A DNA stretch of 58,607 nt from Bacteroidota bacterium (GTDB lineage Bacteria; Bacteroidota; Bacteroidia; Chitinophagales; Chitinophagaceae), in NCBI GenBank assembly GCA_029561255.1, contig JAKQJH010000201.1, positions 1 to 58,607 on the forward strand, read 5' to 3'. The notes under the pieces were generated by a model. The model did not search any database. It had not been told where the DNA came from and saw only the letters and a list, made by a program, of their open reading frames with translations. The position numbers and the translations under genes are program-made. This document shows, piece after piece, positions 1-58,607 of the stretch (within the stretch, counting starts at the first letter, position 1; each line of letters begins with the position of its first letter).

Positions 1-84
1 GGGGATACGAGTTTGATTGAGAATGGGTTTGATGAGCGGACGGGGAAGAAGTTCTATAAGCTATATTATGACACTGAGTTGTAA
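1..84 (+). CDS. 3' end of an unidentified protein (partial)
   Basis: The window opens inside a reading frame that runs from base 1 to a TAA at 82-84 and encodes the last 27 residues of a protein. The tail is rich in charged and aromatic residues (it contains FDERTGKKFYKLYYD), and I do not recognise the family from so little sequence. The final A of the stop codon is also the first base of the heptad repeat that follows, so the gene end touches a repeated element. Confidence 0.55.
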   Translation, partial: GDTSLIENGFDERTGKKFYKLYYDTEL

Positions 85-228
85 GTAAAAAGTAAAAATT
101 AAAAAGTAAAAAATAATAAAGCGGAAGGAGCAATTATATACTGAACACTCCTGAAGAAGAAAAAAAATACTGTCAGAAAATTATCTTCGAACTTTCAGAC
201 TGCAATTTTTACTTTTTAATTTTGACTT
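84..228 (-). repeat. AGTAAAA-family heptad inverted repeat, copy 1
   Basis: This intergenic element of about 145 bp has ends made of 7-bp units. The left arm reads AGTAAAA AGTAAAA at 84-97, then ATTAAAA and AGTAAAA. The right arm, read on the minus strand from 228, is AGTCAAA, ATTAAAA, AGTAAAA, ATTGCAG. The arms are inverted, and the core (CTGAAAG just inside the right arm, GCTTTAT near the left) matches copies at 7786-7936 and 8741-8883 when reverse-complemented. It lies between a plus-strand stop codon and the 3' end of the next gene. Confidence 0.85.
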
Positions 229-234
229 CACTGA

Positions 235-855
235 CTATTTACTTATTAAAGCTGTATATCGCTTATTGACTTTTCGAGCTACTCCGTTGGTATTCATCAT
301 GGGATTTAACTTTGGCGTATCAATCCCCAGTCTTTCTTTCAGTTGTTCCTGCAGGTGGGAGCTTTCAGGGCTCACGAATATATTGCCAATGGTGACGGAA
401 CCATCCACATTGATGGCATAATCGATGGTGATGGAATAGTCGCCTTTTTTAATCTTTTTAGAAGAGAGTACTTCGGCCTTGATGCTGCCGAGTACGGTAT
501 CCACAAATTCTTTCCAGATGCGGTTATTGTCGCGCGTGGCGGTGGCCTGCGGACTGGCAGGGGCCGCTTCTTCAGCCGGTTTTACGGCTTCGGTATTGGC
601 AGGCGCCTGGGCTGCAACAGGTACGGATGCAGTTTTCACACTGTCTGTGTTTATCGATGCTGGTTTTGCTTTCTCGCTGGCTACCGGAGCGGGCTTTTTA
701 GTGGCGGTGTCCACTTTATCCTTCAGGTCTTCTCCCTTGCGGACTACCGTGCCTGAATCGGTTTTCATTTTGCCACTGAAGAGCAGGTCTTTGAGGGACT
801 GGCTCTGGGCATTCAACGCAAACATCACCAGTACAAGGAGAAGGAGTTTTTTCAT
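235..855 (-). CDS. Secreted protein with Ala/Pro-rich linker, unknown function
   Basis: This is a 206-residue exported protein. Residues 1-19 form a signal peptide (MKKLLLLVLVMFALNAQSQ). Residues about 45-105 are a low-complexity linker rich in Ala, Pro, Lys and Val. Residues about 112-206 form a compact alpha/beta domain containing SITIDYAINVDGSV, loosely like the C-terminal domain of TonB or other periplasmic proteins. I do not recognise a named family. The stop lies 7 bp from heptad element copy 1. Nothing nearby indicates a role. Confidence 0.75.
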   Translation of the reverse strand: MKKLLLLVLVMFALNAQSQSLKDLLFSGKMKTDSGTVVRKGEDLKDKVDTATKKPAPVASEKAKPASINTDSVKTASVPVAAQAPANTEAVKPAEEAAPASPQATATRDNNRIWKEFVDTVLGSIKAEVLSSKKIKKGDYSITIDYAINVDGSVTIGNIFVSPESSHLQEQLKERLGIDTPKLNPMMNTNGVARKVNKRYTALISK

Positions 856-950
856 ATTTCAAGATTTTGGGCCAGGGCCTTACTGCAATTTACAAATCCT
901 TTCGTTAGGGAGTTCTTAAAAATTGCCACGGGATGCGCTAAAGCGCTTAT

Positions 951-1194
951 ATAGTTGGCCACGAAAACACACGTAGCGGCACGAAAAATACAGCGCAACA
1001 GGTTGAGCTGAAGCACAAAAAAATACAGGGCCACGGATTTCACGCCTGTCCCGCCTTATGCGGGAGATAAACACGGATTGATTGCCTACGGCAAAAAAGG
1101 TAGCCACGAAATTCCACGAAGGGACTCGAAAGTAATACAAAGAGTTTACGGCTGTTTAATTCGTGCCCTTTCGTGTGTTTTCGTGGCCAACTAT
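951..1194. repeat. Composite palindromic intergenic element with 23-bp inverted ends
   Basis: The 354-bp gene-free stretch 856-1209 is dominated by one element. Its ends, 951-973 and 1172-1194, are perfect 23-bp inverted repeats containing AGTTGGCCACGAAAAC. Inside are further CCACGAA and CACGGATT words and small hairpins such as GTCCCGCCTTATGCGGGA near 1049 and GCCTACGGC near 1084. Related CACGAAAACACG words are common intergenic repeats in many bacteria. No convincing gene is present; open frames across the element lack coding character. Confidence 0.75.
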
Positions 1195-1209
1195 GCCGCG
1201 ACACGGCTT

Positions 1210-2931
1210 TTATTTAGCTTTTATGATCAGATAATACCCGGGCTCCATGCTGTTCTGGACATTGATCTCAAATTGTATCATCCGCTGTTGGCCGGTATTG
1301 TTTACATACTTGCAATGATAGGGATGTACAGTGGCACCAGCATCCGTGATGCGGTCTCCGTTGCAGGTTATATTATAGCTATTGGGGCCTGGAATTTTAA
1401 TCTGAACAGGAGCGGAGTATTTAACAAAAGCCGCGATCAGGAAAACATCATTGGGGGCTGCATTCAATGTAATGGTTTTGTATTTGGCAATCGTATTGCC
1501 GCCATCGAGGTATCCTTCAGCCACAATCGTACCCGGTATTGATCTTTTAAATTCACCTGCCATGGATCTTGACAGCTCTGCATATTCATTGGCATTGAGC
1601 AGTCTTGTTCCGGTTTTGGGTGCCGGGGGTTTGATAACGGTCGGTGTCGGATTGCCTTTATCGATCTCGCCATTGGCGGTAAGTCTTCCGATGGCCGGCC
1701 ATTCCATTCCGGATTTTGAATAACCAGCCAGCACCAGTTTCCCATCTGGTTGTAAAGTAGCCGCATCAATATAATCCTGTGTGTTCTGGTCAAATCCCAG
1801 GATGGCTATCCCGCGAATACCAAATGTGGTATCCCGGTTACCATTGGGGTGCAGGCGGAGGGCCATCCCACGTGTATTTTTATCAGTTGATGTGGTTCCA
1901 ATCACCAGAATTTTCTGATCAGGTTGCAGCAGTATCGCTTTAGCAAGATTACTCCTGGCGGCAAACCGGTAGCGGGCATCTCCCCGGATGCCAAAACTGT
2001 GATCGGGTTTTCCATTGGCCAGTAAACGGAATACAAGTACTGAATCCATGTTTAACTGATTCATATTGATGGATGAGCCGGTAACCATCAGTCGGCCATC
2101 CGGTAATGCCATCAATCCACCGGGTGATTCATCATAAGAGGTTTTGCGGTGTTCATATACTCCTTTGTTGGCAAACAGTGGATCCCATTTGCCGGCTGAG
2201 GTGAGTAAGGCGACCAGTATATATTTTGAAGGTGAATATCCGGCCACTCCTGTCACGGCAATTTTACCGGAGGGCAATACAGTTATACTATGTGCATTGG
2301 CATTTATATTGGGCAATTCTACCGACCCTTTATTGCCGAAAGCAGGATCGGGACTGCCATTTGTCAGGAAACGGTAAACAACCAGCCGGCTGCCATATCC
2401 GTCTCTCTTCGTGCCGGTGAGTAAAATTTTACCATCCTTCTGCTGCGTGATTTTTTCTACAAATAAACTTTGCTGGCCGGCCGGAATCCGCACCATTCCA
2501 TTACTGCCAAAACTCTGATCCAGGCTGCCGTTGGGTTCATATTTCACCATAGCGCCCATCGTGTTTTTCCCGTATGGATTGGCAGAACCGGCAGCAATGA
2601 ATTTTCCATCGGACATCATCAGAATGGAACTTAACCGGTCGTTGAATTTTTCAAGATCAGTCTGCACGATTCCATCCTTTCCAAAACTTTTATCCCGGAT
2701 ACCCTGGCTGTTATAAGCAATCAGGGTAAAATCATAATCTCTGCCGGGACCATCAATTTCCCCGCCAGCCAGTATCCGGCCATCGGGGAAAATCGCGACA
2801 GCCGTAAACCGGCCTTTGAACGGACTATAGCTGGTACCGTTGCGGGTAAAGCCAATATTATCACTGGTAAGCTGACCATTCAGCGATTGAAGTACCATCA
2901 GGCTGAAAAAGGAAAGGAGGACATTTTTCAT
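1210..2931 (-). CDS. Delta-60 repeat protein, exported
   Basis: The protein has 573 residues if it starts at the ATG whose complement lies at 2929-2931. That start gives a clean signal peptide (MKNVLLSFFSLMVLQSLNGQ), whereas a longer frame would place a charged 17-residue extension before it. Residues about 20-430 are seven or eight copies of the uncharacterised delta-60 repeat, each with a core like DGKILLTG, a variable strand pair and an SFG.KG turn, which predicts a beta-propeller. After a Pro-rich linker (PTVIKPPAPK), residues about 445-573 form a separate beta-rich domain. Such proteins are usually extracellular; no partner is visible. Confidence 0.85.
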   Translation of the reverse strand: MKNVLLSFFSLMVLQSLNGQLTSDNIGFTRNGTSYSPFKGRFTAVAIFPDGRILAGGEIDGPGRDYDFTLIAYNSQGIRDKSFGKDGIVQTDLEKFNDRLSSILMMSDGKFIAAGSANPYGKNTMGAMVKYEPNGSLDQSFGSNGMVRIPAGQQSLFVEKITQQKDGKILLTGTKRDGYGSRLVVYRFLTNGSPDPAFGNKGSVELPNINANAHSITVLPSGKIAVTGVAGYSPSKYILVALLTSAGKWDPLFANKGVYEHRKTSYDESPGGLMALPDGRLMVTGSSINMNQLNMDSVLVFRLLANGKPDHSFGIRGDARYRFAARSNLAKAILLQPDQKILVIGTTSTDKNTRGMALRLHPNGNRDTTFGIRGIAILGFDQNTQDYIDAATLQPDGKLVLAGYSKSGMEWPAIGRLTANGEIDKGNPTPTVIKPPAPKTGTRLLNANEYAELSRSMAGEFKRSIPGTIVAEGYLDGGNTIAKYKTITLNAAPNDVFLIAAFVKYSAPVQIKIPGPNSYNITCNGDRITDAGATVHPYHCKYVNNTGQQRMIQFEINVQNSMEPGYYLIIKAK

Positions 2932-3016
2932 GGTTCCTTTTTTGATTATTCTAAAGATAATCATCCGTCTTTTTTCCATGAATACCTTGGATTGGGTATT
3001 TTGGCCCTTCTCCGGT

Positions 3017-4465
3017 TTACTCCATTTTTGGCAGTTTCATTTTCATCCGTGGATCCTTGAGTTCCAGGGCTTCCAGTTTTCCGGACTCATTAAATAAAAG
3101 AGTAAATGAGGTGGCGGCTTCTTCCCGGATAGAGAAATGGGTCTTATCGGTAAAGAACACTTTGTACCCGGCAGCAGGCTGACGGTTTTGCTGAATACAA
3201 AGATGATCGCCGCACATCAACAGTGAAATAGTATCTTTTCCCATTTTGAAATTTCCGGTATACAACGCCAGGGTGTCTTTTGGAATGGAGATGGTTTTAC
3301 GAAACTCCGGTTTGAAAAATCCTTCCCATTTATATACGGTGGCCACACTGTTCAGCAGTTCATTCACCACGGAAAAATCTTCTCCATTGATCATGATAAC
3401 CACACCATTTCCGCCTTCCATACTGCCCCAGGAAGTACAGAGAAAGGCTTCATTACCGCCATTATGAGTAAACCATGGCTGTCCGGCCTTTTTCTCAATA
3501 AACACACCGAGGGCGGCGCTCTTGTCGATATAAGGCGTCATCCTTGTTTTCATCATCGGGGTGGACAACACTTTACCTTTTTTCCCATTCAACGTCAGCT
3601 GACACTCGATGATATAACGGGCGAGGTCACTGGGAGTGGTCCATAGTCCCGCTGCCGCTTGTTCCGGATATACATGGTATTTCCCATGCACCGGCTGATC
3701 ATTGCCGTAATAGCCGGTGGCCAGGTTCAGGGTATCGGTGGGAGGCTGGCGGTACGAACTGTTTTTCATGCCGAGTGGCTTCAGCACATTTTTTTGCATC
3801 CAGTCTGCATAATCAGCTCCTGTAATATCCATCAGCATTTGTTGTGTGATAGTTGTGCCTCCGCCGGAATAGCGGTAGGCCTTCCCGGGTTGTCCAAAGG
3901 ATTTTATTTTTTTGGTATTCGCCGGTCGTTCGCCATTTAGTACCTGGGTCAGTTTAGGGAAACTATCAGTCCGGTCATAACCGGGAAAGCCATGGATATC
4001 CAGTGCAGCGGTATGACTGAGCAGGTTTAATATCGTGATCTTTTTGTTTTTTGACAGACTGTCGTAAGGAAACTTCCAGTTGCGCAGGTACTGATTGATA
4101 TCAGCTGCGGTATCCAGTTTGCCCTGCTGTACCAGTTTGAGGATGCCCATACTGTTCAGGCTTTTACTGATCGAAGCCGCCTGGAAACGGGTTTCCAGGT
4201 TCACTTTCCGGTTTTCTGACGAATCGGCCCAGCCATAGGCTTTGGCCCAATGAATTTTATAATTTTGAATGACGGCAATGCTGAGTCCTTTCACATGGGT
4301 TTCCCGGAGTCGTTGTTCGATTGAATTATTGGGCAATGTATCGCCAAAAATCAGGGAAGGGTTCAGGGACGTTTCGACCTGTTTGATTTTATTGAAAAGA
4401 TCATCGGGTCCTGATTGGGCAACTAATTGAAAAGGCAATAGAAGGAGCAGGAAGAGTTTTTTCAT
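3017..4465 (-). CDS. Serine hydrolase, class C beta-lactamase / penicillin-binding fold
   Basis: This 482-residue exported protein has a signal peptide in the first 17 residues. The start was chosen at MKKLFLLLLL; a longer frame adds 31 residues without signal character. The serine-lysine motif SISK is at residues 98-101, with Ser98 the expected nucleophile. A Tyr-Ser-Gly motif (YRYSGGG) and an HNGG in the place of the KTG box follow, so the family is beta-lactamase (Pfam PF00144). The C-terminal 120 residues form a beta-barrel-like lipocalin-type extension common in these hydrolases. Substrate unknown. It lies 47 bp downstream of a possible cysteine hydrolase gene on the same strand. Confidence 0.85.
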   Translation of the reverse strand: MKKLFLLLLLPFQLVAQSGPDDLFNKIKQVETSLNPSLIFGDTLPNNSIEQRLRETHVKGLSIAVIQNYKIHWAKAYGWADSSENRKVNLETRFQAASISKSLNSMGILKLVQQGKLDTAADINQYLRNWKFPYDSLSKNKKITILNLLSHTAALDIHGFPGYDRTDSFPKLTQVLNGERPANTKKIKSFGQPGKAYRYSGGGTTITQQMLMDITGADYADWMQKNVLKPLGMKNSSYRQPPTDTLNLATGYYGNDQPVHGKYHVYPEQAAAGLWTTPSDLARYIIECQLTLNGKKGKVLSTPMMKTRMTPYIDKSAALGVFIEKKAGQPWFTHNGGNEAFLCTSWGSMEGGNGVVIMINGEDFSVVNELLNSVATVYKWEGFFKPEFRKTISIPKDTLALYTGNFKMGKDTISLLMCGDHLCIQQNRQPAAGYKVFFTDKTHFSIREEAATSFTLLFNESGKLEALELKDPRMKMKLPKME

Positions 4466-4512
4466 GACTGGTTTTTGTGGCCCTAAAGTTAGGGGATCGG
4501 CTAAACCTGTTA

Positions 4513-5418
4513 TTAGTTTTTCCAAACCGGCCCTTGTGGAACCGGCTGATCGCTGCAATCGATCAGAATACCTGGTGCTTTATTCAGCCAGGTTTTCTGC
4601 ACTTTGCCTTTGTCGGGCATTGCTGTATGATTCCGCTTAATCCAGTTAAACAACCAGGTGGGTTCGTAGGTGGAATAGAGTGGGGCTGCTGCGTCATTTT
4701 CCGCAGACCAGCTTCTGGACATTAAAACTTTAAACAAGGACACCTGTGCCTCTTTATGACCGGACTGATATACCAACGAGTGAGGGGCTGTCCGGTCGAT
4801 ACGACATATTTCAGGAGGAATCATATCCAGTAATCCGGCGGCTTCGAGAAAACTGAAAGCAAAGGCGGAGCAACCGGCCCCTTCGCCTTCGAGCGGTTGG
4901 TTAAGCCCGTTATATAATTTATGATACCCTTTTTCTTTGTATTCGTTATAGTAATTCCAGAGCCGGTCAAAAACCGCTTGACTGATGCTGAATTCAAGGA
5001 AGGCAATATCCCCGTTTTTGGAACGTCGTTGTATGTCCGGCAAATTGATATCCGTTTCATCCAGTTTGCCCTGAATTTTTTCAAATAAAATTCCAAGACC
5101 ATAACCGTTGAACAACACTTTGCGCGTCATGCCCGAATTTTTAACCGCACGCACACCGGCAATGACATGCTTTGTACTGTCTTTCAGTTCCACCATCATA
5201 TGACCGATCGGATGCCGGTATTTTCCATAGGAAGACCGGGTCAGAAAATTCCGGAGATAACTGAAGACCAGTTTACCCGGCGATTCCCAACGCATTTGAT
5301 GCGGTGCAGGAATAGTATAAATGGTGAGTGTCTGGGCTTTAATTTTATACGGGTAGAATAGACATAGGAGGGCTAAAATTATAATTACCCCCGATTTTTT
5401 ATGAAAAGTGCCCGCCAT
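4513..5418 (-). CDS. Exported protein, possible permuted papain-like hydrolase
   Basis: The protein has 301 residues and an N-terminal hydrophobic segment (VIIILALLCLFYPY) that looks like a signal peptide. A histidine in a hydrophobic context (IGHMMVEL, His73) comes before a cysteine in AGCSAFAF (Cys183). That His-then-Cys order is what permuted papain-like enzymes of the YiiX/NlpC type show, so a cysteine hydrolase is a reasonable inference, but no family match is certain. It sits between the cytochrome and serine hydrolase genes with gaps of about 45 bp, so the three may be one transcript. Confidence 0.6.
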   Translation of the reverse strand: MAGTFHKKSGVIIILALLCLFYPYKIKAQTLTIYTIPAPHQMRWESPGKLVFSYLRNFLTRSSYGKYRHPIGHMMVELKDSTKHVIAGVRAVKNSGMTRKVLFNGYGLGILFEKIQGKLDETDINLPDIQRRSKNGDIAFLEFSISQAVFDRLWNYYNEYKEKGYHKLYNGLNQPLEGEGAGCSAFAFSFLEAAGLLDMIPPEICRIDRTAPHSLVYQSGHKEAQVSLFKVLMSRSWSAENDAAAPLYSTYEPTWLFNWIKRNHTAMPDKGKVQKTWLNKAPGILIDCSDQPVPQGPVWKN

Positions 5419-5463
5419 TGGTACAATATACTTTTAACCAGCGGCACTTACTAATGATTTTGC

Positions 5464-6426
5464 TCAATCTGAGCGTTTTTCGCCCTGTGGCTCCTTTGGA
5501 TTTGGAGGATTGCTGCCTTTAAGTGAACGGATAAAAGCGATTATAGTGGCAATTCTTTCTTTATCTATGCTATGTTTCCAGGCTGGCATGGCATGATCCG
5601 GTACTCCATTAAAAATGGTTAAAAAAAGTGCTTTGATACTATTGTCATGGAGCCAGTAATCATCAGTCAGGTTTGGCCCGATGGATCCGTTGGCATTTTC
5701 ACGATGACAGACGGCGCAACTGATCGAAAAGTAGTTTTTTCCCTTTTTCAAAATGGCCGGATCCTTGCTGTTGGCCAGTTTCATAATCTGGCTTTCCGGA
5801 TTTGACAAGTCTGATTCAAGTGAGGCCATCATCTGCTCTTCGGATCTGCGGCTATTTTCTTTTTGAAGAGAGTCCTTATGACGACGTTCCGGGGTATCGG
5901 GCCGGTATTGCAGCCAGGCGATTAAGGCAATTGCTTCATTATATACAGGAGAGGAGGGTGTAATATTATCACGTTTAAGGACTTGCAAAACAGCATTAGC
6001 TTGCATTTCCAGCGTCTGACGTATATCCAGACTGTCCGCTTCTGTTACGGTAGTGTATTCTTCACTTAGCAATTGAAGAATGACTTTATAGCTCAACGGG
6101 GCTTTCATTAATCCATAGTACCGTGGCATGTTCGAGCCGGGGGACATCATGCGGGGATCATATAAATGGTTATAATGCCAGGAGTCCGGATACTTACCGG
6201 CAATGTTTTCCAAACTTATTTTGTTACTGTCAAGTAATGGGGTACATGTATGACATTTATTGCAATTTTCCTGTTGGTAAATGTATTTCCCATAGGCAGT
6301 CAGGAGATTAAATGAAGTGTCGTAATTTGATCTGGTTCTATATGACCACTTTGTTTGTTTTGGTAAAACAAACGAGAAGAATAAAAGAGGGAGTAACAAC
6401 AGGATCAGGATAAAGCTTTTTTTCAT
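5464..6426 (-). CDS. Dihaem cytochrome c, FixO-like and FixP-like domains fused
   Basis: This 320-residue protein has an N-terminal membrane or signal segment (residues 3-21). Residues about 43-105 resemble the FixO/CcoO subunit of cbb3 oxidase, with haem motif CNKCH at 55-59, then GKYPDSWHYNHLYDPR and a SNMP ligand (Met100). Residues about 225-305 resemble the second haem domain of FixP/CcoP, with CAVCH at 237-241, GPNLTDDYW and HAMPAW (Met280). The linker between them is charged and probably helical. The start at the second methionine cluster was chosen for the MKK signal. No oxidase subunit I is in the window. An electron-carrier role is inferred. Confidence 0.8.
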   Translation of the reverse strand: MKKSFILILLLLPLLFFSFVLPKQTKWSYRTRSNYDTSFNLLTAYGKYIYQQENCNKCHTCTPLLDSNKISLENIAGKYPDSWHYNHLYDPRMMSPGSNMPRYYGLMKAPLSYKVILQLLSEEYTTVTEADSLDIRQTLEMQANAVLQVLKRDNITPSSPVYNEAIALIAWLQYRPDTPERRHKDSLQKENSRRSEEQMMASLESDLSNPESQIMKLANSKDPAILKKGKNYFSISCAVCHRENANGSIGPNLTDDYWLHDNSIKALFLTIFNGVPDHAMPAWKHSIDKERIATIIAFIRSLKGSNPPNPKEPQGEKRSD

Positions 6427-6542
6427 GAGAGAAAAGTACAAATAATCCAATTTATATCGCATGATTCAGCACCGGGATTCCATTGTTCAGTGAATTTTTC
6501 TTTAGCAAAGCTTTCTTATCTTTCCGCACAAACCAGCGATTG

Positions 6543-7790
6543 ATGCAACCAAAACAATATGGCATTTTCTCCCTGCCCGTAATCGTGGGCGCCCTGGGTT
6601 TTTTCGTGGATATTTATGATCTTCTGCTTTTCAGTATTGTCCGCCGTTCCAGTTTTGCCGAACTGGGTGTAGCCGAATCTGCCATGAAATCCACCGGCGA
6701 AAACATCATCAGCTGGCAGATGCTTGGACTCACTATCGGTGGTATTCTTTGGGGCATGATGGGGGATAAGAAGGGACGTAAAAGTGTGCTCTTTGGTTCG
6801 ATCCTCCTTTATTCCTTTGCCACCATTGCCAATGGAATGGCGCAGACAATTGAACAATACACCTGGCTGCGGTTCATTGCCGGACTGGGATTGGCGGGTG
6901 AACTCGGGGCCAGTATCACCCTCACGAGTGAATTATTACCCAAAGAAAAACGAGGGATTGCCGCAGCCCTGATTGCCAGCAGCGGGGTGATGGGTACGAT
7001 TGCGGCTTATTTTGTTCACTGGCTGTCCGATGAAAACTGGCGGCTCTGTTATTATATCGGTGGCGCAATGGGACTGGCCCTGCTCTTATTACGCGTGGGG
7101 GTATTGGAAAGCGGTTTATTTGATGCGTCAAAAAAAGCCAAAGTGGCTCATGGTAATTTCCTTCATTTTTTTAATAACCGGGATCGTTTTGCCCGCTATA
7201 TGCGGGGTATCCTGATCGGGTTGCCGGTCTGGTATATTATCGGGGTACTAATCAGTTTCTCCGATGAATTTGCCAAGCAGTTCGACATCACCGGATTTGA
7301 TCAGCCTACCGCCCTGATGCTCCAATATGTAGCTTTACTTTTCGGTGATATGACGGCGGGACTGCTAAGTAATGTGATCCGGAGCCGCAAGAAAACCCTC
7401 CTGATCTTTTACGCGATCACTGCCTTTTTCCTGGCGATTTTCTTTATCACAAAAGGCGGCGGCTCGGCCACCAATATGTACCTGATCTGTATGGGACTCG
7501 GTTTTGGCTCCGGTATTTCCGTATTATATATCACTATGAGTGCCGAAACCTTCGGCACCAATTTACGAGCCACGGCCGCCATCTCTATACCCAATTTGGT
7601 TCGTGGTTTTCTGCCCGTCATTCTCCTGATCTTCCAGTGGCTGCGCAGTGAAAACGTGCTGAATAACTATATCAGCGGAGCCTGGGTCACCGGCCTGATC
7701 GTATTGCTGGTAGGGTTTGTGTCGGTGCTTTATACTAAGGAAACCTGGGGGAAGGAGCTGGATTTTCTGGAAGAAACGGGAAGGAAGTAA
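6543..7790 (+). CDS. MFS transporter, metabolite:proton symporter type
   Basis: The 415-residue protein has about twelve hydrophobic segments. The MFS loop 2-3 signature is clear (GMMGDKKGRKSVLFGS), followed by FIAGLGLAGELGASITL and ELLPKEKRG, which place it near the sugar or metabolite:H+ symporter branch. An Asp in helix 1 (FFVDIYDLLLF) is typical of that branch. The start at 6543 (MQPKQYG) fits the family better than a frame that opens 60 bp earlier. It is divergent from the cytochrome gene, with 116 bp between them. The TAA stop (7788-7790) lies inside a heptad unit of the next repeat. The substrate cannot be read from the sequence. Confidence 0.88.
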   Translation: MQPKQYGIFSLPVIVGALGFFVDIYDLLLFSIVRRSSFAELGVAESAMKSTGENIISWQMLGLTIGGILWGMMGDKKGRKSVLFGSILLYSFATIANGMAQTIEQYTWLRFIAGLGLAGELGASITLTSELLPKEKRGIAAALIASSGVMGTIAAYFVHWLSDENWRLCYYIGGAMGLALLLLRVGVLESGLFDASKKAKVAHGNFLHFFNNRDRFARYMRGILIGLPVWYIIGVLISFSDEFAKQFDITGFDQPTALMLQYVALLFGDMTAGLLSNVIRSRKKTLLIFYAITAFFLAIFFITKGGGSATNMYLICMGLGFGSGISVLYITMSAETFGTNLRATAAISIPNLVRGFLPVILLIFQWLRSENVLNNYISGAWVTGLIVLLVGFVSVLYTKETWGKELDFLEETGRK

Positions 7791-7936
7791 AAAGTCAAAA
7801 GTAAAAAGTAAAAATTGCAGGTTGAAAGATTGAAAATTTATTCCTGACTGTTCATTTCTGCCTTTGCTCGGAGCTTCTTTATATAAATGTTTTTTCTGCT
7901 TTCGTATTTTTTACTTTTTACTTTTTACTTTTGACT
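7786..7936 (+). repeat. AGTAAAA-family heptad inverted repeat, copy 2
   Basis: The left arm is five units in perfect 7-bp register: AGTAAAA (7786), AGTCAAA, AGTAAAA, AGTAAAA, ATTGCAG, ending at 7820. The right arm is the complement (TTTTACT units and a terminal TTTGACT at 7930-7936). The core shares GTTGAAAGATTGAAA, a CATTTCT word and TTTTTCTGCTTT with copy 3. The upstream transporter gene takes its stop codon from the first unit. Confidence 0.9.
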
Positions 7937-7964
7937 TACCACATCGCTACTTCAGAAATTAATT

Positions 7965-8741
7965 ATGACAAAACTTCTAATATCACTCACCCTTGCCATC
8001 ACATCAATTTGCTGGATATCTCCTGTAAAGAAAACCCCGGCGATCTACCAGCTGACAATCTTTCAGTATAAAGACAGTGTACAGGAAAAAACCCTGGAGA
8101 CCTATTTTGAACAGGCGTTACTTCCTGCATTGCACAAACTGGAATATAACCAGGTGGGCGTCTTTAAGTCCTGGGCCAATGATACATCGGCTGTTAAGAA
8201 AATCTATGTGCTGGTGGCCGGGAAATCAATGGATGAACTGAATGGAATTAAGGACAAACTCGCGAAAGATGGCGCGTACCTCGATAAAGGGAAAGCATAC
8301 CTGGATGCGATATATACAAGCGCTCCATACTACCGGATAGAAACGATATACCTGAAAGCGTTTTCCATGGCTCCAGAACTGACCTTGCCTGCTTTGAAGG
8401 GCCCGAAAAGCGAAAGGGTCTACGAACTGCGTAGTTATGAAAGTGCCACGGAAAAGATCTTCCGGAATAAAGTACATATGTTTAATGAAGGGGGAGAGAT
8501 CGCCCTTTTTAAAAGGTTAAATTTCAACGCCGCCTTTTACAGCGAAGTGATTGCCGGCAGCAAAATGCCCAACCTGATGTACATGACTTGTTTTGAAAAC
8601 ATGACCGACCGCGATGCACATTGGAAAAGCTTTGGCAGTGATCCGGAATGGAAAAGATTATCCGCCCTCCCCGAATACCAGCATAATGTATCGCTAAATG
8701 AGAAGAATTTTTTAAGACCGGTTGACTACTCGGATTATTAA
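7965..8741 (+). CDS. NIPSNAP family protein, exported
   Basis: This 258-residue protein has a short N-terminal signal segment (LLISLTLAITSICWI) and two ferredoxin-like NIPSNAP domains. The second is the clearer, starting at VYELRSYES and ending with SFGSDPEWKRLSALPEY, the family hallmark. The first, from IYQLTIFQYKD, has diverged. NIPSNAP proteins are poorly understood; bacterial exported forms are often near sugar or oxidoreductase genes, and here a PQQ sugar dehydrogenase gene faces it downstream. The gene is flanked on both sides by copies of the same heptad repeat. Confidence 0.88.
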   Translation: MTKLLISLTLAITSICWISPVKKTPAIYQLTIFQYKDSVQEKTLETYFEQALLPALHKLEYNQVGVFKSWANDTSAVKKIYVLVAGKSMDELNGIKDKLAKDGAYLDKGKAYLDAIYTSAPYYRIETIYLKAFSMAPELTLPALKGPKSERVYELRSYESATEKIFRNKVHMFNEGGEIALFKRLNFNAAFYSEVIAGSKMPNLMYMTCFENMTDRDAHWKSFGSDPEWKRLSALPEYQHNVSLNEKNFLRPVDYSDY

Positions 8742-8883
8742 GTAAAAATTAAAAAGTAAAAATAGCAGGCTGAAAGATTGAAACTACATTCCTGGCACTT
8801 CATTTCTTCCAATTTTTGAAGATTCAATATAAAATGATTTTTCTGCTTTAGAATTTTTTACTTTTTACTTTTTAATTTTGACT
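8741..8883 (+). repeat. AGTAAAA-family heptad inverted repeat, copy 3
   Basis: The left arm begins at the last A of the upstream stop codon and reads AGTAAAA, ATTAAAA, AGTAAAA, ATAGCAG. The right arm closes with TTTGACT at 8877-8883. The core (GCTGAAAGATTGAAA, CATTTCTTCC, TTTTTCTGCTTTAGAAT) matches copy 2 closely. The element fills almost the whole space between two convergent genes, where a terminator would be expected. Confidence 0.9.
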
Positions 8884-8898
8884 TCCCGACTTCTTCCC

Positions 8899-10128
8899 CT
8901 ATTTCTTGCTGACCCTGTACAAACTCCCTCCATCCGTAACCGCAAACAACATTCCCTTATAAAATGCCACATCGCGGAAGCGTTCGTTTTTATCTACCAG
9001 TAAACGTTCCTCTCCGGTGATTTTATTGTTTTTTATGATCAGGCGGGCAATATGTTGTCCGCTGAGTCCTCCGATAAAAAGATTATTTTCCCATTCAGGT
9101 ATATCCTTGCTTTTGTAGAAAGTCATACCACTGGGGGAGAGGGTGGGGTCCCAATAATATACGGGCTGTTCCATCCCGGCTTTCTGCTGCAGGGCTTCAC
9201 CTACTTGCTGTCCGCTGTACTCAATGCCATAGGTAATGACGGGCCAGCCATAGTTCTTGCCGGCTTTAATGATATTCAGTTCATCGCCACCACGTGGACC
9301 GAACTCTGCTTCCCAGAGATCGCCAGTTACCGGATGGATATCCAGGCTCTGGCAGTTGCGGATTCCATAGGCATAGATCTCGGGGATGGCACCGGCTTGT
9401 TTGGCAAAGGGATTTCCGGGAGCGGGTTTGCCGTCTTTCGTGATACGGAATATCTTACCTAAGCCTGAACTGAGTAACTGGGCCTGTGCCCGGCCTTCGG
9501 AAATGGAACGTTCACCGGTGCTGACAAAGAGATAACCGCTTTTGTCAAATAATAAACGGGAACCGAAATGCAAGACACTTTTCAAAGCGGGTGTTGCCCT
9601 GAAAATGACCACCGGATTATCCACTGTCCCGTTTTTTTCATTGAGTTGTCCTTTGGCTACTGCCATCAGGTTACCGTTACCGGAGGTTTCTGAATAGGAC
9701 CAGTAAATGGTTTTATTGGTCGAATATGCCGGATCCGGTGTTACATCCAGCATGCCACCCTGGCCTTTATCATCTACCTGGGGGAATCCGGTGATTTTTT
9801 TCACCAATGCACCATCGGTGGTATGAATCTGCATATACCCTTTCTTAAAAGTCAGCAACAACTGTCCATCGGGCAGGGGTACCACGGCCCAGGGTTGCCC
9901 GAGTTTATCACCGATCTTGTCCACCTTATAAGCAGTAGTGGTTTTGGCACCACTAATCCTTGTCTGACCGGTAAATGCCGGTTTATAATCCGCATTGGCT
10001 TTCCGGGTTTCCACCGGGGGCAATTGATCGCCGTCTGTAGTTGTGACAGGATTGCCATTGCTTTGGATACAGGCATTCAAAAGGATGGCCGATCCGGCAA
10101 GTAAAAAAAGGACAGGTAATTGTTTCAT
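8899..10128 (-). CDS. PQQ-dependent sugar dehydrogenase, lipoprotein
   Basis: The 409-residue protein starts at MKQLPVLFLL, which provides a lipoprotein signal with lipobox LLNAC; the preceding 15 codons of the open frame are not needed. The body is a six-bladed propeller of the soluble glucose/sorbosone dehydrogenase family. Key family words are present: GQPWAVVPLPDG, HFGSRLLFDKSGYLFV (the His expected to act as base), EAEFGPRGGDELN, KNYGWPVITYG and LSPSGMTFY. It should oxidise an aldose sugar with PQQ and Ca2+ at the envelope. The substrate and the PQQ source are unknown; no pqq genes are in the window. Confidence 0.9.
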   Translation of the reverse strand: MKQLPVLFLLAGSAILLNACIQSNGNPVTTTDGDQLPPVETRKANADYKPAFTGQTRISGAKTTTAYKVDKIGDKLGQPWAVVPLPDGQLLLTFKKGYMQIHTTDGALVKKITGFPQVDDKGQGGMLDVTPDPAYSTNKTIYWSYSETSGNGNLMAVAKGQLNEKNGTVDNPVVIFRATPALKSVLHFGSRLLFDKSGYLFVSTGERSISEGRAQAQLLSSGLGKIFRITKDGKPAPGNPFAKQAGAIPEIYAYGIRNCQSLDIHPVTGDLWEAEFGPRGGDELNIIKAGKNYGWPVITYGIEYSGQQVGEALQQKAGMEQPVYYWDPTLSPSGMTFYKSKDIPEWENNLFIGGLSGQHIARLIIKNNKITGEERLLVDKNERFRDVAFYKGMLFAVTDGGSLYRVSKK

Positions 10129-10271
10129 GTTTTCAATGTTGAAGCGTAAAAATAATGAACTCTGTTCTAACAAAGCATGGGATTAATTGTTTAGGCGGAA
10201 GGTTCAATGCGACGTGAAGAACAAACAGATAAAATATACTGAACGGTGTGGTCTCCGGGTCGTACGTATTC

Positions 10272-11114
10272 TTATTCTTTGTAATACCCTTCACTCAGCC
10301 CGAATTTTCTTTCCGGGGCCTTATTCTCTATTTCATGAAAGGCGGTCGGGGAGAGGCTTGTAAAATCCTTATAGTCCTTTACCAGGTGCTGGTAATCGTG
10401 GTAACCGCATTCAACCGCAATCCGGAGCCAGTCATATTCCGGCTTCGAGTTTTTTAAACGGAAGGCCCGGTCGAATCGGATAATCCGTTCATACAGTTTT
10501 GGATTGACACCGGTTCGTTCTTTAAACCGGCGTTCAAACTGTTTTGTACTCAGACAGGCTTCGCGGGCAAGCTGGTCGAGACTGTATTTTGTATTTCCGG
10601 TTAATAATAACGCCCAGGCATGGTCGGTCAGCAAGCGGGGCTTTTTCTGATGCTTTATCAATCCATGCACAAATTCATTGGCTATCCGAATCATGTCCGG
10701 GTAACCGATCGCGTGATACAACTGTTCATTAACTCTCCTTAGTTCACTGGAAAAAACAGCTTCTGCATCGATATATTGATTGTTCAGTTCGGCAGCTGAA
10801 ATCCCCGTTAGCCGGTACAAGGCACCAGGATAAAAAATAATCTGGAAAACGAGGAAATGATGCCCGATCATCCGGTGGGTAACTTCGGTGAACTGACCAT
10901 ACAGGACAACGGGAATATGTTTGATTTCTTTACCGGATTCCGCATACTGAACGGTTTCCGTATCGTAAGGATAAAATGCCAGGCAATGCTCGGGCCGTGG
11001 CGGATAGGCCTTGGGAGGCACTACCTGTCCTTTTTCAAACCGGAGGTGCACGATCCGGTAGAGCTGTACAAATTCCCTGAGTTCAGGGGCTGGTATGAAA
11101 TCTTTTAGCAGCAA
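10272..11114 (-). CDS. AraC family transcription regulator
   Basis: The protein has 280 residues. The N-terminal half (about 1-160) is a beta-rich sensor region of the kind found in many Bacteroidota AraC proteins (FIPAPELREFVQLY; the HHFLVFQIIFYPGALYRL strand pair). The C-terminal part holds the AraC double helix-turn-helix: SLDQLAREACLSTKQFERRFKERTG for the first and IAVECGYHDYQHLVKDYKDF for the second, ending in SPTAF. It lies 33 bp downstream of a cupin gene on the same strand, so the two probably form one operon, and the cupin gene is a candidate target. Confidence 0.9.
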   Translation of the reverse strand: MLLKDFIPAPELREFVQLYRIVHLRFEKGQVVPPKAYPPRPEHCLAFYPYDTETVQYAESGKEIKHIPVVLYGQFTEVTHRMIGHHFLVFQIIFYPGALYRLTGISAAELNNQYIDAEAVFSSELRRVNEQLYHAIGYPDMIRIANEFVHGLIKHQKKPRLLTDHAWALLLTGNTKYSLDQLAREACLSTKQFERRFKERTGVNPKLYERIIRFDRAFRLKNSKPEYDWLRIAVECGYHDYQHLVKDYKDFTSLSPTAFHEIENKAPERKFGLSEGYYKE

Positions 11115-11147
11115 ACTTTTAGGTTCTATAGTTAAGGTACTGCTTTT

Positions 11148-11705
11148 TTATAATGTCAGGGGTGGACCTACAACTTTCATCTGGTGCTCCGCATGGATCC
11201 GGTCCATTTCTTCGGGACTGGGACGTTCGGTCAGTTTATTCATATAGGAGAAAAATTCTTCCATTTTCCCGGCGGGCTGGAGGAAATAAATCAGTTTCCC
11301 CCGTTCGGTCAGTTGAATCCAGGTATGTGGAATACCACGGGGAAGGAAAATGGTCTGGCCTGCCTTTAAAACATGTGTATCTTCTCCAACTACAAATCGG
11401 TATTCACCCTCAATAACCATAAAAATCTCATCCTGTTCAAAATGGATATGCAGCATCGGACCCACTTTGCCCAGGCCGGTGTATTCAAAAACAGAAAGTT
11501 GTCCGCCGGTATCTTTCGACGAGATTTTGAGATCATTGGGATGAACACCCAGGAACTTCACCACTTCGCCAAACCGGGATTTGCCCGAACCGACAATAAA
11601 GGGATCTCCCTGGATTGAGTGCTTCAATTGTTTAAATGGAATCCGGGCCAATGCCAGTCCGGGTGCAGCCAGTAATCCGGCCATCAGGAATTGTTTACGT
11701 TGCAT
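11148..11705 (-). CDS. Cupin domain protein with export signal
   Basis: This 185-residue protein starts with a basic then hydrophobic segment (MQRKQFLMAGLLAAPGLALA) that looks like a signal peptide. The cupin barrel spans about residues 65-150, with metal-ligand words MLHIHFEQDEIF (His, His, Glu) and FLPRGIPHTW (His). The typical glycine turns are present (GEYRFVVGED, LKAGQTI). The reaction is unknown because cupins are diverse. It is the first gene of a cupin-AraC pair and is divergent from the heptahaem cytochrome gene across a 191-bp promoter region. Confidence 0.85.
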   Translation of the reverse strand: MQRKQFLMAGLLAAPGLALARIPFKQLKHSIQGDPFIVGSGKSRFGEVVKFLGVHPNDLKISSKDTGGQLSVFEYTGLGKVGPMLHIHFEQDEIFMVIEGEYRFVVGEDTHVLKAGQTIFLPRGIPHTWIQLTERGKLIYFLQPAGKMEEFFSYMNKLTERPSPEEMDRIHAEHQMKVVGPPLTL

Positions 11706-11896
11706 ACGATTGGTTTTTGTACTGTAAAAATGAAGCCGGATGGTTATAGGTTAGTGGTAAAAAAAAGACATTTTCAGGGATAGCTGCAGATAATGGATTT
11801 GTTATTGATCTGAAAGTGTCAGGAAGTATTCATTAACTGGTAACTGATGTTCAATTGTCGGCCAGCAGGTTAACTGCTTTTCCCTAAATTGCAGGT

Positions 11897-13117
11897 ATGC
11901 CCCTGATTTCCAAAAAAGGAACTTTTATGCTGCTATTGATTTTCACCGTAGTATTTCTGGTGAAATGTATGGATAGTAAAAAAATCTCCACAGATCCCCG
12001 GGGAGTGGAGTATGCCGGTGCGGGTTCCTGCCGATCCTGTCACCAGGCCGTATATGATTCATTCCGGCTTACTTCCCATCATGCCGCTACGGCTCCCGGT
12101 GACCCGGCCCTTGTAAAAGGGAGTTTTCTGGAAGGGAAAAACAGTTTTGCCTTTGACGATAACCGGCAGGTGAAAATGGAAAAAAGGGGAGGACGTTTGT
12201 ACCAGGTTTTGTATAAAGACGGAAAAGAAAAAGAGGCTCATCCTTTTGATATCAGTTTTGGCAGTAAAAATGCACAAACCTGGCTGTATTGGAGTGGCAA
12301 TAATACTTACCAGTTACCTATTTCCTTTTATACTTCAGTCAATAACTGGGGCACCAGTCCGGGCTATTCCATTCTTTACCCTTCTTTTGACCGGCTGATC
12401 GGACGAAATTGTTTTGAATGTCATAGTTCCCATATTGGGTTCCTGCATGGAGCAGATAGCAGCCCGTTAACCACGAACAACCCGCAGAAAAGAGAAGAGA
12501 TGGATCGTCGTTCACTCGTTACGGGAATTGACTGTGAACGTTGCCATGGGCCGGCCCGTGAGCACGTAAATTACCATGCGCAAAATCCAGGTCAGTCGCA
12601 AGGCCGCTTTATCACCCGGATCTTGGGTATGAGCAGACAGCAGCAACTGGATGCCTGTGCGGTTTGTCATTCAGGCAATGACCGGGTAAAAAAGAAATCC
12701 CGTTTTGCATTCCGGCCGGGTGATACCCTTTCTCATTTCTTCGGGTCACTGATGGACAGTATCATCAAAACCGAACCGGATGTACATGGCAATCAGTACG
12801 GGCTGCTGACCGAAAGCCGGTGTTTTATCCAAAGCCTGCAGCTGACTTGTAATACCTGTCATGATCCGCACCGGGATTCTCCGTCTAACCTGGCGATCTA
12901 TTCTGCCAAATGTGTGGGTTGTCATCCGGTTGGCAGTCCGGCTTTCTGTACCGTTCAATCACCTGGAGCCGATGTCTTAGTACAAAACTGTATTGACTGT
13001 CATATGCCCAACCAGCCTTCGTCTGCCATCAGCTTTCAGTTGTCCGGGTCCACCCAGCGTTATTCTTATTATTTGCGTACCCACAGAATCGGGGTGTACC
13101 ATCTGGAAACGAAATAA
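11897..13117 (+). CDS. Heptahaem c-type cytochrome
   Basis: The 406-residue protein has an N-terminal hydrophobic segment (LLLIFTVVFLV) and seven CxxCH haem-binding motifs: CRSCH (residues 45-49), CFECH, CERCH, CAVCH, CNTCH, CVGCH and CIDCH. Extra histidines (SHH near 60, SSHIG, DPHRD, HRIGVYH at the end) are candidate distal ligands. The spacing resembles the cytochrome c554/multihaem oxidoreductase superfamily. It should be periplasmic or anchored to the envelope. Its redox partner is unknown; a monohaem cytochrome gene lies convergently downstream. Confidence 0.88.
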   Translation: MPLISKKGTFMLLLIFTVVFLVKCMDSKKISTDPRGVEYAGAGSCRSCHQAVYDSFRLTSHHAATAPGDPALVKGSFLEGKNSFAFDDNRQVKMEKRGGRLYQVLYKDGKEKEAHPFDISFGSKNAQTWLYWSGNNTYQLPISFYTSVNNWGTSPGYSILYPSFDRLIGRNCFECHSSHIGFLHGADSSPLTTNNPQKREEMDRRSLVTGIDCERCHGPAREHVNYHAQNPGQSQGRFITRILGMSRQQQLDACAVCHSGNDRVKKKSRFAFRPGDTLSHFFGSLMDSIIKTEPDVHGNQYGLLTESRCFIQSLQLTCNTCHDPHRDSPSNLAIYSAKCVGCHPVGSPAFCTVQSPGADVLVQNCIDCHMPNQPSSAISFQLSGSTQRYSYYLRTHRIGVYHLETK

Positions 13118-13133
13118 ACTCAACGAATGAACT

Positions 13134-13168
13134 AAAAAAAATGCCAGCATCAGCTGACATTTTTTTTT
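13134..13168. terminator. Bidirectional intrinsic terminator
   Basis: An 8-bp stem with one mismatch (ATGCCAGC, loop ATCA, GCTGACAT) is preceded by seven A and followed by eight T. It lies between two convergent cytochrome genes, so it can serve both strands. Confidence 0.85.
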
Positions 13169-13187
13169 AATTGACTATCGGACATGC

Positions 13188-13637
13188 TCAATGGTGATTA
13201 TTTTTCTTTCCGAATGTCCGGATATAGTTCACGAGGTCGCCGGGAATCCTGGTTTTACCAAAGCTTCCTTCCATCGCATCCTGATTTCCCGGAATTCTTT
13301 TCTTGAAACCAGGCATATCGCTATGTCCTGAATAAATTTTGTAAAGCATAGCCCCATCGGATTGTTTCTGGAAAATTTCCAGGGTGAAATCGGTAGGGGT
13401 GTTATTCAGTTTATACGCCCGCTTGCCGGAACCTTTACCATCAGTTCCATGACAGGACAAACAGAAATAGTCATATAACTCTTTGCCGGAAGCAATAGAA
13501 GCTTCATCGGCAGGTACAGGGTTTGTCAGTTTCTCATATTTCTCCGGGACTTTCCAGGGATCTTCCTGGAAGGAAATAAAAGACAGCGCGGAGGCCAGTA
13601 CAACGATAACGCCGGTCAGTATGATTAGCTTTTTCAT
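13188..13637 (-). CDS. Monohaem cytochrome c
   Basis: This 149-residue exported protein has a hydrophobic N-terminus (residues 3-22) and a single class I cytochrome fold. The haem motif CLSCH is at residues 59-63 (YFCLSCHGTDGKGSG), and the likely axial Met108 is in HSDMPGF. The C-terminal helix is LVNYIRTFG. It is likely a periplasmic electron carrier. The 255 bp upstream (13638-13892) hold only AT-rich promoter-like sequence, including a TACTTTTA box on the minus strand; nothing else was recognised there. Confidence 0.88.
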   Translation of the reverse strand: MKKLIILTGVIVVLASALSFISFQEDPWKVPEKYEKLTNPVPADEASIASGKELYDYFCLSCHGTDGKGSGKRAYKLNNTPTDFTLEIFQKQSDGAMLYKIYSGHSDMPGFKKRIPGNQDAMEGSFGKTRIPGDLVNYIRTFGKKNNHH

Positions 13638-13892
13638 TTTTAATGTGTTTGTAAGATCATCAATAAAATTTCGTCAGTTAAAAGTAGACCGGAGTGGTAT
13701 GTGGTTATTATGACGCCTGTCAAAGCCTTTAATGCGTTTGCTCAGTTTTTGTCAGCAGGTAAATTACAGACATGTCTTTTAATAGGAATGAAAGTCAATG
13801 CCAGCCTTGATTACATCGATTTGTAAAACGAAATGACCAACTGGTGACAACCATTTTTCTTTAAAATTAACTGTAGTAGTATTGTTTACTGC

Positions 13893-15173
13893 TTACAGTT
13901 TAATGAATTCCACCCGCCGGTTCAGGGCTTTATTGGCCAGGCTGTTATTGGGCGCTACCGGTTCTGCTTCACCACGTCCATCCGTTTGTATCCGGGAGGC
14001 ATCAATGCCAAAAGATGCCACAAGTTCATTCTTCACCGCCGCGGCCCTTCTTTTGGAAAGATCCAGGTTGGCCGCATCGGCTCCATCAGCATCCGTATGA
14101 CCTATGACTTTGATTTTCACTTCCGGGTTTTCGTTCAGAATATTGGCAATCTCTTTGAGCGAACCATAGGAAGCCGGTTTTACCACATCTTTATTCACAT
14201 CAAAGTATATCCCATAGCTGACAATCTTTCCTTCTGTCATAAGTTTGTTACGCATATCCGGGGCACCAACCGCGATCCGGATATTACTGACCAGTGCCGC
14301 ACCATCTTCAAACCGGATCCGGTCCATTTTTACAGAAGTCAGTGGAAAAGCTTTTGGCAGATCAAATAATTTATTTTCGTCTACATAATAGCGTACCCTT
14401 GATTTCTGCACCCATACGGCAATATGGTATTTCTGATTTTCTTTTTGGTAATACTGATGATCATCTTTAAAACCGGTAAGCCCAAAATCCTGTCCTTCTT
14501 CCCCATTAATATAGGTCCGGTAATAGGGTCTTCCGAAGTATTCAACCCCGCAATTAAAACCAGCTTTGCCAGGTACAGAACCTCCATCCCAGGAACGAAC
14601 ATTGATACATTGCATCAGCCGGAAACCATATCCCGCCATCCGGTCTTCTTCTCCTTTGATCGGGATCACATCAAATTCAATGGTATAATTTTCTGGCAGT
14701 TTAAGTAAGGAGTCTGTCCAGATATCCGTACGGCCAATATACCGCATCCAGCGACCGGGATAAAGATTACTGGTAACGATTTCTGCTGAGCCATTGGTAT
14801 TCCATAAGGCGGGGAAATCCCCCACATTGTCCTGCGAAAAGTCATCAAAAAATACCACCCGTTCACCCGGCACAAAATCATACTTGGAATACAATTGCAG
14901 TCCGGGCAGGGTATCTTTCTTTATAACATCCGCTGCCTTTCCGGGATCCGGTTTTTCTGCAGGAACCGGTGCCGGCGATTCAGTTTTTTGCGGAACTTCT
15001 TTCGGCTTTTCCTTTTTGTCAAACAGGCTGTCTATCGCCTGATCCGTTTTTTTCTCTATCGCCCGGTTGGCTTTTCTCTCGAGGATTTTTTTTGGATTTA
15101 ATATCTGTGCCGCTAAAGGCTGGGTAAACAAAAATGCAAGGGCAGCCAGGCAGTAAAGTGCAGACCTTTTCAT
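13893..15173 (-). CDS. OmpA family outer-membrane protein
   Basis: The 426-residue protein starts at MKRSALYCLA, giving a signal peptide that ends near PLAAQ; a frame opening 60 bp earlier adds no signal character. Residues about 25-90 are a charged, Pro-rich region (KKEKPKEVPQKTESPAPVP). Residues 95-300 form a beta-rich domain of the laminin-G or jelly-roll type (FFDDFSQDNVGDFP). The C-terminal OmpA-like peptidoglycan-binding domain runs from about 312 (GIYFDVNKDVVKP) with the hallmark VIGHTDADGADAANLDLSKRR and ends NRRVEFIKL. It probably tethers the outer membrane to peptidoglycan. Confidence 0.92.
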   Translation of the reverse strand: MKRSALYCLAALAFLFTQPLAAQILNPKKILERKANRAIEKKTDQAIDSLFDKKEKPKEVPQKTESPAPVPAEKPDPGKAADVIKKDTLPGLQLYSKYDFVPGERVVFFDDFSQDNVGDFPALWNTNGSAEIVTSNLYPGRWMRYIGRTDIWTDSLLKLPENYTIEFDVIPIKGEEDRMAGYGFRLMQCINVRSWDGGSVPGKAGFNCGVEYFGRPYYRTYINGEEGQDFGLTGFKDDHQYYQKENQKYHIAVWVQKSRVRYYVDENKLFDLPKAFPLTSVKMDRIRFEDGAALVSNIRIAVGAPDMRNKLMTEGKIVSYGIYFDVNKDVVKPASYGSLKEIANILNENPEVKIKVIGHTDADGADAANLDLSKRRAAAVKNELVASFGIDASRIQTDGRGEAEPVAPNNSLANKALNRRVEFIKL

Positions 15174-15283
15174 AAATGTGTATTTTGGAAAAGGTAATCC
15201 GCTGGCGAAGGAGGTTCCTTTGATAAGGGTCATTCATTCCCGTGATTATAATCAAAAGCCCGCTTACCGATGGAAGTATTGAA

Positions 15284-17113
15284 TCAGAGCTGAAATTCCC
15301 ATACCGTACGGTAATGTCCTTTTTCCTCCACATATTCGAGGAAGGACTGGTAAAACTTATCGCCCCCGATCGTGGCACTGTCGCCTATTACCAGCAACTG
15401 CTCTTTGGCCCGGGTGATTGCCACATTCATCCGCCGGTAATCTTTCAGAAAACCGATATCACCATCATCATTACTCCGAACCAGTGACAAAATGATTTTT
15501 TCTTTCTCCTGTCCCTGGAAACTGTCGATCGTGCTGATCCGCATGACCGCAGGGAGCATTTCTTTAGCCGCGGCCACCTGCCCTGAATACGGGGATATAA
15601 ATGCCGTGCCCGCCGGATCCCATGCTTCCTGTTCGAGGAATTGCCGGATGATCTGCAGTTCACCTTCATTCTGTAAACTGATTCCGTCCGGACCCTGTTT
15701 TTCATTAAATCCGGAGCCTGCTGTATCTATAAATGTGATATGGGTGCCTCTATTTTCCAGGTGAATTGCTGTTTTCAGTAATTCCTTATAAAAATAGCGG
15801 CTGCTGAATCCGGCAATGGATTCCCGCATCCGGTATTGGGTATCGAGCAGGTAAACAGCACCTGTATGTGGAATGGCCACTTCGAGGATGGAATTATTAA
15901 AACCCATGGCAGCTGCCTGATGACTCAATACCGTGGGTGGTAATTGCCAATGATCACCGGCCAGCACAATCTTTTCTGCCATCGGGAAGATGCACCAGGC
16001 CAGGGGTTCAATACATTGTCCGGCTTCATCCAGGAACAGGGTATTGAATTTTAACTGACCCACTCCGGCATCATAAAGGCCAATCGGGGTGCCCGCAATC
16101 ACCTTGGCTTCTTCAAAGAGTTTCTGTTCATTGTAATCCTGCAGTTTACGGATCTCCGCGCGGATGGCTTTAACTTCCTTGAACAAAAGATTCCGTTGTT
16201 CCCGTTCCGCTTTGCCAAAACTTCGTTTGTATTTTAAGGCCATCCGTCGAAATTCTTCGGCCCTTATCTTGAGTTGTTTGATCTCTTTCTGCGATTTGCT
16301 GTTACCCAGTTTGCCTTCGGGGGTATGTGCAAAGACAGCGGCATCCGTTTTACTGCTGTTGCCCACCCGCAGCAGGTTAATCCCCAGTGAAATCAGGGTT
16401 TTGGAGATATGATCCACCGCGGCATTACTGGGAGCCGATACCAATACTTTTTCTCCCTGTTGCACTAACTGGAAAATAGCTTCCGCCAATGTGGTGGTTT
16501 TACCGGTGCCCGGAGGGCCATGGACGATCAGCAGGTCTTCATTATTTACAATGGCTCGGATCGCTTCCTGCTGACTCTGGTTTAAGGAACTGTTTTTAAA
16601 TGTAAGGGAAAGGCCGGATGCTGTTGTATTGGCTTTTGCTGTGATGGCCGGTCCATGAATCTGTTCAAAAAGCCGGAACAGTGATTTATGCTGCTCCAGT
16701 TCATTCAGTACTTTCTTCATGATAGACGTGGTACGGGTATCCGGCGCCAGTTTGATACCTACGCCGTCGTCTTCGATCCAGTCCGGAAAATCAGGGGCAA
16801 ATAACCGGAACTCACCCGCTTTCCCTTCCAGGCTTATTAAAACTCCTTTGATTGGTTCTTCCCCACTGATAAAACATTCAATAGCGGCACCATCCCTGAA
16901 CAGGTTGGTTTCGGGAGGGAATGCCAACCGGAAACTGATTTCAGGGTAATCGGCATATCCGAAGTTTTTACGGGTAATAATCAACGGATGTAAGGCCAGG
17001 CCTTCCGATTTCAGCTGTTTTAAGGTATGGGCCTGATCGAGTGCATAACGGGTGGCTTGTTCTTTTTCCTCCAGGTTCACACAGGTCAGCAATTTTTGCA
17101 ATTGGGGGTGCAT
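15284..17113 (-). CDS. Superfamily 1 DNA/RNA helicase, IGHMBP2-like
   Basis: The 609-residue protein has a beta-rich N-terminal domain (about 1-170) followed by a two-part SF1B helicase core. Walker A is GPPGTGKTT at 199-207, motif Ia is LVSAPSNAAVDHI, the Walker B variant is FLDEAGQCIEP, motif III is VLAGDHWQLPPTV, motif IV is LDTQYRM, motif V is STIDSFQGQE and motif VI is NVAITRAKEQL. This order is typical of the UPF1/IGHMBP2 group (AAA_11 and AAA_12). It should unwind nucleic acid with ATP; the cellular role in bacteria is not established. Confidence 0.92.
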   Translation of the reverse strand: MHPQLQKLLTCVNLEEKEQATRYALDQAHTLKQLKSEGLALHPLIITRKNFGYADYPEISFRLAFPPETNLFRDGAAIECFISGEEPIKGVLISLEGKAGEFRLFAPDFPDWIEDDGVGIKLAPDTRTTSIMKKVLNELEQHKSLFRLFEQIHGPAITAKANTTASGLSLTFKNSSLNQSQQEAIRAIVNNEDLLIVHGPPGTGKTTTLAEAIFQLVQQGEKVLVSAPSNAAVDHISKTLISLGINLLRVGNSSKTDAAVFAHTPEGKLGNSKSQKEIKQLKIRAEEFRRMALKYKRSFGKAEREQRNLLFKEVKAIRAEIRKLQDYNEQKLFEEAKVIAGTPIGLYDAGVGQLKFNTLFLDEAGQCIEPLAWCIFPMAEKIVLAGDHWQLPPTVLSHQAAAMGFNNSILEVAIPHTGAVYLLDTQYRMRESIAGFSSRYFYKELLKTAIHLENRGTHITFIDTAGSGFNEKQGPDGISLQNEGELQIIRQFLEQEAWDPAGTAFISPYSGQVAAAKEMLPAVMRISTIDSFQGQEKEKIILSLVRSNDDGDIGFLKDYRRMNVAITRAKEQLLVIGDSATIGGDKFYQSFLEYVEEKGHYRTVWEFQL

Positions 17114-17148
17114 GGCCGGAAGATAAGTAAATAGCCCATGGGTGAAAT

Positions 17149-17181
17149 GATAATTTTTCAGATTGACTGAAGAAAATTATC
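17149..17181. other. Hairpin in a divergent promoter region
   Basis: GATAATTTT at 17149-17157 pairs perfectly with AAAATTATC at 17173-17181, with CAG/CTG as an inner stem. A second 9-bp inverted repeat (GGAAGATAA at 17118-17126, TTATCTTCC at 17177-17185) overlaps it. Both lie between the divergent helicase and lipid-kinase genes, so they may be an operator or alternative mRNA folds. The function is not known. Confidence 0.5.
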
Positions 17182-17310
17182 TTCCGTTCTCTGTTGCTTT
17201 AAACGGCAGTAAAACAGTTTATTCACCTCAACGATTAGAACCTGGTTCAGGAAAGAAATATTGCCTTAGTCTGTAACCGGCTGGCTGGTTCCGGCCTTTC
17301 ACTGGAAGTA

Positions 17311-18093
17311 ATGGCCCGGCTGGAAGGACTGTTGCACCAGTACAATATCCCTAAAACGGTTTTCATCCAGGACTGGCCGGATTCCTTTGATGGCTTTTCT
17401 GATATTTACCTGGTCGGGGGTGATGGAACGCTAAATTATTTTATAAATAAGTACCCTGATATTACCATCCCCCTGGTGATCTTCAAAGGGGGAACCGGAA
17501 ATGATTTTCACTGGCTGCTTTATAGAGATGTGGATATGGTCAGCCAGTTTAAACAAGTATTGGATTTACCCGCCCGCCCGGTGGATTGTGGCCGTTGCAA
17601 CAACCGGTTATTTATAAATGGAGTGGGGGCCGGGTTTGAAGGAGCAGTAGCCAAATCACTCAGCGCCAAAAAAAAGCTACCCGGGAAAACCTCATACCTG
17701 CTAACGATTCTGCAGAAAATTTTCAGTTATCGCTCCCGGCATTTTACTATCATGACCGGTGACAAGGTAATTACCGGAAAAAAATTGCTGGTGGATATCA
17801 GTAACGGACGCCGGGCCGGAGGCGGTTTTCATATTGCACCTGAAGCCAGGGCCAATGACGGACTGCTGGATCTGGTGTTGGCTGATGCTTTGTCTTCCTT
17901 ACGCCGGCTGATCTACCTGCCCGTTATCGAAAAAGGGAAACACCTGGGACTGTCCATTATTACCCATTTGCCGGTCAGGTCTGTACGTATTCAGTCACTG
18001 GAAATTATCCAATACCACCTGGATGGGGAATATGCGGAAGCCACAGAACTGAATATAACAATCAGGGAAAAGGCCTTTCTTTTCCGTTACTGA
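17311..18093 (+). CDS. Diacylglycerol/lipid kinase family protein
   Basis: From the ATG the product has 260 residues and shows the DGK catalytic signature: DIYLVGGDGTLNYFI (residues 31-45), the KGGTGNDFH loop, GVGAGFEG and GGFHIAPEARANDGLLD. It should phosphorylate a lipid with ATP, using a fold shared with NAD kinase. The reading frame is open upstream to 17239 and encodes IALVCNRLAGSG, the conserved first strand and loop of the family, so the true start is probably upstream at a non-ATG codon. The coordinates given are the shortest safe call. Next come GNAT and ABC genes on the same strand. Confidence 0.85.
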   Translation: MARLEGLLHQYNIPKTVFIQDWPDSFDGFSDIYLVGGDGTLNYFINKYPDITIPLVIFKGGTGNDFHWLLYRDVDMVSQFKQVLDLPARPVDCGRCNNRLFINGVGAGFEGAVAKSLSAKKKLPGKTSYLLTILQKIFSYRSRHFTIMTGDKVITGKKLLVDISNGRRAGGGFHIAPEARANDGLLDLVLADALSSLRRLIYLPVIEKGKHLGLSIITHLPVRSVRIQSLEIIQYHLDGEYAEATELNITIREKAFLFRY

Positions 18094-18145
18094 ATATTTC
18101 AATTTTGCCGGCCATCACAAGCAAAACCAGTTCCCCCATTTCTTT

Positions 18146-18153
18146 TAATTTTG
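18146..18153 (+). promoter_or_regulatory. -7 promoter element TAATTTTG
   Basis: This is an exact match to the Bacteroidota -7 consensus TAnnTTTG, four bases before the ATG of the GNAT gene. If used, transcription would start at or next to the ATG, giving a nearly leaderless mRNA. No TTG is seen at the usual -33 distance, so confidence is limited. Confidence 0.35.
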
Positions 18154-18157
18154 CGCC

Positions 18158-18688
18158 ATGACTATTTTTTCTGATCCGCATATAGGGTTCGCCGGTACCA
18201 CAGATATACCGGCTATTATGGAATTATTGAATAGTGCCTACCGGGGTGAAAGTTCCAGAAAAGGCTGGACTACCGAAGCGGACCTGATTGCCGGGAATGT
18301 TCGTACGGATGAACAGAATCTGACCGACGTGATGGCGATTCCCGGCAGTGTTTTTCTGAAGTATACGAATGAAGACGGACAGCTGCAGGGTTGTGTCAAT
18401 CTGCAGGTACAAGATCAACGTGTTTATCTCGGCATGTTCAGTGTGCATCCCGGATTGCAAGGGACGGGTATCGGAAAAATCATTCTCCGTTCGGCTGAAG
18501 AATTTGCCCTTTCCCGGGATTGTACCCGTATTTATATGTCTGTGATCTCTGTCCGGGCAGAACTGATTGCCTGGTACCAGCGCCATGGCTATGCGGATAC
18601 CGGAGAACGGAAGGCTTTTAAGGAAGACGGGCTTACCGGCAAACACCTTCGGGAACTGGAATTTATGACCCTTGAAAAGCCGCTCTGA
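18158..18688 (+). CDS. GNAT family N-acetyltransferase
   Basis: The 176-residue protein covers one GNAT domain. The acetyl-CoA pyrophosphate loop is FSVHPGLQGTGIGKIIL (about residues 95-110). The strand before it (RVYLGMFSV) and the C-terminal YQRHGYADTGERKAF segment are typical. It is predicted to be cytosolic, with an unknown substrate. It lies 64 bp after the lipid kinase and 24-42 bp before the ABC ATPase, and probably shares a transcript with them. Confidence 0.9.
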   Translation: MTIFSDPHIGFAGTTDIPAIMELLNSAYRGESSRKGWTTEADLIAGNVRTDEQNLTDVMAIPGSVFLKYTNEDGQLQGCVNLQVQDQRVYLGMFSVHPGLQGTGIGKIILRSAEEFALSRDCTRIYMSVISVRAELIAWYQRHGYADTGERKAFKEDGLTGKHLRELEFMTLEKPL

Positions 18689-18730
18689 CCTGTTGCTTGC
18701 AGTAAAGCGGCGATGACCTATTTTCGGGGC

Positions 18731-19708
18731 ATGGTTTTATTAGATGTCAGGGGGATTGGGAAAGTTGAGAAAACAGGTTTTTCTGTAAATGATATTCATT
18801 TCTCCCAGGAACAATACCAGCAGATTGCCATTGTGGGCGAAACCGGCTCAGGTAAAACCAGCCTGCTCAAAATGATTGCCGGTTTAATACAGCCAGATTC
18901 CGGTGAGATACTTTTTGAAGGCAACCGGGTATTAGGTCCTTTGGAAAAACTGTTACCCGGTCATCCCCGGATCGCTTATCTCAGTCAGCATTTTGAATTG
19001 CGGAATAATTACCGGGTCGAAGAAGAACTGGAAGCCCGGAATAAACGCACTGAAGAAGAAGCGCAGGCTATTTATGAAGTTTGCCGGATCACGCACCTGC
19101 TTAAAAGAAGAACGGATCAGTTATCTGGTGGAGAACGTCAACGGATTGTGCTGGCCCGCTTACTCACGACTTCCCCGTCTTTGTTATTACTGGATGAGCC
19201 TTATTCCAATCTCGACCGTCATCATACCCAGGTGATCAAAGCGGTGTTGAAAGACCTGGTGGAACAATGGAAGATCAGTTGTATCATGGTCTCCCATGAT
19301 GCGGAAGATCTCTTATCGTGGGCCGATCGGGTACTGGTAATGCGGGAGGGCCGAATTATACAGGATGGTAGTCCGGAGACTATCTATGAACAGCCACTTG
19401 ATAGTTATACCGCTTCCTTACTGGGTGAATTTAATCTGCTGGATCATTCATTAGCGGCCGTTTTACTTCCGGGCAGTGAAATACCTGCTGACAAAAAATG
19501 GATGCTTCGTCCCGAACAACTGAACCTGGACAGAACGGATCATTCCCCGGTAGCTGCCGTCATCCGTGAAATGCATTATTGCGGCAGTCACTATTTGGCC
19601 CATGCCGAAGTTATGGGGCAGGAATTGAAAATCAGATCTTCCATCAGATTAGAAACAGGAGTAACGGTTGGCCTATCTTTATTACCCGGCAATCCCTGGT
19701 TTATTTAA
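18731..19708 (+). CDS. ABC transporter ATP-binding protein, FbpC/PotA type
   Basis: From MVLLDVRG the product has 325 residues; an ATG 18 bp earlier is also possible. Walker A is GETGSGKT (36-43), the Q-loop is YLSQHFEL, the signature LSGGERQRI, Walker B LLLLDEPYSNLD and the switch histidine VSHDAEDL. The C-terminal 90 residues (after LLGEFNLLDH) resemble the TOBE-type domain of FbpC, PotA and ModC importers. No permease or binding protein gene is adjacent, so it either serves subunits encoded elsewhere or has another role. Confidence 0.9.
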   Translation: MVLLDVRGIGKVEKTGFSVNDIHFSQEQYQQIAIVGETGSGKTSLLKMIAGLIQPDSGEILFEGNRVLGPLEKLLPGHPRIAYLSQHFELRNNYRVEEELEARNKRTEEEAQAIYEVCRITHLLKRRTDQLSGGERQRIVLARLLTTSPSLLLLDEPYSNLDRHHTQVIKAVLKDLVEQWKISCIMVSHDAEDLLSWADRVLVMREGRIIQDGSPETIYEQPLDSYTASLLGEFNLLDHSLAAVLLPGSEIPADKKWMLRPEQLNLDRTDHSPVAAVIREMHYCGSHYLAHAEVMGQELKIRSSIRLETGVTVGLSLLPGNPWFI

Positions 19709-19729
19709 TAAAAACAAAAACAGACAACG

Positions 19730-20089
19730 ATGAAAACAATCTTCTTCCTATTATTCAGCCTGACCGGAATTACCACTTTTGGTCAGCAAAAAATAAAACC
19801 CATTTCCGTGGCCGACAGCACCAAAAAAATACAGGTGGTGGAAACAGCCTGTGGGCAATGTCAGTTCGGATTAAAAGAAAAAGGATGCCTGCTGGCTATA
19901 CGCATTAAAGGCCAGGCTTATTTTGTAGATGGTACAACAATCGATGAGCACGGTGATGCGCATGCGGAAGATGGCTTTTGCAATGCTATCCGTAAATCTG
20001 AAGTACAGGGTACTGTTGTGAAAGGCCGTTTCAATGCCACTTATTTTAAACTGTTACCGCCGGCAGCCGTTAAAAAAGAACAGCAGTAA
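19730..20089 (+). CDS. DUF6370 family protein, exported
   Basis: This 119-residue protein has a signal peptide (MKTIFFLLFSLTGITTFGQ). The core has a conserved cysteine pattern: ACGQCQFG, KGCLLAIR and DGFCNAIR. The word IDEHGDAHAEDGFC and the closing VVKGRFNATYFKL match the small Bacteroidota family DUF6370. Four cysteines plus histidine and acidic residues suggest metal binding or a disulfide-stabilised periplasmic domain, but no function is established. It starts 21 bp after the ABC ATPase. Confidence 0.8.
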   Translation: MKTIFFLLFSLTGITTFGQQKIKPISVADSTKKIQVVETACGQCQFGLKEKGCLLAIRIKGQAYFVDGTTIDEHGDAHAEDGFCNAIRKSEVQGTVVKGRFNATYFKLLPPAAVKKEQQ

Positions 20090-20181
20090 ACAGCAAAGCC
20101 CGGTAACCTGCCGCCTATTCATCCTTATTTTTTGGAAAATCCCCAAAAATTCTGTAACCTTAGTACTTAAACCAAAAACAT

Positions 20182-20409
20182 ATGACCATAAAAAAAACAA
20201 TGCCTGCTTACCGGATGATCCTGGGTGCATTCTTTCTGACTGCTGTGATGGCGGTTGGTTGTAATGAAGGCACAGAGAAAAAAGAACCTGTTAATGATTC
20301 ACCTAATGTGACGGCTCCTGTGCCTCCGGTGACGGATACGCCTGCGCCCCCGATTGATACATCAAAAATGAAAGAGGCTTCCACCCGGCCGGTAAAAACT
20401 ACCGACTAA
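20182..20409 (+). CDS. Small Pro/Thr-rich lipoprotein
   Basis: The product has 75 residues, with a lipoprotein signal ending in the lipobox AVGC (Cys29). The remaining 46 residues are a low-complexity Pro, Thr, Val and Lys tail (TAPVPPVTDTPAPPIDT) with no fold. Short lipoproteins of this type are common in the phylum, and their role is unknown. A terminator follows 20 bp after the stop. Confidence 0.7.
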   Translation: MTIKKTMPAYRMILGAFFLTAVMAVGCNEGTEKKEPVNDSPNVTAPVPPVTDTPAPPIDTSKMKEASTRPVKTTD

Positions 20410-20429
20410 GTGCAGGCTTAAAATGATTG

Positions 20430-20464
20430 AAAGGTTTCCGGTTTACGGGAACCTTTTATTTTTT
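20430..20464. terminator. Bidirectional intrinsic terminator
   Basis: The stem AAAGGTTTCCG/CGGGAACCTTT has one wobble and a short loop and is followed by a T-rich run. It sits after the small lipoprotein gene and overlaps the stop of the convergent TPR gene at 20456. Confidence 0.8.
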
Positions 20465-21958
20465 GGGGGAACCCGGAGTCTCCGGTGTAGCGGAAGGCTT
20501 CTCCGGATCGGCGGTTATAGTGGCCGGTTGTTGCGATTCCTTTTCTGCCAGGGCAGCGGCCGCCGCTGCTTCTTTTTTCACCGCTTCCCCATGCCGGTGA
20601 TGAATCAGTTTATGGATAAACCAGTGCTCCAGTTTATGGTGCAGAGGAATGAGTATGGCGGCAATGGCCACAAAAATCAGAATTTCCAGCACGGGGGTAT
20701 GGTGAGTAATATCAGCCACGGTGGGGTGGAGGAGTAAGGTCAGGTATTCAAAAAGAAACAGAAGAGAAAGCACACCCAATACGCGGATGACTTTAATATG
20801 CACATTTACCCGGCTAAGCACCAGGGTGATCAGGAAGAAACCCGGAATGAAAATCGCAATCAGCAACATCTGCAGTTGTTTGAAACGTTGCGCCCTTTCC
20901 AGTCTTTTCTGTTCTTCCATTTCCATTTGTCGGTATTGTTCGTTGCTGGTGATCACCTGTGACTCACGGATACGGCTCTTGCTGTTGACCGAATCGTTTA
21001 GCCCCCGGACATAACTGACATACATAAAAGCACTGTCAATACTCCGCTCCAGTTGGAAATGCTGGGTCAGAAATTCAGCGGCTTCCAGTTCCTTGCTCAG
21101 GAATCCGGCATTTTTGGCAAGCTGCCTGGAGGCATTGGCATAAAAACTCGCGGAATCGCGCTGATCTGTTTTTTCAAACAGGTTGGCCAGTCCCAGTAAA
21201 GCTTCACATAGTATTTCATCGTCTTTGGCGGCGGTCAGCAAACCGATGCCCGTGCGGTAATTCAGGGCAGACGCTTGATAATTACCCTGTTTGAGATAGG
21301 TATGACCCAGGCCGGTCATGGAAGTGCCGATCAGGTCACCGTCTCCCAGTTTACGGGCGATAGCGAGGGAGGTACTGAAATAATTATAGGCTGAATCTGA
21401 AATATCCACCCGGTTAAACACATCCCCGATATTAAGGTTGATATAATATTTCATATCCTCCACATTACTGGAGCGGATCACTGAATCAGCTTTCCGGTAA
21501 TATTCGAGGGCTTTGGGGTATTCCTCCTGTAAAACATATACCACCCCGATATTCATCAGTACACTGGCCAGGTTCCTCGGCTTATTCCGTTTTTCTTCAA
21601 TCTGTAGTTTCTGGATATTGAGTTCCAGCGCCCGTGGATAGTTGCCGATTTTCACCAGGGTATTGGCGAGTACACCCAGGGCCCTGGATTCACCCTCCAG
21701 GTAATTGATTTTACGGGCCAGGTATAGTGCCTGCGTTGACAGGTATTGTGCAGTGTCCGGGTTATATCCGCCCATATCACGGGCGAGTTGCCAGAGGAGT
21801 TTCACCCGGGCCGTATCCACACTTTCCAGCCGCAACAGATTGCGCATACTGTCCACATTCGACTGCTGCGCACTGACCGTTACTGACTGAAGGAACAGGC
21901 AAAAAACAAGGAGGCAGCGGAGTGACCGGTATAGTAAAGTGAAATCCCGTTGGTTCAT
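20456..21958 (-). CDS. TPR membrane protein with C-terminal transmembrane helices
   Basis: The 500-residue protein has a signal segment (LRCLLVFCLFLQSVTVSAQ), then about six tetratricopeptide repeats (residues 30-300; for example NIGVVYVLQEEYPKALEYYRKA). A coiled coil rich in Glu, Arg and Gln (about 330-355, QMEMEEQKRLERAQRF) leads into three transmembrane helices (about 357-445). The cytosolic tail is His-rich (HHKLEHWFIHKLIHHRHG) and then Ala- and Pro-rich. It resembles Bacteroidota TPR sensor proteins in which the kinase module is replaced by a plain membrane region. Function unknown. Confidence 0.85.
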   Translation of the reverse strand: MNQRDFTLLYRSLRCLLVFCLFLQSVTVSAQQSNVDSMRNLLRLESVDTARVKLLWQLARDMGGYNPDTAQYLSTQALYLARKINYLEGESRALGVLANTLVKIGNYPRALELNIQKLQIEEKRNKPRNLASVLMNIGVVYVLQEEYPKALEYYRKADSVIRSSNVEDMKYYINLNIGDVFNRVDISDSAYNYFSTSLAIARKLGDGDLIGTSMTGLGHTYLKQGNYQASALNYRTGIGLLTAAKDDEILCEALLGLANLFEKTDQRDSASFYANASRQLAKNAGFLSKELEAAEFLTQHFQLERSIDSAFMYVSYVRGLNDSVNSKSRIRESQVITSNEQYRQMEMEEQKRLERAQRFKQLQMLLIAIFIPGFFLITLVLSRVNVHIKVIRVLGVLSLLFLFEYLTLLLHPTVADITHHTPVLEILIFVAIAAILIPLHHKLEHWFIHKLIHHRHGEAVKKEAAAAAALAEKESQQPATITADPEKPSATPETPGSPKK

Positions 21959-22037
21959 GAGTCTGTCTTAATCGTTCTAATTTATAGAATAAAAACGGAT
22001 TACGCATTTTTTAGACGTCAACGGGTTGAATAATTTT

Positions 22038-22068
22038 TTGGGTAAACCGGATGAATTTGGTAGATTTA
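22038..22068 (+). promoter_or_regulatory. Promoter of the caspase-like gene
   Basis: TTG at 22038-22040 and TAGATTTA at 22061-22068 are 20 bp apart, close to the Bacteroidota pattern TTG-N19-TAnnTTTG. The ATG at 22092 is 23 bp downstream. This supports the later start codon, because an earlier in-frame ATG at 22026 would precede the promoter. Confidence 0.5.
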
Positions 22069-22091
22069 ATTTCACCTCAAACCTGCTGCTG

Positions 22092-23417
22092 ATGAATCGT
22101 TTACTCCGGCTGTGCCTGTTGTTTTCAGGACTGTTTGCTGCCGTTTCCTCCTATTCCCAGACTTTATATGAAATGCGCTATTCCTACACCAGCGATGGGG
22201 TTACGGACCGCTTAAGTGCATTTATATTGAGGAATGATGATGGAACCGGTCTGGTCAGGGTGGCTTATCTCAATTCCGAGGATAATAAGAACAAACTGGT
22301 TGAAATGGAGATGCAGGAATCGTATGGCCAGCATGAGGATGGAACGGAAGACAGTTCACAACTGGTATTTGTAGGCCTTAATCCACGATTCATTATTGGT
22401 ACGCCCGATGACGAATTCCTGGAAGATCATTTTGTGTTCAGCTTTAATCCGGATTCGGGTTTCTATGAACCTTCTTTTGTTTTTTCAATGCCGGATGATA
22501 CCTCTACCCAGGTAGGTCAACTGGAGGAAGTACGGTTCCTGAACCAGGAAGACCTGACCCAGGAACTGGTCTTGCAGTTTTTTACAGAGCAGGATGTTTT
22601 TTATAAGCAACTTTTTGAAACCAGTACCCGTGGACTCAGTGCGGATGATAAGCAGGCCCAGCTGCACCTGGTACTGGTGGCCAATACAGAAGATAAGGAT
22701 ATCGGGAAAACCTGTGTGATTGATAAAGATGCCACCTATAAAACTTTCAGTGAGATTGCCGAATTCCTGGAAATAAATTTTAAACCAACGGTGATCGCCG
22801 GTAAGGAATTCAGTAAGGTCAATGTGGATAAAGCGGTCAGTTCAGTACGGCCAGGGCCCAATGATATTGTGGTCTTTTATTATTCCGGGCATGGGTTTAA
22901 TGAGGTGGATGAGCAATACCAGTTTCCTTACCTTGATCTGCGGGATAAAAGTTTCCAGAAATATGGAGGGGCTTATACCATGAATGTGGAAGCCATTTAC
23001 CAGAAACTCCGGGCCAAAGGGGCCCGTCTCAACCTGGTGATCAGTGATTGCTGTAATAAGGATCCGACATCCGGGGCTCTGGTCAGTTCAGAAGGGGCTT
23101 CCACCCGAACCTCCTCCATTGGCTGGAATAAGGAGAATTGTCAGGCGCTGTTTATGTCCAAACAACCGATGTCCATTATGATGACGGCTGCACAAAAAGG
23201 CGAATTGTCTGCCGGCAATCCTTCTGATGGTGGAATATTCACTTTTATTTTCCGGGAACAACTGGAAAAAGCACTAGGACCCTTTACCCGTAACCCCAGC
23301 TGGAACAACCTGGTGCAGTCCGCTAAAAAAGAAACCGTAAATAAAGCACGTACAACCTGGTGCAATAAAGAAAAAAGAATCGTTTGTGTGCAGAACCCGG
23401 TTTTCAAAATGGAATAA
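22092..23417 (+). CDS. Exported caspase-fold (C14) protein
   Basis: From MNRLLRLCLL the product has 441 residues with a signal peptide ending near SSYSQ. Residues 20-190 are a beta-rich domain with several acidic stretches. The caspase domain spans about 190-420. The catalytic histidine is in DIVVFYYSGHGFN (His267) and the catalytic cysteine in LNLVISDCCNKD (Cys321 by metacaspase alignment). Both catalytic residues are present, so activity is plausible. Export is unusual for caspase homologues, which are mostly cytosolic. It precedes an amylase gene by 77 bp, but that gene has its own -7 box. Confidence 0.85.
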   Translation: MNRLLRLCLLFSGLFAAVSSYSQTLYEMRYSYTSDGVTDRLSAFILRNDDGTGLVRVAYLNSEDNKNKLVEMEMQESYGQHEDGTEDSSQLVFVGLNPRFIIGTPDDEFLEDHFVFSFNPDSGFYEPSFVFSMPDDTSTQVGQLEEVRFLNQEDLTQELVLQFFTEQDVFYKQLFETSTRGLSADDKQAQLHLVLVANTEDKDIGKTCVIDKDATYKTFSEIAEFLEINFKPTVIAGKEFSKVNVDKAVSSVRPGPNDIVVFYYSGHGFNEVDEQYQFPYLDLRDKSFQKYGGAYTMNVEAIYQKLRAKGARLNLVISDCCNKDPTSGALVSSEGASTRTSSIGWNKENCQALFMSKQPMSIMMTAAQKGELSAGNPSDGGIFTFIFREQLEKALGPFTRNPSWNNLVQSAKKETVNKARTTWCNKEKRIVCVQNPVFKME

Positions 23418-23469
23418 ACGGTCTTTTTTCCGGTGTATAGATTCCCTGCAGATATTCTAATGATTAAAA

Positions 23470-23477
23470 TATCTTTG
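23470..23477 (+). promoter_or_regulatory. -7 promoter element TATCTTTG
   Basis: This is an exact TAnnTTTG match 17 bp before the amylase ATG. A CTG lies 20 bp upstream at the -33 place, in lieu of TTG. Confidence 0.45.
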
Positions 23478-23494
23478 GGGAATAATCTCAGTAT

Positions 23495-25369
23495 ATGAAA
23501 AAGATTGGCCACACAGGAACCGGATACAACCTGTATCCGGTTATTTTTTTGTTTTTCATTTCAATGGTTGCCGCAAATGCCCAGTCGCTACGGGTAGAAC
23601 CCATGAACTGGTGGGTAGGTATGAAAAATCAGCAACTTCAGTTGATGGTGTACGGGGAGGGAATCGGATCTTCCACACCTGTATTGGCTTACCCCGGGGT
23701 GAAACTGGAGAAAGTACATAAAGCGGAAAGCCCTGATTATCTTTTTTTGGATTTGCGGATAAACGCAGGTACTAAACCCGGCAGTTTTAATATCCGGTTC
23801 AATAAGCAGGGAAGTACAGTGGCTACCTATAATTACCAGCTGGCAGCTAGGAACAAGGAGCGTGCAGCGGTGAAAGGCTTTTCCCCGGCTGATGTGGTTT
23901 ACCTGATTACCCCTGACCGGTTTGCCAATGGGGATCCTTCCAATGATGTGGTGGAGGGGATGCGGGAGAAAAAAATCAACCGGACCAATGATTATGGCCG
24001 CCATGGCGGGGATATCAGGGGGATGATCAATAATCTGGATTATATCGCTTCTATGGGTTTTACGGCTATCTGGCCCACACCCTTACTGGAGAATGATATG
24101 CCGAATGCTTCATATCACGGGTACGCAATTACAGATTTCTATAAAGTGGATCCCCGCTTTGGTACACTGGAAGAGTATAAGGAATTAGCCGACAAAGCCC
24201 GTCAGAAGGGCTTAAAGCTGATTTTTGATGGGGTGGTGAATCATACCGGTTCGCAGTACTGGTGGATGAAGAACCTCCCCTTTAAAAACTGGATTAATTA
24301 TCCGGACTCCATCCGGATTACCAACCACCGGCGTACGGTACACCAGGACCTTTATGCTTCAGCGTCCGACAGGGAATTGATGGTAAAAGGCTGGTTTGTA
24401 AGACAGATGCCGGATATGAACCAGGATAACCCTTATCTGTCCACTTACCTGATCCAGAACAGTATCTGGTGGGTGGAGACCCTCGGTTTGGCCGGTATAC
24501 GTCAGGATACCTATCCCTATTCTCAGAAAAAATTCCTGGAGCAGTGGAGTTGCCAGATCATGAATGAATATCCAGGATTCAGTATTGTAGGAGAGGAGTG
24601 GAGTACCAACCCGGTTATTGCGGCTTACTGGCAAAAAGGAAAACCCAATACAACCGGGTATAACGGCTGCCTGAAGAGTACTATGGATTTCCCTATTCAA
24701 TCTGCGCTGATGCAGGCGCTGACCGAACCGGAGTCATGGGATAAGGGACTGGTGAAACTCTATGAGGCCCTGGCTAACGATTTCGTATATGCGAGCCCGA
24801 AAGATCTTCTGGTATTTGGCGACAACCATGATATGGACCGGGTGTTTACCTCATTGAAGAAAAACCCGGAACTGATGCAGATGGCGATGAGTTATTTACT
24901 GACGATCCGGGGGATCCCGCAAATCTATTATGGAACGGAATTATTGATGGAAAATTCGGCTAAACCGGGTGACCACGGACTGATCCGTTCCGATTTTCCC
25001 GGCGGATGGACAGAGGATACCCTGAATGGATTTACCGGGGCGGGATTAACAGCAGAACAGTTAGCCGCACAATCTTACCTGAAGAAATTATTAAACTGGC
25101 GGAAAAATAAATCCGTGATTCATTCCGGAAAGACCCTCCATTTCGGACCGGCTAACGGGGTATATGTTTATTTCCGCTATACAGAAAAAGAAACCGTGAT
25201 GGTGATCCTGAATAAAAATGCGGGACCAACCGGGTTGCATACCGATCGGTTTGCGGAGATTTTAAAAGGCAAAAAGACGGCGATGGATGTGATCCGGGGA
25301 AATCAGTATCCCCTCAGTGAGGAATTGATTATTCCGGGCCGTTCAGCCCTGATTCTTGAATTAAAATAA
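23495..25369 (+). CDS. GH13 alpha-amylase / neopullulanase, SusA-like, exported
   Basis: The 624-residue protein has a signal peptide (about 1-30), an N-terminal Ig-like cyclomaltodextrinase domain (about 32-118) and a GH13 barrel. Motif I is FDGVVNHTG. The nucleophile is Asp338 in GIRQDTYPY, the acid is Glu367 in IVGEEW, and the stabiliser is Asp446 in FGDNHDMDR. The C-terminal beta domain (from about 540) ends in SALILELK. All catalytic residues are present. It should hydrolyse starch-type glucans or cyclodextrins in the periplasm. No SusC/SusD pair is in the window. Confidence 0.93.
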   Translation: MKKIGHTGTGYNLYPVIFLFFISMVAANAQSLRVEPMNWWVGMKNQQLQLMVYGEGIGSSTPVLAYPGVKLEKVHKAESPDYLFLDLRINAGTKPGSFNIRFNKQGSTVATYNYQLAARNKERAAVKGFSPADVVYLITPDRFANGDPSNDVVEGMREKKINRTNDYGRHGGDIRGMINNLDYIASMGFTAIWPTPLLENDMPNASYHGYAITDFYKVDPRFGTLEEYKELADKARQKGLKLIFDGVVNHTGSQYWWMKNLPFKNWINYPDSIRITNHRRTVHQDLYASASDRELMVKGWFVRQMPDMNQDNPYLSTYLIQNSIWWVETLGLAGIRQDTYPYSQKKFLEQWSCQIMNEYPGFSIVGEEWSTNPVIAAYWQKGKPNTTGYNGCLKSTMDFPIQSALMQALTEPESWDKGLVKLYEALANDFVYASPKDLLVFGDNHDMDRVFTSLKKNPELMQMAMSYLLTIRGIPQIYYGTELLMENSAKPGDHGLIRSDFPGGWTEDTLNGFTGAGLTAEQLAAQSYLKKLLNWRKNKSVIHSGKTLHFGPANGVYVYFRYTEKETVMVILNKNAGPTGLHTDRFAEILKGKKTAMDVIRGNQYPLSEELIIPGRSALILELK

Positions 25370-25389
25370 AATAGCGTCATCTCTTTTAT

Positions 25390-25421
25390 AAAAAAAGCCC
25401 CGGATTTCCGGGGCTTTTTTT
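25390..25421. terminator. Bidirectional intrinsic terminator
   Basis: The perfect stem AAAAAAAGCCCCGG/CCGGGGCTTTTTTT with loop ATTT lies between the convergent amylase and porin genes. Confidence 0.95.
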
Positions 25422-25439
25422 ATAAAGTAATTTCTGAAA

Positions 25440-26729
25440 TCAGAGTTTGTAGTTTACGCCAAACATCAGCATGTTGGTGGTCATTTTATACGAGATCTTA
25501 CTTCCGGGAACAGCTCCGTAAGGATTGGAGTTGGTGATCCAGCCCGGATGCAGTAAGGCGCCGTCGAGTGAACCGCCGCTGCTGCCATGATGGAACACCC
25601 CATTCAGGGTCAGTTTCTTACCGGCTTCAAATCCAAAACCAAACTGGAATGCATGTTTGATGATGGCGGTGGCGGGCAAAGAGAACATGGCCAGTTCGGA
25701 AGTGATCGGGTTTGAGCTGTAGGTATAACCGATCCGGAATGGCATTGCCTTTAAAGCTTTGTATTGTACACCGGCGGACACAACGGAAATATTTTCCCAG
25801 CCAAATCCGGCTACGGAAGCGGTGGGCGTCCATCCTTTAGTGTCGAATCCCTTCGTGTTTTTATAATCAATAAACCGGTAGTCCAGTGCAAAATCAAACA
25901 GCTTGTTTGTATAACCAAGTCCGGCAGAGGCAATGGCCGGGTAGTTCATTTTAAAATCCACATTGGGTGCCTGGGAGCCATCTGCGTAGTAATTTTTAAA
26001 ATTAAAATCCTGGAAATACTGCTGGGATTTATAGGAAGCCCCCATTTTAAAACCAGTACCTGAATTAAAATAAATACCCGCTTGTCCGCCGATACCTAAA
26101 GCCGTGGCTTTATCTGCTCCCGGGTATCCTTTGGTAGGACTAGGTGAAGAAAGCGGGTTGGGTAATAATTCAAGCGCCGAATAGTTAAATGTAGGAGCAA
26201 CTCCAACAGAAACCTTATCATTTAACTGGTAAGCCCATGTCAGTCCCACCTGTAATAACTGGTAATCCGATTTCACCTGACCGAAACCGCCGGATTGCTG
26301 GGGCATAGTAACCGGGTTAGTCGCACTTTCGGGGAAGGTTACTCCGAAACCGCTGATCCCGTAAGCAGATACACCAAAATGGCTTTTACTGTTTTTCTTA
26401 GACCATACCATGGCCAGGTTTGGCATTACAGACATCCCCCTTTCATCTTTTGTTGTGCCGGAAATATTACCACCCGGTGTAGGCATGGTGGAACTTACCT
26501 GGGGTGAGGAGCCGAATAATCCTACATTGATGGAAATAGTTCTTCCGGAAAAGGCGGTAATACCAGCAGGGTTCCACTGTAAGGCCCCATTGATATCCAG
26601 CACCTGGCCGGTGGAAGCACCTCCCATTGACATATTGTGGGCACCTACGCCCTGCATGACATGCCCGGTCTGGGCAGACAGAGTAACAGTTGTACTTGCA
26701 AGTAGCAAAATAGATACAATCTTTTTCAT
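25440..26729 (-). CDS. OmpP1/FadL family outer-membrane transporter
   Basis: This 429-residue protein starts at MKKIVSILLLAST (signal peptide ends near SAQ). The N-terminal hatch has the family words GVGAHNMSMGGASTG and ALQWNPAGI. The rest alternates strands typical of a 14-strand barrel, ending MLMFGVNYKL with a terminal Leu rather than Phe. FadL porins import hydrophobic compounds such as long-chain fatty acids. A perfect CRP-type palindrome lies 73 bp upstream, and a large hairpin beyond it. In E. coli fadL is under CRP control, but whether that applies here is inference. Confidence 0.92.
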   Translation of the reverse strand: MKKIVSILLLASTTVTLSAQTGHVMQGVGAHNMSMGGASTGQVLDINGALQWNPAGITAFSGRTISINVGLFGSSPQVSSTMPTPGGNISGTTKDERGMSVMPNLAMVWSKKNSKSHFGVSAYGISGFGVTFPESATNPVTMPQQSGGFGQVKSDYQLLQVGLTWAYQLNDKVSVGVAPTFNYSALELLPNPLSSPSPTKGYPGADKATALGIGGQAGIYFNSGTGFKMGASYKSQQYFQDFNFKNYYADGSQAPNVDFKMNYPAIASAGLGYTNKLFDFALDYRFIDYKNTKGFDTKGWTPTASVAGFGWENISVVSAGVQYKALKAMPFRIGYTYSSNPITSELAMFSLPATAIIKHAFQFGFGFEAGKKLTLNGVFHHGSSGGSLDGALLHPGWITNSNPYGAVPGSKISYKMTTNMLMFGVNYKL

Positions 26730-26801
26730 ATAGTGGTATTTTAATGAAGCGGCAATCCGCATATAAAAGTAATAAAACTACCTGAAGGCTGTAGTGGCAT
26801 A

Positions 26802-26817
26802 TGTGACTGCTATCACA
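26802..26817. promoter_or_regulatory. CRP-family binding site, TGTGA-N6-TCACA
   Basis: TGTGACTGCTATCACA is a perfect palindrome of the two CRP half-sites with the standard 6-bp spacer. It lies 73 bp upstream of the FadL-type gene (minus strand) and 253 bp upstream of the plus-strand gene at 27070. Ten fixed bases make a chance match in this window unlikely (about 0.06 expected). Confidence 0.6.
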
Positions 26818-26884
26818 TCCGGGGAGAAATCATATAGGGATATGATGTAGAACAGGAAAAGGGCGGATCGGTAACCGGGAAAAA

Positions 26885-26930
26885 CGGATTTTCCCTGTGA
26901 AGTTAGAGAATCACGCAGCGGGAAAATCCG
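26885..26930. other. Long perfect hairpin in the 26730-27069 intergenic region
   Basis: CGGATTTTCCC at 26885-26895 pairs exactly with GGGAAAATCCG at 26920-26930, and GTGA (26897-26900) with TCAC (26911-26914) extends the stem. There is no T-run, so it is not a standard terminator. The 340-bp region holds this, the CRP-type site and, near 27050, an AT-rich promoter-like stretch for the next gene. Confidence 0.65.
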
Positions 26931-27069
26931 GGGAAAGATGGTGGACCATCGATTAACAAGTATCAGGTTGGCGGATAACTTTTGTCATGGAACTGAAACG
27001 GAACTTATTTCTATTTTCGTTCCGGAATTTTTTTTTAACCCATTCGTTAAAGCCTAATATTTTAGCAAC

Positions 27070-27504
27070 ATGAAACAAGAATACTGGATCAACGTAAAAC
27101 ATGTGGACAATCGCCTCGTTATTTATCTCAATGGAGAAACGGTTTGGGACAGTGGCATCGTGCATGATGACCCTGCCCTGAATAAATTTATTGAAATCAC
27201 CAGCAACCTGGATGAGCATCCTGGTCATACCAGCGAACTGATTTTTGAAGGGTTCAATGATGATTATACTTCCAGTGGTGATGAAGGGGCCCTGAACCCC
27301 TGGCATTTCAGTTACCGCGTATTCAAAAGAACGGTTAATGGAAACGGGGAAGTGGTAGGTGAATCAGAACTGGTGAACCCTTACAATGAGAAACACCTCT
27401 CCAATCCCAATACCCGGGCGATCAATAACAGTTACCAACTGGTATTGAAAAGCGGGGAATATAAAGTGGTGTCCAATGCACTGTCCCAGCAGTTCTATAA
27501 ATAA
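27070..27504 (+). CDS. Hypothetical protein, 144 residues
   Basis: The product has no signal peptide and no transmembrane segment, so it is likely cytosolic. The N-terminal part alternates strands (YWINVKHVDNRLVIYLNGETVWDSG), suggesting a beta-sandwich, and includes an acidic loop (EGFNDDYTSSGDEGA). The C-terminal YQLVLKSGEYKVVSN looks like a closing hairpin. I do not recognise a family. A hairpin terminator follows. An open frame on the opposite strand (26953-27306) is probably a shadow. Confidence 0.7.
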   Translation: MKQEYWINVKHVDNRLVIYLNGETVWDSGIVHDDPALNKFIEITSNLDEHPGHTSELIFEGFNDDYTSSGDEGALNPWHFSYRVFKRTVNGNGEVVGESELVNPYNEKHLSNPNTRAINNSYQLVLKSGEYKVVSNALSQQFYK

Positions 27505-27557
27505 GTGAACGTTAATTTTTAATATCCAACCTGTTCTCAGGTTGCTCTGATTATCGC

Positions 27558-27594
27558 AAGGGAGGTATCCGTGAACAGATGCCGCCCTTTTTTT
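27558..27594 (+). terminator. Intrinsic terminator
   Basis: The stem AAGGGAGGTATC/GATGCCGCCCTT contains one mismatch and one wobble, with loop CGTGAACA, followed by TTTTTTT. A small upstream hairpin (CAACCTG/CAGGTTG, 27527-27544) lies between it and the stop of the hypothetical gene. Confidence 0.8.
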
Positions 27595-27694
27595 ATGCCC
27601 GGTTTTCAGCCTGTTTACCCGTTATTACCTGCCATTCACCGAATGACCACTGAAGGGTACTTCTGTATTTGGTACTTTGATTAAAATTTAATTT

Positions 27695-28618
27695 ATGCAG
27701 ACAATTTTAGGAGCCAATGGTACTATCGGTTCATTGCTGGCCAGAGAGCTGGCTGTATATACCAACCGGATACGCCTGGTCAGCCGGAACCCGGTTGCCG
27801 TGAATCCTTCGGATGAACTCTTCCCGGCCGATCTGAGTGATCCGGATATAGTGGAGAAAGCAATAGCCGGATCTGAAGTGGTTTACCTGCTGGTTGGCTT
27901 TGATTATAAATTGACGGTCTGGCAGGAAAAATGGCCCAGGCTGATGCGTTCGGTCATTGACGCGTGTATCCGGCATCAGGCTAAACTTGTTTTCTTTGAT
28001 AATGTTTACTTGTATGATGTGGGGGCAATCGGACATATGACAGAAGAGAGTCCCATCAACCCGCCGAGCCAAAAAGGAGCCGTCAGAAGCAGGATTGCAG
28101 GTATGCTGATGGAGGAGGTGAAAGCGGGGAAACTGCAGAGCCTGATTGCCCGTTCAGCCGATTTTTACGGACCCCGGAATGAGAAGAGTTTTCTGATTGA
28201 AGTCGTGTATAAAAATTTCAGGAAAGGAAAGAAAGCGAACTGGTTCATGAATGCGGATAAAATCCACTCTTTTACCTATACTCCTGATGCGGCAAAAGCC
28301 ACGGCACTGTTGGGGAATACAGCGGATGCATGGAACCAGGTATGGCATCTTCCAACAGATCCGGCCCGGATTACCGGCCGGCAGATGATCTCCCTTTTTG
28401 CCCGTGAGATGAAACAGCCGGATAAGGTAATGGTGATGCCCCTGTGGTTGTTGCGGGTGCTTGGTTTATTTATGCCACTGATGCGGGAGATGCCCGAAAT
28501 GATGTACCAGTATGACCGGGATTATTTCTTTGATTCGGCAAAGTTTCAGCAACGGTTCGGTATCCAACCCACCACTTATGAAAATGGGGTAAAAGCAACG
28601 ATTGAAGCAGGGATATAG
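27695..28618 (+). CDS. NAD(P)-binding short-chain dehydrogenase/epimerase, atypical
   Basis: The 307-residue protein starts straight into a Rossmann fold: MQTILGANGTIGSLLA carries the GxxGxxG nucleotide loop. The next strands are IRLVSRN, EVVYLLVGFDY and KLVFFDNVYLYD. The extended-SDR active Tyr and Lys are not obvious (the YxxxK position reads YLYDVGA), so it may be an NmrA-like or atypical epimerase rather than a classical oxidoreductase. The C-terminal half has PGRIT-like words (PARITGRQMI). Role unknown. Confidence 0.85.
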   Translation: MQTILGANGTIGSLLARELAVYTNRIRLVSRNPVAVNPSDELFPADLSDPDIVEKAIAGSEVVYLLVGFDYKLTVWQEKWPRLMRSVIDACIRHQAKLVFFDNVYLYDVGAIGHMTEESPINPPSQKGAVRSRIAGMLMEEVKAGKLQSLIARSADFYGPRNEKSFLIEVVYKNFRKGKKANWFMNADKIHSFTYTPDAAKATALLGNTADAWNQVWHLPTDPARITGRQMISLFAREMKQPDKVMVMPLWLLRVLGLFMPLMREMPEMMYQYDRDYFFDSAKFQQRFGIQPTTYENGVKATIEAGI

Positions 28619-28620
28619 CA

Positions 28621-28656
28621 ATACAGTGACCCGCCATCAAAGGCAGATCACTGTAT
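28621..28656. terminator. Hairpin between convergent genes
   Basis: ATACAGTGA at 28621-28629 pairs perfectly with TCACTGTAT at 28648-28656, with an inner GCC/GGC pair. It lies three bases after the dehydrogenase stop. No long T-run follows, so a terminator role is likely by position but not certain. Confidence 0.5.
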
Positions 28657-28685
28657 GCTGATTATCCAGTGTACGGATGAACGAA

Positions 28686-28976
28686 TCAGATTACAACGAC
28701 ACTGTTTGTGCCGCCATAAATATTGGGGGACTGGCTGTCTGCTTCAGGATCATTGATCCATTCTTTTTCATTGACCAGGTACTTGAATTCATGTTTAGAA
28801 TCTTTAGGCAGATTTACATCCGCACTGAAGGTTCCATCTTTTTTACGGCTCATAATAACTGATTCTTCCCAGTTACTGTTGAGCCCCAGAATTTCAATTG
28901 TTTCTGCGTTTTCTACCTGAAAAGAAAATTTCACCTTGCAATAATCCTTTGTCTTGTAATAGGTCTTAGTTACCAT
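28686..28976 (-). CDS. Small isoamylase/CBM48-type early-set domain protein
   Basis: The 96-residue product is a single E-set domain: VKFSFQVENAETIEILGLN, then SNWEESVIMSRKKDGTF, SADVNLP and HEFKYLVNEKEWINDPEAD. This order (strand, NW, dGtW-like turn, YKFlVDG-like strand) is that of the glycogen-binding AMPK-beta/CBM48 module. The start at MVTKTYYKT was chosen over a frame with a 35-residue basic extension. Single-domain forms may bind glycogen or act as subunits. The secreted amylase at 23495 is the closest polysaccharide gene. Confidence 0.8.
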   Translation of the reverse strand: MVTKTYYKTKDYCKVKFSFQVENAETIEILGLNSNWEESVIMSRKKDGTFSADVNLPKDSKHEFKYLVNEKEWINDPEADSQSPNIYGGTNSVVVI

Positions 28977-29221
28977 TTGCCGTTTTTTGGGGTTAAATAA
29001 TATGCGTAATTCATTGACAAACAGCAATCGGGGAGTTTTCTGGAGGGTGCAAGTATCCGTCTTTAATACCCGAAAGGGCAAAAGGTAACCCGGCTGGATC
29101 CAGGCGCTGTTAACAGGTTATCCACGTCAGGAAAACGGGATTATAAAACCAGGAATACAATTTTCCGTTAAATCAGTCGTTTAGAGGATAATCCAATCGA
29201 AGAAAAACTAATATCCGTCGT

Positions 29222-29473
29222 ATGAACTACCTGAAATTTAATGATCAGGCATTTATTGCCGAGTCATTCAACATGGACGAAGATTTTACGTTCCAGTCAG
29301 CCAGGCTGGCCTTTTTCAAAATTAATTCCTACAAACTTTCACTGATTAACGCCTCTTTCTGTGTCACCCGTGACGAACTGAAGAGCAGCATCAGCAAGAG
29401 CCTGCTCAATTATACGAGTCCGGATATGGTGTTGCTGACAACCGGTTTTTTCAACCAGGAATTAGACAATTAG
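29222..29473 (+). CDS. Small hypothetical protein, 83 residues
   Basis: The product has mixed hydrophobic and charged sequence (ESFNMDEDFTFQSARLAFFKINSYK) and no signal or membrane segment. I do not recognise it. Support for it being real: a good frame in an otherwise empty region, a following terminator at 29532, and no competing gene. The upstream 245 bp (28977-29221) contain a TTATCCACG word at 29118-29126, close to a DnaA box, and no other clear feature. Confidence 0.5.
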   Translation: MNYLKFNDQAFIAESFNMDEDFTFQSARLAFFKINSYKLSLINASFCVTRDELKSSISKSLLNYTSPDMVLLTTGFFNQELDN

Positions 29474-29531
29474 CATAACTCTGCGGGATTGGATACCCTG
29501 CGATTTCATATGCCTGCGAACCGGGCATGGG

Positions 29532-29561
29532 AAAGCTGTCTCATAACGAGATGGCTTTTTT
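29532..29561 (+). terminator. Intrinsic terminator
   Basis: The stem AAGCTGTCTC/GAGATGGCTT is closed by two G-T wobbles with loop ATAAC and is followed by a T-run (29555-29561). It fits as the terminator of the small hypothetical gene. Confidence 0.75.
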
Positions 29562-29593
29562 AGTTTAGGTAATTGATCGGTGATAGGGGTAGA

Positions 29594-29698
29594 AGTCAGT
29601 TGTCAGTTGTCAGGTGTCAGATGTCAGGAAACAGCCCCACCTCACAGATAAATGTTCAAGGCACGTCAGTCGTACTTCGTCCCTCTTACTTCGTACTT
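29594..29698. repeat. TGTCAG/CGTACTT heptad element, copy 1
   Basis: The left array is five 7-bp units (AGTCAGT, TGTCAGT, TGTCAGG, TGTCAGA, TGTCAGG, 29594-29628), followed by GAAACAGCCCC. A core with ATGTTCAAGGCACGTCAGT (29652-29670) leads to a right array of four units (CGTACTT, CGTCCCT, CTTACTT, CGTACTT, 29671-29698). The array ends two bases before the stop codon of the histidine kinase gene. Confidence 0.9.
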
Positions 29699-29700
29699 TA

Positions 29701-31146
29701 TCAGGCGGGTTTTGGTACTGAAAACGAGAACGTGCTTCCTTCTCCGGGCTCACTTTCGATGTAAAGCTGTCCGCCGTTTCTCACGAGGAATTCTTTGCAG
29801 AGCATCAGTCCCAGTCCGGTACCGGATTCGCTGGCCGTACCCTTGGTGGTGAAGTAGTCGTTGTTACGGATACGCGTCAGGGCTTCATGACTCATCCCCA
29901 TACCACTGTCCTGCACATATATTTCAAGGAAGGTCGGGTGTTCGTGTACCCCGATACAGATCTTCCCTTTTTCGGGAGTGAATTTGATGGCATTGGAGAG
30001 CAGGTTCCGCAGCACGAGACTCATCATATCTTTATCACAATAACCAAATACCTTGGGAGGGGCATCATTGAGTAAGATCACTCCTTTATTACGGGCTGGC
30101 AGGAGGAGGGCCTGGTAAACTTCATTGATTGAATCTTCAATATCCACCACCTCGGGATTAACGGTATGCGCCTGCATCTGGGCTTTGGCCCACTGCAGCA
30201 GGTTCTCCATCAGTCCTACCGCATAATTCATATCATTGAGTACTTCCGGTATATTGTTTTTCAGGTCTTCCGCAGAAAGTTTTTGCTCATGCGCTTCTTT
30301 AAACAGGTTGCGGATTGCATACATCGGCGCTTTCAGGTCATGCGAAATGATGCTGAATAATTTGGTCTTTACGGAATTCAATTCAGCGAGCTGGGTGGCC
30401 TGTTGCTTTAGCAGGGTGGAACTTTCTTCCAGCTTACGGCTTTGCTTCTGAATCTGCGTGTTCTTATCCTCCAAAATGGTGTTCTTGGTAAGGATACGTC
30501 CCTGGTAAATACTGTTCTCTTTTTTTATCAGGAATAAGCCATAGAATATAAATAGTAAGGAAAGGCCCTGGTTCATCAGGTATAAGCCATTACTGATTTC
30601 ACGGAGTTCAAATGGCTGGTGACGGATTACCACCGCCAGCAGGAAGTAGCTGATCATGGAAAAACTCAGGGAGAAAATAATATTACCCAGTGAATTCAGG
30701 AAGAAAACGGCCAGTATCCCAAACAGGATAAAGGAAAGGCTGATGCCCGGATTAAAACCATAGAGATACACCACACAGGTGAAAAACGGGTAAAGGATAA
30801 AATAAGCCACCAATGACATTTCCTGTCTTTTCGTGTAGTTCAGGAAAAGAACCAGCAAACTCACCAATGCGGGCAGACAGGCCACCAGCCAGGCAGAGGC
30901 GGGTAATCCCCGGCTCATCAGCATACCGGCAATCGGGAAGAGCAGACCGATCAGCAGCTGAAAGAAATTTACCTGGTTAAAAATGCGCAGCTTTCGCTGA
31001 TCATATTCTTCCATAGCCGCAGTCACCCCAAATGACTGGATGAGATTAAAAAGGGTCAGGATCTGTTTCCGCTGAAAATCAAAACGGCGCTCATACCGTG
31101 TTGCAGTTTCTTTCTGCTGGAGTAGTGGCTGTGCAGTAAATTCCAT
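29701..31146 (-). CDS. Sensor histidine kinase with six-helix membrane region
   Basis: The 481-residue protein starts at MEFTAQPLLQ; a frame opening 51 bp earlier has a hydrophobic run less typical of a start. Residues 40-205 contain about six transmembrane helices of a 7TMR- or MASE-like type. A coiled coil (KNTQIQKQSRKLEESSTLLKQ) leads to the HisKA domain with FSIISHDLKAPM (phospho-accepting His). The ATPase has the N-box LLSNAIKFTPEKG, VQDSGMGMS and GTGLGLML. No receiver or response regulator gene is adjacent. Its start faces the cyclase gene across a 485-bp region. Confidence 0.9.
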   Translation of the reverse strand: MEFTAQPLLQQKETATRYERRFDFQRKQILTLFNLIQSFGVTAAMEEYDQRKLRIFNQVNFFQLLIGLLFPIAGMLMSRGLPASAWLVACLPALVSLLVLFLNYTKRQEMSLVAYFILYPFFTCVVYLYGFNPGISLSFILFGILAVFFLNSLGNIIFSLSFSMISYFLLAVVIRHQPFELREISNGLYLMNQGLSLLFIFYGLFLIKKENSIYQGRILTKNTILEDKNTQIQKQSRKLEESSTLLKQQATQLAELNSVKTKLFSIISHDLKAPMYAIRNLFKEAHEQKLSAEDLKNNIPEVLNDMNYAVGLMENLLQWAKAQMQAHTVNPEVVDIEDSINEVYQALLLPARNKGVILLNDAPPKVFGYCDKDMMSLVLRNLLSNAIKFTPEKGKICIGVHEHPTFLEIYVQDSGMGMSHEALTRIRNNDYFTTKGTASESGTGLGLMLCKEFLVRNGGQLYIESEPGEGSTFSFSVPKPA

Positions 31147-31314
31147 TGGTTTAACGCTTAAGTATTGGATAAACAAAATAACAGGTAATGCGAACAATTA
31201 CCTACAAATCAACGAGAAACTTACTTCCAAATCGTATAATTACGTATCCAGGACTGCGGAAAACTGCATAATCAAAACAGGGTAGAACTAACCGATAATC
31301 CTGAAAATAGCGAA

Positions 31315-31371
31315 ATGAGCATACGTGATGTCTTCTAAAACCGACCGGCAACTGGCCGGTCACAGTTTTTT
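31315..31371 (+). other. Seven-codon mini-ORF followed by an orphan terminator-like hairpin
   Basis: ATG at 31315 opens a frame of seven codons (MSIRDVF) ending with TAA at 31336-31338. Four bases later a perfect 7-bp stem (GACCGGC at 31343-31349, GCCGGTC at 31355-31361) is followed by a T-run at 31366-31371. It lies in the 485-bp space between the divergent kinase and cyclase genes, so no plus-strand gene upstream explains a terminator here. It may mark a short RNA or a leader; the rest of that space shows only AT-rich sequence and a promoter near 31600. Confidence 0.4.
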
Positions 31372-31585
31372 GCATAAAAAAACAATCCGGATAGGGCTGA
31401 TCCTATTACTTCTTGCTTTTATGTGTTAAATATTTATTGAATGAGAACAGTTTATTCAGGTTGATTGCAATTTATTTTCTTAATAAGGAATAAGGGTATA
31501 ACAGTAAATGAGATCAATTTTTGCACTGGGGTATACCGGAATTTTGAAAATTTAAAGGAAATTAGTTTTCATAGGTGAACCACTT

Positions 31586-31615
31586 CTGAAAAGAGTATTG
31601 CTTTTACTAACTTTG
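31586..31615 (+). promoter_or_regulatory. Promoter of the cyclase gene
   Basis: TAACTTTG at 31608-31615 is an exact -7 match, and CTG at 31586-31588 sits exactly 19 bp upstream where TTG is expected. The ATG follows 16 bp after the box. Confidence 0.55.
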
Positions 31616-31631
31616 CGCAGACTTCAACCAA

Positions 31632-33557
31632 ATGGCAGAACATTCACATCAGCTGGCAGCAATCCTTTTTGCTGATATAGTCGGTTATACGGCTATGATG
31701 CAGGAAAACGAGGAGGACTCCGTAGAAAAAGTGAACCGTTTCAGAGAATCGGTCGAACTGATCGCCGAGGAACTCAACGGTAAAATCATCCAATATTACG
31801 GGGATGGTTCCTTATTACTATTTCAGAGCTCTACTGAAGCCGCGGAATTTGCCAAATTACTCCAGGAAGACCTGTATAATGAACCCCGGATTCCGGTCCG
31901 TATTGGCATTCATATGGGTGATGTCCTCGTACATAGCGGAAATATTTTCGGGGATGTGGTCAATATTGCCTCCCGGATACAGGCCCTGGCTCCAGTAGGG
32001 GGTGTCTATATTTCTGAAATGGTCTATCGCAATATTGCCAATAAAAAGGAGCTGGAAGCCTTATTTGTCAGGGAAGAAAAGCTGAAAAATGTGAAAGGAT
32101 CGATACGCATTTACCAGCTGCTTACCGAAGGGGCAGAAGCCTATGTTCAGCCATCCGGCGTCCCCGATACGCCGGTTGCCGCTTCCGGACCCAGTAATAT
32201 TGCCGTTCTCCCGTTTGCAAACCTGAGCAGCGATCCGCAGCAGGATTATTTCAGCGATGGACTTACGGAAGATATCATAACCCAGCTGTCCAAAATCCGG
32301 GCCTACAAAGTCATTTCCCGGACTTCGGTCATGCAATACAAGCATTCACCTAAAAGTGTAAAAGAAATTGGTAAAGAGCTGGGAGTCACACTTATACTTG
32401 AAGGAAGTGTGCAGCGTCATGGCGATCAGGTCCGGATCACCGCCCAGCTGATCAATGCAGTTACGGACGAGCATATCTGGGCAGATTCATATGACCGACC
32501 GATGCTGGACATCTTTTCTATACAACGGGAAGTGGCCCTGGCGATTGCAGCGGTGTTGAACACGAGTCTTTCAAACAAGGAAACCCGGGAACTTGATTAT
32601 ATACCAACCACGGACCTGCTGGCATATGACTATTACCTCCGGGGTAAATTGCTGCTGGAAAACAGGAATAAGGCCGATGTACTCCTGGCCCGGGATTACT
32701 TTATCCAGGCCGTAAACCGTGACAAAACCTTTGCTATTGCTTATTCCGGATTGGCGGATACCTACCTGTTGTCTTCTTTCCGGGGATATGAAGATCCGGT
32801 AATGATGCTCTGGCAGGCCAAAAAGTATATTGATACCGCTGCAAGCCTGGACTCATTTTCGGGCGAAACACAGGCTTCTTTAGGTTACTGGTATTTCCAG
32901 AGTTTTGACTGGCATGCAGCGGAAATCACCTACCGTCGTTCCATCAGCCTCAATCCGAATCAGACCAATGTATATCTCTGGCTGGCAATCCTCCTGGAAG
33001 CAAAAGGGGAAAATGAGGAAGCCCTCAAGATATTTGAAATGGGAGCAGAAGTGAATCCCATGTGGGATTATTTACAAAAAAACAAGATTCTCCTTCTTGT
33101 CAACATGAACAGGAAGGAGGAAGCTTTTGCCTGTATGAAGGGGCTGATCACTAAATCGCATGACAGCAGCGTGAAAAGAAAGCGGTATGAGGAATTATCA
33201 AGGCTGCACTGGGCATATAATGAGAAAACCGAAGCAATAGCAGCCGCCCGGAAATCAGGCAACCTGCCTTTGCTTAAATTCTATACCGACGGGGATTATT
33301 CCGCCCTGCAGAAAATGGTGGATGATCACTATGAAGGACTCCGCACCCGGAGTGAATATGTATCACAACTATGGATGGGACTGGATTATGCCCATGCCGG
33401 TGCCCGGGAAAAAGCCCTGGATTGTTTTAATAATGCGGTAGCCCTCAAAGAAGCCGCCGTTTCACTATTACTGATCCGTGATTTTGAATACCTGAATATT
33501 AAATACCTGAGCATGGCCCTGCTTACCCGTAAAGTCAAACAACTGATCAATTTCTGA
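31632..33557 (+). CDS. Class III nucleotidyl cyclase with TolB-like and TPR domains
   Basis: The 641-residue protein begins with a class III cyclase domain (about 8-175). The metal aspartates are Asp15 (FADIVGY) and Asp58 (YYGDG), and the transition-state residues Asn111 and Arg115 are in VVNIASR. The usual substrate lysine, four residues before the second aspartate, is Gln54, so purine choice is uncertain, although Asp108 is kept. Residues about 190-300 are a TolB/FlgO-like domain (IAVLPFANLSSDPQQDYFSDGL), and 325-610 are TPRs (WYFQSFDWHAAEITYRRSI). There is no signal peptide. Its stop codon abuts that of the convergent pseudo-kinase gene with no space. Confidence 0.9.
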   Translation: MAEHSHQLAAILFADIVGYTAMMQENEEDSVEKVNRFRESVELIAEELNGKIIQYYGDGSLLLFQSSTEAAEFAKLLQEDLYNEPRIPVRIGIHMGDVLVHSGNIFGDVVNIASRIQALAPVGGVYISEMVYRNIANKKELEALFVREEKLKNVKGSIRIYQLLTEGAEAYVQPSGVPDTPVAASGPSNIAVLPFANLSSDPQQDYFSDGLTEDIITQLSKIRAYKVISRTSVMQYKHSPKSVKEIGKELGVTLILEGSVQRHGDQVRITAQLINAVTDEHIWADSYDRPMLDIFSIQREVALAIAAVLNTSLSNKETRELDYIPTTDLLAYDYYLRGKLLLENRNKADVLLARDYFIQAVNRDKTFAIAYSGLADTYLLSSFRGYEDPVMMLWQAKKYIDTAASLDSFSGETQASLGYWYFQSFDWHAAEITYRRSISLNPNQTNVYLWLAILLEAKGENEEALKIFEMGAEVNPMWDYLQKNKILLLVNMNRKEEAFACMKGLITKSHDSSVKRKRYEELSRLHWAYNEKTEAIAAARKSGNLPLLKFYTDGDYSALQKMVDDHYEGLRTRSEYVSQLWMGLDYAHAGAREKALDCFNNAVALKEAAVSLLLIRDFEYLNIKYLSMALLTRKVKQLINF

Positions 33558-34604
33558 TCAGTCCTGTGGATGAAACACCAGGTGGGCGATAAATACCTTC
33601 TCATCTTCCCGGTGAAATTCCCTGATTTTTCCAGAGTAATAATCGATCCGGGAACGGATATCCCTGAATTCATCACTTCGGTGATCGATTGTGGGGCCTT
33701 CCCCGTTATAAACAATGCGGATCATCAGGCAAAAATCCCGGTAACTGAGCTCGGTGATGATATAGCTGCTTTTACGGCGGTTCAGTATAAGTCCAATAAA
33801 ATCCTGGACAATCCGGTACACCGATAACTTGTCCTTATGACTGAGTTCTTCAATCTGTGGTTCGTTGCAATAAAAACTGATATCCGGTGCGCCGTGCTGA
33901 CGGTAATTACTAATGAGATTCTCAATACTGGGTAAAAGACCGAGCAGCGACAAAGCAGAAGGGTAGAGCTGATTGCTCAGTTTATTCAGTTCCAGGACGG
34001 CCTGATGGATGGCGAGTTTCATGTCTTCTGAAAAAGCACCCTGTTCCGGGTTGTCTTTTTTTCCCTGCATCATCAGGTTGACATATACCAGCAGCTGGTT
34101 GACATTGTCCCGTAAGATTTCAGAAATCTGCGACCTTTCTTTTTCCTGGATATCAATAATGGCCCGGAGTAATTCTTTTTCATCGGCCAGTCTGGCGTCC
34201 GAATTTTTTTTCAGATGTCCTACATCCGCTACATGCGAATAGAAGCCCACCGTTTCCCCTTTGTTGGTATCCGGAATAAAAGTAACCACGGCTGAAATCT
34301 CCCTTTTGTCAACCGCCTTTAATGACCGTTCAAATACATGCGGATGTCCGGATAAAGCGGAGCGGATATAATACCGGTTTTCATTGTAAAGATCCTGTCC
34401 CACAAAATCGCGGATACTCATCTTCCCGATTACTGATTCAGATTTCTGATTAAACCATTCCAGCCCGGCATTATTTACAAACCGGCATAATTCATCTTTA
34501 TCCCAGTATGCCAGCATGGCCGGATAAGGCTGGAGAGTTCTTCTTTTGGTTGAAGCATTGGCTGATTCTTCGTCATCAGCAGTAAAAGTTCCACTGTCTG
34601 ACAT
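33558..34604 (-). CDS. PAS-containing pseudo-histidine kinase lacking the phospho-accepting His
   Basis: The 348-residue product (start at MSDSGTFTAD; an open frame continues 90 bp upstream) has a PAS domain at about 28-135 and a helical dimerisation domain of HisKA_3 type. There the family pattern ERxxIxxELHD reads ERSQISEILRD, with Arg165 in the histidine position. The ATPase region is eroded: the N-box is replaced by VQDFIGLILNRRKSS, and the DGxG turn reads YNGEGP. So catalysis is unlikely while the fold seems kept and the frame is intact. It may act as a dimerising sensor or inhibitor. Its stop (33558-33560) directly follows the stop of the cyclase gene. Confidence 0.85.
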   Translation of the reverse strand: MSDSGTFTADDEESANASTKRRTLQPYPAMLAYWDKDELCRFVNNAGLEWFNQKSESVIGKMSIRDFVGQDLYNENRYYIRSALSGHPHVFERSLKAVDKREISAVVTFIPDTNKGETVGFYSHVADVGHLKKNSDARLADEKELLRAIIDIQEKERSQISEILRDNVNQLLVYVNLMMQGKKDNPEQGAFSEDMKLAIHQAVLELNKLSNQLYPSALSLLGLLPSIENLISNYRQHGAPDISFYCNEPQIEELSHKDKLSVYRIVQDFIGLILNRRKSSYIITELSYRDFCLMIRIVYNGEGPTIDHRSDEFRDIRSRIDYYSGKIREFHREDEKVFIAHLVFHPQD

Positions 34605-34754
34605 AGCGCGATTTGTTACCTGTAATTTAGTAAAAAAAGAAGGGTAAACAAAATGTAAAACCCCTGTACCAGGAAAGGTAAAATCCGGGTTCACTAAGCA
34701 GATATGACTATTTTTTTACAAAAAATAGTAGGGGTAAATGAAAAATAAGTGTTT

Positions 34755-35570
34755 TTAACCGGGTAATTGCCGGATCACAGTTTCCCATCCTTCATACTCG
34801 CCTTTGCATCGGGTGGCTTCCTTTTTTATCCAACCGGTGATTTTATTGACTGTTGCGAGATCGGCTTTATCGTTCCGGGTAATTTGTAAACGATAAGATC
34901 CCTCTTTCCGGTCCGTACTGTCTTTGATAACAATTTTGTATTGCTGACTGATCGCTTTGTAGATAAAACACTCCCGGTCTTTCTCCGTCTTAAAAAACAG
35001 GATGTGGTCAATGGGTCTGGGTATAGCGGTTTGATCTCCGGACTTTTCCAATCGCATTACGATTGCCTGATTGTACATAAATAACCGGGTCTCCTCATTG
35101 GGATAAAGGAAATGGAGATAAGCATCCCAGGTTCTGTCTTCCTTGATCAGGAAAGCGGCCGTATAACCCGGAAAAAAATCAGTCAGCAGCCGGGTTACAG
35201 CACTTTTCAGTCCGGCAGTATCACGGACATAAAAATAATCCTTACGTTCACATTGGTAGGAGAAAGTGCCGGTCAGCAAACTGCCGGGATGGCGGCCAAC
35301 TAATGCTACTATAGAGTCTGAAATTCTGTTCAATGTGATAAAAGCAGTGGGGGCCGGTAATCCGTCAGCCGAACAGTTTTTAAATTTCACCCCAGCCGCA
35401 AACAAAAAAGGACGGGTACTGTCCGGGGCTTTTTGCTTCAACGACATATTTACCAGGGTACTGCCCGGTCCTTTTTCATACCGCGCCAGGTAAGTATCCC
35501 AATCACCGGACTGTGCAGATCCGTCAGTAATCAGGAATAAGCATAAAACTGCTGCTATTATTTTTTTCAT
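34755..35570 (-). CDS. Exported DUF695 / RraB-like domain protein
   Basis: This 271-residue protein has a signal peptide (MKKIIAAVLCLFLITDGSAQ). Residues about 22-155 match the DUF695 pattern (WDTYLARYEKGPGSTLVNM). Residues about 185-268 match the RraB-type fold (HILFFKTEKDRECFIYKA, LQITRNDKADLATVNKI, GEYEGWETVI). RraB inhibits RNase E in E. coli, but here the protein is exported, so that role does not apply and only the fold is conserved. It is downstream of the amidase gene on the same strand, with the second TGTCAG-type repeat between them. Confidence 0.75.
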   Translation of the reverse strand: MKKIIAAVLCLFLITDGSAQSGDWDTYLARYEKGPGSTLVNMSLKQKAPDSTRPFLFAAGVKFKNCSADGLPAPTAFITLNRISDSIVALVGRHPGSLLTGTFSYQCERKDYFYVRDTAGLKSAVTRLLTDFFPGYTAAFLIKEDRTWDAYLHFLYPNEETRLFMYNQAIVMRLEKSGDQTAIPRPIDHILFFKTEKDRECFIYKAISQQYKIVIKDSTDRKEGSYRLQITRNDKADLATVNKITGWIKKEATRCKGEYEGWETVIRQLPG

Positions 35571-35643
35571 GCCCGGCGAAGTTAACCCGATTGTGCCGGG
35601 ACACGGGGAAGGGTTGATATTTTATGATTTAATTAGAAATCGG

Positions 35644-35838
35644 TTGTCAGATGCCAGGTGTCAGGTGTCAGGGAACAGCCCGAAAAAAAGTTGTCAGATG
35701 CCAGTTGCCAGATGTCAGGAAACAGCCCTTATTTAGAAGGTGTTCGTTGTTAGCTGTTAGGTGTTAGGAAACAGCCCCTCCTATAAGTTATATGTTCAAG
35801 GCACGTCAGTCGTACTTCGTACCTCGTACTTCTTACTT
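35644..35838. repeat. TGTCAG/CGTACTT heptad element, copy 2, expanded
   Basis: Three left arrays are in 7-bp register: TTGTCAG ATGCCAG GTGTCAG GTGTCAG (35644-35671); TTGTCAG ATGCCAG TTGCCAG ATGTCAG (35691-35718); and TTGTTAG CTGTTAG GTGTTAG (35747-35767). Each is followed by a GGAACAGCC or GAAACAGCC word. The shared core and the CGTACTT array (35811-35838) match copy 1; bases 35792-35820 are identical to 29652-29680. The last unit (CTTACTT, 35832-35838) contains the stop of the amidase gene. Confidence 0.92.
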
Positions 35839-36558
35839 TGTATTCATCCATTCCACCAGCGCCTTCTTGATCGCTTCCCCGATCAGTTTTTGTTTTGCGG
35901 GATCGGTGAGGATTGCCCGGCTGGCCGCATTATCGCCTATTTCGAGCAATACCCGGTAGGGGGCGGTATTGACCTGTTCATCCAGGCTGTAAAAACTGAG
36001 TTTGCCGGTGGCGGCACAGCGATAGTCATTCCGGCCGGTTGTGCTGTCCAGCAACACCCCCCGGTTTTCCATACCCGAAACCTCACAAATGGCTTTTACC
36101 AGGTGAGCTGCCAGTTCCCGATTGTCTGCCTCATACTTATCTCCGTAATGGATATAGCCCCATACGGCATTCCGCCGGGTGCCCCCGTTATTGTGTACAG
36201 AAATGAAAACCCGGGGCTTCAACTTATTTGATTCCTGTAATTCATAAGCATAACCGGATATTTTCCCCTCAATAAGAGCCGAAGTATGCTGGATTTTGGT
36301 ATTGCTGCCAGAGTCGGCATGGTGGTATTCCGTTTTTCCCAGGCTCCAGACTTTATATTCTTTCCGTCCGGATTGGGTAGCCATCGCTGCTTCCACTATA
36401 GCATTACAGGTTGCTGCTTCACTGAAATCCTTGCCGGTGTCGGTCTGGTGGGAGGGTTGCCAGACTACAACCACTTTAGGACCAGTTAGCCTTTTAGCCG
36501 GGTTGCAACCAAAGGGTAGTAAAAGGATCAGCCAAAGCAGGGGGTTCCAGTATTTCAT
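35833..36558 (-). CDS. N-acetylmuramoyl-L-alanine amidase, Amidase_3 lipoprotein
   Basis: The 241-residue product has a lipoprotein signal with Cys18 (LLLPFGC). The zinc ligands of the Amidase_3 family are in place: His37 (WQPSHQTD), Glu47 (FSEAA), His122 (FISVHNN), with catalytic Glu206 (VLLEIGDN). It should cleave the amide bond between MurNAc and the stem peptide. Its last codon and stop (35833-35838) lie within a heptad unit of the neighbouring repeat, so the protein ends in repeat-derived sequence. The 236 bp upstream separate it from the divergent smc gene. Confidence 0.88.
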   Translation of the reverse strand: MKYWNPLLWLILLLPFGCNPAKRLTGPKVVVVWQPSHQTDTGKDFSEAATCNAIVEAAMATQSGRKEYKVWSLGKTEYHHADSGSNTKIQHTSALIEGKISGYAYELQESNKLKPRVFISVHNNGGTRRNAVWGYIHYGDKYEADNRELAAHLVKAICEVSGMENRGVLLDSTTGRNDYRCAATGKLSFYSLDEQVNTAPYRVLLEIGDNAASRAILTDPAKQKLIGEAIKKALVEWMNTK

Positions 36559-36704
36559 ATCGGTTCTTTAGCTAAAAGTAGGACAATTGCCCGCTTTTCT
36601 GTCCTGATAAAGTGCTGGTTTATATTGACCTTTTTTGGGCTGGGTCTGATTCCTGTCCATGGGGCCAATCCTTAAAAAATCTTCCCACATTTTCATATCC
36701 TTAT

Positions 36705-36713
36705 TGTGAATAA
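36705..36713 (-). promoter_or_regulatory. DnaA-box-like site TTATTCACA upstream of smc
   Basis: On the plus strand this is TGTGAATAA, which matches the DnaA consensus TTATNCACA on the minus strand. It is 82 bp before the smc start. A matching word also lies upstream of parE at 47374. Confidence 0.3.
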
Positions 36714-36794
36714 CTGCCCCCACAGCGTCCCATATTTTATCTCCCTTTGGCTTAAATTCGCCGCCTGACTTAACCCGAAATTAAAAAGTAAACC

Positions 36795-39700
36795 GTGAGA
36801 TTAAAGAGTTTAGAAATCAAGGGCTTTAAGAGCTTTGCCGACAAGACGGTGGTGAATTTTGACGACAATATCACCGGTATCGTCGGACCGAACGGATGTG
36901 GTAAATCGAATATCGTGGACAGTATCCGTTGGGTAATCGGTGAACAAAAAATCAGTCAGCTCCGGAGTGAAAATCTGGACAGCCTGGTGTTCAACGGATC
37001 AAAGACCCGTAGTGCCAGCGGACTGGCCGAGGTAAGCCTTACATTTGAAAATACCCGCAACCTGTTACCGACTGAATTCAGCACGGTTACGGTTACCCGT
37101 AAATTTTATAAAAGCGGGGAGAGCGAATACCGCCTGAATGATGTACAGTGCCGTCTGAAAGATATCCAGAACCTGTTTATGGATACTGGTATCAGCACGG
37201 ACAGTTATGCCATCATCGCCCTCGACATGGTAGATGACCTGATCAAGGACAAGGATAACAGCCGGCGCAAAATGCTGGAACAAGCGGCTGGCATCTCCAT
37301 CTACAAAACCCGGAAAAAAGAAGCCCGGCAGAAACTGGAAGCAACCGAATCTGACCTGGCGCGTATTGAAGACCTTCTTTTTGAAATCAACAATCAGCTC
37401 AAAGCGCTGGAAAGCCAGGCGAAGAAAGCCGAGAAATACCATGAGATCAAAAAGGATTACCGCGAGATCAGTATTGAGCTGGCCAAGGCATCGCTGGAAG
37501 GATTCAATCTTTCGTATAAAGAACTGAATGAACAAAGTGAAGTGGAGACGGACAAGAAACACCGTCTCGAAGCGGAAATTGGTACCCGCGAAGCGGAACT
37601 GGAACAGGAGAAGCTGGCATTTGTAGAGCGTGAAAGACAACTACAGTCGATGCAGCACCAGTTCAACGAAATGTTGCAGACTGTCCGCAGTAAAGAAAAT
37701 GATAAGAACCTTTCTGCCCAACGCCTGGAACACCTGCATGAAAAAGAAGGAAGTCTCGGTGAATTCCTGCAGAAAGCAGAAGGACAACTGAAAGGGATAG
37801 AGGAAAGTATTGGCTTTACCGCCCTGCAGGTAACGGATGAGGAAAAAAGTCTGGAAATGCTGAGCGAGCAGCTGACCCAGCTGAATAATGAAGTAAGCGC
37901 CAAACGGGAAATCCTGGATGAAAGACGCCGGATGCTGGATAGTCTCCGTAGTGAATACCAGCAGATCCAGCGCAGCCAGTTTGATGCCGAAAAGAAAGTG
38001 GCCGTGGCGGATACTTCTGTACAAAACCTGCAACGGGTCATCCACCAGATCGAAGAAGAAAGAGTACAACGGGAAGATCAGCGACTGCACCTGGATGATG
38101 AACGCCAGCTGAAAGAAAAGGAACTGGGTATCAAAAAAGTGGACCTGGAACAATTACAACAGCACCAGGAAAATACCAAAGAACAGATTTTACAAACACA
38201 GGCTGTATTGGATAGCCTGCGTAATAACCTGGCCGATGAAACCCGGAAACTGGATTCCAAAAAGAATGAACATGACCTGTTGAAGAGCATGATCGACTCC
38301 ATGGAAGGCTATCCGGATTCCGTGAAATTCCTGCATAATAACAGTAACTGGAATCACAGCGCCCCGATTCTTTCCGATGTGTTGTATGTAAATGAAGAAT
38401 TCCGCACCGCACTGGAAAATGTACTTGAACCTTACCTGAGTTACTATGTGGTGAATAACCTCCAGGAAGGACTTCAGGCGGTACACCTGCTGGACGAGAA
38501 TAAAAAAGGCAAGGCCAATTTTTTCCTGCTGGATAAAGTTAATGATGGTGCCAGCGGGATTGCTGCTCACCAACTGGAAGGCGCGATTCCTGCATTGAGT
38601 GTGGTGGAAGTGGAAGAGAAATACCGGAAGCTGGCCGAACACCTCCTGGGTAATGTATTTATCGCCGACAGTGAAGATGCTTTACAGAACAGCAATGGGT
38701 TTGTCGTTATAGAGAAACATGGTAAATATGTAAAAGGGAAATACTCCCTGACCGGCGGCAGCGTAGGTCTGATTGAAGGCAAAAAGATCGGTCGTGCCAA
38801 GAACCTGGAGAAACTGCAGGAAGAAATAATGGCCCAGGATACTGTGGTGGAAAGTCTCCGTGCCACCATCCAGGCCCGTCACAATGAAGTGATCGCATTC
38901 AATGAAGATCTCCGTGAATCAGCCATCCGGGAAACAGAGCGGGAAATTCAACAATTAACCAATGCCGTTTTTGCCCTGCATAATAAACTGGAAAATCTGC
39001 ACAGCAACCAGGTCAGCAGCGAACATCGCCTGGAAGAACTGAACAGCCAGATGCAACAGACCCATACTTCGGTGGCGGGTGTACGGAATGAGCTGGCTGA
39101 GTTTAATGAAATGCTGCTCGCCAATTCAGCTAAACTGGCCGAAGCGGATGAAGCGTTTAAAGTAACCGAATCGGATTACAATGAAGCTTCCCGCCAGTAC
39201 AATGAATTTAACCTGAATGTTACCAAACAACAAAGCAAGATCAGCGGACTGAAACAGGAACTGGAATTCAAAAATAACCAGCTCCATGATCTCCGTCAGC
39301 AAATTGAAAGCAATACCAGTCACCTGGCCGATACCCGGCTGAATATTGATCAATCTGCCGGTTTGCTCAAAGAAATTGAAGATGCCTTACTGGAACTCCT
39401 GCGTCGCAAAGAAGAAGAGGAGCGGAGTCTGAATGAAGCGGACCAGGCCTATTATAATCTCCGGAACCAGTTGAGTGAAAAGGAAAGTGAGATCCGGCAC
39501 CAGGTGAAGGAAAAAGAGCAGGTGGAATACCTGTTGGCCGCTATCAAGGATAAACTGAATGAACTGAAACTGCAACTGGCTGGAATGAAGGAACGACTCA
39601 ATGTGGAGTTCCGCATTAACCTGGAAGATATACTGGGTGAATCCCGGAATGGGGAAGTGCCTGTGGAAGAACTGCAGGAAAAAGCCGACCGGATGAAAAA

Positions 39701-40331
39701 ACGGCTGGAAAACCTGGGTGAAGTAAACCCCACGGCTATTGAGGCATTCACGGAAATGAAGAAACGGTATGACTTTATTGTAGAGCAGAAGACGGACCTG
39801 GTCAATGCCAAGGACAGTCTGCTGAAAACAATCGAAGAAGTGGAAGCAACGGCCAACCAGAAATTCCTGGAGACCTTCCATAAAGTAAGAGAGAATTTCC
39901 AGAAAGTATTCAAAACTCTGTTTACCGAGGATGACCAGGCAGACCTGGTACTTGAAAATCCAGAAAACCTGGCGGATAGTGGTATCGATGTGGTAGCTAA
40001 ACCGAAAGGCAAGCGCCCCTCTTCACTGACCCAGTTGAGCGGGGGAGAACGGACCCTGACGGCTACCGCCCTGCTGTTTGCCATTTACCTGATCAAACCG
40101 GCCCCTTTCTGTATCCTGGATGAGGTGGACGCTCCGCTGGATGATGCCAACGTAAGCAAATTCACCAATATGATCCGGCAGTTCAGTGATAATTCCCAGT
40201 TCATTATTGTCACCCACAATAAAATGACCATGAGTACCGTGGATGTTATTTACGGGGTTACCATGCAGGAACCGGGGGTAAGTAAACTGGTACCGGTGGA
40301 TTTCAGGAATCTGAAGACCGCGCAGAACTAG
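36795..40331 (+). CDS. smc: Chromosome segregation protein SMC
   Basis: The 1178-residue protein has the complete SMC layout. It starts at GTG (MRLKSLEIKGFKSFADKT). Walker A is GPNGCGKSN (about residues 32-40). Two long coiled coils flank a hinge at about 500-665 (DSMEGYPDSVKFLHNN, LSDVLYV, TGGSVGLIEGKKIGR). The C-terminal head has the signature LSGGERTLTATALL and Walker B FCILDEVDAPLDD. It compacts and segregates chromosomes, working with ScpA/ScpB, which are not in the window. Long antisense open frames within it are shadows. Its TAG stop is the first word of a heptad element. Confidence 0.97.
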   Translation: MRLKSLEIKGFKSFADKTVVNFDDNITGIVGPNGCGKSNIVDSIRWVIGEQKISQLRSENLDSLVFNGSKTRSASGLAEVSLTFENTRNLLPTEFSTVTVTRKFYKSGESEYRLNDVQCRLKDIQNLFMDTGISTDSYAIIALDMVDDLIKDKDNSRRKMLEQAAGISIYKTRKKEARQKLEATESDLARIEDLLFEINNQLKALESQAKKAEKYHEIKKDYREISIELAKASLEGFNLSYKELNEQSEVETDKKHRLEAEIGTREAELEQEKLAFVERERQLQSMQHQFNEMLQTVRSKENDKNLSAQRLEHLHEKEGSLGEFLQKAEGQLKGIEESIGFTALQVTDEEKSLEMLSEQLTQLNNEVSAKREILDERRRMLDSLRSEYQQIQRSQFDAEKKVAVADTSVQNLQRVIHQIEEERVQREDQRLHLDDERQLKEKELGIKKVDLEQLQQHQENTKEQILQTQAVLDSLRNNLADETRKLDSKKNEHDLLKSMIDSMEGYPDSVKFLHNNSNWNHSAPILSDVLYVNEEFRTALENVLEPYLSYYVVNNLQEGLQAVHLLDENKKGKANFFLLDKVNDGASGIAAHQLEGAIPALSVVEVEEKYRKLAEHLLGNVFIADSEDALQNSNGFVVIEKHGKYVKGKYSLTGGSVGLIEGKKIGRAKNLEKLQEEIMAQDTVVESLRATIQARHNEVIAFNEDLRESAIRETEREIQQLTNAVFALHNKLENLHSNQVSSEHRLEELNSQMQQTHTSVAGVRNELAEFNEMLLANSAKLAEADEAFKVTESDYNEASRQYNEFNLNVTKQQSKISGLKQELEFKNNQLHDLRQQIESNTSHLADTRLNIDQSAGLLKEIEDALLELLRRKEEEERSLNEADQAYYNLRNQLSEKESEIRHQVKEKEQVEYLLAAIKDKLNELKLQLAGMKERLNVEFRINLEDILGESRNGEVPVEELQEKADRMKKRLENLGEVNPTAIEAFTEMKKRYDFIVEQKTDLVNAKDSLLKTIEEVEATANQKFLETFHKVRENFQKVFKTLFTEDDQADLVLENPENLADSGIDVVAKPKGKRPSSLTQLSGGERTLTATALLFAIYLIKPAPFCILDEVDAPLDDANVSKFTNMIRQFSDNSQFIIVTHNKMTMSTVDVIYGVTMQEPGVSKLVPVDFRNLKTAQN

Positions 40332-40389
40332 TTAGTAGCTGGTAGCCTGCCTGCCGGCAAAGGCAGGTCGGTAGTTAGTAGTCTGATGA
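40329..40389. repeat. TTAGTAG-family heptad element, copy 1
   Basis: Units TAGTTAG and TAGCTGG begin exactly at the TAG stop of smc. A GC-rich centre (CCTGCCTGCCGGCAAAGGCA) follows, then TCGGTAG, TTAGTAG and TCTGATG. The centre itself can pair (GCCTG/CAGGC type). A related array lies at 46635. Confidence 0.75.
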
Positions 40390-40474
40390 TGACGTAAAAG
40401 GATGAATCAAAGTAATGTGGTGATTAATTGCGATCCATTAGCATGATTGAATGAAGAATCAATATTGAATTTAA

Positions 40475-40502
40475 AAGAGCCCGTTAAAACGGGCTTTTTT
40501 TT
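40475..40502. terminator. Intrinsic terminator downstream of smc
   Basis: The perfect stem AGCCCGT/ACGGGCT with loop TAAA and eight T residues follows. It lies between smc and the convergent small membrane-protein gene. Confidence 0.9.
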
Positions 40503-40586
40503 GACTCGAACATGATTATGAATTTTTTACTGGTACTATCATTGAAAGCACCAGGCAATCTTCCTGATGTTCAGTAAGCAGCCGGC

Positions 40587-40862
40587 TTAATTGTCTGCGG
40601 TAAAAGTTTTTTGCTGTTCCCGTTGTTTGGCCCGGCGGTTGAAATCAGATTTTACTTTATGAACAAAGGCACTCATGCAGAAATAAATACCAGCTACCAA
40701 CAGGAATGCAGCCGCTGCAGCCCAGAAATACCAGAATTTGGTAACTTTTAATTCAATGAGTGCGTAAAAGAGGGTGAAGACAAAAGCAATAAGACTGGCA
40801 AAACCGATCAGAATATGCGAAAAGTACTTTTCGGCGTGGGAATTAGAATGTGGACCTGACAT
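40587..40862 (-). CDS. Small membrane protein, two helices
   Basis: The 91-residue product (start MSGPHSNSH) has two hydrophobic helices (about 16-36, ILIGFASLIAFVFTLFYALI, and 42-63, FWYFWAAAAAFLLVAGIYF) and a basic tail (KVKSDFNRRAKQREQQ). It is probably an inner-membrane protein. I do not recognise a family. It is divergent from the peroxiredoxin-like gene at 40989. Confidence 0.65.
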   Translation of the reverse strand: MSGPHSNSHAEKYFSHILIGFASLIAFVFTLFYALIELKVTKFWYFWAAAAAFLLVAGIYFCMSAFVHKVKSDFNRRAKQREQQKTFTADN

Positions 40863-40988
40863 ACATCGTAATTTTAAGGAATTCAATGGTCTGCAAACTT
40901 AATAAAAATAATCTTCTGTTAATCTGTTCCGGACAGTACCGTTTTCTGAACGGAGTACTTATTTTTAGTATTTAAAAGGTTTACCTGT

Positions 40989-41573
40989 ATGAAGAAGATC
41001 CTGCTATTCCTGCTTGTTTTGTTTTGCTTGACCGAAATCAATGCCCAGGAAAAACCGGAAGGTTTGTTTATCGGTTCAAAAGCACCCGATTTTAAAGCCA
41101 AGGACCAGGACGGTAATGATGTAAGATTAAAGGACCTGCTTAAAAAAGGGAAAGTGGTGCTGGTTTTTTACAGGGGTTACTGGTGTCCGTATTGTAACCG
41201 GGAATTATCACGTCTTCAGGACTCACTCTCACAAATACTTGAAAAAGGAGCAACCGTGGTGGCAGTTTCACCTGAAAAGCCGGAGCATATCAAACAGACG
41301 GTGGAGAAGACCAAGGCTGCCTATCCGGTGATATATGATGAGGGTATGAAAATTATGAAGGGGTATGATGTGGAGTATGAACTGGAGGAAACCACACTGG
41401 CCCGTTACCGGAGCAGTGGACTGGATATCGAAAAAAATAATGGAACCAACGGGAAATTTCTTCCGGTCCCGGCTGTATATATCATAGATAAAGAATCGAA
41501 TGTAACCTATCGGTTTTTTGATGCGGATTATAAAAAAAGACCCAGCATCGCGGAGATTATCCGGAATTTATAA
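40989..41573 (+). CDS. Exported peroxiredoxin-like / redoxin protein
   Basis: The 194-residue product has a signal peptide (about 1-19) and a thioredoxin-fold AhpC/TSA-type domain (about 27-190). The active site is WCPYC (Cys66, Cys69) in FYRGYWCPYCNRELS, preceded by APDF and followed by PAVYIID. A CxxC pair suggests a thiol-disulfide or peroxide role in the periplasm. It is tail to tail with a methyltransferase gene; the two stop codons lie side by side in TTATAA (41568-41573). Confidence 0.88.
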   Translation: MKKILLFLLVLFCLTEINAQEKPEGLFIGSKAPDFKAKDQDGNDVRLKDLLKKGKVVLVFYRGYWCPYCNRELSRLQDSLSQILEKGATVVAVSPEKPEHIKQTVEKTKAAYPVIYDEGMKIMKGYDVEYELEETTLARYRSSGLDIEKNNGTNGKFLPVPAVYIIDKESNVTYRFFDADYKKRPSIAEIIRNL

Positions 41574-42236
41574 GTGCTTTTTTTCTGCTACGAGGCATAC
41601 GGAACGGATCAGTCCCGCAGGGGATTCTGCAGGTTCATGCACGTGGGAAGATCGTATGAAAGCGAGGTTATTCAGGTGGCAGAGTAATTTCCATTCTTCT
41701 TCGGTATAAGTCCTGAAACCATATTGGCTGAACGGCATTGCGGCCAGGCTTTCCGGGGTCCGGATAGTGGTATACAACCGGCCACCTGGTTTCAACACCC
41801 GGTGAATTTCGACCAGGTGATCCTGCGGCTCCTTCCAGAAATAAGCCACATTAATACAAAAAATGATATCGAAACTGGCATTCTGAAATGGCATTTTATC
41901 GCTTTGCCCTTTCACCAATAATAATTTGCCCTGCTCCAGGTAATCCTGGTTGATAACTTTTGCTTCCCGGATCATGTCCTCTGAAAAATCGATTCCGGTT
42001 ATCCGCAGTTCTTCCGCCCGGTTGAATTGTTTATAGAAAAATTTCCCATTCCCAAATCCGATTTCGAGGATGGACTGGTTATTACCGACCAGCATTTCAT
42101 CAAGTGTAAAATCATACAGGAATTCATTCGCCGTATTCATTCGGCGGGCCACCTCTAATCCGGCTGGTCCTTCCGGTTTGCGAAGCTGACGGGCAAGCCG
42201 TTTCCAGCGGAGCTGTTCTAGGAATTTTTTAAACAC
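41568..42236 (-). CDS. Class I SAM-dependent methyltransferase
   Basis: The 222-residue product has a basic N-terminal helix region and then a Rossmann methyltransferase fold. Motif I is ILEIGFGNGKF (about 56-66), motif II is ITGIDFSEDMI, then DIIFCINVAYFW and EIHRVLKPGGRLY. It resembles ubiquinone/menaquinone-type (UbiE) methyltransferases in layout, but the substrate is unknown. It is the last gene of a likely rhodanese-thioredoxin / BNR / methyltransferase operon (gaps of 6 and 21 bp). Confidence 0.88.
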   Translation of the reverse strand: MFKKFLEQLRWKRLARQLRKPEGPAGLEVARRMNTANEFLYDFTLDEMLVGNNQSILEIGFGNGKFFYKQFNRAEELRITGIDFSEDMIREAKVINQDYLEQGKLLLVKGQSDKMPFQNASFDIIFCINVAYFWKEPQDHLVEIHRVLKPGGRLYTTIRTPESLAAMPFSQYGFRTYTEEEWKLLCHLNNLAFIRSSHVHEPAESPAGLIRSVCLVAEKKHL

Positions 42237-42257
42237 AGGTTAAGGTTTGCAATGAAA

Positions 42258-43283
42258 TTAGTCCAACGCAATCTTACCGATTTTTCCGTTATTTCCGGCA
42301 AAAAAGATCAACGTGCCATTTTTGGCTTTACGGCAAACATGAAATCCTTCCTGGCTGATCCAGGTCCAGTTTCGTCCGCCGTCTGTAGTAATGTCAATTC
42401 CATTTAACCCGCAGCTGACTGCTTTTTGCATCGAAAAATACTCCACACAACTGCGGTAACCATGGGGTGGAGTAACCGGTGCGGTCCAGGTTTTGCCCCG
42501 GTCATTGCTGTAAAAACAGTTTTTATCCATTGAAGCAGGTTGGGTAAAGTCGCCACCAACTACAATCAGTTTGCGCCCACCCTGCATTTTACGGTTATTC
42601 CATACGGCTACAGAATTGGCCCCGGTGGATTCAGTACCCTGCAGCAGGGGAAGTGCTACCGGTGGATTACGAGTAAATAAACGGGAGCGAAGTCCGCCGC
42701 TGACAAAAACCGCTTCATCGCGGTCCAGTACTTTTATGTTGGTGCCACTGGAAGCAAAACAAGCTTCGCCACTGTCAGCCTGTGGACGTTTATCCACCGG
42801 GATTTCCTGCCAGCTGATGCCACCGTCAAAGGTCCGGGCTACAAAAAATTTTCCATCTATAGGGTCGCCGATTACAATGCCGGCCTTATCATTCCAGAAT
42901 TCCATGGCATCCAAAAACATGCCCTTTGTTTTATTTTCATAAACAATTTTCCAGGTATCACCCCCATTGGTGGTCTTCAAAAGATAGGCCGGCGCATCCA
43001 CACTCATGATGATCGCCGTATTGGCGTCAAACGCTTCAATATCCCGGAAATCATTTTTTTCAAACCCGGTGACCACGGACCATTTCCAGGTTTGTCCGCC
43101 ATCGATAGAGCGGCCAATGGTTCCTTTACTGCCACTGACCCAGATGACCTGATCATTCACCACGCTCAGTCCGCGTATACTGGTAGCCGTTCCACTGGTC
43201 AGCATTTCCAGTTTTGGTTGCTGGGCAAACAGAAAAAGCGGGGTCAATAAACCCAGTATAAAAAACAGACGGATTCCTTTCAT
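42258..43283 (-). CDS. BNR-repeat / Ycf48-like beta-propeller, exported
   Basis: The 341-residue product has a signal peptide (about 1-20, ending FAQQ). The body is a propeller built from BNR-type Asp-boxes: SIDGGQTWKW, TTNGGDTWKI, TFDGGISWQ, SNDRGKTWT and TTDGGRNWTW. The best overall resemblance is to plant and cyanobacterial Ycf48-type folds and other oxidoreductase-associated propellers. Its role in this organism is unknown. It is 6 bp downstream of the rhodanese-thioredoxin gene and probably co-transcribed. Confidence 0.88.
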   Translation of the reverse strand: MKGIRLFFILGLLTPLFLFAQQPKLEMLTSGTATSIRGLSVVNDQVIWVSGSKGTIGRSIDGGQTWKWSVVTGFEKNDFRDIEAFDANTAIIMSVDAPAYLLKTTNGGDTWKIVYENKTKGMFLDAMEFWNDKAGIVIGDPIDGKFFVARTFDGGISWQEIPVDKRPQADSGEACFASSGTNIKVLDRDEAVFVSGGLRSRLFTRNPPVALPLLQGTESTGANSVAVWNNRKMQGGRKLIVVGGDFTQPASMDKNCFYSNDRGKTWTAPVTPPHGYRSCVEYFSMQKAVSCGLNGIDITTDGGRNWTWISQEGFHVCRKAKNGTLIFFAGNNGKIGKIALD

Positions 43284-43289
43284 GTAAGT

Positions 43290-43985
43290 TTATTTTAGCT
43301 GGGCGGTCAGTTCTTCCTGGCTCACCAGTCCTTGTTTACGCCAGGTTTCTTTCCCATTTTTAAATACGATAAATACGGGTATTGCTTCGATTTGCTGCAC
43401 ATTCATCAGATCCGTATGAATCCCGGCATCTATTTTGATAAATTCAAATTTCAGGCTGGCATCCTGCCTGAGTGCAGCCAGTACGGGTTCCATCTTCACA
43501 CAGGGCGGGCACCATTCGGCCCCGAAATCCACTAACACCGTTTTATCAGCCGGAATAGATAAGGCAAATTCCTCCGGAGTCATCTGTTTCACATTCGTGT
43601 TTCCTTCCACGGGCTTCCCGGCATTTTTCCAGGCATTGATCCCGCCGGAAAGTTCCACCACTTTAGTAAACCCGTTTTCCCGCATCCAGGCAGCGGCTGC
43701 AGCACTACGGCCACCGGCGAGACAGTAGATATAAACGGGCCGGTCTTTATCCACATATTTTATCCGCTCAAAAAATTGCTGTTTATTTGTCCAGTCAGCC
43801 TGAAGGGCGTTTTTCAAATGCCCGTTTTTAAACTCAGTGGCTTTTCTAACATCCAACACTTGTGCGGATTCTGATTGCAATCCTTTTTCAAAGGCTTCGG
43901 GTCCGAAATGGATGTCGTTTCCTCCAGACTGTGATTGACAGGAAACAACAGCTAATAATAATAAACTGAATAATACGTTTCTCAT
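43290..43985 (-). CDS. Rhodanese-thioredoxin fusion lipoprotein
   Basis: From MRNVLFSLLL the product has 231 residues with a lipoprotein signal ending LLAVVSC (Cys16). A rhodanese domain follows (about 27-115) with active-site loop YCLAGGRSAAA, then a thioredoxin domain (about 125-230) with WCPPC and a cis-Pro in AIPVFIVF. The fusion may transfer sulfur or reduce persulfides in the envelope. It is the first gene of a three-gene operon with the BNR propeller and the methyltransferase. Confidence 0.9.
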   Translation of the reverse strand: MRNVLFSLLLLAVVSCQSQSGGNDIHFGPEAFEKGLQSESAQVLDVRKATEFKNGHLKNALQADWTNKQQFFERIKYVDKDRPVYIYCLAGGRSAAAAAWMRENGFTKVVELSGGINAWKNAGKPVEGNTNVKQMTPEEFALSIPADKTVLVDFGAEWCPPCVKMEPVLAALRQDASLKFEFIKIDAGIHTDLMNVQQIEAIPVFIVFKNGKETWRKQGLVSQEELTAQLK

Positions 43986-44101
43986 CCGGGATTTTTTTTT
44001 CAAATGTAGCATAATATTTGCCCTGCGGGAGAGGATTCAGTGCTGACAGGGATCCATTGATAAAATTGTCTTATTTTTAGCGTTTAAAGCTGACTCGGAA
44101 T

Positions 44102-44509
44102 ATGAAAAGAAGAATTGTTGTTTTTGTGATGATGGTTTTTGTGGCTGCGGCCTGTAGTAAAGAGCTGAGTTATGAAGGACCAGACAGTCCGGCTGAAGGA
44201 TCCATGCAAAGTGCGCTCACCGGTGATTGCCTGCCCAAAACAGTCAGCGGTACCTACCAGGTGGCGGTACCCCTGGTTGCGGATTCTAATACCATCAGTG
44301 TGGCAGTAAATGTAACGACAACGGGTACCTATCTGGTCACCACAGATACGGTTAACGGGTTTTTCTTCAATTCCTCAGGAAGGTTTACTTCCCCGGGAAC
44401 CAATACCGTCAAACTAAGAAGTACTGGTACCCCCTTTGCCGCCGGCGTCAATAATTTCCGGATCAGTTTTGACAGTACTTTTTGTGATGTGCAGGTGACT
44501 GTTCAGTAA
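44102..44509 (+). CDS. Hypothetical lipoprotein with beta-rich domain
   Basis: The 135-residue product has a lipoprotein signal ending AAAC (Cys18). The mature part starts with a flexible segment and has a beta-rich domain with two cysteines (GDCLPKTVSGTYQV and STFCDVQVTV) that may form a disulfide. The word TGTYLVTTDTVNGFFF and the glycine- and threonine-rich strands resemble Bacteroidota secreted beta-sandwich domains. No function is recognised. It faces the M24 peptidase gene with a 16-bp gap. Confidence 0.7.
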   Translation: MKRRIVVFVMMVFVAAACSKELSYEGPDSPAEGSMQSALTGDCLPKTVSGTYQVAVPLVADSNTISVAVNVTTTGTYLVTTDTVNGFFFNSSGRFTSPGTNTVKLRSTGTPFAAGVNNFRISFDSTFCDVQVTVQ

Positions 44510-44525
44510 TTCATAGGCAACGTGA

Positions 44526-45986
44526 CTAAAATCCTTTCTTTTTTCCGGATTCCAGCGGATCCAGTTTGAACTGATCCAAAGCACTTTTCTGGCTGATGAG
44601 TTTTTCAACTTCCTCTATTTTCCGGGGAGAAAACCTGGATAGAAGTTCATATCCTGTTTCAGTAATCAGCAGGTCATCTTCGATACGTACGGCAATGCCC
44701 CACCATTTTTTATCGCAATCACTATTGGATTGAATATATATGCCCGGTTCTATGGTGATCACCATATCCTTGAGCAGGGTTTCCATCGCACCTCTGTCAT
44801 GTACATCCAGACCGATATGATGACCCAACCCATGCGGATAAAATTTCCAGACATCTTTCTTGTCTTTAAGAATACCCAGCTTAACCAGTCCCTCAGCTAT
44901 AGTTTCCCTGGCTGCATTACTGGCATCGGCAAATTTTGAACCATTCTTCAGTGTTTTGAAGGCGGCTTCCTGGGCATCATATACCAGCTGGTATATAGCT
45001 CTTTCCTCTGCGGAATATTTACCATCAGCCGGCACCGTGCGGGTTACATCGGCGGTGTATCCATGGTATTCTGCACCCACATCCATCAGCAGGAGTGACC
45101 CCCCGATTTTTGTTTTAGTGTTTTCCATGTAATGCAGGACACAACCGTTTTCGCCCGAGCCGACTATGGAACCATATCCCACGCCTTCAGCCCCCTGCTT
45201 TTTATGAACATATTCCTGGAGGCCCTGAATTTCCAGTTCAGACATGCCGGGGTGTATGGTCTTCATCACTTCATTATGCGCCTGGCAGGAAATCTCTACT
45301 GCTTTACGTAAGAGGCTGAGTTCTTCGGGAGTCTTGATCCGGCGGAGTTTTCCGGTCAGTTCAAAGTATTGACGGGTATCCGATTTATTTTGCATGGCTT
45401 TATCTGTCAGATTCAGCTTCTGTCTGAATTGGTCTACCAGGTCATAGAGATCTGCCCGATCATTGGTGTTAACCAAATCTGCCGGAAGCCGGTCATGCAG
45501 TATTTTCTTAAAACGGCTGAAATCGATCGGGAAGTTTTTGAAATCAAGGCCATTATATACATCCTGAATTCCCAGTTTTTCCCGGGCACCATCCGTCCCC
45601 AGCCGTTTTCCGGTCCATTGTTCGGCCTGTGGATTTTTCTTTTGTACAAAAAGTAATTCTTTATAGGACTTACCAGTGGAATCGGTCTGGGTTTCCTTGA
45701 ATAGGATCAGCATGGAATGGGGTTCTTTATACCCGCTGAAATAATACATATCCGGGTTGGCATGATAGAGGTATTCCACATCATTGGAAAAAGTACGGGT
45801 GGGGTAGGCGAATATGACCGCTACTGAACTGTCGGGCATGGCCGCCCGTAAAGCATCCCGCCGCCCGGCATAGAATTCCTTGCCCAGGTAATCATTGGGC
45901 AGAAAATCCTCCTGTGCGTTAATAAGACCCGACAGAAGCAGAAACAAGCTTAAAAAAAATGAACGGGAAAAAGTGGTGCGTTGCAT
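44526..45986 (-). CDS. Xaa-Pro aminopeptidase, M24B family, exported
   Basis: The 486-residue product starts at MQRTTFSRSF, which leads into a hydrophobic signal (FLSLFLLLSGLINAQ). The N-terminal domain (about 25-190) is the aminopeptidase P type; the catalytic pita-bread domain has the metal ligands in order: LLMDVGAEYHGYTADVTRT (two Asp), GLGHHIGLDVHD (His), VITIEPGIYI (Glu) and VRIEDDLLIT (Glu). It should release N-terminal residues before proline, in the periplasm. Confidence 0.93.
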   Translation of the reverse strand: MQRTTFSRSFFLSLFLLLSGLINAQEDFLPNDYLGKEFYAGRRDALRAAMPDSSVAVIFAYPTRTFSNDVEYLYHANPDMYYFSGYKEPHSMLILFKETQTDSTGKSYKELLFVQKKNPQAEQWTGKRLGTDGAREKLGIQDVYNGLDFKNFPIDFSRFKKILHDRLPADLVNTNDRADLYDLVDQFRQKLNLTDKAMQNKSDTRQYFELTGKLRRIKTPEELSLLRKAVEISCQAHNEVMKTIHPGMSELEIQGLQEYVHKKQGAEGVGYGSIVGSGENGCVLHYMENTKTKIGGSLLLMDVGAEYHGYTADVTRTVPADGKYSAEERAIYQLVYDAQEAAFKTLKNGSKFADASNAARETIAEGLVKLGILKDKKDVWKFYPHGLGHHIGLDVHDRGAMETLLKDMVITIEPGIYIQSNSDCDKKWWGIAVRIEDDLLITETGYELLSRFSPRKIEEVEKLISQKSALDQFKLDPLESGKKKGF

Positions 45987-46052
45987 AGTCGTTGATTGAT
46001 CAGCTAAAATAGCTTTTTTCAATCAGGCACCGGGCGAATTTACACGAACGGA

Positions 46053-46322
46053 TTATTCCTCATCATCTTCCCCGAAAAAGGCGTCCTGACTGCTTCGGTA
46101 ATAAACTTCCCAGGACTTTACAGCGGCATCACTCAGGCATTCTATAATATCAAAAAGGGGATCTTTTTTCATTCTCCAACAGGTTTCCATCGGCTCATCA
46201 TAGCGCTGTACAAACAGGCAATGGTCCGTGGTTACGGCCACACGAATCAGGATTACGGGGGAATCTTCTTTCTCCTTCACCAGGTAATAGCACCCGGTTT
46301 CCAGCAAATCATACGTATACAT
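46053..46322 (-). CDS. Hypothetical protein, 89 residues, acidic C-terminus
   Basis: The short product has beta-prone sequence (YDLLETGCYYLVKEKEDSPVILIRV), three cysteines and an acidic tail (AFFGEDDEE). There is no signal or membrane segment. I do not recognise a family. It is 66 bp upstream of the M24 peptidase gene, on the same strand, and may be co-transcribed. Confidence 0.65.
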   Translation of the reverse strand: MYTYDLLETGCYYLVKEKEDSPVILIRVAVTTDHCLFVQRYDEPMETCWRMKKDPLFDIIECLSDAAVKSWEVYYRSSQDAFFGEDDEE

Positions 46323-46463
46323 AATTCCTCATTTTAAATCAGGGACAACAGCACCTTGGCTTTACAAAAGCCCGACTTCACATGTTCAAATCCTTAATAT
46401 TAAGGGAAGAATCTAAAGGGTCAGGTGAAAAGCAAAATTACAAAAACCCGGAGTTTTGGGTGG

Positions 46464-46562
46464 TTAAATTTATTTGAAAAAGAAAAAGATAATATTTATT
46501 AATGAGTTAATAAATTGATAATCAAATTAGTATAAAATTTTGCTAATATTTATATTAAAAAA
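46464..46562. other. AT-rich island with palindrome
   Basis: About 100 bp with very high A+T, far above the surroundings. It contains TTATTAATGAGTTAATAA (46496-46513), a perfect 7-bp inverted repeat with a 4-bp loop. It sits in the 329-bp gene-free stretch 46323-46651, which also holds the heptad array near its right end. It could be a promoter or a bending or protein-binding site, but no motif identifies it. Confidence 0.45.
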
Positions 46563-46634
46563 GGTAATCGATAAGAGCCGTTCTTTAAAAACTAAGATTT
46601 TCCCCTATCATAAAACGCTGCTCCATATAGCAAC

Positions 46635-46669
46635 CGACTACTAACTACTATCTACCTACTACTAACTAT
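46635..46669 (-). repeat. TTAGTAG-family heptad array, copy 2
   Basis: Five units on the plus strand: CGACTAC, TAACTAC, TATCTAC, CTACTAC, TAACTAT (46635-46669). On the minus strand these read as TAG-rich units. The array encodes the last five codons and the stop of the YdeI gene. Confidence 0.85.
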
Positions 46670-47266
46670 CTTAAATCCCTGGGCACCCGGTTTTACATTT
46701 GCCGCGGACATCTTTACTGTTTGTGCTAACCTTTGTTTACGTGTTTCGGGTCGTTTGGCACTGAAGATCCAGGACAGAAACTGCTTACGGACACTCTGAC
46801 TGAACGCCATGAAATGCTCACCCGCTTGCTTATTTCGGGCAAATAATTTAGCCAGATCGGGTGGCACCTGGTTAAGTGCGGCAGCCTCATCTGATGCCGT
46901 CAGCGATTCCCAGCTGCCATTCTTTTTGGCCAGTTCTATGGAGGCCAGTCCGGCTGCTGTCATCAGTCCCTGACTGATCAATTGATCCACCCGCTTTTTA
47001 TTCAGCGCACTCCAGACACTTCTGGGTTTCCGGGGGGTAAACTTCAACATGGAGCGGTCATCGTCGAGTTTACCCGGCAAACTGTCAATCCACCCAAAAC
47101 ACAAGGCTTCTTCCACGGCTTCATCATAGGAAAGGCCGCGAAGACCGGTGTGTTTCTTGTAATACACAAGCCAGATGCCGGTTGATGACAGGTGTTCATT
47201 TTCCAGCCATTTTCTCCATGCTTTCCGGTTCTTTGGGTGTATGGATTTATAGGTAGTTCCAGCCAT
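46652..47266 (-). CDS. YdeI/OmpD-associated family protein
   Basis: The 204-residue product matches the YdeI family: RKAWRKWLENEHLSSTGIW at the start, then SYDEAVEEALCFGWIDSLPG and the tail SWIFSAKRPETRKQRLAQTVKMS. Members are small cytosolic proteins of unclear function, some linked to bacteriocin protection. The last five codons (encoding IVSSR) and the TAG stop come from the heptad array at 46635-46669. A shorter version without those residues may have been the original. Confidence 0.88.
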   Translation of the reverse strand: MAGTTYKSIHPKNRKAWRKWLENEHLSSTGIWLVYYKKHTGLRGLSYDEAVEEALCFGWIDSLPGKLDDDRSMLKFTPRKPRSVWSALNKKRVDQLISQGLMTAAGLASIELAKKNGSWESLTASDEAAALNQVPPDLAKLFARNKQAGEHFMAFSQSVRKQFLSWIFSAKRPETRKQRLAQTVKMSAANVKPGAQGFKIVSSR

Positions 47267-47373
47267 CCGTAAATTTAATAAGAACCCTGTTTTTACAATG
47301 AAAAGAAATGGCTGTTTTGTCCGATTTGCACATTTGATTTATCCCGGAAATCCAGGTATTTCTTATCCCCATC

Positions 47374-47382
47374 TGTGAATAA
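47374..47382 (-). promoter_or_regulatory. DnaA-box-like site TTATTCACA upstream of parE
   Basis: This is the same TGTGAATAACT word as upstream of smc. It lies 32 bp before the -7 box at 47414 and 122 bp before the earliest parE start. By chance about two such 9-mers are expected in a window of this size. Confidence 0.3.
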
Positions 47383-47413
47383 CTCTAAATCTCATCCGGC
47401 AGGCCGGTTTTGG

Positions 47414-47421
47414 TATATTTG
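47414..47421 (+). promoter_or_regulatory. -7 promoter element TATATTTG for parE
   Basis: This is an exact TAnnTTTG match 83-90 bp before the parE start. A GC-rich inverted repeat (GACCGGGCC/GGCCGGTC, near 47431-47453) follows in the predicted leader. No TTG is seen at -33. Confidence 0.45.
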
Positions 47422-47503
47422 CCCGAATGACCGGGCCGGAATGGCCGGTCGGCAGTGAGCAAATCGAAAGGCATTTCATTACTATTCAGAACGTACCGTG
47501 ATC

Positions 47504-49402
47504 ATGGCAAAGGACAAAGACACAACGAACCTGTTTGACTATACGGAAGACAGTATCAAATCACTTGACTGGAAGGAACATATCCGGCTACGTCCCGGTA
47601 TGTACATTGGTAAACTGGGCGACGGAGCTTCACCGGATGACGGAATCTATGTACTTGTGAAGGAAGTCATGGATAACTGTATTGATGAATACACCATGGG
47701 ATATGGGAAGGCCGTTGAGCTTGTCATTGAAGGGAAAACCGTTACCGTCCGTGACTATGGCCGGGGTATCCCGCTCGGAAAAGTGGTGGATGTGGTAAGC
47801 AAGATCAATACGGGAGCTAAATACGACAGTAAAGCTTTCCAGAAATCGGTCGGATTGAATGGGGTAGGTACCAAGGCGGTGAACGCCCTCAGTCATTATT
47901 TTAAAGTCACTGCTATCAGGGATGGAAAGGAAAAGACTGCAGAGTTTGAAAGAGGGGTGCTGATCAAAGAACATAAAGAAGCAAAGACCGCTGAACCGAA
48001 TGGAACCGTCGTCACTTTTATTCCGGACGAAACCGTTTTTAAAAATTATAAATTCCTTCCCGAATTTCTCGAAAACCAGATATGGAACTATTGTTTCCTG
48101 AATGCCGGGCTGAAAATTCATTTCAATGGCAAGACCTTCCTCAGCAAAAACGGGTTACTGGATCTGCTGCAACGGAAGACCAACGAAGATGAAATCCGCT
48201 ACCCGATTATCCATATCACCGGCGAGGATATTGAAGTGGCCATAACGCACAACAATGACTATGGCGAAGATATTTACAGCTTTGTAAACGGTCAGCATAC
48301 CACCCAGGGGGGTACGCACCAGCAAGCTTTCCGGGAAGCGTATGTTAAAACCATCCGTGATTATTTTAAGAAGGATTACGATGCCTCCGATATCCGTACA
48401 GGTATCGTGGCGGCCGTCTCTGTACGGGTGGTGGAACCGGTATTCGAATCACAAACAAAGACCAAACTGGGTTCCGTGAATGTGGATATTGAAGGCCCGA
48501 GTATGAAACAGTTTGTAGGTGATTTTTTGTCCCGCGAACTGGATAATTTCCTTCATAAAAACCCAACCATTGCCGAGTCGCTGAAGAAAAGAATCGAACA
48601 AAGCGAGCGGGAACGCAAAGAGCTGGCTGGTATTAAAAAACTGGCCAATGAACGGGCGAAAAAGGCTAACCTGCATAACCGTAAACTCCGGGATTGCCGA
48701 TACCACCTGGATGATGATGCACCCGCCAAGAACAAAGAAGAGTATGTAGCCAAGCAAAAAGAAACCACCATTTTCATCACGGAAGGGGATAGTGCCAGCG
48801 GATCCATCACCAAGGCCCGGAATGTGGAAACCCAGGCAGTATTCAGTCTGCGGGGTAAACCACTCAACTGTTTTGGCCTCACCAAAAAAGTAGTATACGA
48901 AAATGAAGAGTTCAACCTGTTGCAACATGCGCTTAATATCGAAGAAGGACTGGAAGGACTCCGTTTCAATAATGTGGTGATCGCCACCGATGCCGATGTG
49001 GATGGAATGCATATCCGTCTGTTGTTAATGACCTTTTTCCTTCAGTTTTTTCCCGACCTGGTAAAACACGAAAAAGTGTATGTGTTGGAGACCCCGCTAT
49101 TCAGGGTCAGGAATAAACAGGAGACCATCTATTGTTACGACGAAAGTGAAAAGCAGGCAGCTATGAAAAAACTGGGGACCAAACCGGAAGTCACCCGCTT
49201 TAAAGGACTTGGGGAAATCAGCCCGGATGAGTTTGCCCAGTTTATCGCCCAGGATATGCGCAAACAGCTCATGCGCGTGGAAGAAGGCGATCATATTCAG
49301 CACCTGCTGGAATATTATATGGGGAAAAACACCCCGGACCGCCAGGAATTTATTATCAGTAATCTCCGCATCGAAACGGATAAAGTGGAAGAACCTGCCT
49401 GA
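47504..49402 (+). CDS. parE: DNA topoisomerase IV subunit B
   Basis: The product has 632 residues from the ATG (a GTG lies 6 bp earlier). It shows a GHKL ATPase ([35 protein letters not shown]), the transducer domain, and the TOPRIM domain ([10 protein letters not shown], then [14 protein letters not shown]). The DNCIDEY form, rather than the DEAVDE-type word of GyrB, and the company of a type A subunit without a GyrA box point to topoisomerase IV. It relaxes and decatenates DNA. A methyltransferase gene starts two bases after its stop. Confidence 0.92.
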
Positions 49403-49404
49403 TT

Positions 49405-50196
49405 ATGTTTGAATTTCATGCTGATAGGAAAAGATATTTTGACATTCAGGTTATGAATGCGGAAAAGTATGTCATTCCTTTTATTGAAGAAAAATTTCCC
49501 CTGCAACCCGGTATGCGGGTATTGGAAATCGGTTGCGGCGAAGGCGGGGTGCTAAAGGCTTTCATCAACCGCGGATGTGAAGGAGTGGGCGTGGAACTGG
49601 ATGCCCCGCGCATTGATCATGCCAGGGAATATTTACCGGATGATATAGCCGCCGGCCGTCTCCGTTTTGTGGTAAAAGATATCTACCTGGTAGATATAGA
49701 AAAGGATTTTAGCGGGCTCTTTGATATCATCCTGCTCAAAGATGTGATCGAACATATTCATGACCAACCGAAACTGATCGGCTGGATGAAAAAGTTTCTG
49801 AAACCGGGCGGCATCATCTTCTTTGGTTTTCCACCATGGTATATGCCCTTCGGCGGCCATCAGCAGATTTGTAAATCAAAAATCTCCCGCTTACCTTATA
49901 TCCATTTGTTGCCGGGCTCTCTCTACAAAGCCATCCTGAAAAACCGGAAAGAAAATGTGGAGGAGATGATGGAAATCCGGGAGACCGGCATCAGCATTGA
50001 ACGGTTTGAACGCATCTGCCGGGAACAAGGATATGGATTTCTCGATAAGCGTCATTACCTGCTTAATCCGATCTATGAATGGAAGTTCGGGTGGAAACCT
50101 AAGAAACAGCTTGGCCTGATAAAGGCTATTCCGTTTTTCCGGAATTTCCTGACCACCTGTGTGTATTACTGTATTCAATCAACCCCTGATTCCTAA
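49405..50196 (+). CDS. Class I SAM-dependent methyltransferase
   Basis: The 263-residue product has a central methyltransferase fold: RVLEIGCGEGGVLKAF (motif I), GVGVELDAPRI, LRFVVKDI, FDIILLKDVIEHIHD and FLKPGGIIFFGFP. The C-terminal 90 residues (LLPGSLYKAILKNRK; RHYLLNPIYEWKFGWKPK) are those of the UbiE/glycosyltransferase-associated branch. The substrate is unknown. Its start is two bases after the parE stop, so it is very likely translationally coupled to parE. Confidence 0.88.
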   Translation: MFEFHADRKRYFDIQVMNAEKYVIPFIEEKFPLQPGMRVLEIGCGEGGVLKAFINRGCEGVGVELDAPRIDHAREYLPDDIAAGRLRFVVKDIYLVDIEKDFSGLFDIILLKDVIEHIHDQPKLIGWMKKFLKPGGIIFFGFPPWYMPFGGHQQICKSKISRLPYIHLLPGSLYKAILKNRKENVEEMMEIRETGISIERFERICREQGYGFLDKRHYLLNPIYEWKFGWKPKKQLGLIKAIPFFRNFLTTCVYYCIQSTPDS

Positions 50197-50212
50197 TCCC
50201 CAATCCCCCAAT

Positions 50213-51064
50213 ATGACCCATATCGTTTTTAATGAAAGTGAAGTAGCCCTGATGCAGGAAGTAATGACTTTGGATGAAACCATGTCCGGTGAAGTCCTGC
50301 TGATCCGGGATGATTTTGCCGTAGGTCCTTTAACTCAACTCGATACTGAAGAGGGCTGGCTTGCCCGGCTGTCCTGGTGGAACCAGATATCCCAAGGTTC
50401 TCCCTATGGGGAGAAAACCGGAAGTTTTGACGACCGGCAAACGGTTGCTGCAATCAAAGAAAAACTGACGGCGAATCCGGAAGAAGAATTGTGGATATGG
50501 ATGGGGCAAAACCAGCATGATGTGACCGGTTATTACTGGCTGATGCCGCAATTGAAAGAATTCCAGGGACGGATTATGATCCTTTATATGAATAACCTGC
50601 CCTTCATCAATGAGAAAGGACATATATTCTATCCTTCCTGGCTGAGTGAAATCCAGCCCCGTGAATTTACCAAAGCAAAAAAGTTATGCCGTCCCATCAC
50701 ACTCAGTGAATTTGAAATTGACCCGGATGAATGGAGAAAATTAACCGAAGAGAATGCGGTGGTGCGGATGCTCGAAGGGGGCAAAAAAATAGCCGGGAAA
50801 GAAGACAGTTTTTATGACGCGGAAATCATTAAAAATATAACCGGAGAATGGCAGAAAGCCACGCGGGTATTAAGCAATACCCTCAACCGGATGAAAATTA
50901 AAACCGGAGATATTTTCCTGATGTGGCGGATGAAGCAACTGATTACGGATGGTAAAATCGAGATCACGGGCGATCCGTCAAAATCATGGAAGGATTTTGA
51001 TGTGAAGCTGGCAGGTGCGAGGCAGGTGGTGGAAGCCGGGGAGGATAGTGTGCCGGTGTCTTAA
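50213..51064 (+). CDS. DUF1835 domain protein
   Basis: From MTHIVFNESEVALMQ the product has 283 residues; the upstream frame adds nothing sensible. The N-terminal part is DUF1835 (VLLIRDDFAVGPL; LWIWMGQNQHDVTGYYWL), the C-terminal part DUF3658-like (RPITLSEFEIDPDEWRKL; FLMWRMKQLITDGKIEI). No function is established. The gap to the methyltransferase is 16 bp, so it is the third gene of the parE operon. The REP region and a transposase follow before parC. Confidence 0.88.
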   Translation: MTHIVFNESEVALMQEVMTLDETMSGEVLLIRDDFAVGPLTQLDTEEGWLARLSWWNQISQGSPYGEKTGSFDDRQTVAAIKEKLTANPEEELWIWMGQNQHDVTGYYWLMPQLKEFQGRIMILYMNNLPFINEKGHIFYPSWLSEIQPREFTKAKKLCRPITLSEFEIDPDEWRKLTEENAVVRMLEGGKKIAGKEDSFYDAEIIKNITGEWQKATRVLSNTLNRMKIKTGDIFLMWRMKQLITDGKIEITGDPSKSWKDFDVKLAGARQVVEAGEDSVPVS

Positions 51065-51072
51065 ACAGGCCG

Positions 51073-51438
51073 CCCCGCTGGGGTTTGGATGGGCTGTGCA
51101 TATGATATTTCGCCCCGCTGGGGCTCTGTGGGTTTAGCAGTAATTCTGGTTGCTTTAACTGTTTTTAGAGTTTTGGGAGAACAGAATTTCGCGGGAAAAA
51201 TAACATGAAACGGTGTTTGAAATAACATACGACGTTGAATTAAACCTATGACATTTGTCTGGTTCTTTTCAATGGGTATTTTATGAAGCACTGTTTAAAA
51301 CAGTTCTTTGATCAGGTGTTTTTTAATTGTGAACACTACGTTTATATACATATACCCGGCGAAAAATGGCTGTTTGCCCCGTAGGGGTGGCATATGATTA
51401 GCCAGCATTGGTAAATGGCCAGGGAGCCCTGTAGGGGC
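51073..51438. repeat. REP-like palindrome cluster, two inverted pairs
   Basis: Four short GC-rich palindromes lie in the 411-bp space 51065-51475: CCCCGCTGGGG (51073), GCCCCGCTGGGGC (51112), CCCCGTAGGGG (51377) and GCCCTGTAGGGGC (51426). The last two are followed by CATATGATT and GATATATT tails; the first two, on the other strand, are followed by the same type of tail. So they form head-on groups, as in bacterial BIMEs. The rest of the space is AT-rich and non-coding. Confidence 0.8.
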
Positions 51439-51475
51439 GATATATTATGTAATATTCACAGTTAAATTATAATTC

Positions 51476-51940
51476 ATGGCTAATACGTATGCACAGATTT
51501 ATCTCCAGATTGTATTTGCGGTGCAAGGAAGGGAGGCAAGAATTCATGAATCTTTCCGGGATGAATTACAAATGTATATGTCGGGTATTATCAGCAAAAA
51601 TGGCCAGAAGCTTTATGCCATTTATTGCATGCCTGACCATACACATATTTTAATTAGCTATAAACCCGGATTGATGTTGATTGCTGATCTTGTACGGGAC
51701 ATCAAATCCTGTTCAACGGCTTTTTTGAAATCAAAAGGGTTTGTCAGGACTGGATTCAGCTGGCAATCAGGCTATGGCGTTTTTTCCTATCACAAAGAAT
51801 TACTCCCCATTGTCACCGCCTATATCCTGAACCAACCGGCCCATCATGAAAAAAAGAAATTCCAACAAGAATACCTGGAATTTTTAAACGAATTTGAAAT
51901 AGAGTATAACGAGCGATATTTATTTGAATTTTACGAGTAG
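51476..51940 (+). CDS. REP-associated / IS200-like Y1 transposase (RAYT type)
   Basis: This 154-residue protein belongs to the Y1 HUH transposase family. The HUH motif is in CMPDHTHILI (His55 and His57). The catalytic tyrosine is in AYILNQPAHHEKKKF (Tyr116). The middle has LVRDIKSCSTAFLKSKG, and the C-terminus reads FLNEFEIEYNERYLFEFYE. It is accompanied by REP-like palindromes upstream, as expected for a TnpA-REP enzyme that acts on them. Its stop is 4 bp before the parC ATG, so it may be co-transcribed with an essential gene. Confidence 0.9.
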   Translation: MANTYAQIYLQIVFAVQGREARIHESFRDELQMYMSGIISKNGQKLYAIYCMPDHTHILISYKPGLMLIADLVRDIKSCSTAFLKSKGFVRTGFSWQSGYGVFSYHKELLPIVTAYILNQPAHHEKKKFQQEYLEFLNEFEIEYNERYLFEFYE

Positions 51941-51944
51941 CATT

Positions 51945-54458
51945 ATGAGCGCAGCAAAGAATAAAATAACAGACGTACAGAACAACGACAGCGGCTTACA
52001 TGGGCAATACAAATCCTGGTTCCTCGAGTATGCCTCCTATGTAATCCTGGAAAGGGCCGTGCCCGCCGTGGAAGATGGGTTGAAACCGGTACAACGCCGG
52101 ATTCTTCATGCGATGAAGGAAATGGATGATGGTCGTTTTAATAAAGTAGCCAATATTATCGGACAAGCCATGCAGTATCACCCACACGGGGATGCCAGTA
52201 TCGGGGATGCCCTGGTAAATATGGGCCAAAAGGATCTGCTGATTGATACCCAGGGAAACTGGGGAGATGTCCGTACCGGAGATGATGCAGCAGCCGCCCG
52301 TTACATTGAAGCCCGCCTGAGCAAATTTGCCCTGGACGTGGCCTTCAATGCCAAAACCACGGAATGGCAGCTCAGTTATGACGGACGGAAAAACGAACCG
52401 GTGACCCTGCCGATGAAATTCCCCCTGCTCCTGGCTCATGGAGCCGATGGAATTGCCGTGGGTTTATCGACCAAGATTCTCCCGCATAATTTTGGTGAAC
52501 TGATTGACGCCGCGGTCAAATACCTGCGCGGCCGCAAGTTTGACCTGTTTCCTGATTTCCTGACGGGCGGGATGATTGATGTGGCAGACTATAACCAGGG
52601 AAAAAGAGGAGGGAAGGTAAAAGTAAGGGCCCATATCGAGGAAGTAGATAAGAAAACACTGGCGATTAAAAGTGTGCCTTACGGGGTAACCACCACGCAG
52701 ATGATGGAATCCATTGTAAAGGCCAATGACCAGGGAAAGATAAAGATCAAAAAAGTAACGGATAATACAGCAGCGGAAGTGGAGATCCAGGTGGACCTGG
52801 CTCCCGGTATTTCTCCGGATATTACCATTGATGCCTTGTATAAATTTACGGACTGTGAAGTATCCATTTCCCCGAATGCCTGTGTGATCGTGGAGCAGCG
52901 CCCGCAGTTCCTGGGCGTACAGGAGTTATTGAAACTATCAGTTGACAGAACCAAGGACCTGCTGGAACAGGAATTGAAGATCCGGCTAGCCGAGTTACAG
53001 GAAAAATGGCATTACACTTCGCTGGAGAAAATCTTCTTTGAGGAAAAGATCTACAAGGAACTGGAGAAAAAACATGAGACCTGGGATAAAGTACTGGAGT
53101 CGATTGATAAAGCTTTTACCCCCTTTAAGAAACTATTGAAAAGGGATATTTCCAGGGAAGACATTATCAAGCTGACAGAGAAACCGGTACGCCGGATTTA
53201 TAAGCTCGATATTGATGAACTGAACGCCCAGATCAAAGGACTGGAAGCCGATATCAGGCAGGTGAAAAATGACCTGGCTAACCTGGTGGATTATGCGGTG
53301 GCCTATTATGAAAACCTGCTGAAGAAATATGGTAAGGGGCGGGAGCGAAAAACCGAGATCAAAGCTTTTGAAGTAATCGAAGCCAAACACGTGGCCATTG
53401 CCAATACCAAACTGTTCGTCAATCGGGCAGAAGGATTTATCGGAACCGGTTTGAAAAAAGATGAGCTCCTGTTTGAGTGTTCTGACCTGGATGATATCAT
53501 TGTGTTTGCCAAACGGGGGATTATGAAAGTGGTTAAAGTGTCCGATAAGGCCTTTATCGGGAAGGAAATTCTCCATGCGGCGGTCTTTCAGAAGAATGAT
53601 GAGCGCACCACCTATAATATGATCTACCTGGATGGAGCGACCGGGATGAGTTATGCCAAACGATTTAACGTGACCGGGGTAACCCGGGACAAAGAGTATG
53701 ACCTTACCAAGGGCCATGAAAAATCAAAAATTCATTATTTCACCGCGAATCTGAACGGGGAGGCCGAAGTGGTGAAGATTGTGCTGGGCAATTGTACCGC
53801 GCGGATCAAGGATTTTGATTATTATTTTGAAGAGCTGGAGATAAAGGGACGCAATAGCCAGGGAAACCAGGTCACCAAGTATCCCATTAAATCCGTTAAG
53901 TTCAAGGAAAAAGGCCGGAGCACCATTGCCGGTAAAAAACTCTGGTATGATGATCAGTTTGGACGGTTGAACAGCGATGAGAAAGGATCCTACCTCGGTG
54001 TGTTTGAATCGGAGGACAAGATCCTGGTGATGTTCCGGGATGGTAATTATGAAATCACTGACCAGGAACTGACCCAGAAACTGGATTCAGAGAAAGTGAT
54101 CTTTATCGAGAAATTCAAACCGGAGCGGATTGTGACGGCAGTATATGTGGATATGGAGAAGAAACAGTTTATGGTGAAACGGTTTAAAATTGAAACCACC
54201 ACACTGAAGAATAAGTTCTCTTTTATCAAGGAAGGAGAAGGCAATTATGTGGAAGCCGTTACGACTATAGATGATCCCATCCTGGCGATGCAGCAGGGAA
54301 GGGGCGCACAGATCCGGAAAGGAAAACTGAAGATGAATAAAATCGCCGAAATTACCGGCTGGAGAACAGTAGGGACCAAACTGGCCGATTACAGCAAATC
54401 CACAGAAATGGAGTGGGTGAAACCGAAAGAGGAAGACAATCAGCCGGAATTATTTTAA
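51945..54458 (+). CDS. parC: DNA topoisomerase IV subunit A
   Basis: From MSAAKNKITD the product has 837 residues. The breakage-rejoining domain has the typical VQRRILHAMKEMDDGRF and QYHPHGDASIGDAL words, and the active-site tyrosine is Tyr120 in AAARYIEARL. The C-terminal domain is a beta-pinwheel without the GyrA box QRRGGKG, which supports topoisomerase IV over gyrase. It works with ParE, encoded 2.5 kb upstream. The transposase gene sits between them, its stop 4 bp before the ATG, so no separate promoter is visible directly upstream. Confidence 0.93.
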   Translation: MSAAKNKITDVQNNDSGLHGQYKSWFLEYASYVILERAVPAVEDGLKPVQRRILHAMKEMDDGRFNKVANIIGQAMQYHPHGDASIGDALVNMGQKDLLIDTQGNWGDVRTGDDAAAARYIEARLSKFALDVAFNAKTTEWQLSYDGRKNEPVTLPMKFPLLLAHGADGIAVGLSTKILPHNFGELIDAAVKYLRGRKFDLFPDFLTGGMIDVADYNQGKRGGKVKVRAHIEEVDKKTLAIKSVPYGVTTTQMMESIVKANDQGKIKIKKVTDNTAAEVEIQVDLAPGISPDITIDALYKFTDCEVSISPNACVIVEQRPQFLGVQELLKLSVDRTKDLLEQELKIRLAELQEKWHYTSLEKIFFEEKIYKELEKKHETWDKVLESIDKAFTPFKKLLKRDISREDIIKLTEKPVRRIYKLDIDELNAQIKGLEADIRQVKNDLANLVDYAVAYYENLLKKYGKGRERKTEIKAFEVIEAKHVAIANTKLFVNRAEGFIGTGLKKDELLFECSDLDDIIVFAKRGIMKVVKVSDKAFIGKEILHAAVFQKNDERTTYNMIYLDGATGMSYAKRFNVTGVTRDKEYDLTKGHEKSKIHYFTANLNGEAEVVKIVLGNCTARIKDFDYYFEELEIKGRNSQGNQVTKYPIKSVKFKEKGRSTIAGKKLWYDDQFGRLNSDEKGSYLGVFESEDKILVMFRDGNYEITDQELTQKLDSEKVIFIEKFKPERIVTAVYVDMEKKQFMVKRFKIETTTLKNKFSFIKEGEGNYVEAVTTIDDPILAMQQGRGAQIRKGKLKMNKIAEITGWRTVGTKLADYSKSTEMEWVKPKEEDNQPELF

Positions 54459-54460
54459 TG

Positions 54461-54620
54461 AGAAACGAGAAATGAGTAATCAGTAATGAGTAATGAGTAA
54501 ATCGTGTTACTGGTAATGGTTAATAAAATTAAACCCTCCGGAAACGGAGGGTTTAATTTTATATTCACTCTTCGATATTTACTCATTACTGATTACTGAT
54601 TATTCATTACTCATTTTCGT
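54461..54620. repeat. TGAGTAA-family heptad inverted repeat with central terminator
   Basis: The left arm holds four units (TGAGTAA, TCAGTAA, TGAGTAA, TGAGTAA, 54473-54500). The right arm holds their complements (TTTACTC, ATTACTG, ATTACTG, ATTATTC, ATTACTC, ATTTTCG, 54578-54619). Both outer ends read AGAAACGA. The element encloses the terminator at 54525-54560 and lies between two convergent genes; the stop of the minus-strand gene (54611-54613) lies in a right-arm unit. Confidence 0.92.
54525..54560. terminator. Bidirectional terminator with a perfect 16-bp stem
   Basis: AAAATTAAACCCTCCG (54525-54540), a GAAA tetraloop, then CGGAGGGTTTAATTTT (54545-54560). The stem is perfect and has T-rich ends on both strands. 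It serves parC and the convergent exported-protein gene. Confidence 0.95.
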
Positions 54621-55534
54621 TTCTTCCGTATCCGTATTGTAGCATTTTTCTCCAGGCTGCTGGACACCCTCAGGTCATATATTTTTTTTCCGTCCCGGAC
54701 ACGCATCAGCGCGGTATTGGGTGCAATCAATCCAAGATTTTCCGCAAATAAGGTGATCTCGTTTTCGGCTTTTGAAGAATCCAGTACAATATCTATATGA
54801 ATGGATTTATGGGTCAGTTTCTGGTTAAAGAGGATCAGTTCTTTATTATAAAATAAGGATACAATGTCCCCGTCTATTTCCCCATTATCATAGAGATCTA
54901 TCCGGAGGGAATCGGAATCCACTTCAATTTCATTGGCCAGTTCTGACTCTCTTTCGGTAAACTGTCTTTCAATTACATAATTTACCACTTTCCGCTGAAT
55001 AACTTTGACCGCTACTATGGTGTCTTTTTCGGCCGGTTTCCAGACCTGGTAATTTTCTTTGAATTCACTCAGGGCTTTCATGACAGAATCTTTCTTACTC
55101 GCGTCCCCGTCATGGGTAAGGCTGAATGAAATATCCGAACAGGTGTATTTATATTCTGGTTTTGCAGAAAATATACCGTTGATTACCGTTTTGGCCTTGG
55201 ATACACGTAATATTCCGACCATATCCATGATACAATCCACTTCAAAATTTCCGGATGAACCATGATACACTACCGGTACATCATAAATGATCAGCTGGCG
55301 GGTACTGGCATTATAGCTGCCTTTGATCTGCAGACTACGGTAAGTATTTTTGAAATAATAATTTATAATCCCATTTACATAATTCTTTTCCGGTTGCAAC
55401 ACCATTTCAACCAGGTAATTATTGGCGGAGCTGTTACTCTTTACATTGGCAAATCCATACCAGTAACCAAAGACGGTCTGAGACGAGCCCTGGAGGGTAA
55501 AAAGGAGTAAAAAAATCAGAAATCCTTTCTTCAT
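54611..55534 (-). CDS. Exported protein of unknown function, 307 residues
   Basis: From MKKGFLIFLLLFTLQGSSQ the product has a clear signal peptide (an ATG 18 bp upstream is less good). The body is beta-rich, with words such as FGYWYGFANVKSNS, GSYNASTRQLIIYDVPVVY and KYTCSDISFSLTHDG; it is probably an envelope protein. The C-terminus is very basic (RIRKKRK). I do not recognise a family. The stop TGA is supplied by the heptad repeat TGAGTAA read on this strand. It is downstream of smpB by 54 bp. Confidence 0.75.
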   Translation of the reverse strand: MKKGFLIFLLLFTLQGSSQTVFGYWYGFANVKSNSSANNYLVEMVLQPEKNYVNGIINYYFKNTYRSLQIKGSYNASTRQLIIYDVPVVYHGSSGNFEVDCIMDMVGILRVSKAKTVINGIFSAKPEYKYTCSDISFSLTHDGDASKKDSVMKALSEFKENYQVWKPAEKDTIVAVKVIQRKVVNYVIERQFTERESELANEIEVDSDSLRIDLYDNGEIDGDIVSLFYNKELILFNQKLTHKSIHIDIVLDSSKAENEITLFAENLGLIAPNTALMRVRDGKKIYDLRVSSSLEKNATIRIRKKRK

Positions 55535-55588
55535 AGTTTGTAATATCGGCAAAAGGCATGCCTTAAAAAAAGGAAGTTTTACACAGGG

Positions 55589-56026
55589 TTATTTCAGGTA
55601 TCTTTTCATTTCCTTCTCTACATCTTTCTGTTTGATGCTCTCCCGTTTATCATACAGTTTTTTACCACGGGCCAGCCCGATTTCCATTTTTACCAGGCTT
55701 TTGCTGTTGAAGAATATCCGGAGAGGGATCAGGGTATATCCCTTTTCCTTGAGCTTGGCTTCAATTTTCCGGATTTCTCTTTTTTCAAGTAAAAGTTTGC
55801 GGTCGCGCAGGGGATCATGATTATTGACGGTGCCATGAGTATATTCCGCAATATGCAGGGATTTGACCCAGATTTCTCCCTTGTGCACGAGGCAATAGCT
55901 GTCATTAAAACTGGCCCTGCCGCCCCGTAATGATTTTACTTCTGTACCCAGTAATACCATCCCCGCTTCATACTTGATGTCGATGAAGTAGTCATAATAT
56001 GCCTGCCTGTTTCTGAGTTCTGCCAT
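55589..56026 (-). CDS. smpB: SsrA-binding protein SmpB
   Basis: The 145-residue product matches SmpB: GTEVKSLRGGRASFNDSY, VHKGEIWVKSLHIAEYTHG, DPLRDRKLLLEKREI, IPLRIFFNSKSLVKMEIGLARGKK and the basic tail DKRESIKQKDVEKEMKRYLK. It binds tmRNA and brings it to stalled ribosomes for trans-translation. The ssrA gene itself is not in the window. A -7 element (TAACTTTG) is 36 bp upstream. The TSS lies between two copies of an 8-bp inverted repeat (ATAAGAGG/CCTCTTAT). Confidence 0.97.
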   Translation of the reverse strand: MAELRNRQAYYDYFIDIKYEAGMVLLGTEVKSLRGGRASFNDSYCLVHKGEIWVKSLHIAEYTHGTVNNHDPLRDRKLLLEKREIRKIEAKLKEKGYTLIPLRIFFNSKSLVKMEIGLARGKKLYDKRESIKQKDVEKEMKRYLK

Positions 56027-56061
56027 GGATAAAAATAAAATAAGAGGCTTCTGCCGGACGG

Positions 56062-56069
56062 CAAAGTTA
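56062..56069 (-). promoter_or_regulatory. -7 promoter element TAACTTTG for smpB
   Basis: This is an exact TAnnTTTG match on the minus strand, 36 bp before the smpB ATG. It is flanked by ATAAGAGG (56040-56047) and CCTCTTAT (56070-56077), a perfect inverted repeat that brackets the predicted start site. Confidence 0.5.
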
Positions 56070-56098
56070 CCTCTTATCGCTTATTCGTTCTGTTAAGA

Positions 56099-57013
56099 CT
56101 AATTTTTAAATAACACCAGTACGGAAGCCAGTTTGTTTTTTAACTCCTTACGGGGTACAATAAAGTCCAGGAAACCATGTTCCAGGATGAATTCACTCCG
56201 CTGGAAACCTTCCGGAAGGTCCTTTTTGATTGTTTCCTTGATTACCCTTGGACCTGCAAAACCGATCAGCGCTCCGGGCTCGGCAATATTCAGGTCACCC
56301 AGCATCCCGAAAGAGGCTGAAATACCTCCGAAAGTCGGGTCAGTGAGCAGTGAAATATAAGGAAGCTTTGCGTCGCTGAGCTGAGAAAGTTTACCACTGG
56401 TTTTTGCCAGTTGCATCAGCGAAAAAGCACTTTCCATCATCCGGGCACCACCACTCTTACTGATTACCATATAGGGCATCTGATTACCGATGCAATGATC
56501 AACTGCTCTTGAAAATTTTTCCCCCATCACACTGCCCAGTGAGCCGCCGATAAATTCAAAATCCATACAGGCCACCACTAAATCATTCCCGCCAACTTTA
56601 CCAACCGCCACCCGCATGGAATCTTTCAGATCCGTTTTGCTCCAGATTTCTTCCAGTCGTTTCTTATACGGTTTGAGATCGGTAAATTCAAGAAAATCCT
56701 TGCTTCGGATATTCTCAAACAGCTCTGTAAACTCGCCATTATCAAACAGGATTTCAAAATATTCCTGGCTGTTGATCCGGTGATGATAACCACATTTCGG
56801 ACAAACAAAGACATTTTCCTTTAATTCAGTAATCGTGCAGATAAAATTACATTCCGGGCATTTGACCCAAAGCCCTTCGGGGGTTTCTTTTTTCTCCGAA
56901 GTTTTGGTGTTAATTCCTTTCTTGATACGCTTAAACCAACTGGCCCGTGTCTCTTCAGCCTTGCCTTCCTCGCCAGACAGGTTCGCGTCAAAATCTTCAA
57001 TTTGTTTAGCCAT
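56099..57013 (-). CDS. accD: Acetyl-CoA carboxylase carboxyltransferase subunit beta
   Basis: The 304-residue product has an N-terminal zinc ribbon (CPEC at 52-55 and CPKC at 71-74) and the carboxyltransferase core: [54 protein letters not shown] and [12 protein letters not shown]. It transfers carboxyl groups from biotin to acetyl-CoA, the first step of fatty-acid synthesis. The alpha subunit is not in the window. A -7 box is at 57031-57038. Confidence 0.96.
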
Positions 57014-57030
57014 AACCGAATCTTGAACTA

Positions 57031-57038
57031 CAAATATA
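57031..57038 (-). promoter_or_regulatory. -7 promoter element TATATTTG for accD
   Basis: This is an exact TAnnTTTG match on the minus strand, 18-25 bp before the accD ATG. No clear TTG is seen at -33. Confidence 0.5.
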
Positions 57039-57099
57039 GTGACTTTGTAATTAGTGCGTAAAATGCGGTAAATTAAGTATTTAGCCCCTTATTTTTCGC

Positions 57100-58607
57100 T
57101 TATTTTTTTAAAACAGACTCAAATAACCGGAATATCCGCTTATACTCATCGGTCCAGCTGCTGGGCTCCACAAATCCATGATCTTCCATCGGATAGGAAG
57201 CCAGTTCCCAGTTATCTTTTCCCAGCTCGATCAGCCGTTGTGCGAGTTTTACCGCATCCTGATAATGTACATTTACATCCACCATTCCATGACAGATCAG
57301 CAGGTTTCCTTTGAGTCCTTCGGCAAAGTAATAAGGGGAACTCTTCCGGTAAGCCAGGCTATCGGTAAAAGGTTCATTCAGGATATTGGAAGTGTAACCA
57401 TGATTATAATTAGCCCAGTCGGTAACCGGCCGTAAAGCCGCTCCGGCAGCAAAAACGCCGGGTTCGTTGAACATACCCATCAAGGTAATAAAACCTCCGT
57501 ATGAGCCTCCGTAAAGTCCTACATGTTGCGGATTGATCCCGTGATTTTTGACGAGGTAGTTCACGGCATCCACATGATCGGATAAATCTTTTCCACCCAT
57601 GTGACGATAAATACCGGTTCTCCAGTCACGGCCGTATCCGGCACTTCCCCGGTAATCAATATCCAGAACTACATATCCCTGGTCGGCAAGCAGGTTATTA
57701 AACATATACTCCCTGAAATAACTGCTCCACCATTTATGTGCATTTTGCAGATAACCGGCCCCATGCACAAAGAGTACAGCCGGTTTATTGGGATGAGGAT
57801 TGGCGGGTTTATATAAACGGGCATACACCGTGGCTCCATCCCGGGCAGTAAAAGATACTACTTCAGGATCCTTCCAGTTATAGGAATTATATTCCTCGCT
57901 CTTTCCTAAAAAAGTAATCTGCTCTTCTTTGCCATTGGTTTTATTTTCCTTCAGGAACAATTCCCAGGGTTTTGTGGAATAGGAGTATAAATCAGCCAGC
58001 CATTTTTCATCCGGGGAAACCAGCACCTGATGCGCCCCCGTAGCAGTGGTGATTTTCTCTTTTTTCCCATCGGCAATAGTCAGCCGGTAAAAATGTTGCT
58101 CACCCGGATGAACTTCATTGGTGGTGATATAAAAATATTTTTTATCCCGGGAAATCTGCACCTGCTGCACTTCATAACTGCCGGATGTGAGCGCTCTTTT
58201 TTCACCCGTACTGATATTTACCAGGTAGATATGTGAGTAGCCGCTGGCTTCTGAGCGGAACCAGAAGAGCTGATCATCAATCCATCCGGAGGAGGCACTG
58301 CCAAAGCCGCCGGTACCGGGTCCCCCGATCCAGGCTTCATCCCGCTGACGATCCAGTAAACTGAAAATGCCTTTATCCCGGTCAAATTTCATCAGCCACC
58401 GGTCTTTATTATCCTGTGAACGGATTTCAAGAACGGCATTCGAGCCTTTAGGTGACCAGTTCAGAGATCCGAAGTTTACCGGGCGTAAAGCGGATTTTCT
58501 GGTTTTTTCTTCCAGCAGTTTCGGATAATCCTTCACATAATCCGGCAGGTCTTTTATACCGGGGATAGAATCTGTACGTACCTGGTAGATCGTGTCGGCT
58601 TCGCGGT
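57100..58607 (-). CDS. S9 family peptidase (DPP IV-type prolyl oligopeptidase), 5' end beyond window
   Basis: The frame is open to the right edge, so the N-terminus is missing; the visible part is 501 residues. The N-terminal region is a DPP IV-type propeller (SPKGSNAVLEIRS; WLMKFDRDKG; RSEASGYSHIYLVN). The C-terminal hydrolase domain has the nucleophile in GLYGGSYGGFITL, an Asp in DVNVHYQDAV and His in MEDHGF, the full catalytic triad. It should release dipeptides or cleave after proline in the envelope. The frame passes straight through a GTG at 58534-58536, which is not the start. Confidence 0.92.
   Translation of the reverse strand, partial: READTIYQVRTDSIPGIKDLPDYVKDYPKLLEEKTRKSALRPVNFGSLNWSPKGSNAVLEIRSQDNKDRWLMKFDRDKGIFSLLDRQRDEAWIGGPGTGGFGSASSGWIDDQLFWFRSEASGYSHIYLVNISTGEKRALTSGSYEVQQVQISRDKKYFYITTNEVHPGEQHFYRLTIADGKKEKITTATGAHQVLVSPDEKWLADLYSYSTKPWELFLKENKTNGKEEQITFLGKSEEYNSYNWKDPEVVSFTARDGATVYARLYKPANPHPNKPAVLFVHGAGYLQNAHKWWSSYFREYMFNNLLADQGYVVLDIDYRGSAGYGRDWRTGIYRHMGGKDLSDHVDAVNYLVKNHGINPQHVGLYGGSYGGFITLMGMFNEPGVFAAGAALRPVTDWANYNHGYTSNILNEPFTDSLAYRKSSPYYFAEGLKGNLLICHGMVDVNVHYQDAVKLAQRLIELGKDNWELASYPMEDHGFVEPSSWTDEYKRIFRLFESVLKK

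Follow-up and report, generated by a model that had tools for sequence, protein, structure and literature searches.

The heptad arrays that touch stop codons in a Chitinophagaceae genome are best explained, at a probability that we put at roughly 0.58, as the arms of Foldback-like repeat elements that are tolerated at gene junctions, with their supply of stop codons a permissive by-product. The arrays are real and strongly non-random, and we find the idea that they cap reading frames less interesting than the type of element and how it has spread. The DNA analyzed, referred to here as the window, is the whole 58,607-nt contig JAKQJH010000201.1 of a 3.63-Mb draft genome (Bacteroidota bacterium, GCA_029561255.1). 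Array coordinates come partly from TRF, and genes were called with our own hexamer heuristic.

Heptad Arrays in the Window Touch the Stop Codons of Neighboring Genes

The original prediction named seven genes whose stop codon lies in or touches a 7-bp array, and the coordinates of all seven were confirmed. An AAGTAAA arm at 7785–7814 (plus strand) holds the stop of the MFS gene (7788–7790), and AAGTAAA arms at 8740–8763 and 83–121 (both plus strand) touch those of the NIPSNAP gene (8739–8741) and the partial gene (82–84); each has an inverted partner on the minus strand, at 7905–7937 (also AAGTAAA), 8855–8884 and 206–228, respectively. The amidase stop (35833–35835) sits in an AAGTACG arm (35810–35842, minus strand), and TGTCAGG/TGTTAGG arms with AACAGCCC units between them occupy 35645–35768 (plus strand). 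The smc stop, a TAG at 40329–40331, begins an array (40329–40345, plus strand) that is interrupted by a 22-bp palindrome (40346–40367) and continues at 40368–40383 (plus strand). The stop of the gene ending at 54611 is held by an inverted TAATGAG-class arm (54579–54615, minus strand), separated by a core with a terminator-like hairpin (54501–54578) from a purine-rich arm of the same class (54457–54500, plus strand). This latter arm touches the stop of a gyrA-like gene (54456–54458) that was missing from the predicted list, so that both arms of the 54457–54615 element contact a stop.

For YdeI, the claim that the last five sense codons are repeat also proved correct: they read ATA GTT AGT AGT AGG and are followed by a TAG (46652–46654, minus strand) inside an array that repeat finding places at 46637–46668 (minus strand), for which no partner arm was found nearby. 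By TRF coordinates, two further gene ends join the list. At 29701, where a kinase gene ends, an AAGTACG arm (29670–29698, minus strand) comes within 2 nt of the stop, with a TGTCAG arm at 29595–29627 (plus strand), and at 8899 a gene's stop is separated from another array by 14 nt. Pfam confirmed the MFS, NIPSNAP, Amidase_3 and OmdA/YdeI assignments, and identified the gene ending at 8899 as GSDH, the one ending at 29701 as carrying a histidine-kinase-type ATPase domain (with a HisKA match below the cut-off), and the one ending at 54458 as DNA gyrase/topoisomerase IV subunit A; no Pfam match was obtained for the gene ending at 54611.

Period 7 Exceeds Chance and Arrays Cluster at Stop Codons

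Among periods 4–15 in the window, the threshold was reached only by period 7 (11 arrays) and its harmonic 14 (10 arrays). Across 429,616 bp of the genome, 63 period-7 arrays scored at least 13, compared with none in one second-order Markov control, while period 8 gave 11 arrays and the other periods up to 24 (multiples of 7 excluded) gave at most 8. The main survey covered 61 pieces (716,275 bp) and returned 139 arrays at a score of at least 11, a threshold that misses both the YdeI array (found at a score of at least 10) and the palindrome-interrupted smc array. Placement counts were based on the 107 arrays in internal gaps, with the 32 that lacked one excluded. Some contigs had been chosen from lists of array-like hits and are biased for array density, and 20 others were taken by contig number alone.

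The expectation that array-to-stop distances would depart from random was clearly borne out. At gene 3′ ends, 39 of the 93 adjoining arrays overlap the stop or begin no more than 3 nt away, whereas arrays placed at random within their gaps would give 8.3; at gene starts there is no excess, with 3 of 74 adjoining arrays within 3 nt and 5.1 expected. Pieces that had not been picked for arrays (the window plus the 20 contigs) gave 9/17 at stops vs. 2.8 expected and 1/11 at starts vs. 0.6 expected. In 80 smc-centered loci of relatives, 22 of which carry any array at the survey threshold, the pattern was weaker (stops, 17/49 vs. 7.9 expected; starts, 3/39 vs. 3.9 expected). Arrays were present in 39/178 tandem, 19/42 convergent and 7/55 divergent gaps. 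We also considered whether MAG contigs break at arrays and rejected this, since an array lay within 150 bp of only 1/39 unchosen contig ends, the same as in random windows (0.026).

Arrays Form Inverted Pairs and Recur at Separate Loci

Among 42 neighboring array pairs (at most 300 bp apart), 27 face inward, with a purine-rich array on the left and a pyrimidine-rich array on the right, and one faces outward; the remaining 14 run in the same direction, and these non-inverted pairs count against our preferred reading. The inward pairs are 73–314 bp long, and the heptad class is matched in 12 of the 27, compared with 3.4 by permutation (maximum of 8 in 1000). Arrays that abut a stop are purine-rich on the gene strand in 38 of 39 cases, compared with 23 of 48 distant arrays, and the inverted arrangement itself makes the gene-facing arm automatically purine-rich on that strand.

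Within the window, the elements at 78–228, 7792–7942 and 8740–8887 are 75–83% identical, one of them inverted, with 78–228 matching 7792–7942 in inverted orientation. One 22-mer arm was found at 12 loci in 716 kb (chance about 8e-8), and identical arm 16–24-mers occur at 5–12 separate loci. These observations bear on an alternative in which the heptads arise in place, by replication slippage seeded at stops (AAGTAA, TAGTTAG, TGAGTAA), and spread through non-coding space until checked by coding sequence, with no mobile element involved. Growth of this kind would suit the variation of heptads among loci and, at a given stop, among genomes, as well as the dominance of period 7 whatever the sequence, and heptads are given as the commonest long simple repeats in most surveyed genomes (Mrazek 2007, as cited in the excerpts of PMC4679880). 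However, arms shared between loci and repeated whole elements need copying from one locus to another, the inverted class pairing exceeds permutation, and at one junction described below two arms and a core occupy what is 5 bp in two relatives. We therefore regard growth in place as unlikely, and favor dispersed, heptad-armed elements.

The arrays comprise 45 distinct consensus units, the commonest classes being AATGAGT and AGTAGTT. AGT is over-represented, appearing in 19 of the 45 units vs. 8.5 after shuffling and in 88 of the 139 arrays vs. 31, an excess that plain slippage does not predict and that counts against the preferred reading. Columns of AGT vary less than others (4.5% vs. 9.4%), although the contrast is stronger for AAT, TAA and CAG. 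Across the order, a pattern of AGT at pitch 7 with 15 fixed bases matched in 131 of the 198 genomes. A reversed control pattern, however, also matches many of those genomes, some of them more often, so this order-wide count supports the pitch of 7 and not AGT. Two genomes, G064 and G077, have degenerate AGTNNNN pitch-7 arrays with variable spacers (L282, L284, L285, L286, L293, L299) that lie inside the frame, 115 nt from the stops of different called genes, and may be one homologous family; unchosen stretches of the same two genomes held no AGT runs.

Two other repeated features were seen. A gene with flanking heptad elements is present twice (L147 4533–6162 and L150 28–1824) and was considered as a transposase, a candidacy rejected because its product is a metallo-beta-lactamase-fold protein. 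At 949–1192 of the window, between genes ending at 855 and 1210, lies a further dispersed repeat with many matches in the sister genome G004, at a site where no heptad array was listed.

Arm-Core-Arm Units Occupy Junctions That Are Often Near-Gapless in Relatives

We compared nine junctions with relatives classed as array-free, meaning that no array reached a score of 9, although degenerate heptads are visible in some such gaps (e.g., in G027 and G018). Six of the nine are near-gapless (−4 to 24 bp) in at least one array-free relative. The junction between the gyrA-like gene and the gene ending at 54611 measures 152 bp in the window, compared with 5 bp in both G009 and G024, 1 bp in G021, 34 bp in G027 and 40 bp in G018. 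At locus L162, genes 3 and 4 are 110 bp apart but overlap by 4 bp in five genomes (53 bp in G018); genes 11 and 12 are 127 bp apart but overlap by 4 bp in three genomes, with spacings of 3 bp in G010, 47 bp in G028, 92 bp in G018 and 139 bp in G027; and the 85 bp between genes 14 and 15 compare with 6, 42 and 35 bp in array-free relatives. At locus L163, genes 1 and 2 are separated by 795 bp vs. 2 and 3 bp in two relatives, and genes 2 and 3 by 117 bp vs. 24 bp in an array-free relative. Besides heptads, the 795-bp gap (L163 2518–3312) contains several palindromes of the CACCCC-CGGGG type.

Three of the nine junctions fit poorly and count against the preferred reading: L162 gene 0/1 (235 bp vs. 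117 and 129 bp in G009 and G028), and two divergent junctions, L163 gene 4/5 (330 bp vs. 82, 134, 145 and 265 bp) and L163 gene 7/8 (754 bp vs. 317 bp in G027). We left out L163 gene 6/7 (156 bp), where the gene arrangement differs in G024 and G028; G028 at the window gap at 54459, where a gene was mis-paired; the window gaps at 29474 and 46323, for which there was no comparable pair; and those at 7791, 8742 and 35571, where only G004 was comparable and has arrays too. Indeed, G004 shares arrays at the comparable syntenic array sites. On the strength of the near-gapless array-free junctions, the arm-core-arm units look as if they had been added exactly between genes, and the gapless, array-free state would probably be ancestral. 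No target-site duplication was recognized by eye in the printed junctions, the relatives having diverged.

Heptads Turn Over and One Core Is Inverted

In G004, the gene end corresponding to 29701 is found on two contigs, with TGA and AAGTACG heptads on one and TAG and AAGCGAG heptads on the other. These are likely strain variants, but could be separate loci or an assembly fault. At this gene end a tandem unit of about 49 bp (7 × 7) with GGGCTGTTTCC was counted by eye in five full copies on one contig (L197 279–499) and in three on the other (L222 7112–7238); the window has the unit in part only, near 29600. In a different relative, G027, four of eight array-ended genes are also array-ended at the same stop, each time with a different heptad, two of these being related. 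This excess over the other genes (4/8 vs. 1/17, p = 0.023) is uncorrected for the ten relatives tested and was absent in the other nine (G018, for example, gave 2/8 vs. 2/13).

The core at 54501–54578 is inverted in G004, where it is 91% identical as the reverse complement and 77% identical in the forward direction, with the loop of its inner hairpin not inverted. Inversion of the core would fit recombination or template switching between the arms.

Most C-Termini Lie Close to Those of an Array-Free Orthologue While Stop Codons Are Often Replaced

The original prediction further proposed to check whether proteins are shortened or extended at the arrays; two genes proved to be extended, and most end close to some array-free orthologue. 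We compared C-termini by eye for 16 genes that have an array no more than 40 nt from the stop and for which the loci compared include an orthologue lacking one, counting L163 gene 8, which has a repetitive tail, and excluding NIPSNAP, which has no array-free orthologue there. Thirteen end no more than one residue from at least one array-free orthologue (smc, the gyrA-like gene, the genes ending at 54611, 29701 and 8899, amidase, MFS, L162 genes 4 and 14, and L163 genes 1, 2, 3 and 6), a lenient comparison given that C-termini vary among orthologues. The MFS protein, for instance, exceeds three of its five array-free orthologues by about four residues and falls one residue short of the other two. 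Repeat-coded extensions past array-free orthologues were found in YdeI (four residues) and L162 gene 11 (eight residues). The YdeI tail reads GFKL or GFVL before the stop without an array (G008, G010), and GFKIVSSR or GFKIVRS with one (window, G004). In addition, the amidase stop falls two residues earlier in the window than in G004, both of which carry the array.

Stop codon identity differs as well: TAG ends 20 of 45 genes with an abutting array, compared with 48 of 361 others (p = 2.7e-6), which argues that the stop codon itself is often replaced, and the stop codon lies wholly within the array for 17 of the 39 abutting arrays.

These results bear directly on the proposal that the arrays insert at, or are kept as, universal 3′ caps that give stops in every frame. 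In its selective form, the proposal holds that arrays are retained for their three-frame stops as protection against read-through, and the TAG-rich stops of genes with abutting arrays would agree with it. So would the frame counts taken at face value: on the sense strand, 22 of the 39 abutting arrays have stops in three frames, nine in two, one in one and seven in none, whereas on the antisense strand only 1/39 has three-frame stops. This contrast vanished, however, when the arrays were compared with column-shuffled versions of themselves, which gave three-frame stops in 19.1 of 39 (sd 2.7). Some heptad classes do supply stops in every frame, but abutting TGTCGGG/TGTCAGG and AAGTACG arrays supply none. 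The base composition of the arms thus accounts for their richness in stops, and we see no indication that stops themselves are selected. Since smc and the gyrA-like gene end at the same residue as their array-free orthologues, the array adds no stop that they need. We conclude that the insertion half of the proposal survives, in that six of nine junctions point to insertion where genes end and stops can come from the arrays (YdeI, the TAG excess), but that the universal half does not, and that maintenance of the arrays as caps is very improbable.

RNA Structure, Terminators and Other Palindromes

A different functional reading is that the inverted arms form a stable hairpin immediately after the stop, with a role in protecting the mRNA end, in terminating transcription or in modulating termination; REP elements have comparable 3′-end hairpin roles. 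The position of the arrays behind stops would suit such a role, as would the terminator-like hairpin in the core of the 54457–54615 element and the folding of class-matched pairs, in which z falls as low as −14. Yet when the 27 inward pairs were folded, only 13 beat their shuffles (z < −2) and 14 did not, pairs of unlike class mostly folding no better than shuffles. This also counts against our preferred reading, and we rejected an RNA hairpin as a common rule. Intrinsic terminators (a G+C-rich hairpin plus a T run) were likewise rejected as the explanation, because terminator-like sites showed no enrichment (27/57 array gaps vs. 70/126 array-free gaps). Also weighing against a functional structure, 58 of the 80 smc-centered loci of relatives (mostly 10–24 kb) have no array at the survey threshold. 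A functional 3′-end structure therefore seems to us distinctly unlikely as the reason for the arrays, and we return below to dispersed elements. Rfam 15 gave no matches in the window at the gathering score.

The 22-bp palindrome within the smc array is CCTGCCTGCCGGCAAAGGCAGG, and a near relative (L009, with a 97% identical smc) has the array without it. Related palindromes were found 10 times in 716 kb, and for five of these a counted heptad array lies no more than 30 bp away; the palindrome may be a second small mobile unit. The window also encodes a Y1 (IS200/RAYT-like) transposase at 51476–51940, with CCCC-GGGG-type palindromes (CCCCGCTGGGG and CCCCGTAGGGG) upstream, which may belong to a REP/RAYT system separate from the heptads. 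When Y1 loci were fetched and inspected for flanking heptads, arrays were present in one of six, and a Y1/RAYT engine for the heptad arms was rejected as not linked. That no transposase is tied to the arrays, Y1 being the one family sought, counts against the preferred reading.

Proposed Mechanism and Implications

We propose that the arrays are the arms of short non-coding elements in which a core typically separates a purine-rich arm of tandem heptads from a pyrimidine-rich arm in inverted orientation, with some arms solitary. Copies are dispersed through this Chitinophagaceae genome and its relatives, identical arms and entire arm-core-arm units recurring at many loci. The elements appear to have been added exactly between genes, even where array-free relatives have 4-bp overlaps or spacings of 1–24 bp, and insertions would probably persist where the last essential codon is kept. 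The purine-rich arm on the gene strand, often carrying TAA, TAG or TGA, could then provide a new stop only a few codons from the old one, so that insertion at a gene end would be harmless; in light of the composition control, this would not by itself amount to a selected cap function. Copy-number changes, heptad turnover and the one inverted core suggest that the heptads expand, contract and change by slippage, and that exchange between the two arms, through recombination or template switching during replication, may keep the arms similar and flip the cores.

A more specific version, which we offer tentatively and at less than even odds, is that these elements form a bacterial Foldback-like mobile class with hypervariable heptad arms. 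The unit length of 7 and the inward purine polarity would stay constant, while the heptad itself would be exchanged from copy to copy and from species to species; the core could flip, and insertion would occur only at gene-gene junctions where an arm can take over the stop. If arms are truly swapped and cores flipped by template switching, the loci would be a natural record of that process. More broadly, the arrays suggest how dispersed DNA enters gapless gene junctions, rewriting stop codons at little cost, and they give a loosely defined group of heptad repeats the form of a testable element, one that has arms, a core and a junction. Annotated C-termini and stop-codon usage in such genomes may be partly repeat-derived and call for caution.

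Comparison With Known Systems

Foldback-type elements, such as Drosophila Foldback and Galileo, have inverted terminal arms of short tandem repeats around a variable core and occur as dispersed copies. The elements described here likewise have inverted arms of short tandem repeats (27/42 pairs inward) and dispersed copies. Unlike Foldback, they are bacterial, small and built of 7-bp units that differ between copies, and neither a transposase (of the Y1 family sought) nor a target duplication was found with them. REP/BIME elements, which are associated with RAYT (Y1) transposases, are small palindromic repeats at gene 3′ ends. Our arrays resemble them in lying at gene 3′ ends, as reflected in the frequencies by gap type, but their arms are tandem heptads with no fixed palindrome, and five of the six Y1 loci fetched are without arrays. 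Cyanobacterial heptamer STRRs, or long simple sequence repeats, are 7-bp tandem repeats that are abundant and patchy between genomes; they share the tandem 7-bp unit with our arrays, and we know of no description of them as inverted pairs flush with stop codons. Among the open papers listed for heptad, Foldback, REP and STRR topics (titles and abstracts), we found no inverted heptad-armed elements at gene junctions.

Heptamer-derived families are mentioned in excerpts of a survey of prokaryote satellites (PMC6749651). The closest precedent is the account of TAACTGA heptamer direct repeats by MacGregor (2015; PMC4679880), whose excerpts describe intergenic, tandem repeats in Beggiatoaceae, cyanobacteria and some Bacteroidetes. 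According to the same excerpts, forward TAACTGA repeats give three-frame stops, 13 cases overlap the stop of the upstream gene, some relatives without repeats have shorter gaps, and insertion, if the repeats are mobile, succeeds mainly at protein ends. Stop overlap, three-frame stops and protein-end insertion, the core of the original prediction, were therefore already in print. The arrays reported here share with TAACTGA repeats the tandem 7-bp unit, the intergenic position, the overlap with stops and the shorter repeat-free gaps. As the excerpts have it, however, the TAACTGA repeats consist of one heptad, related heptamers being rare, and lie mostly just 5′ of start codons, whereas ours comprise many consensus units, form inverted arm pairs around a core, and lie at stops, not starts.
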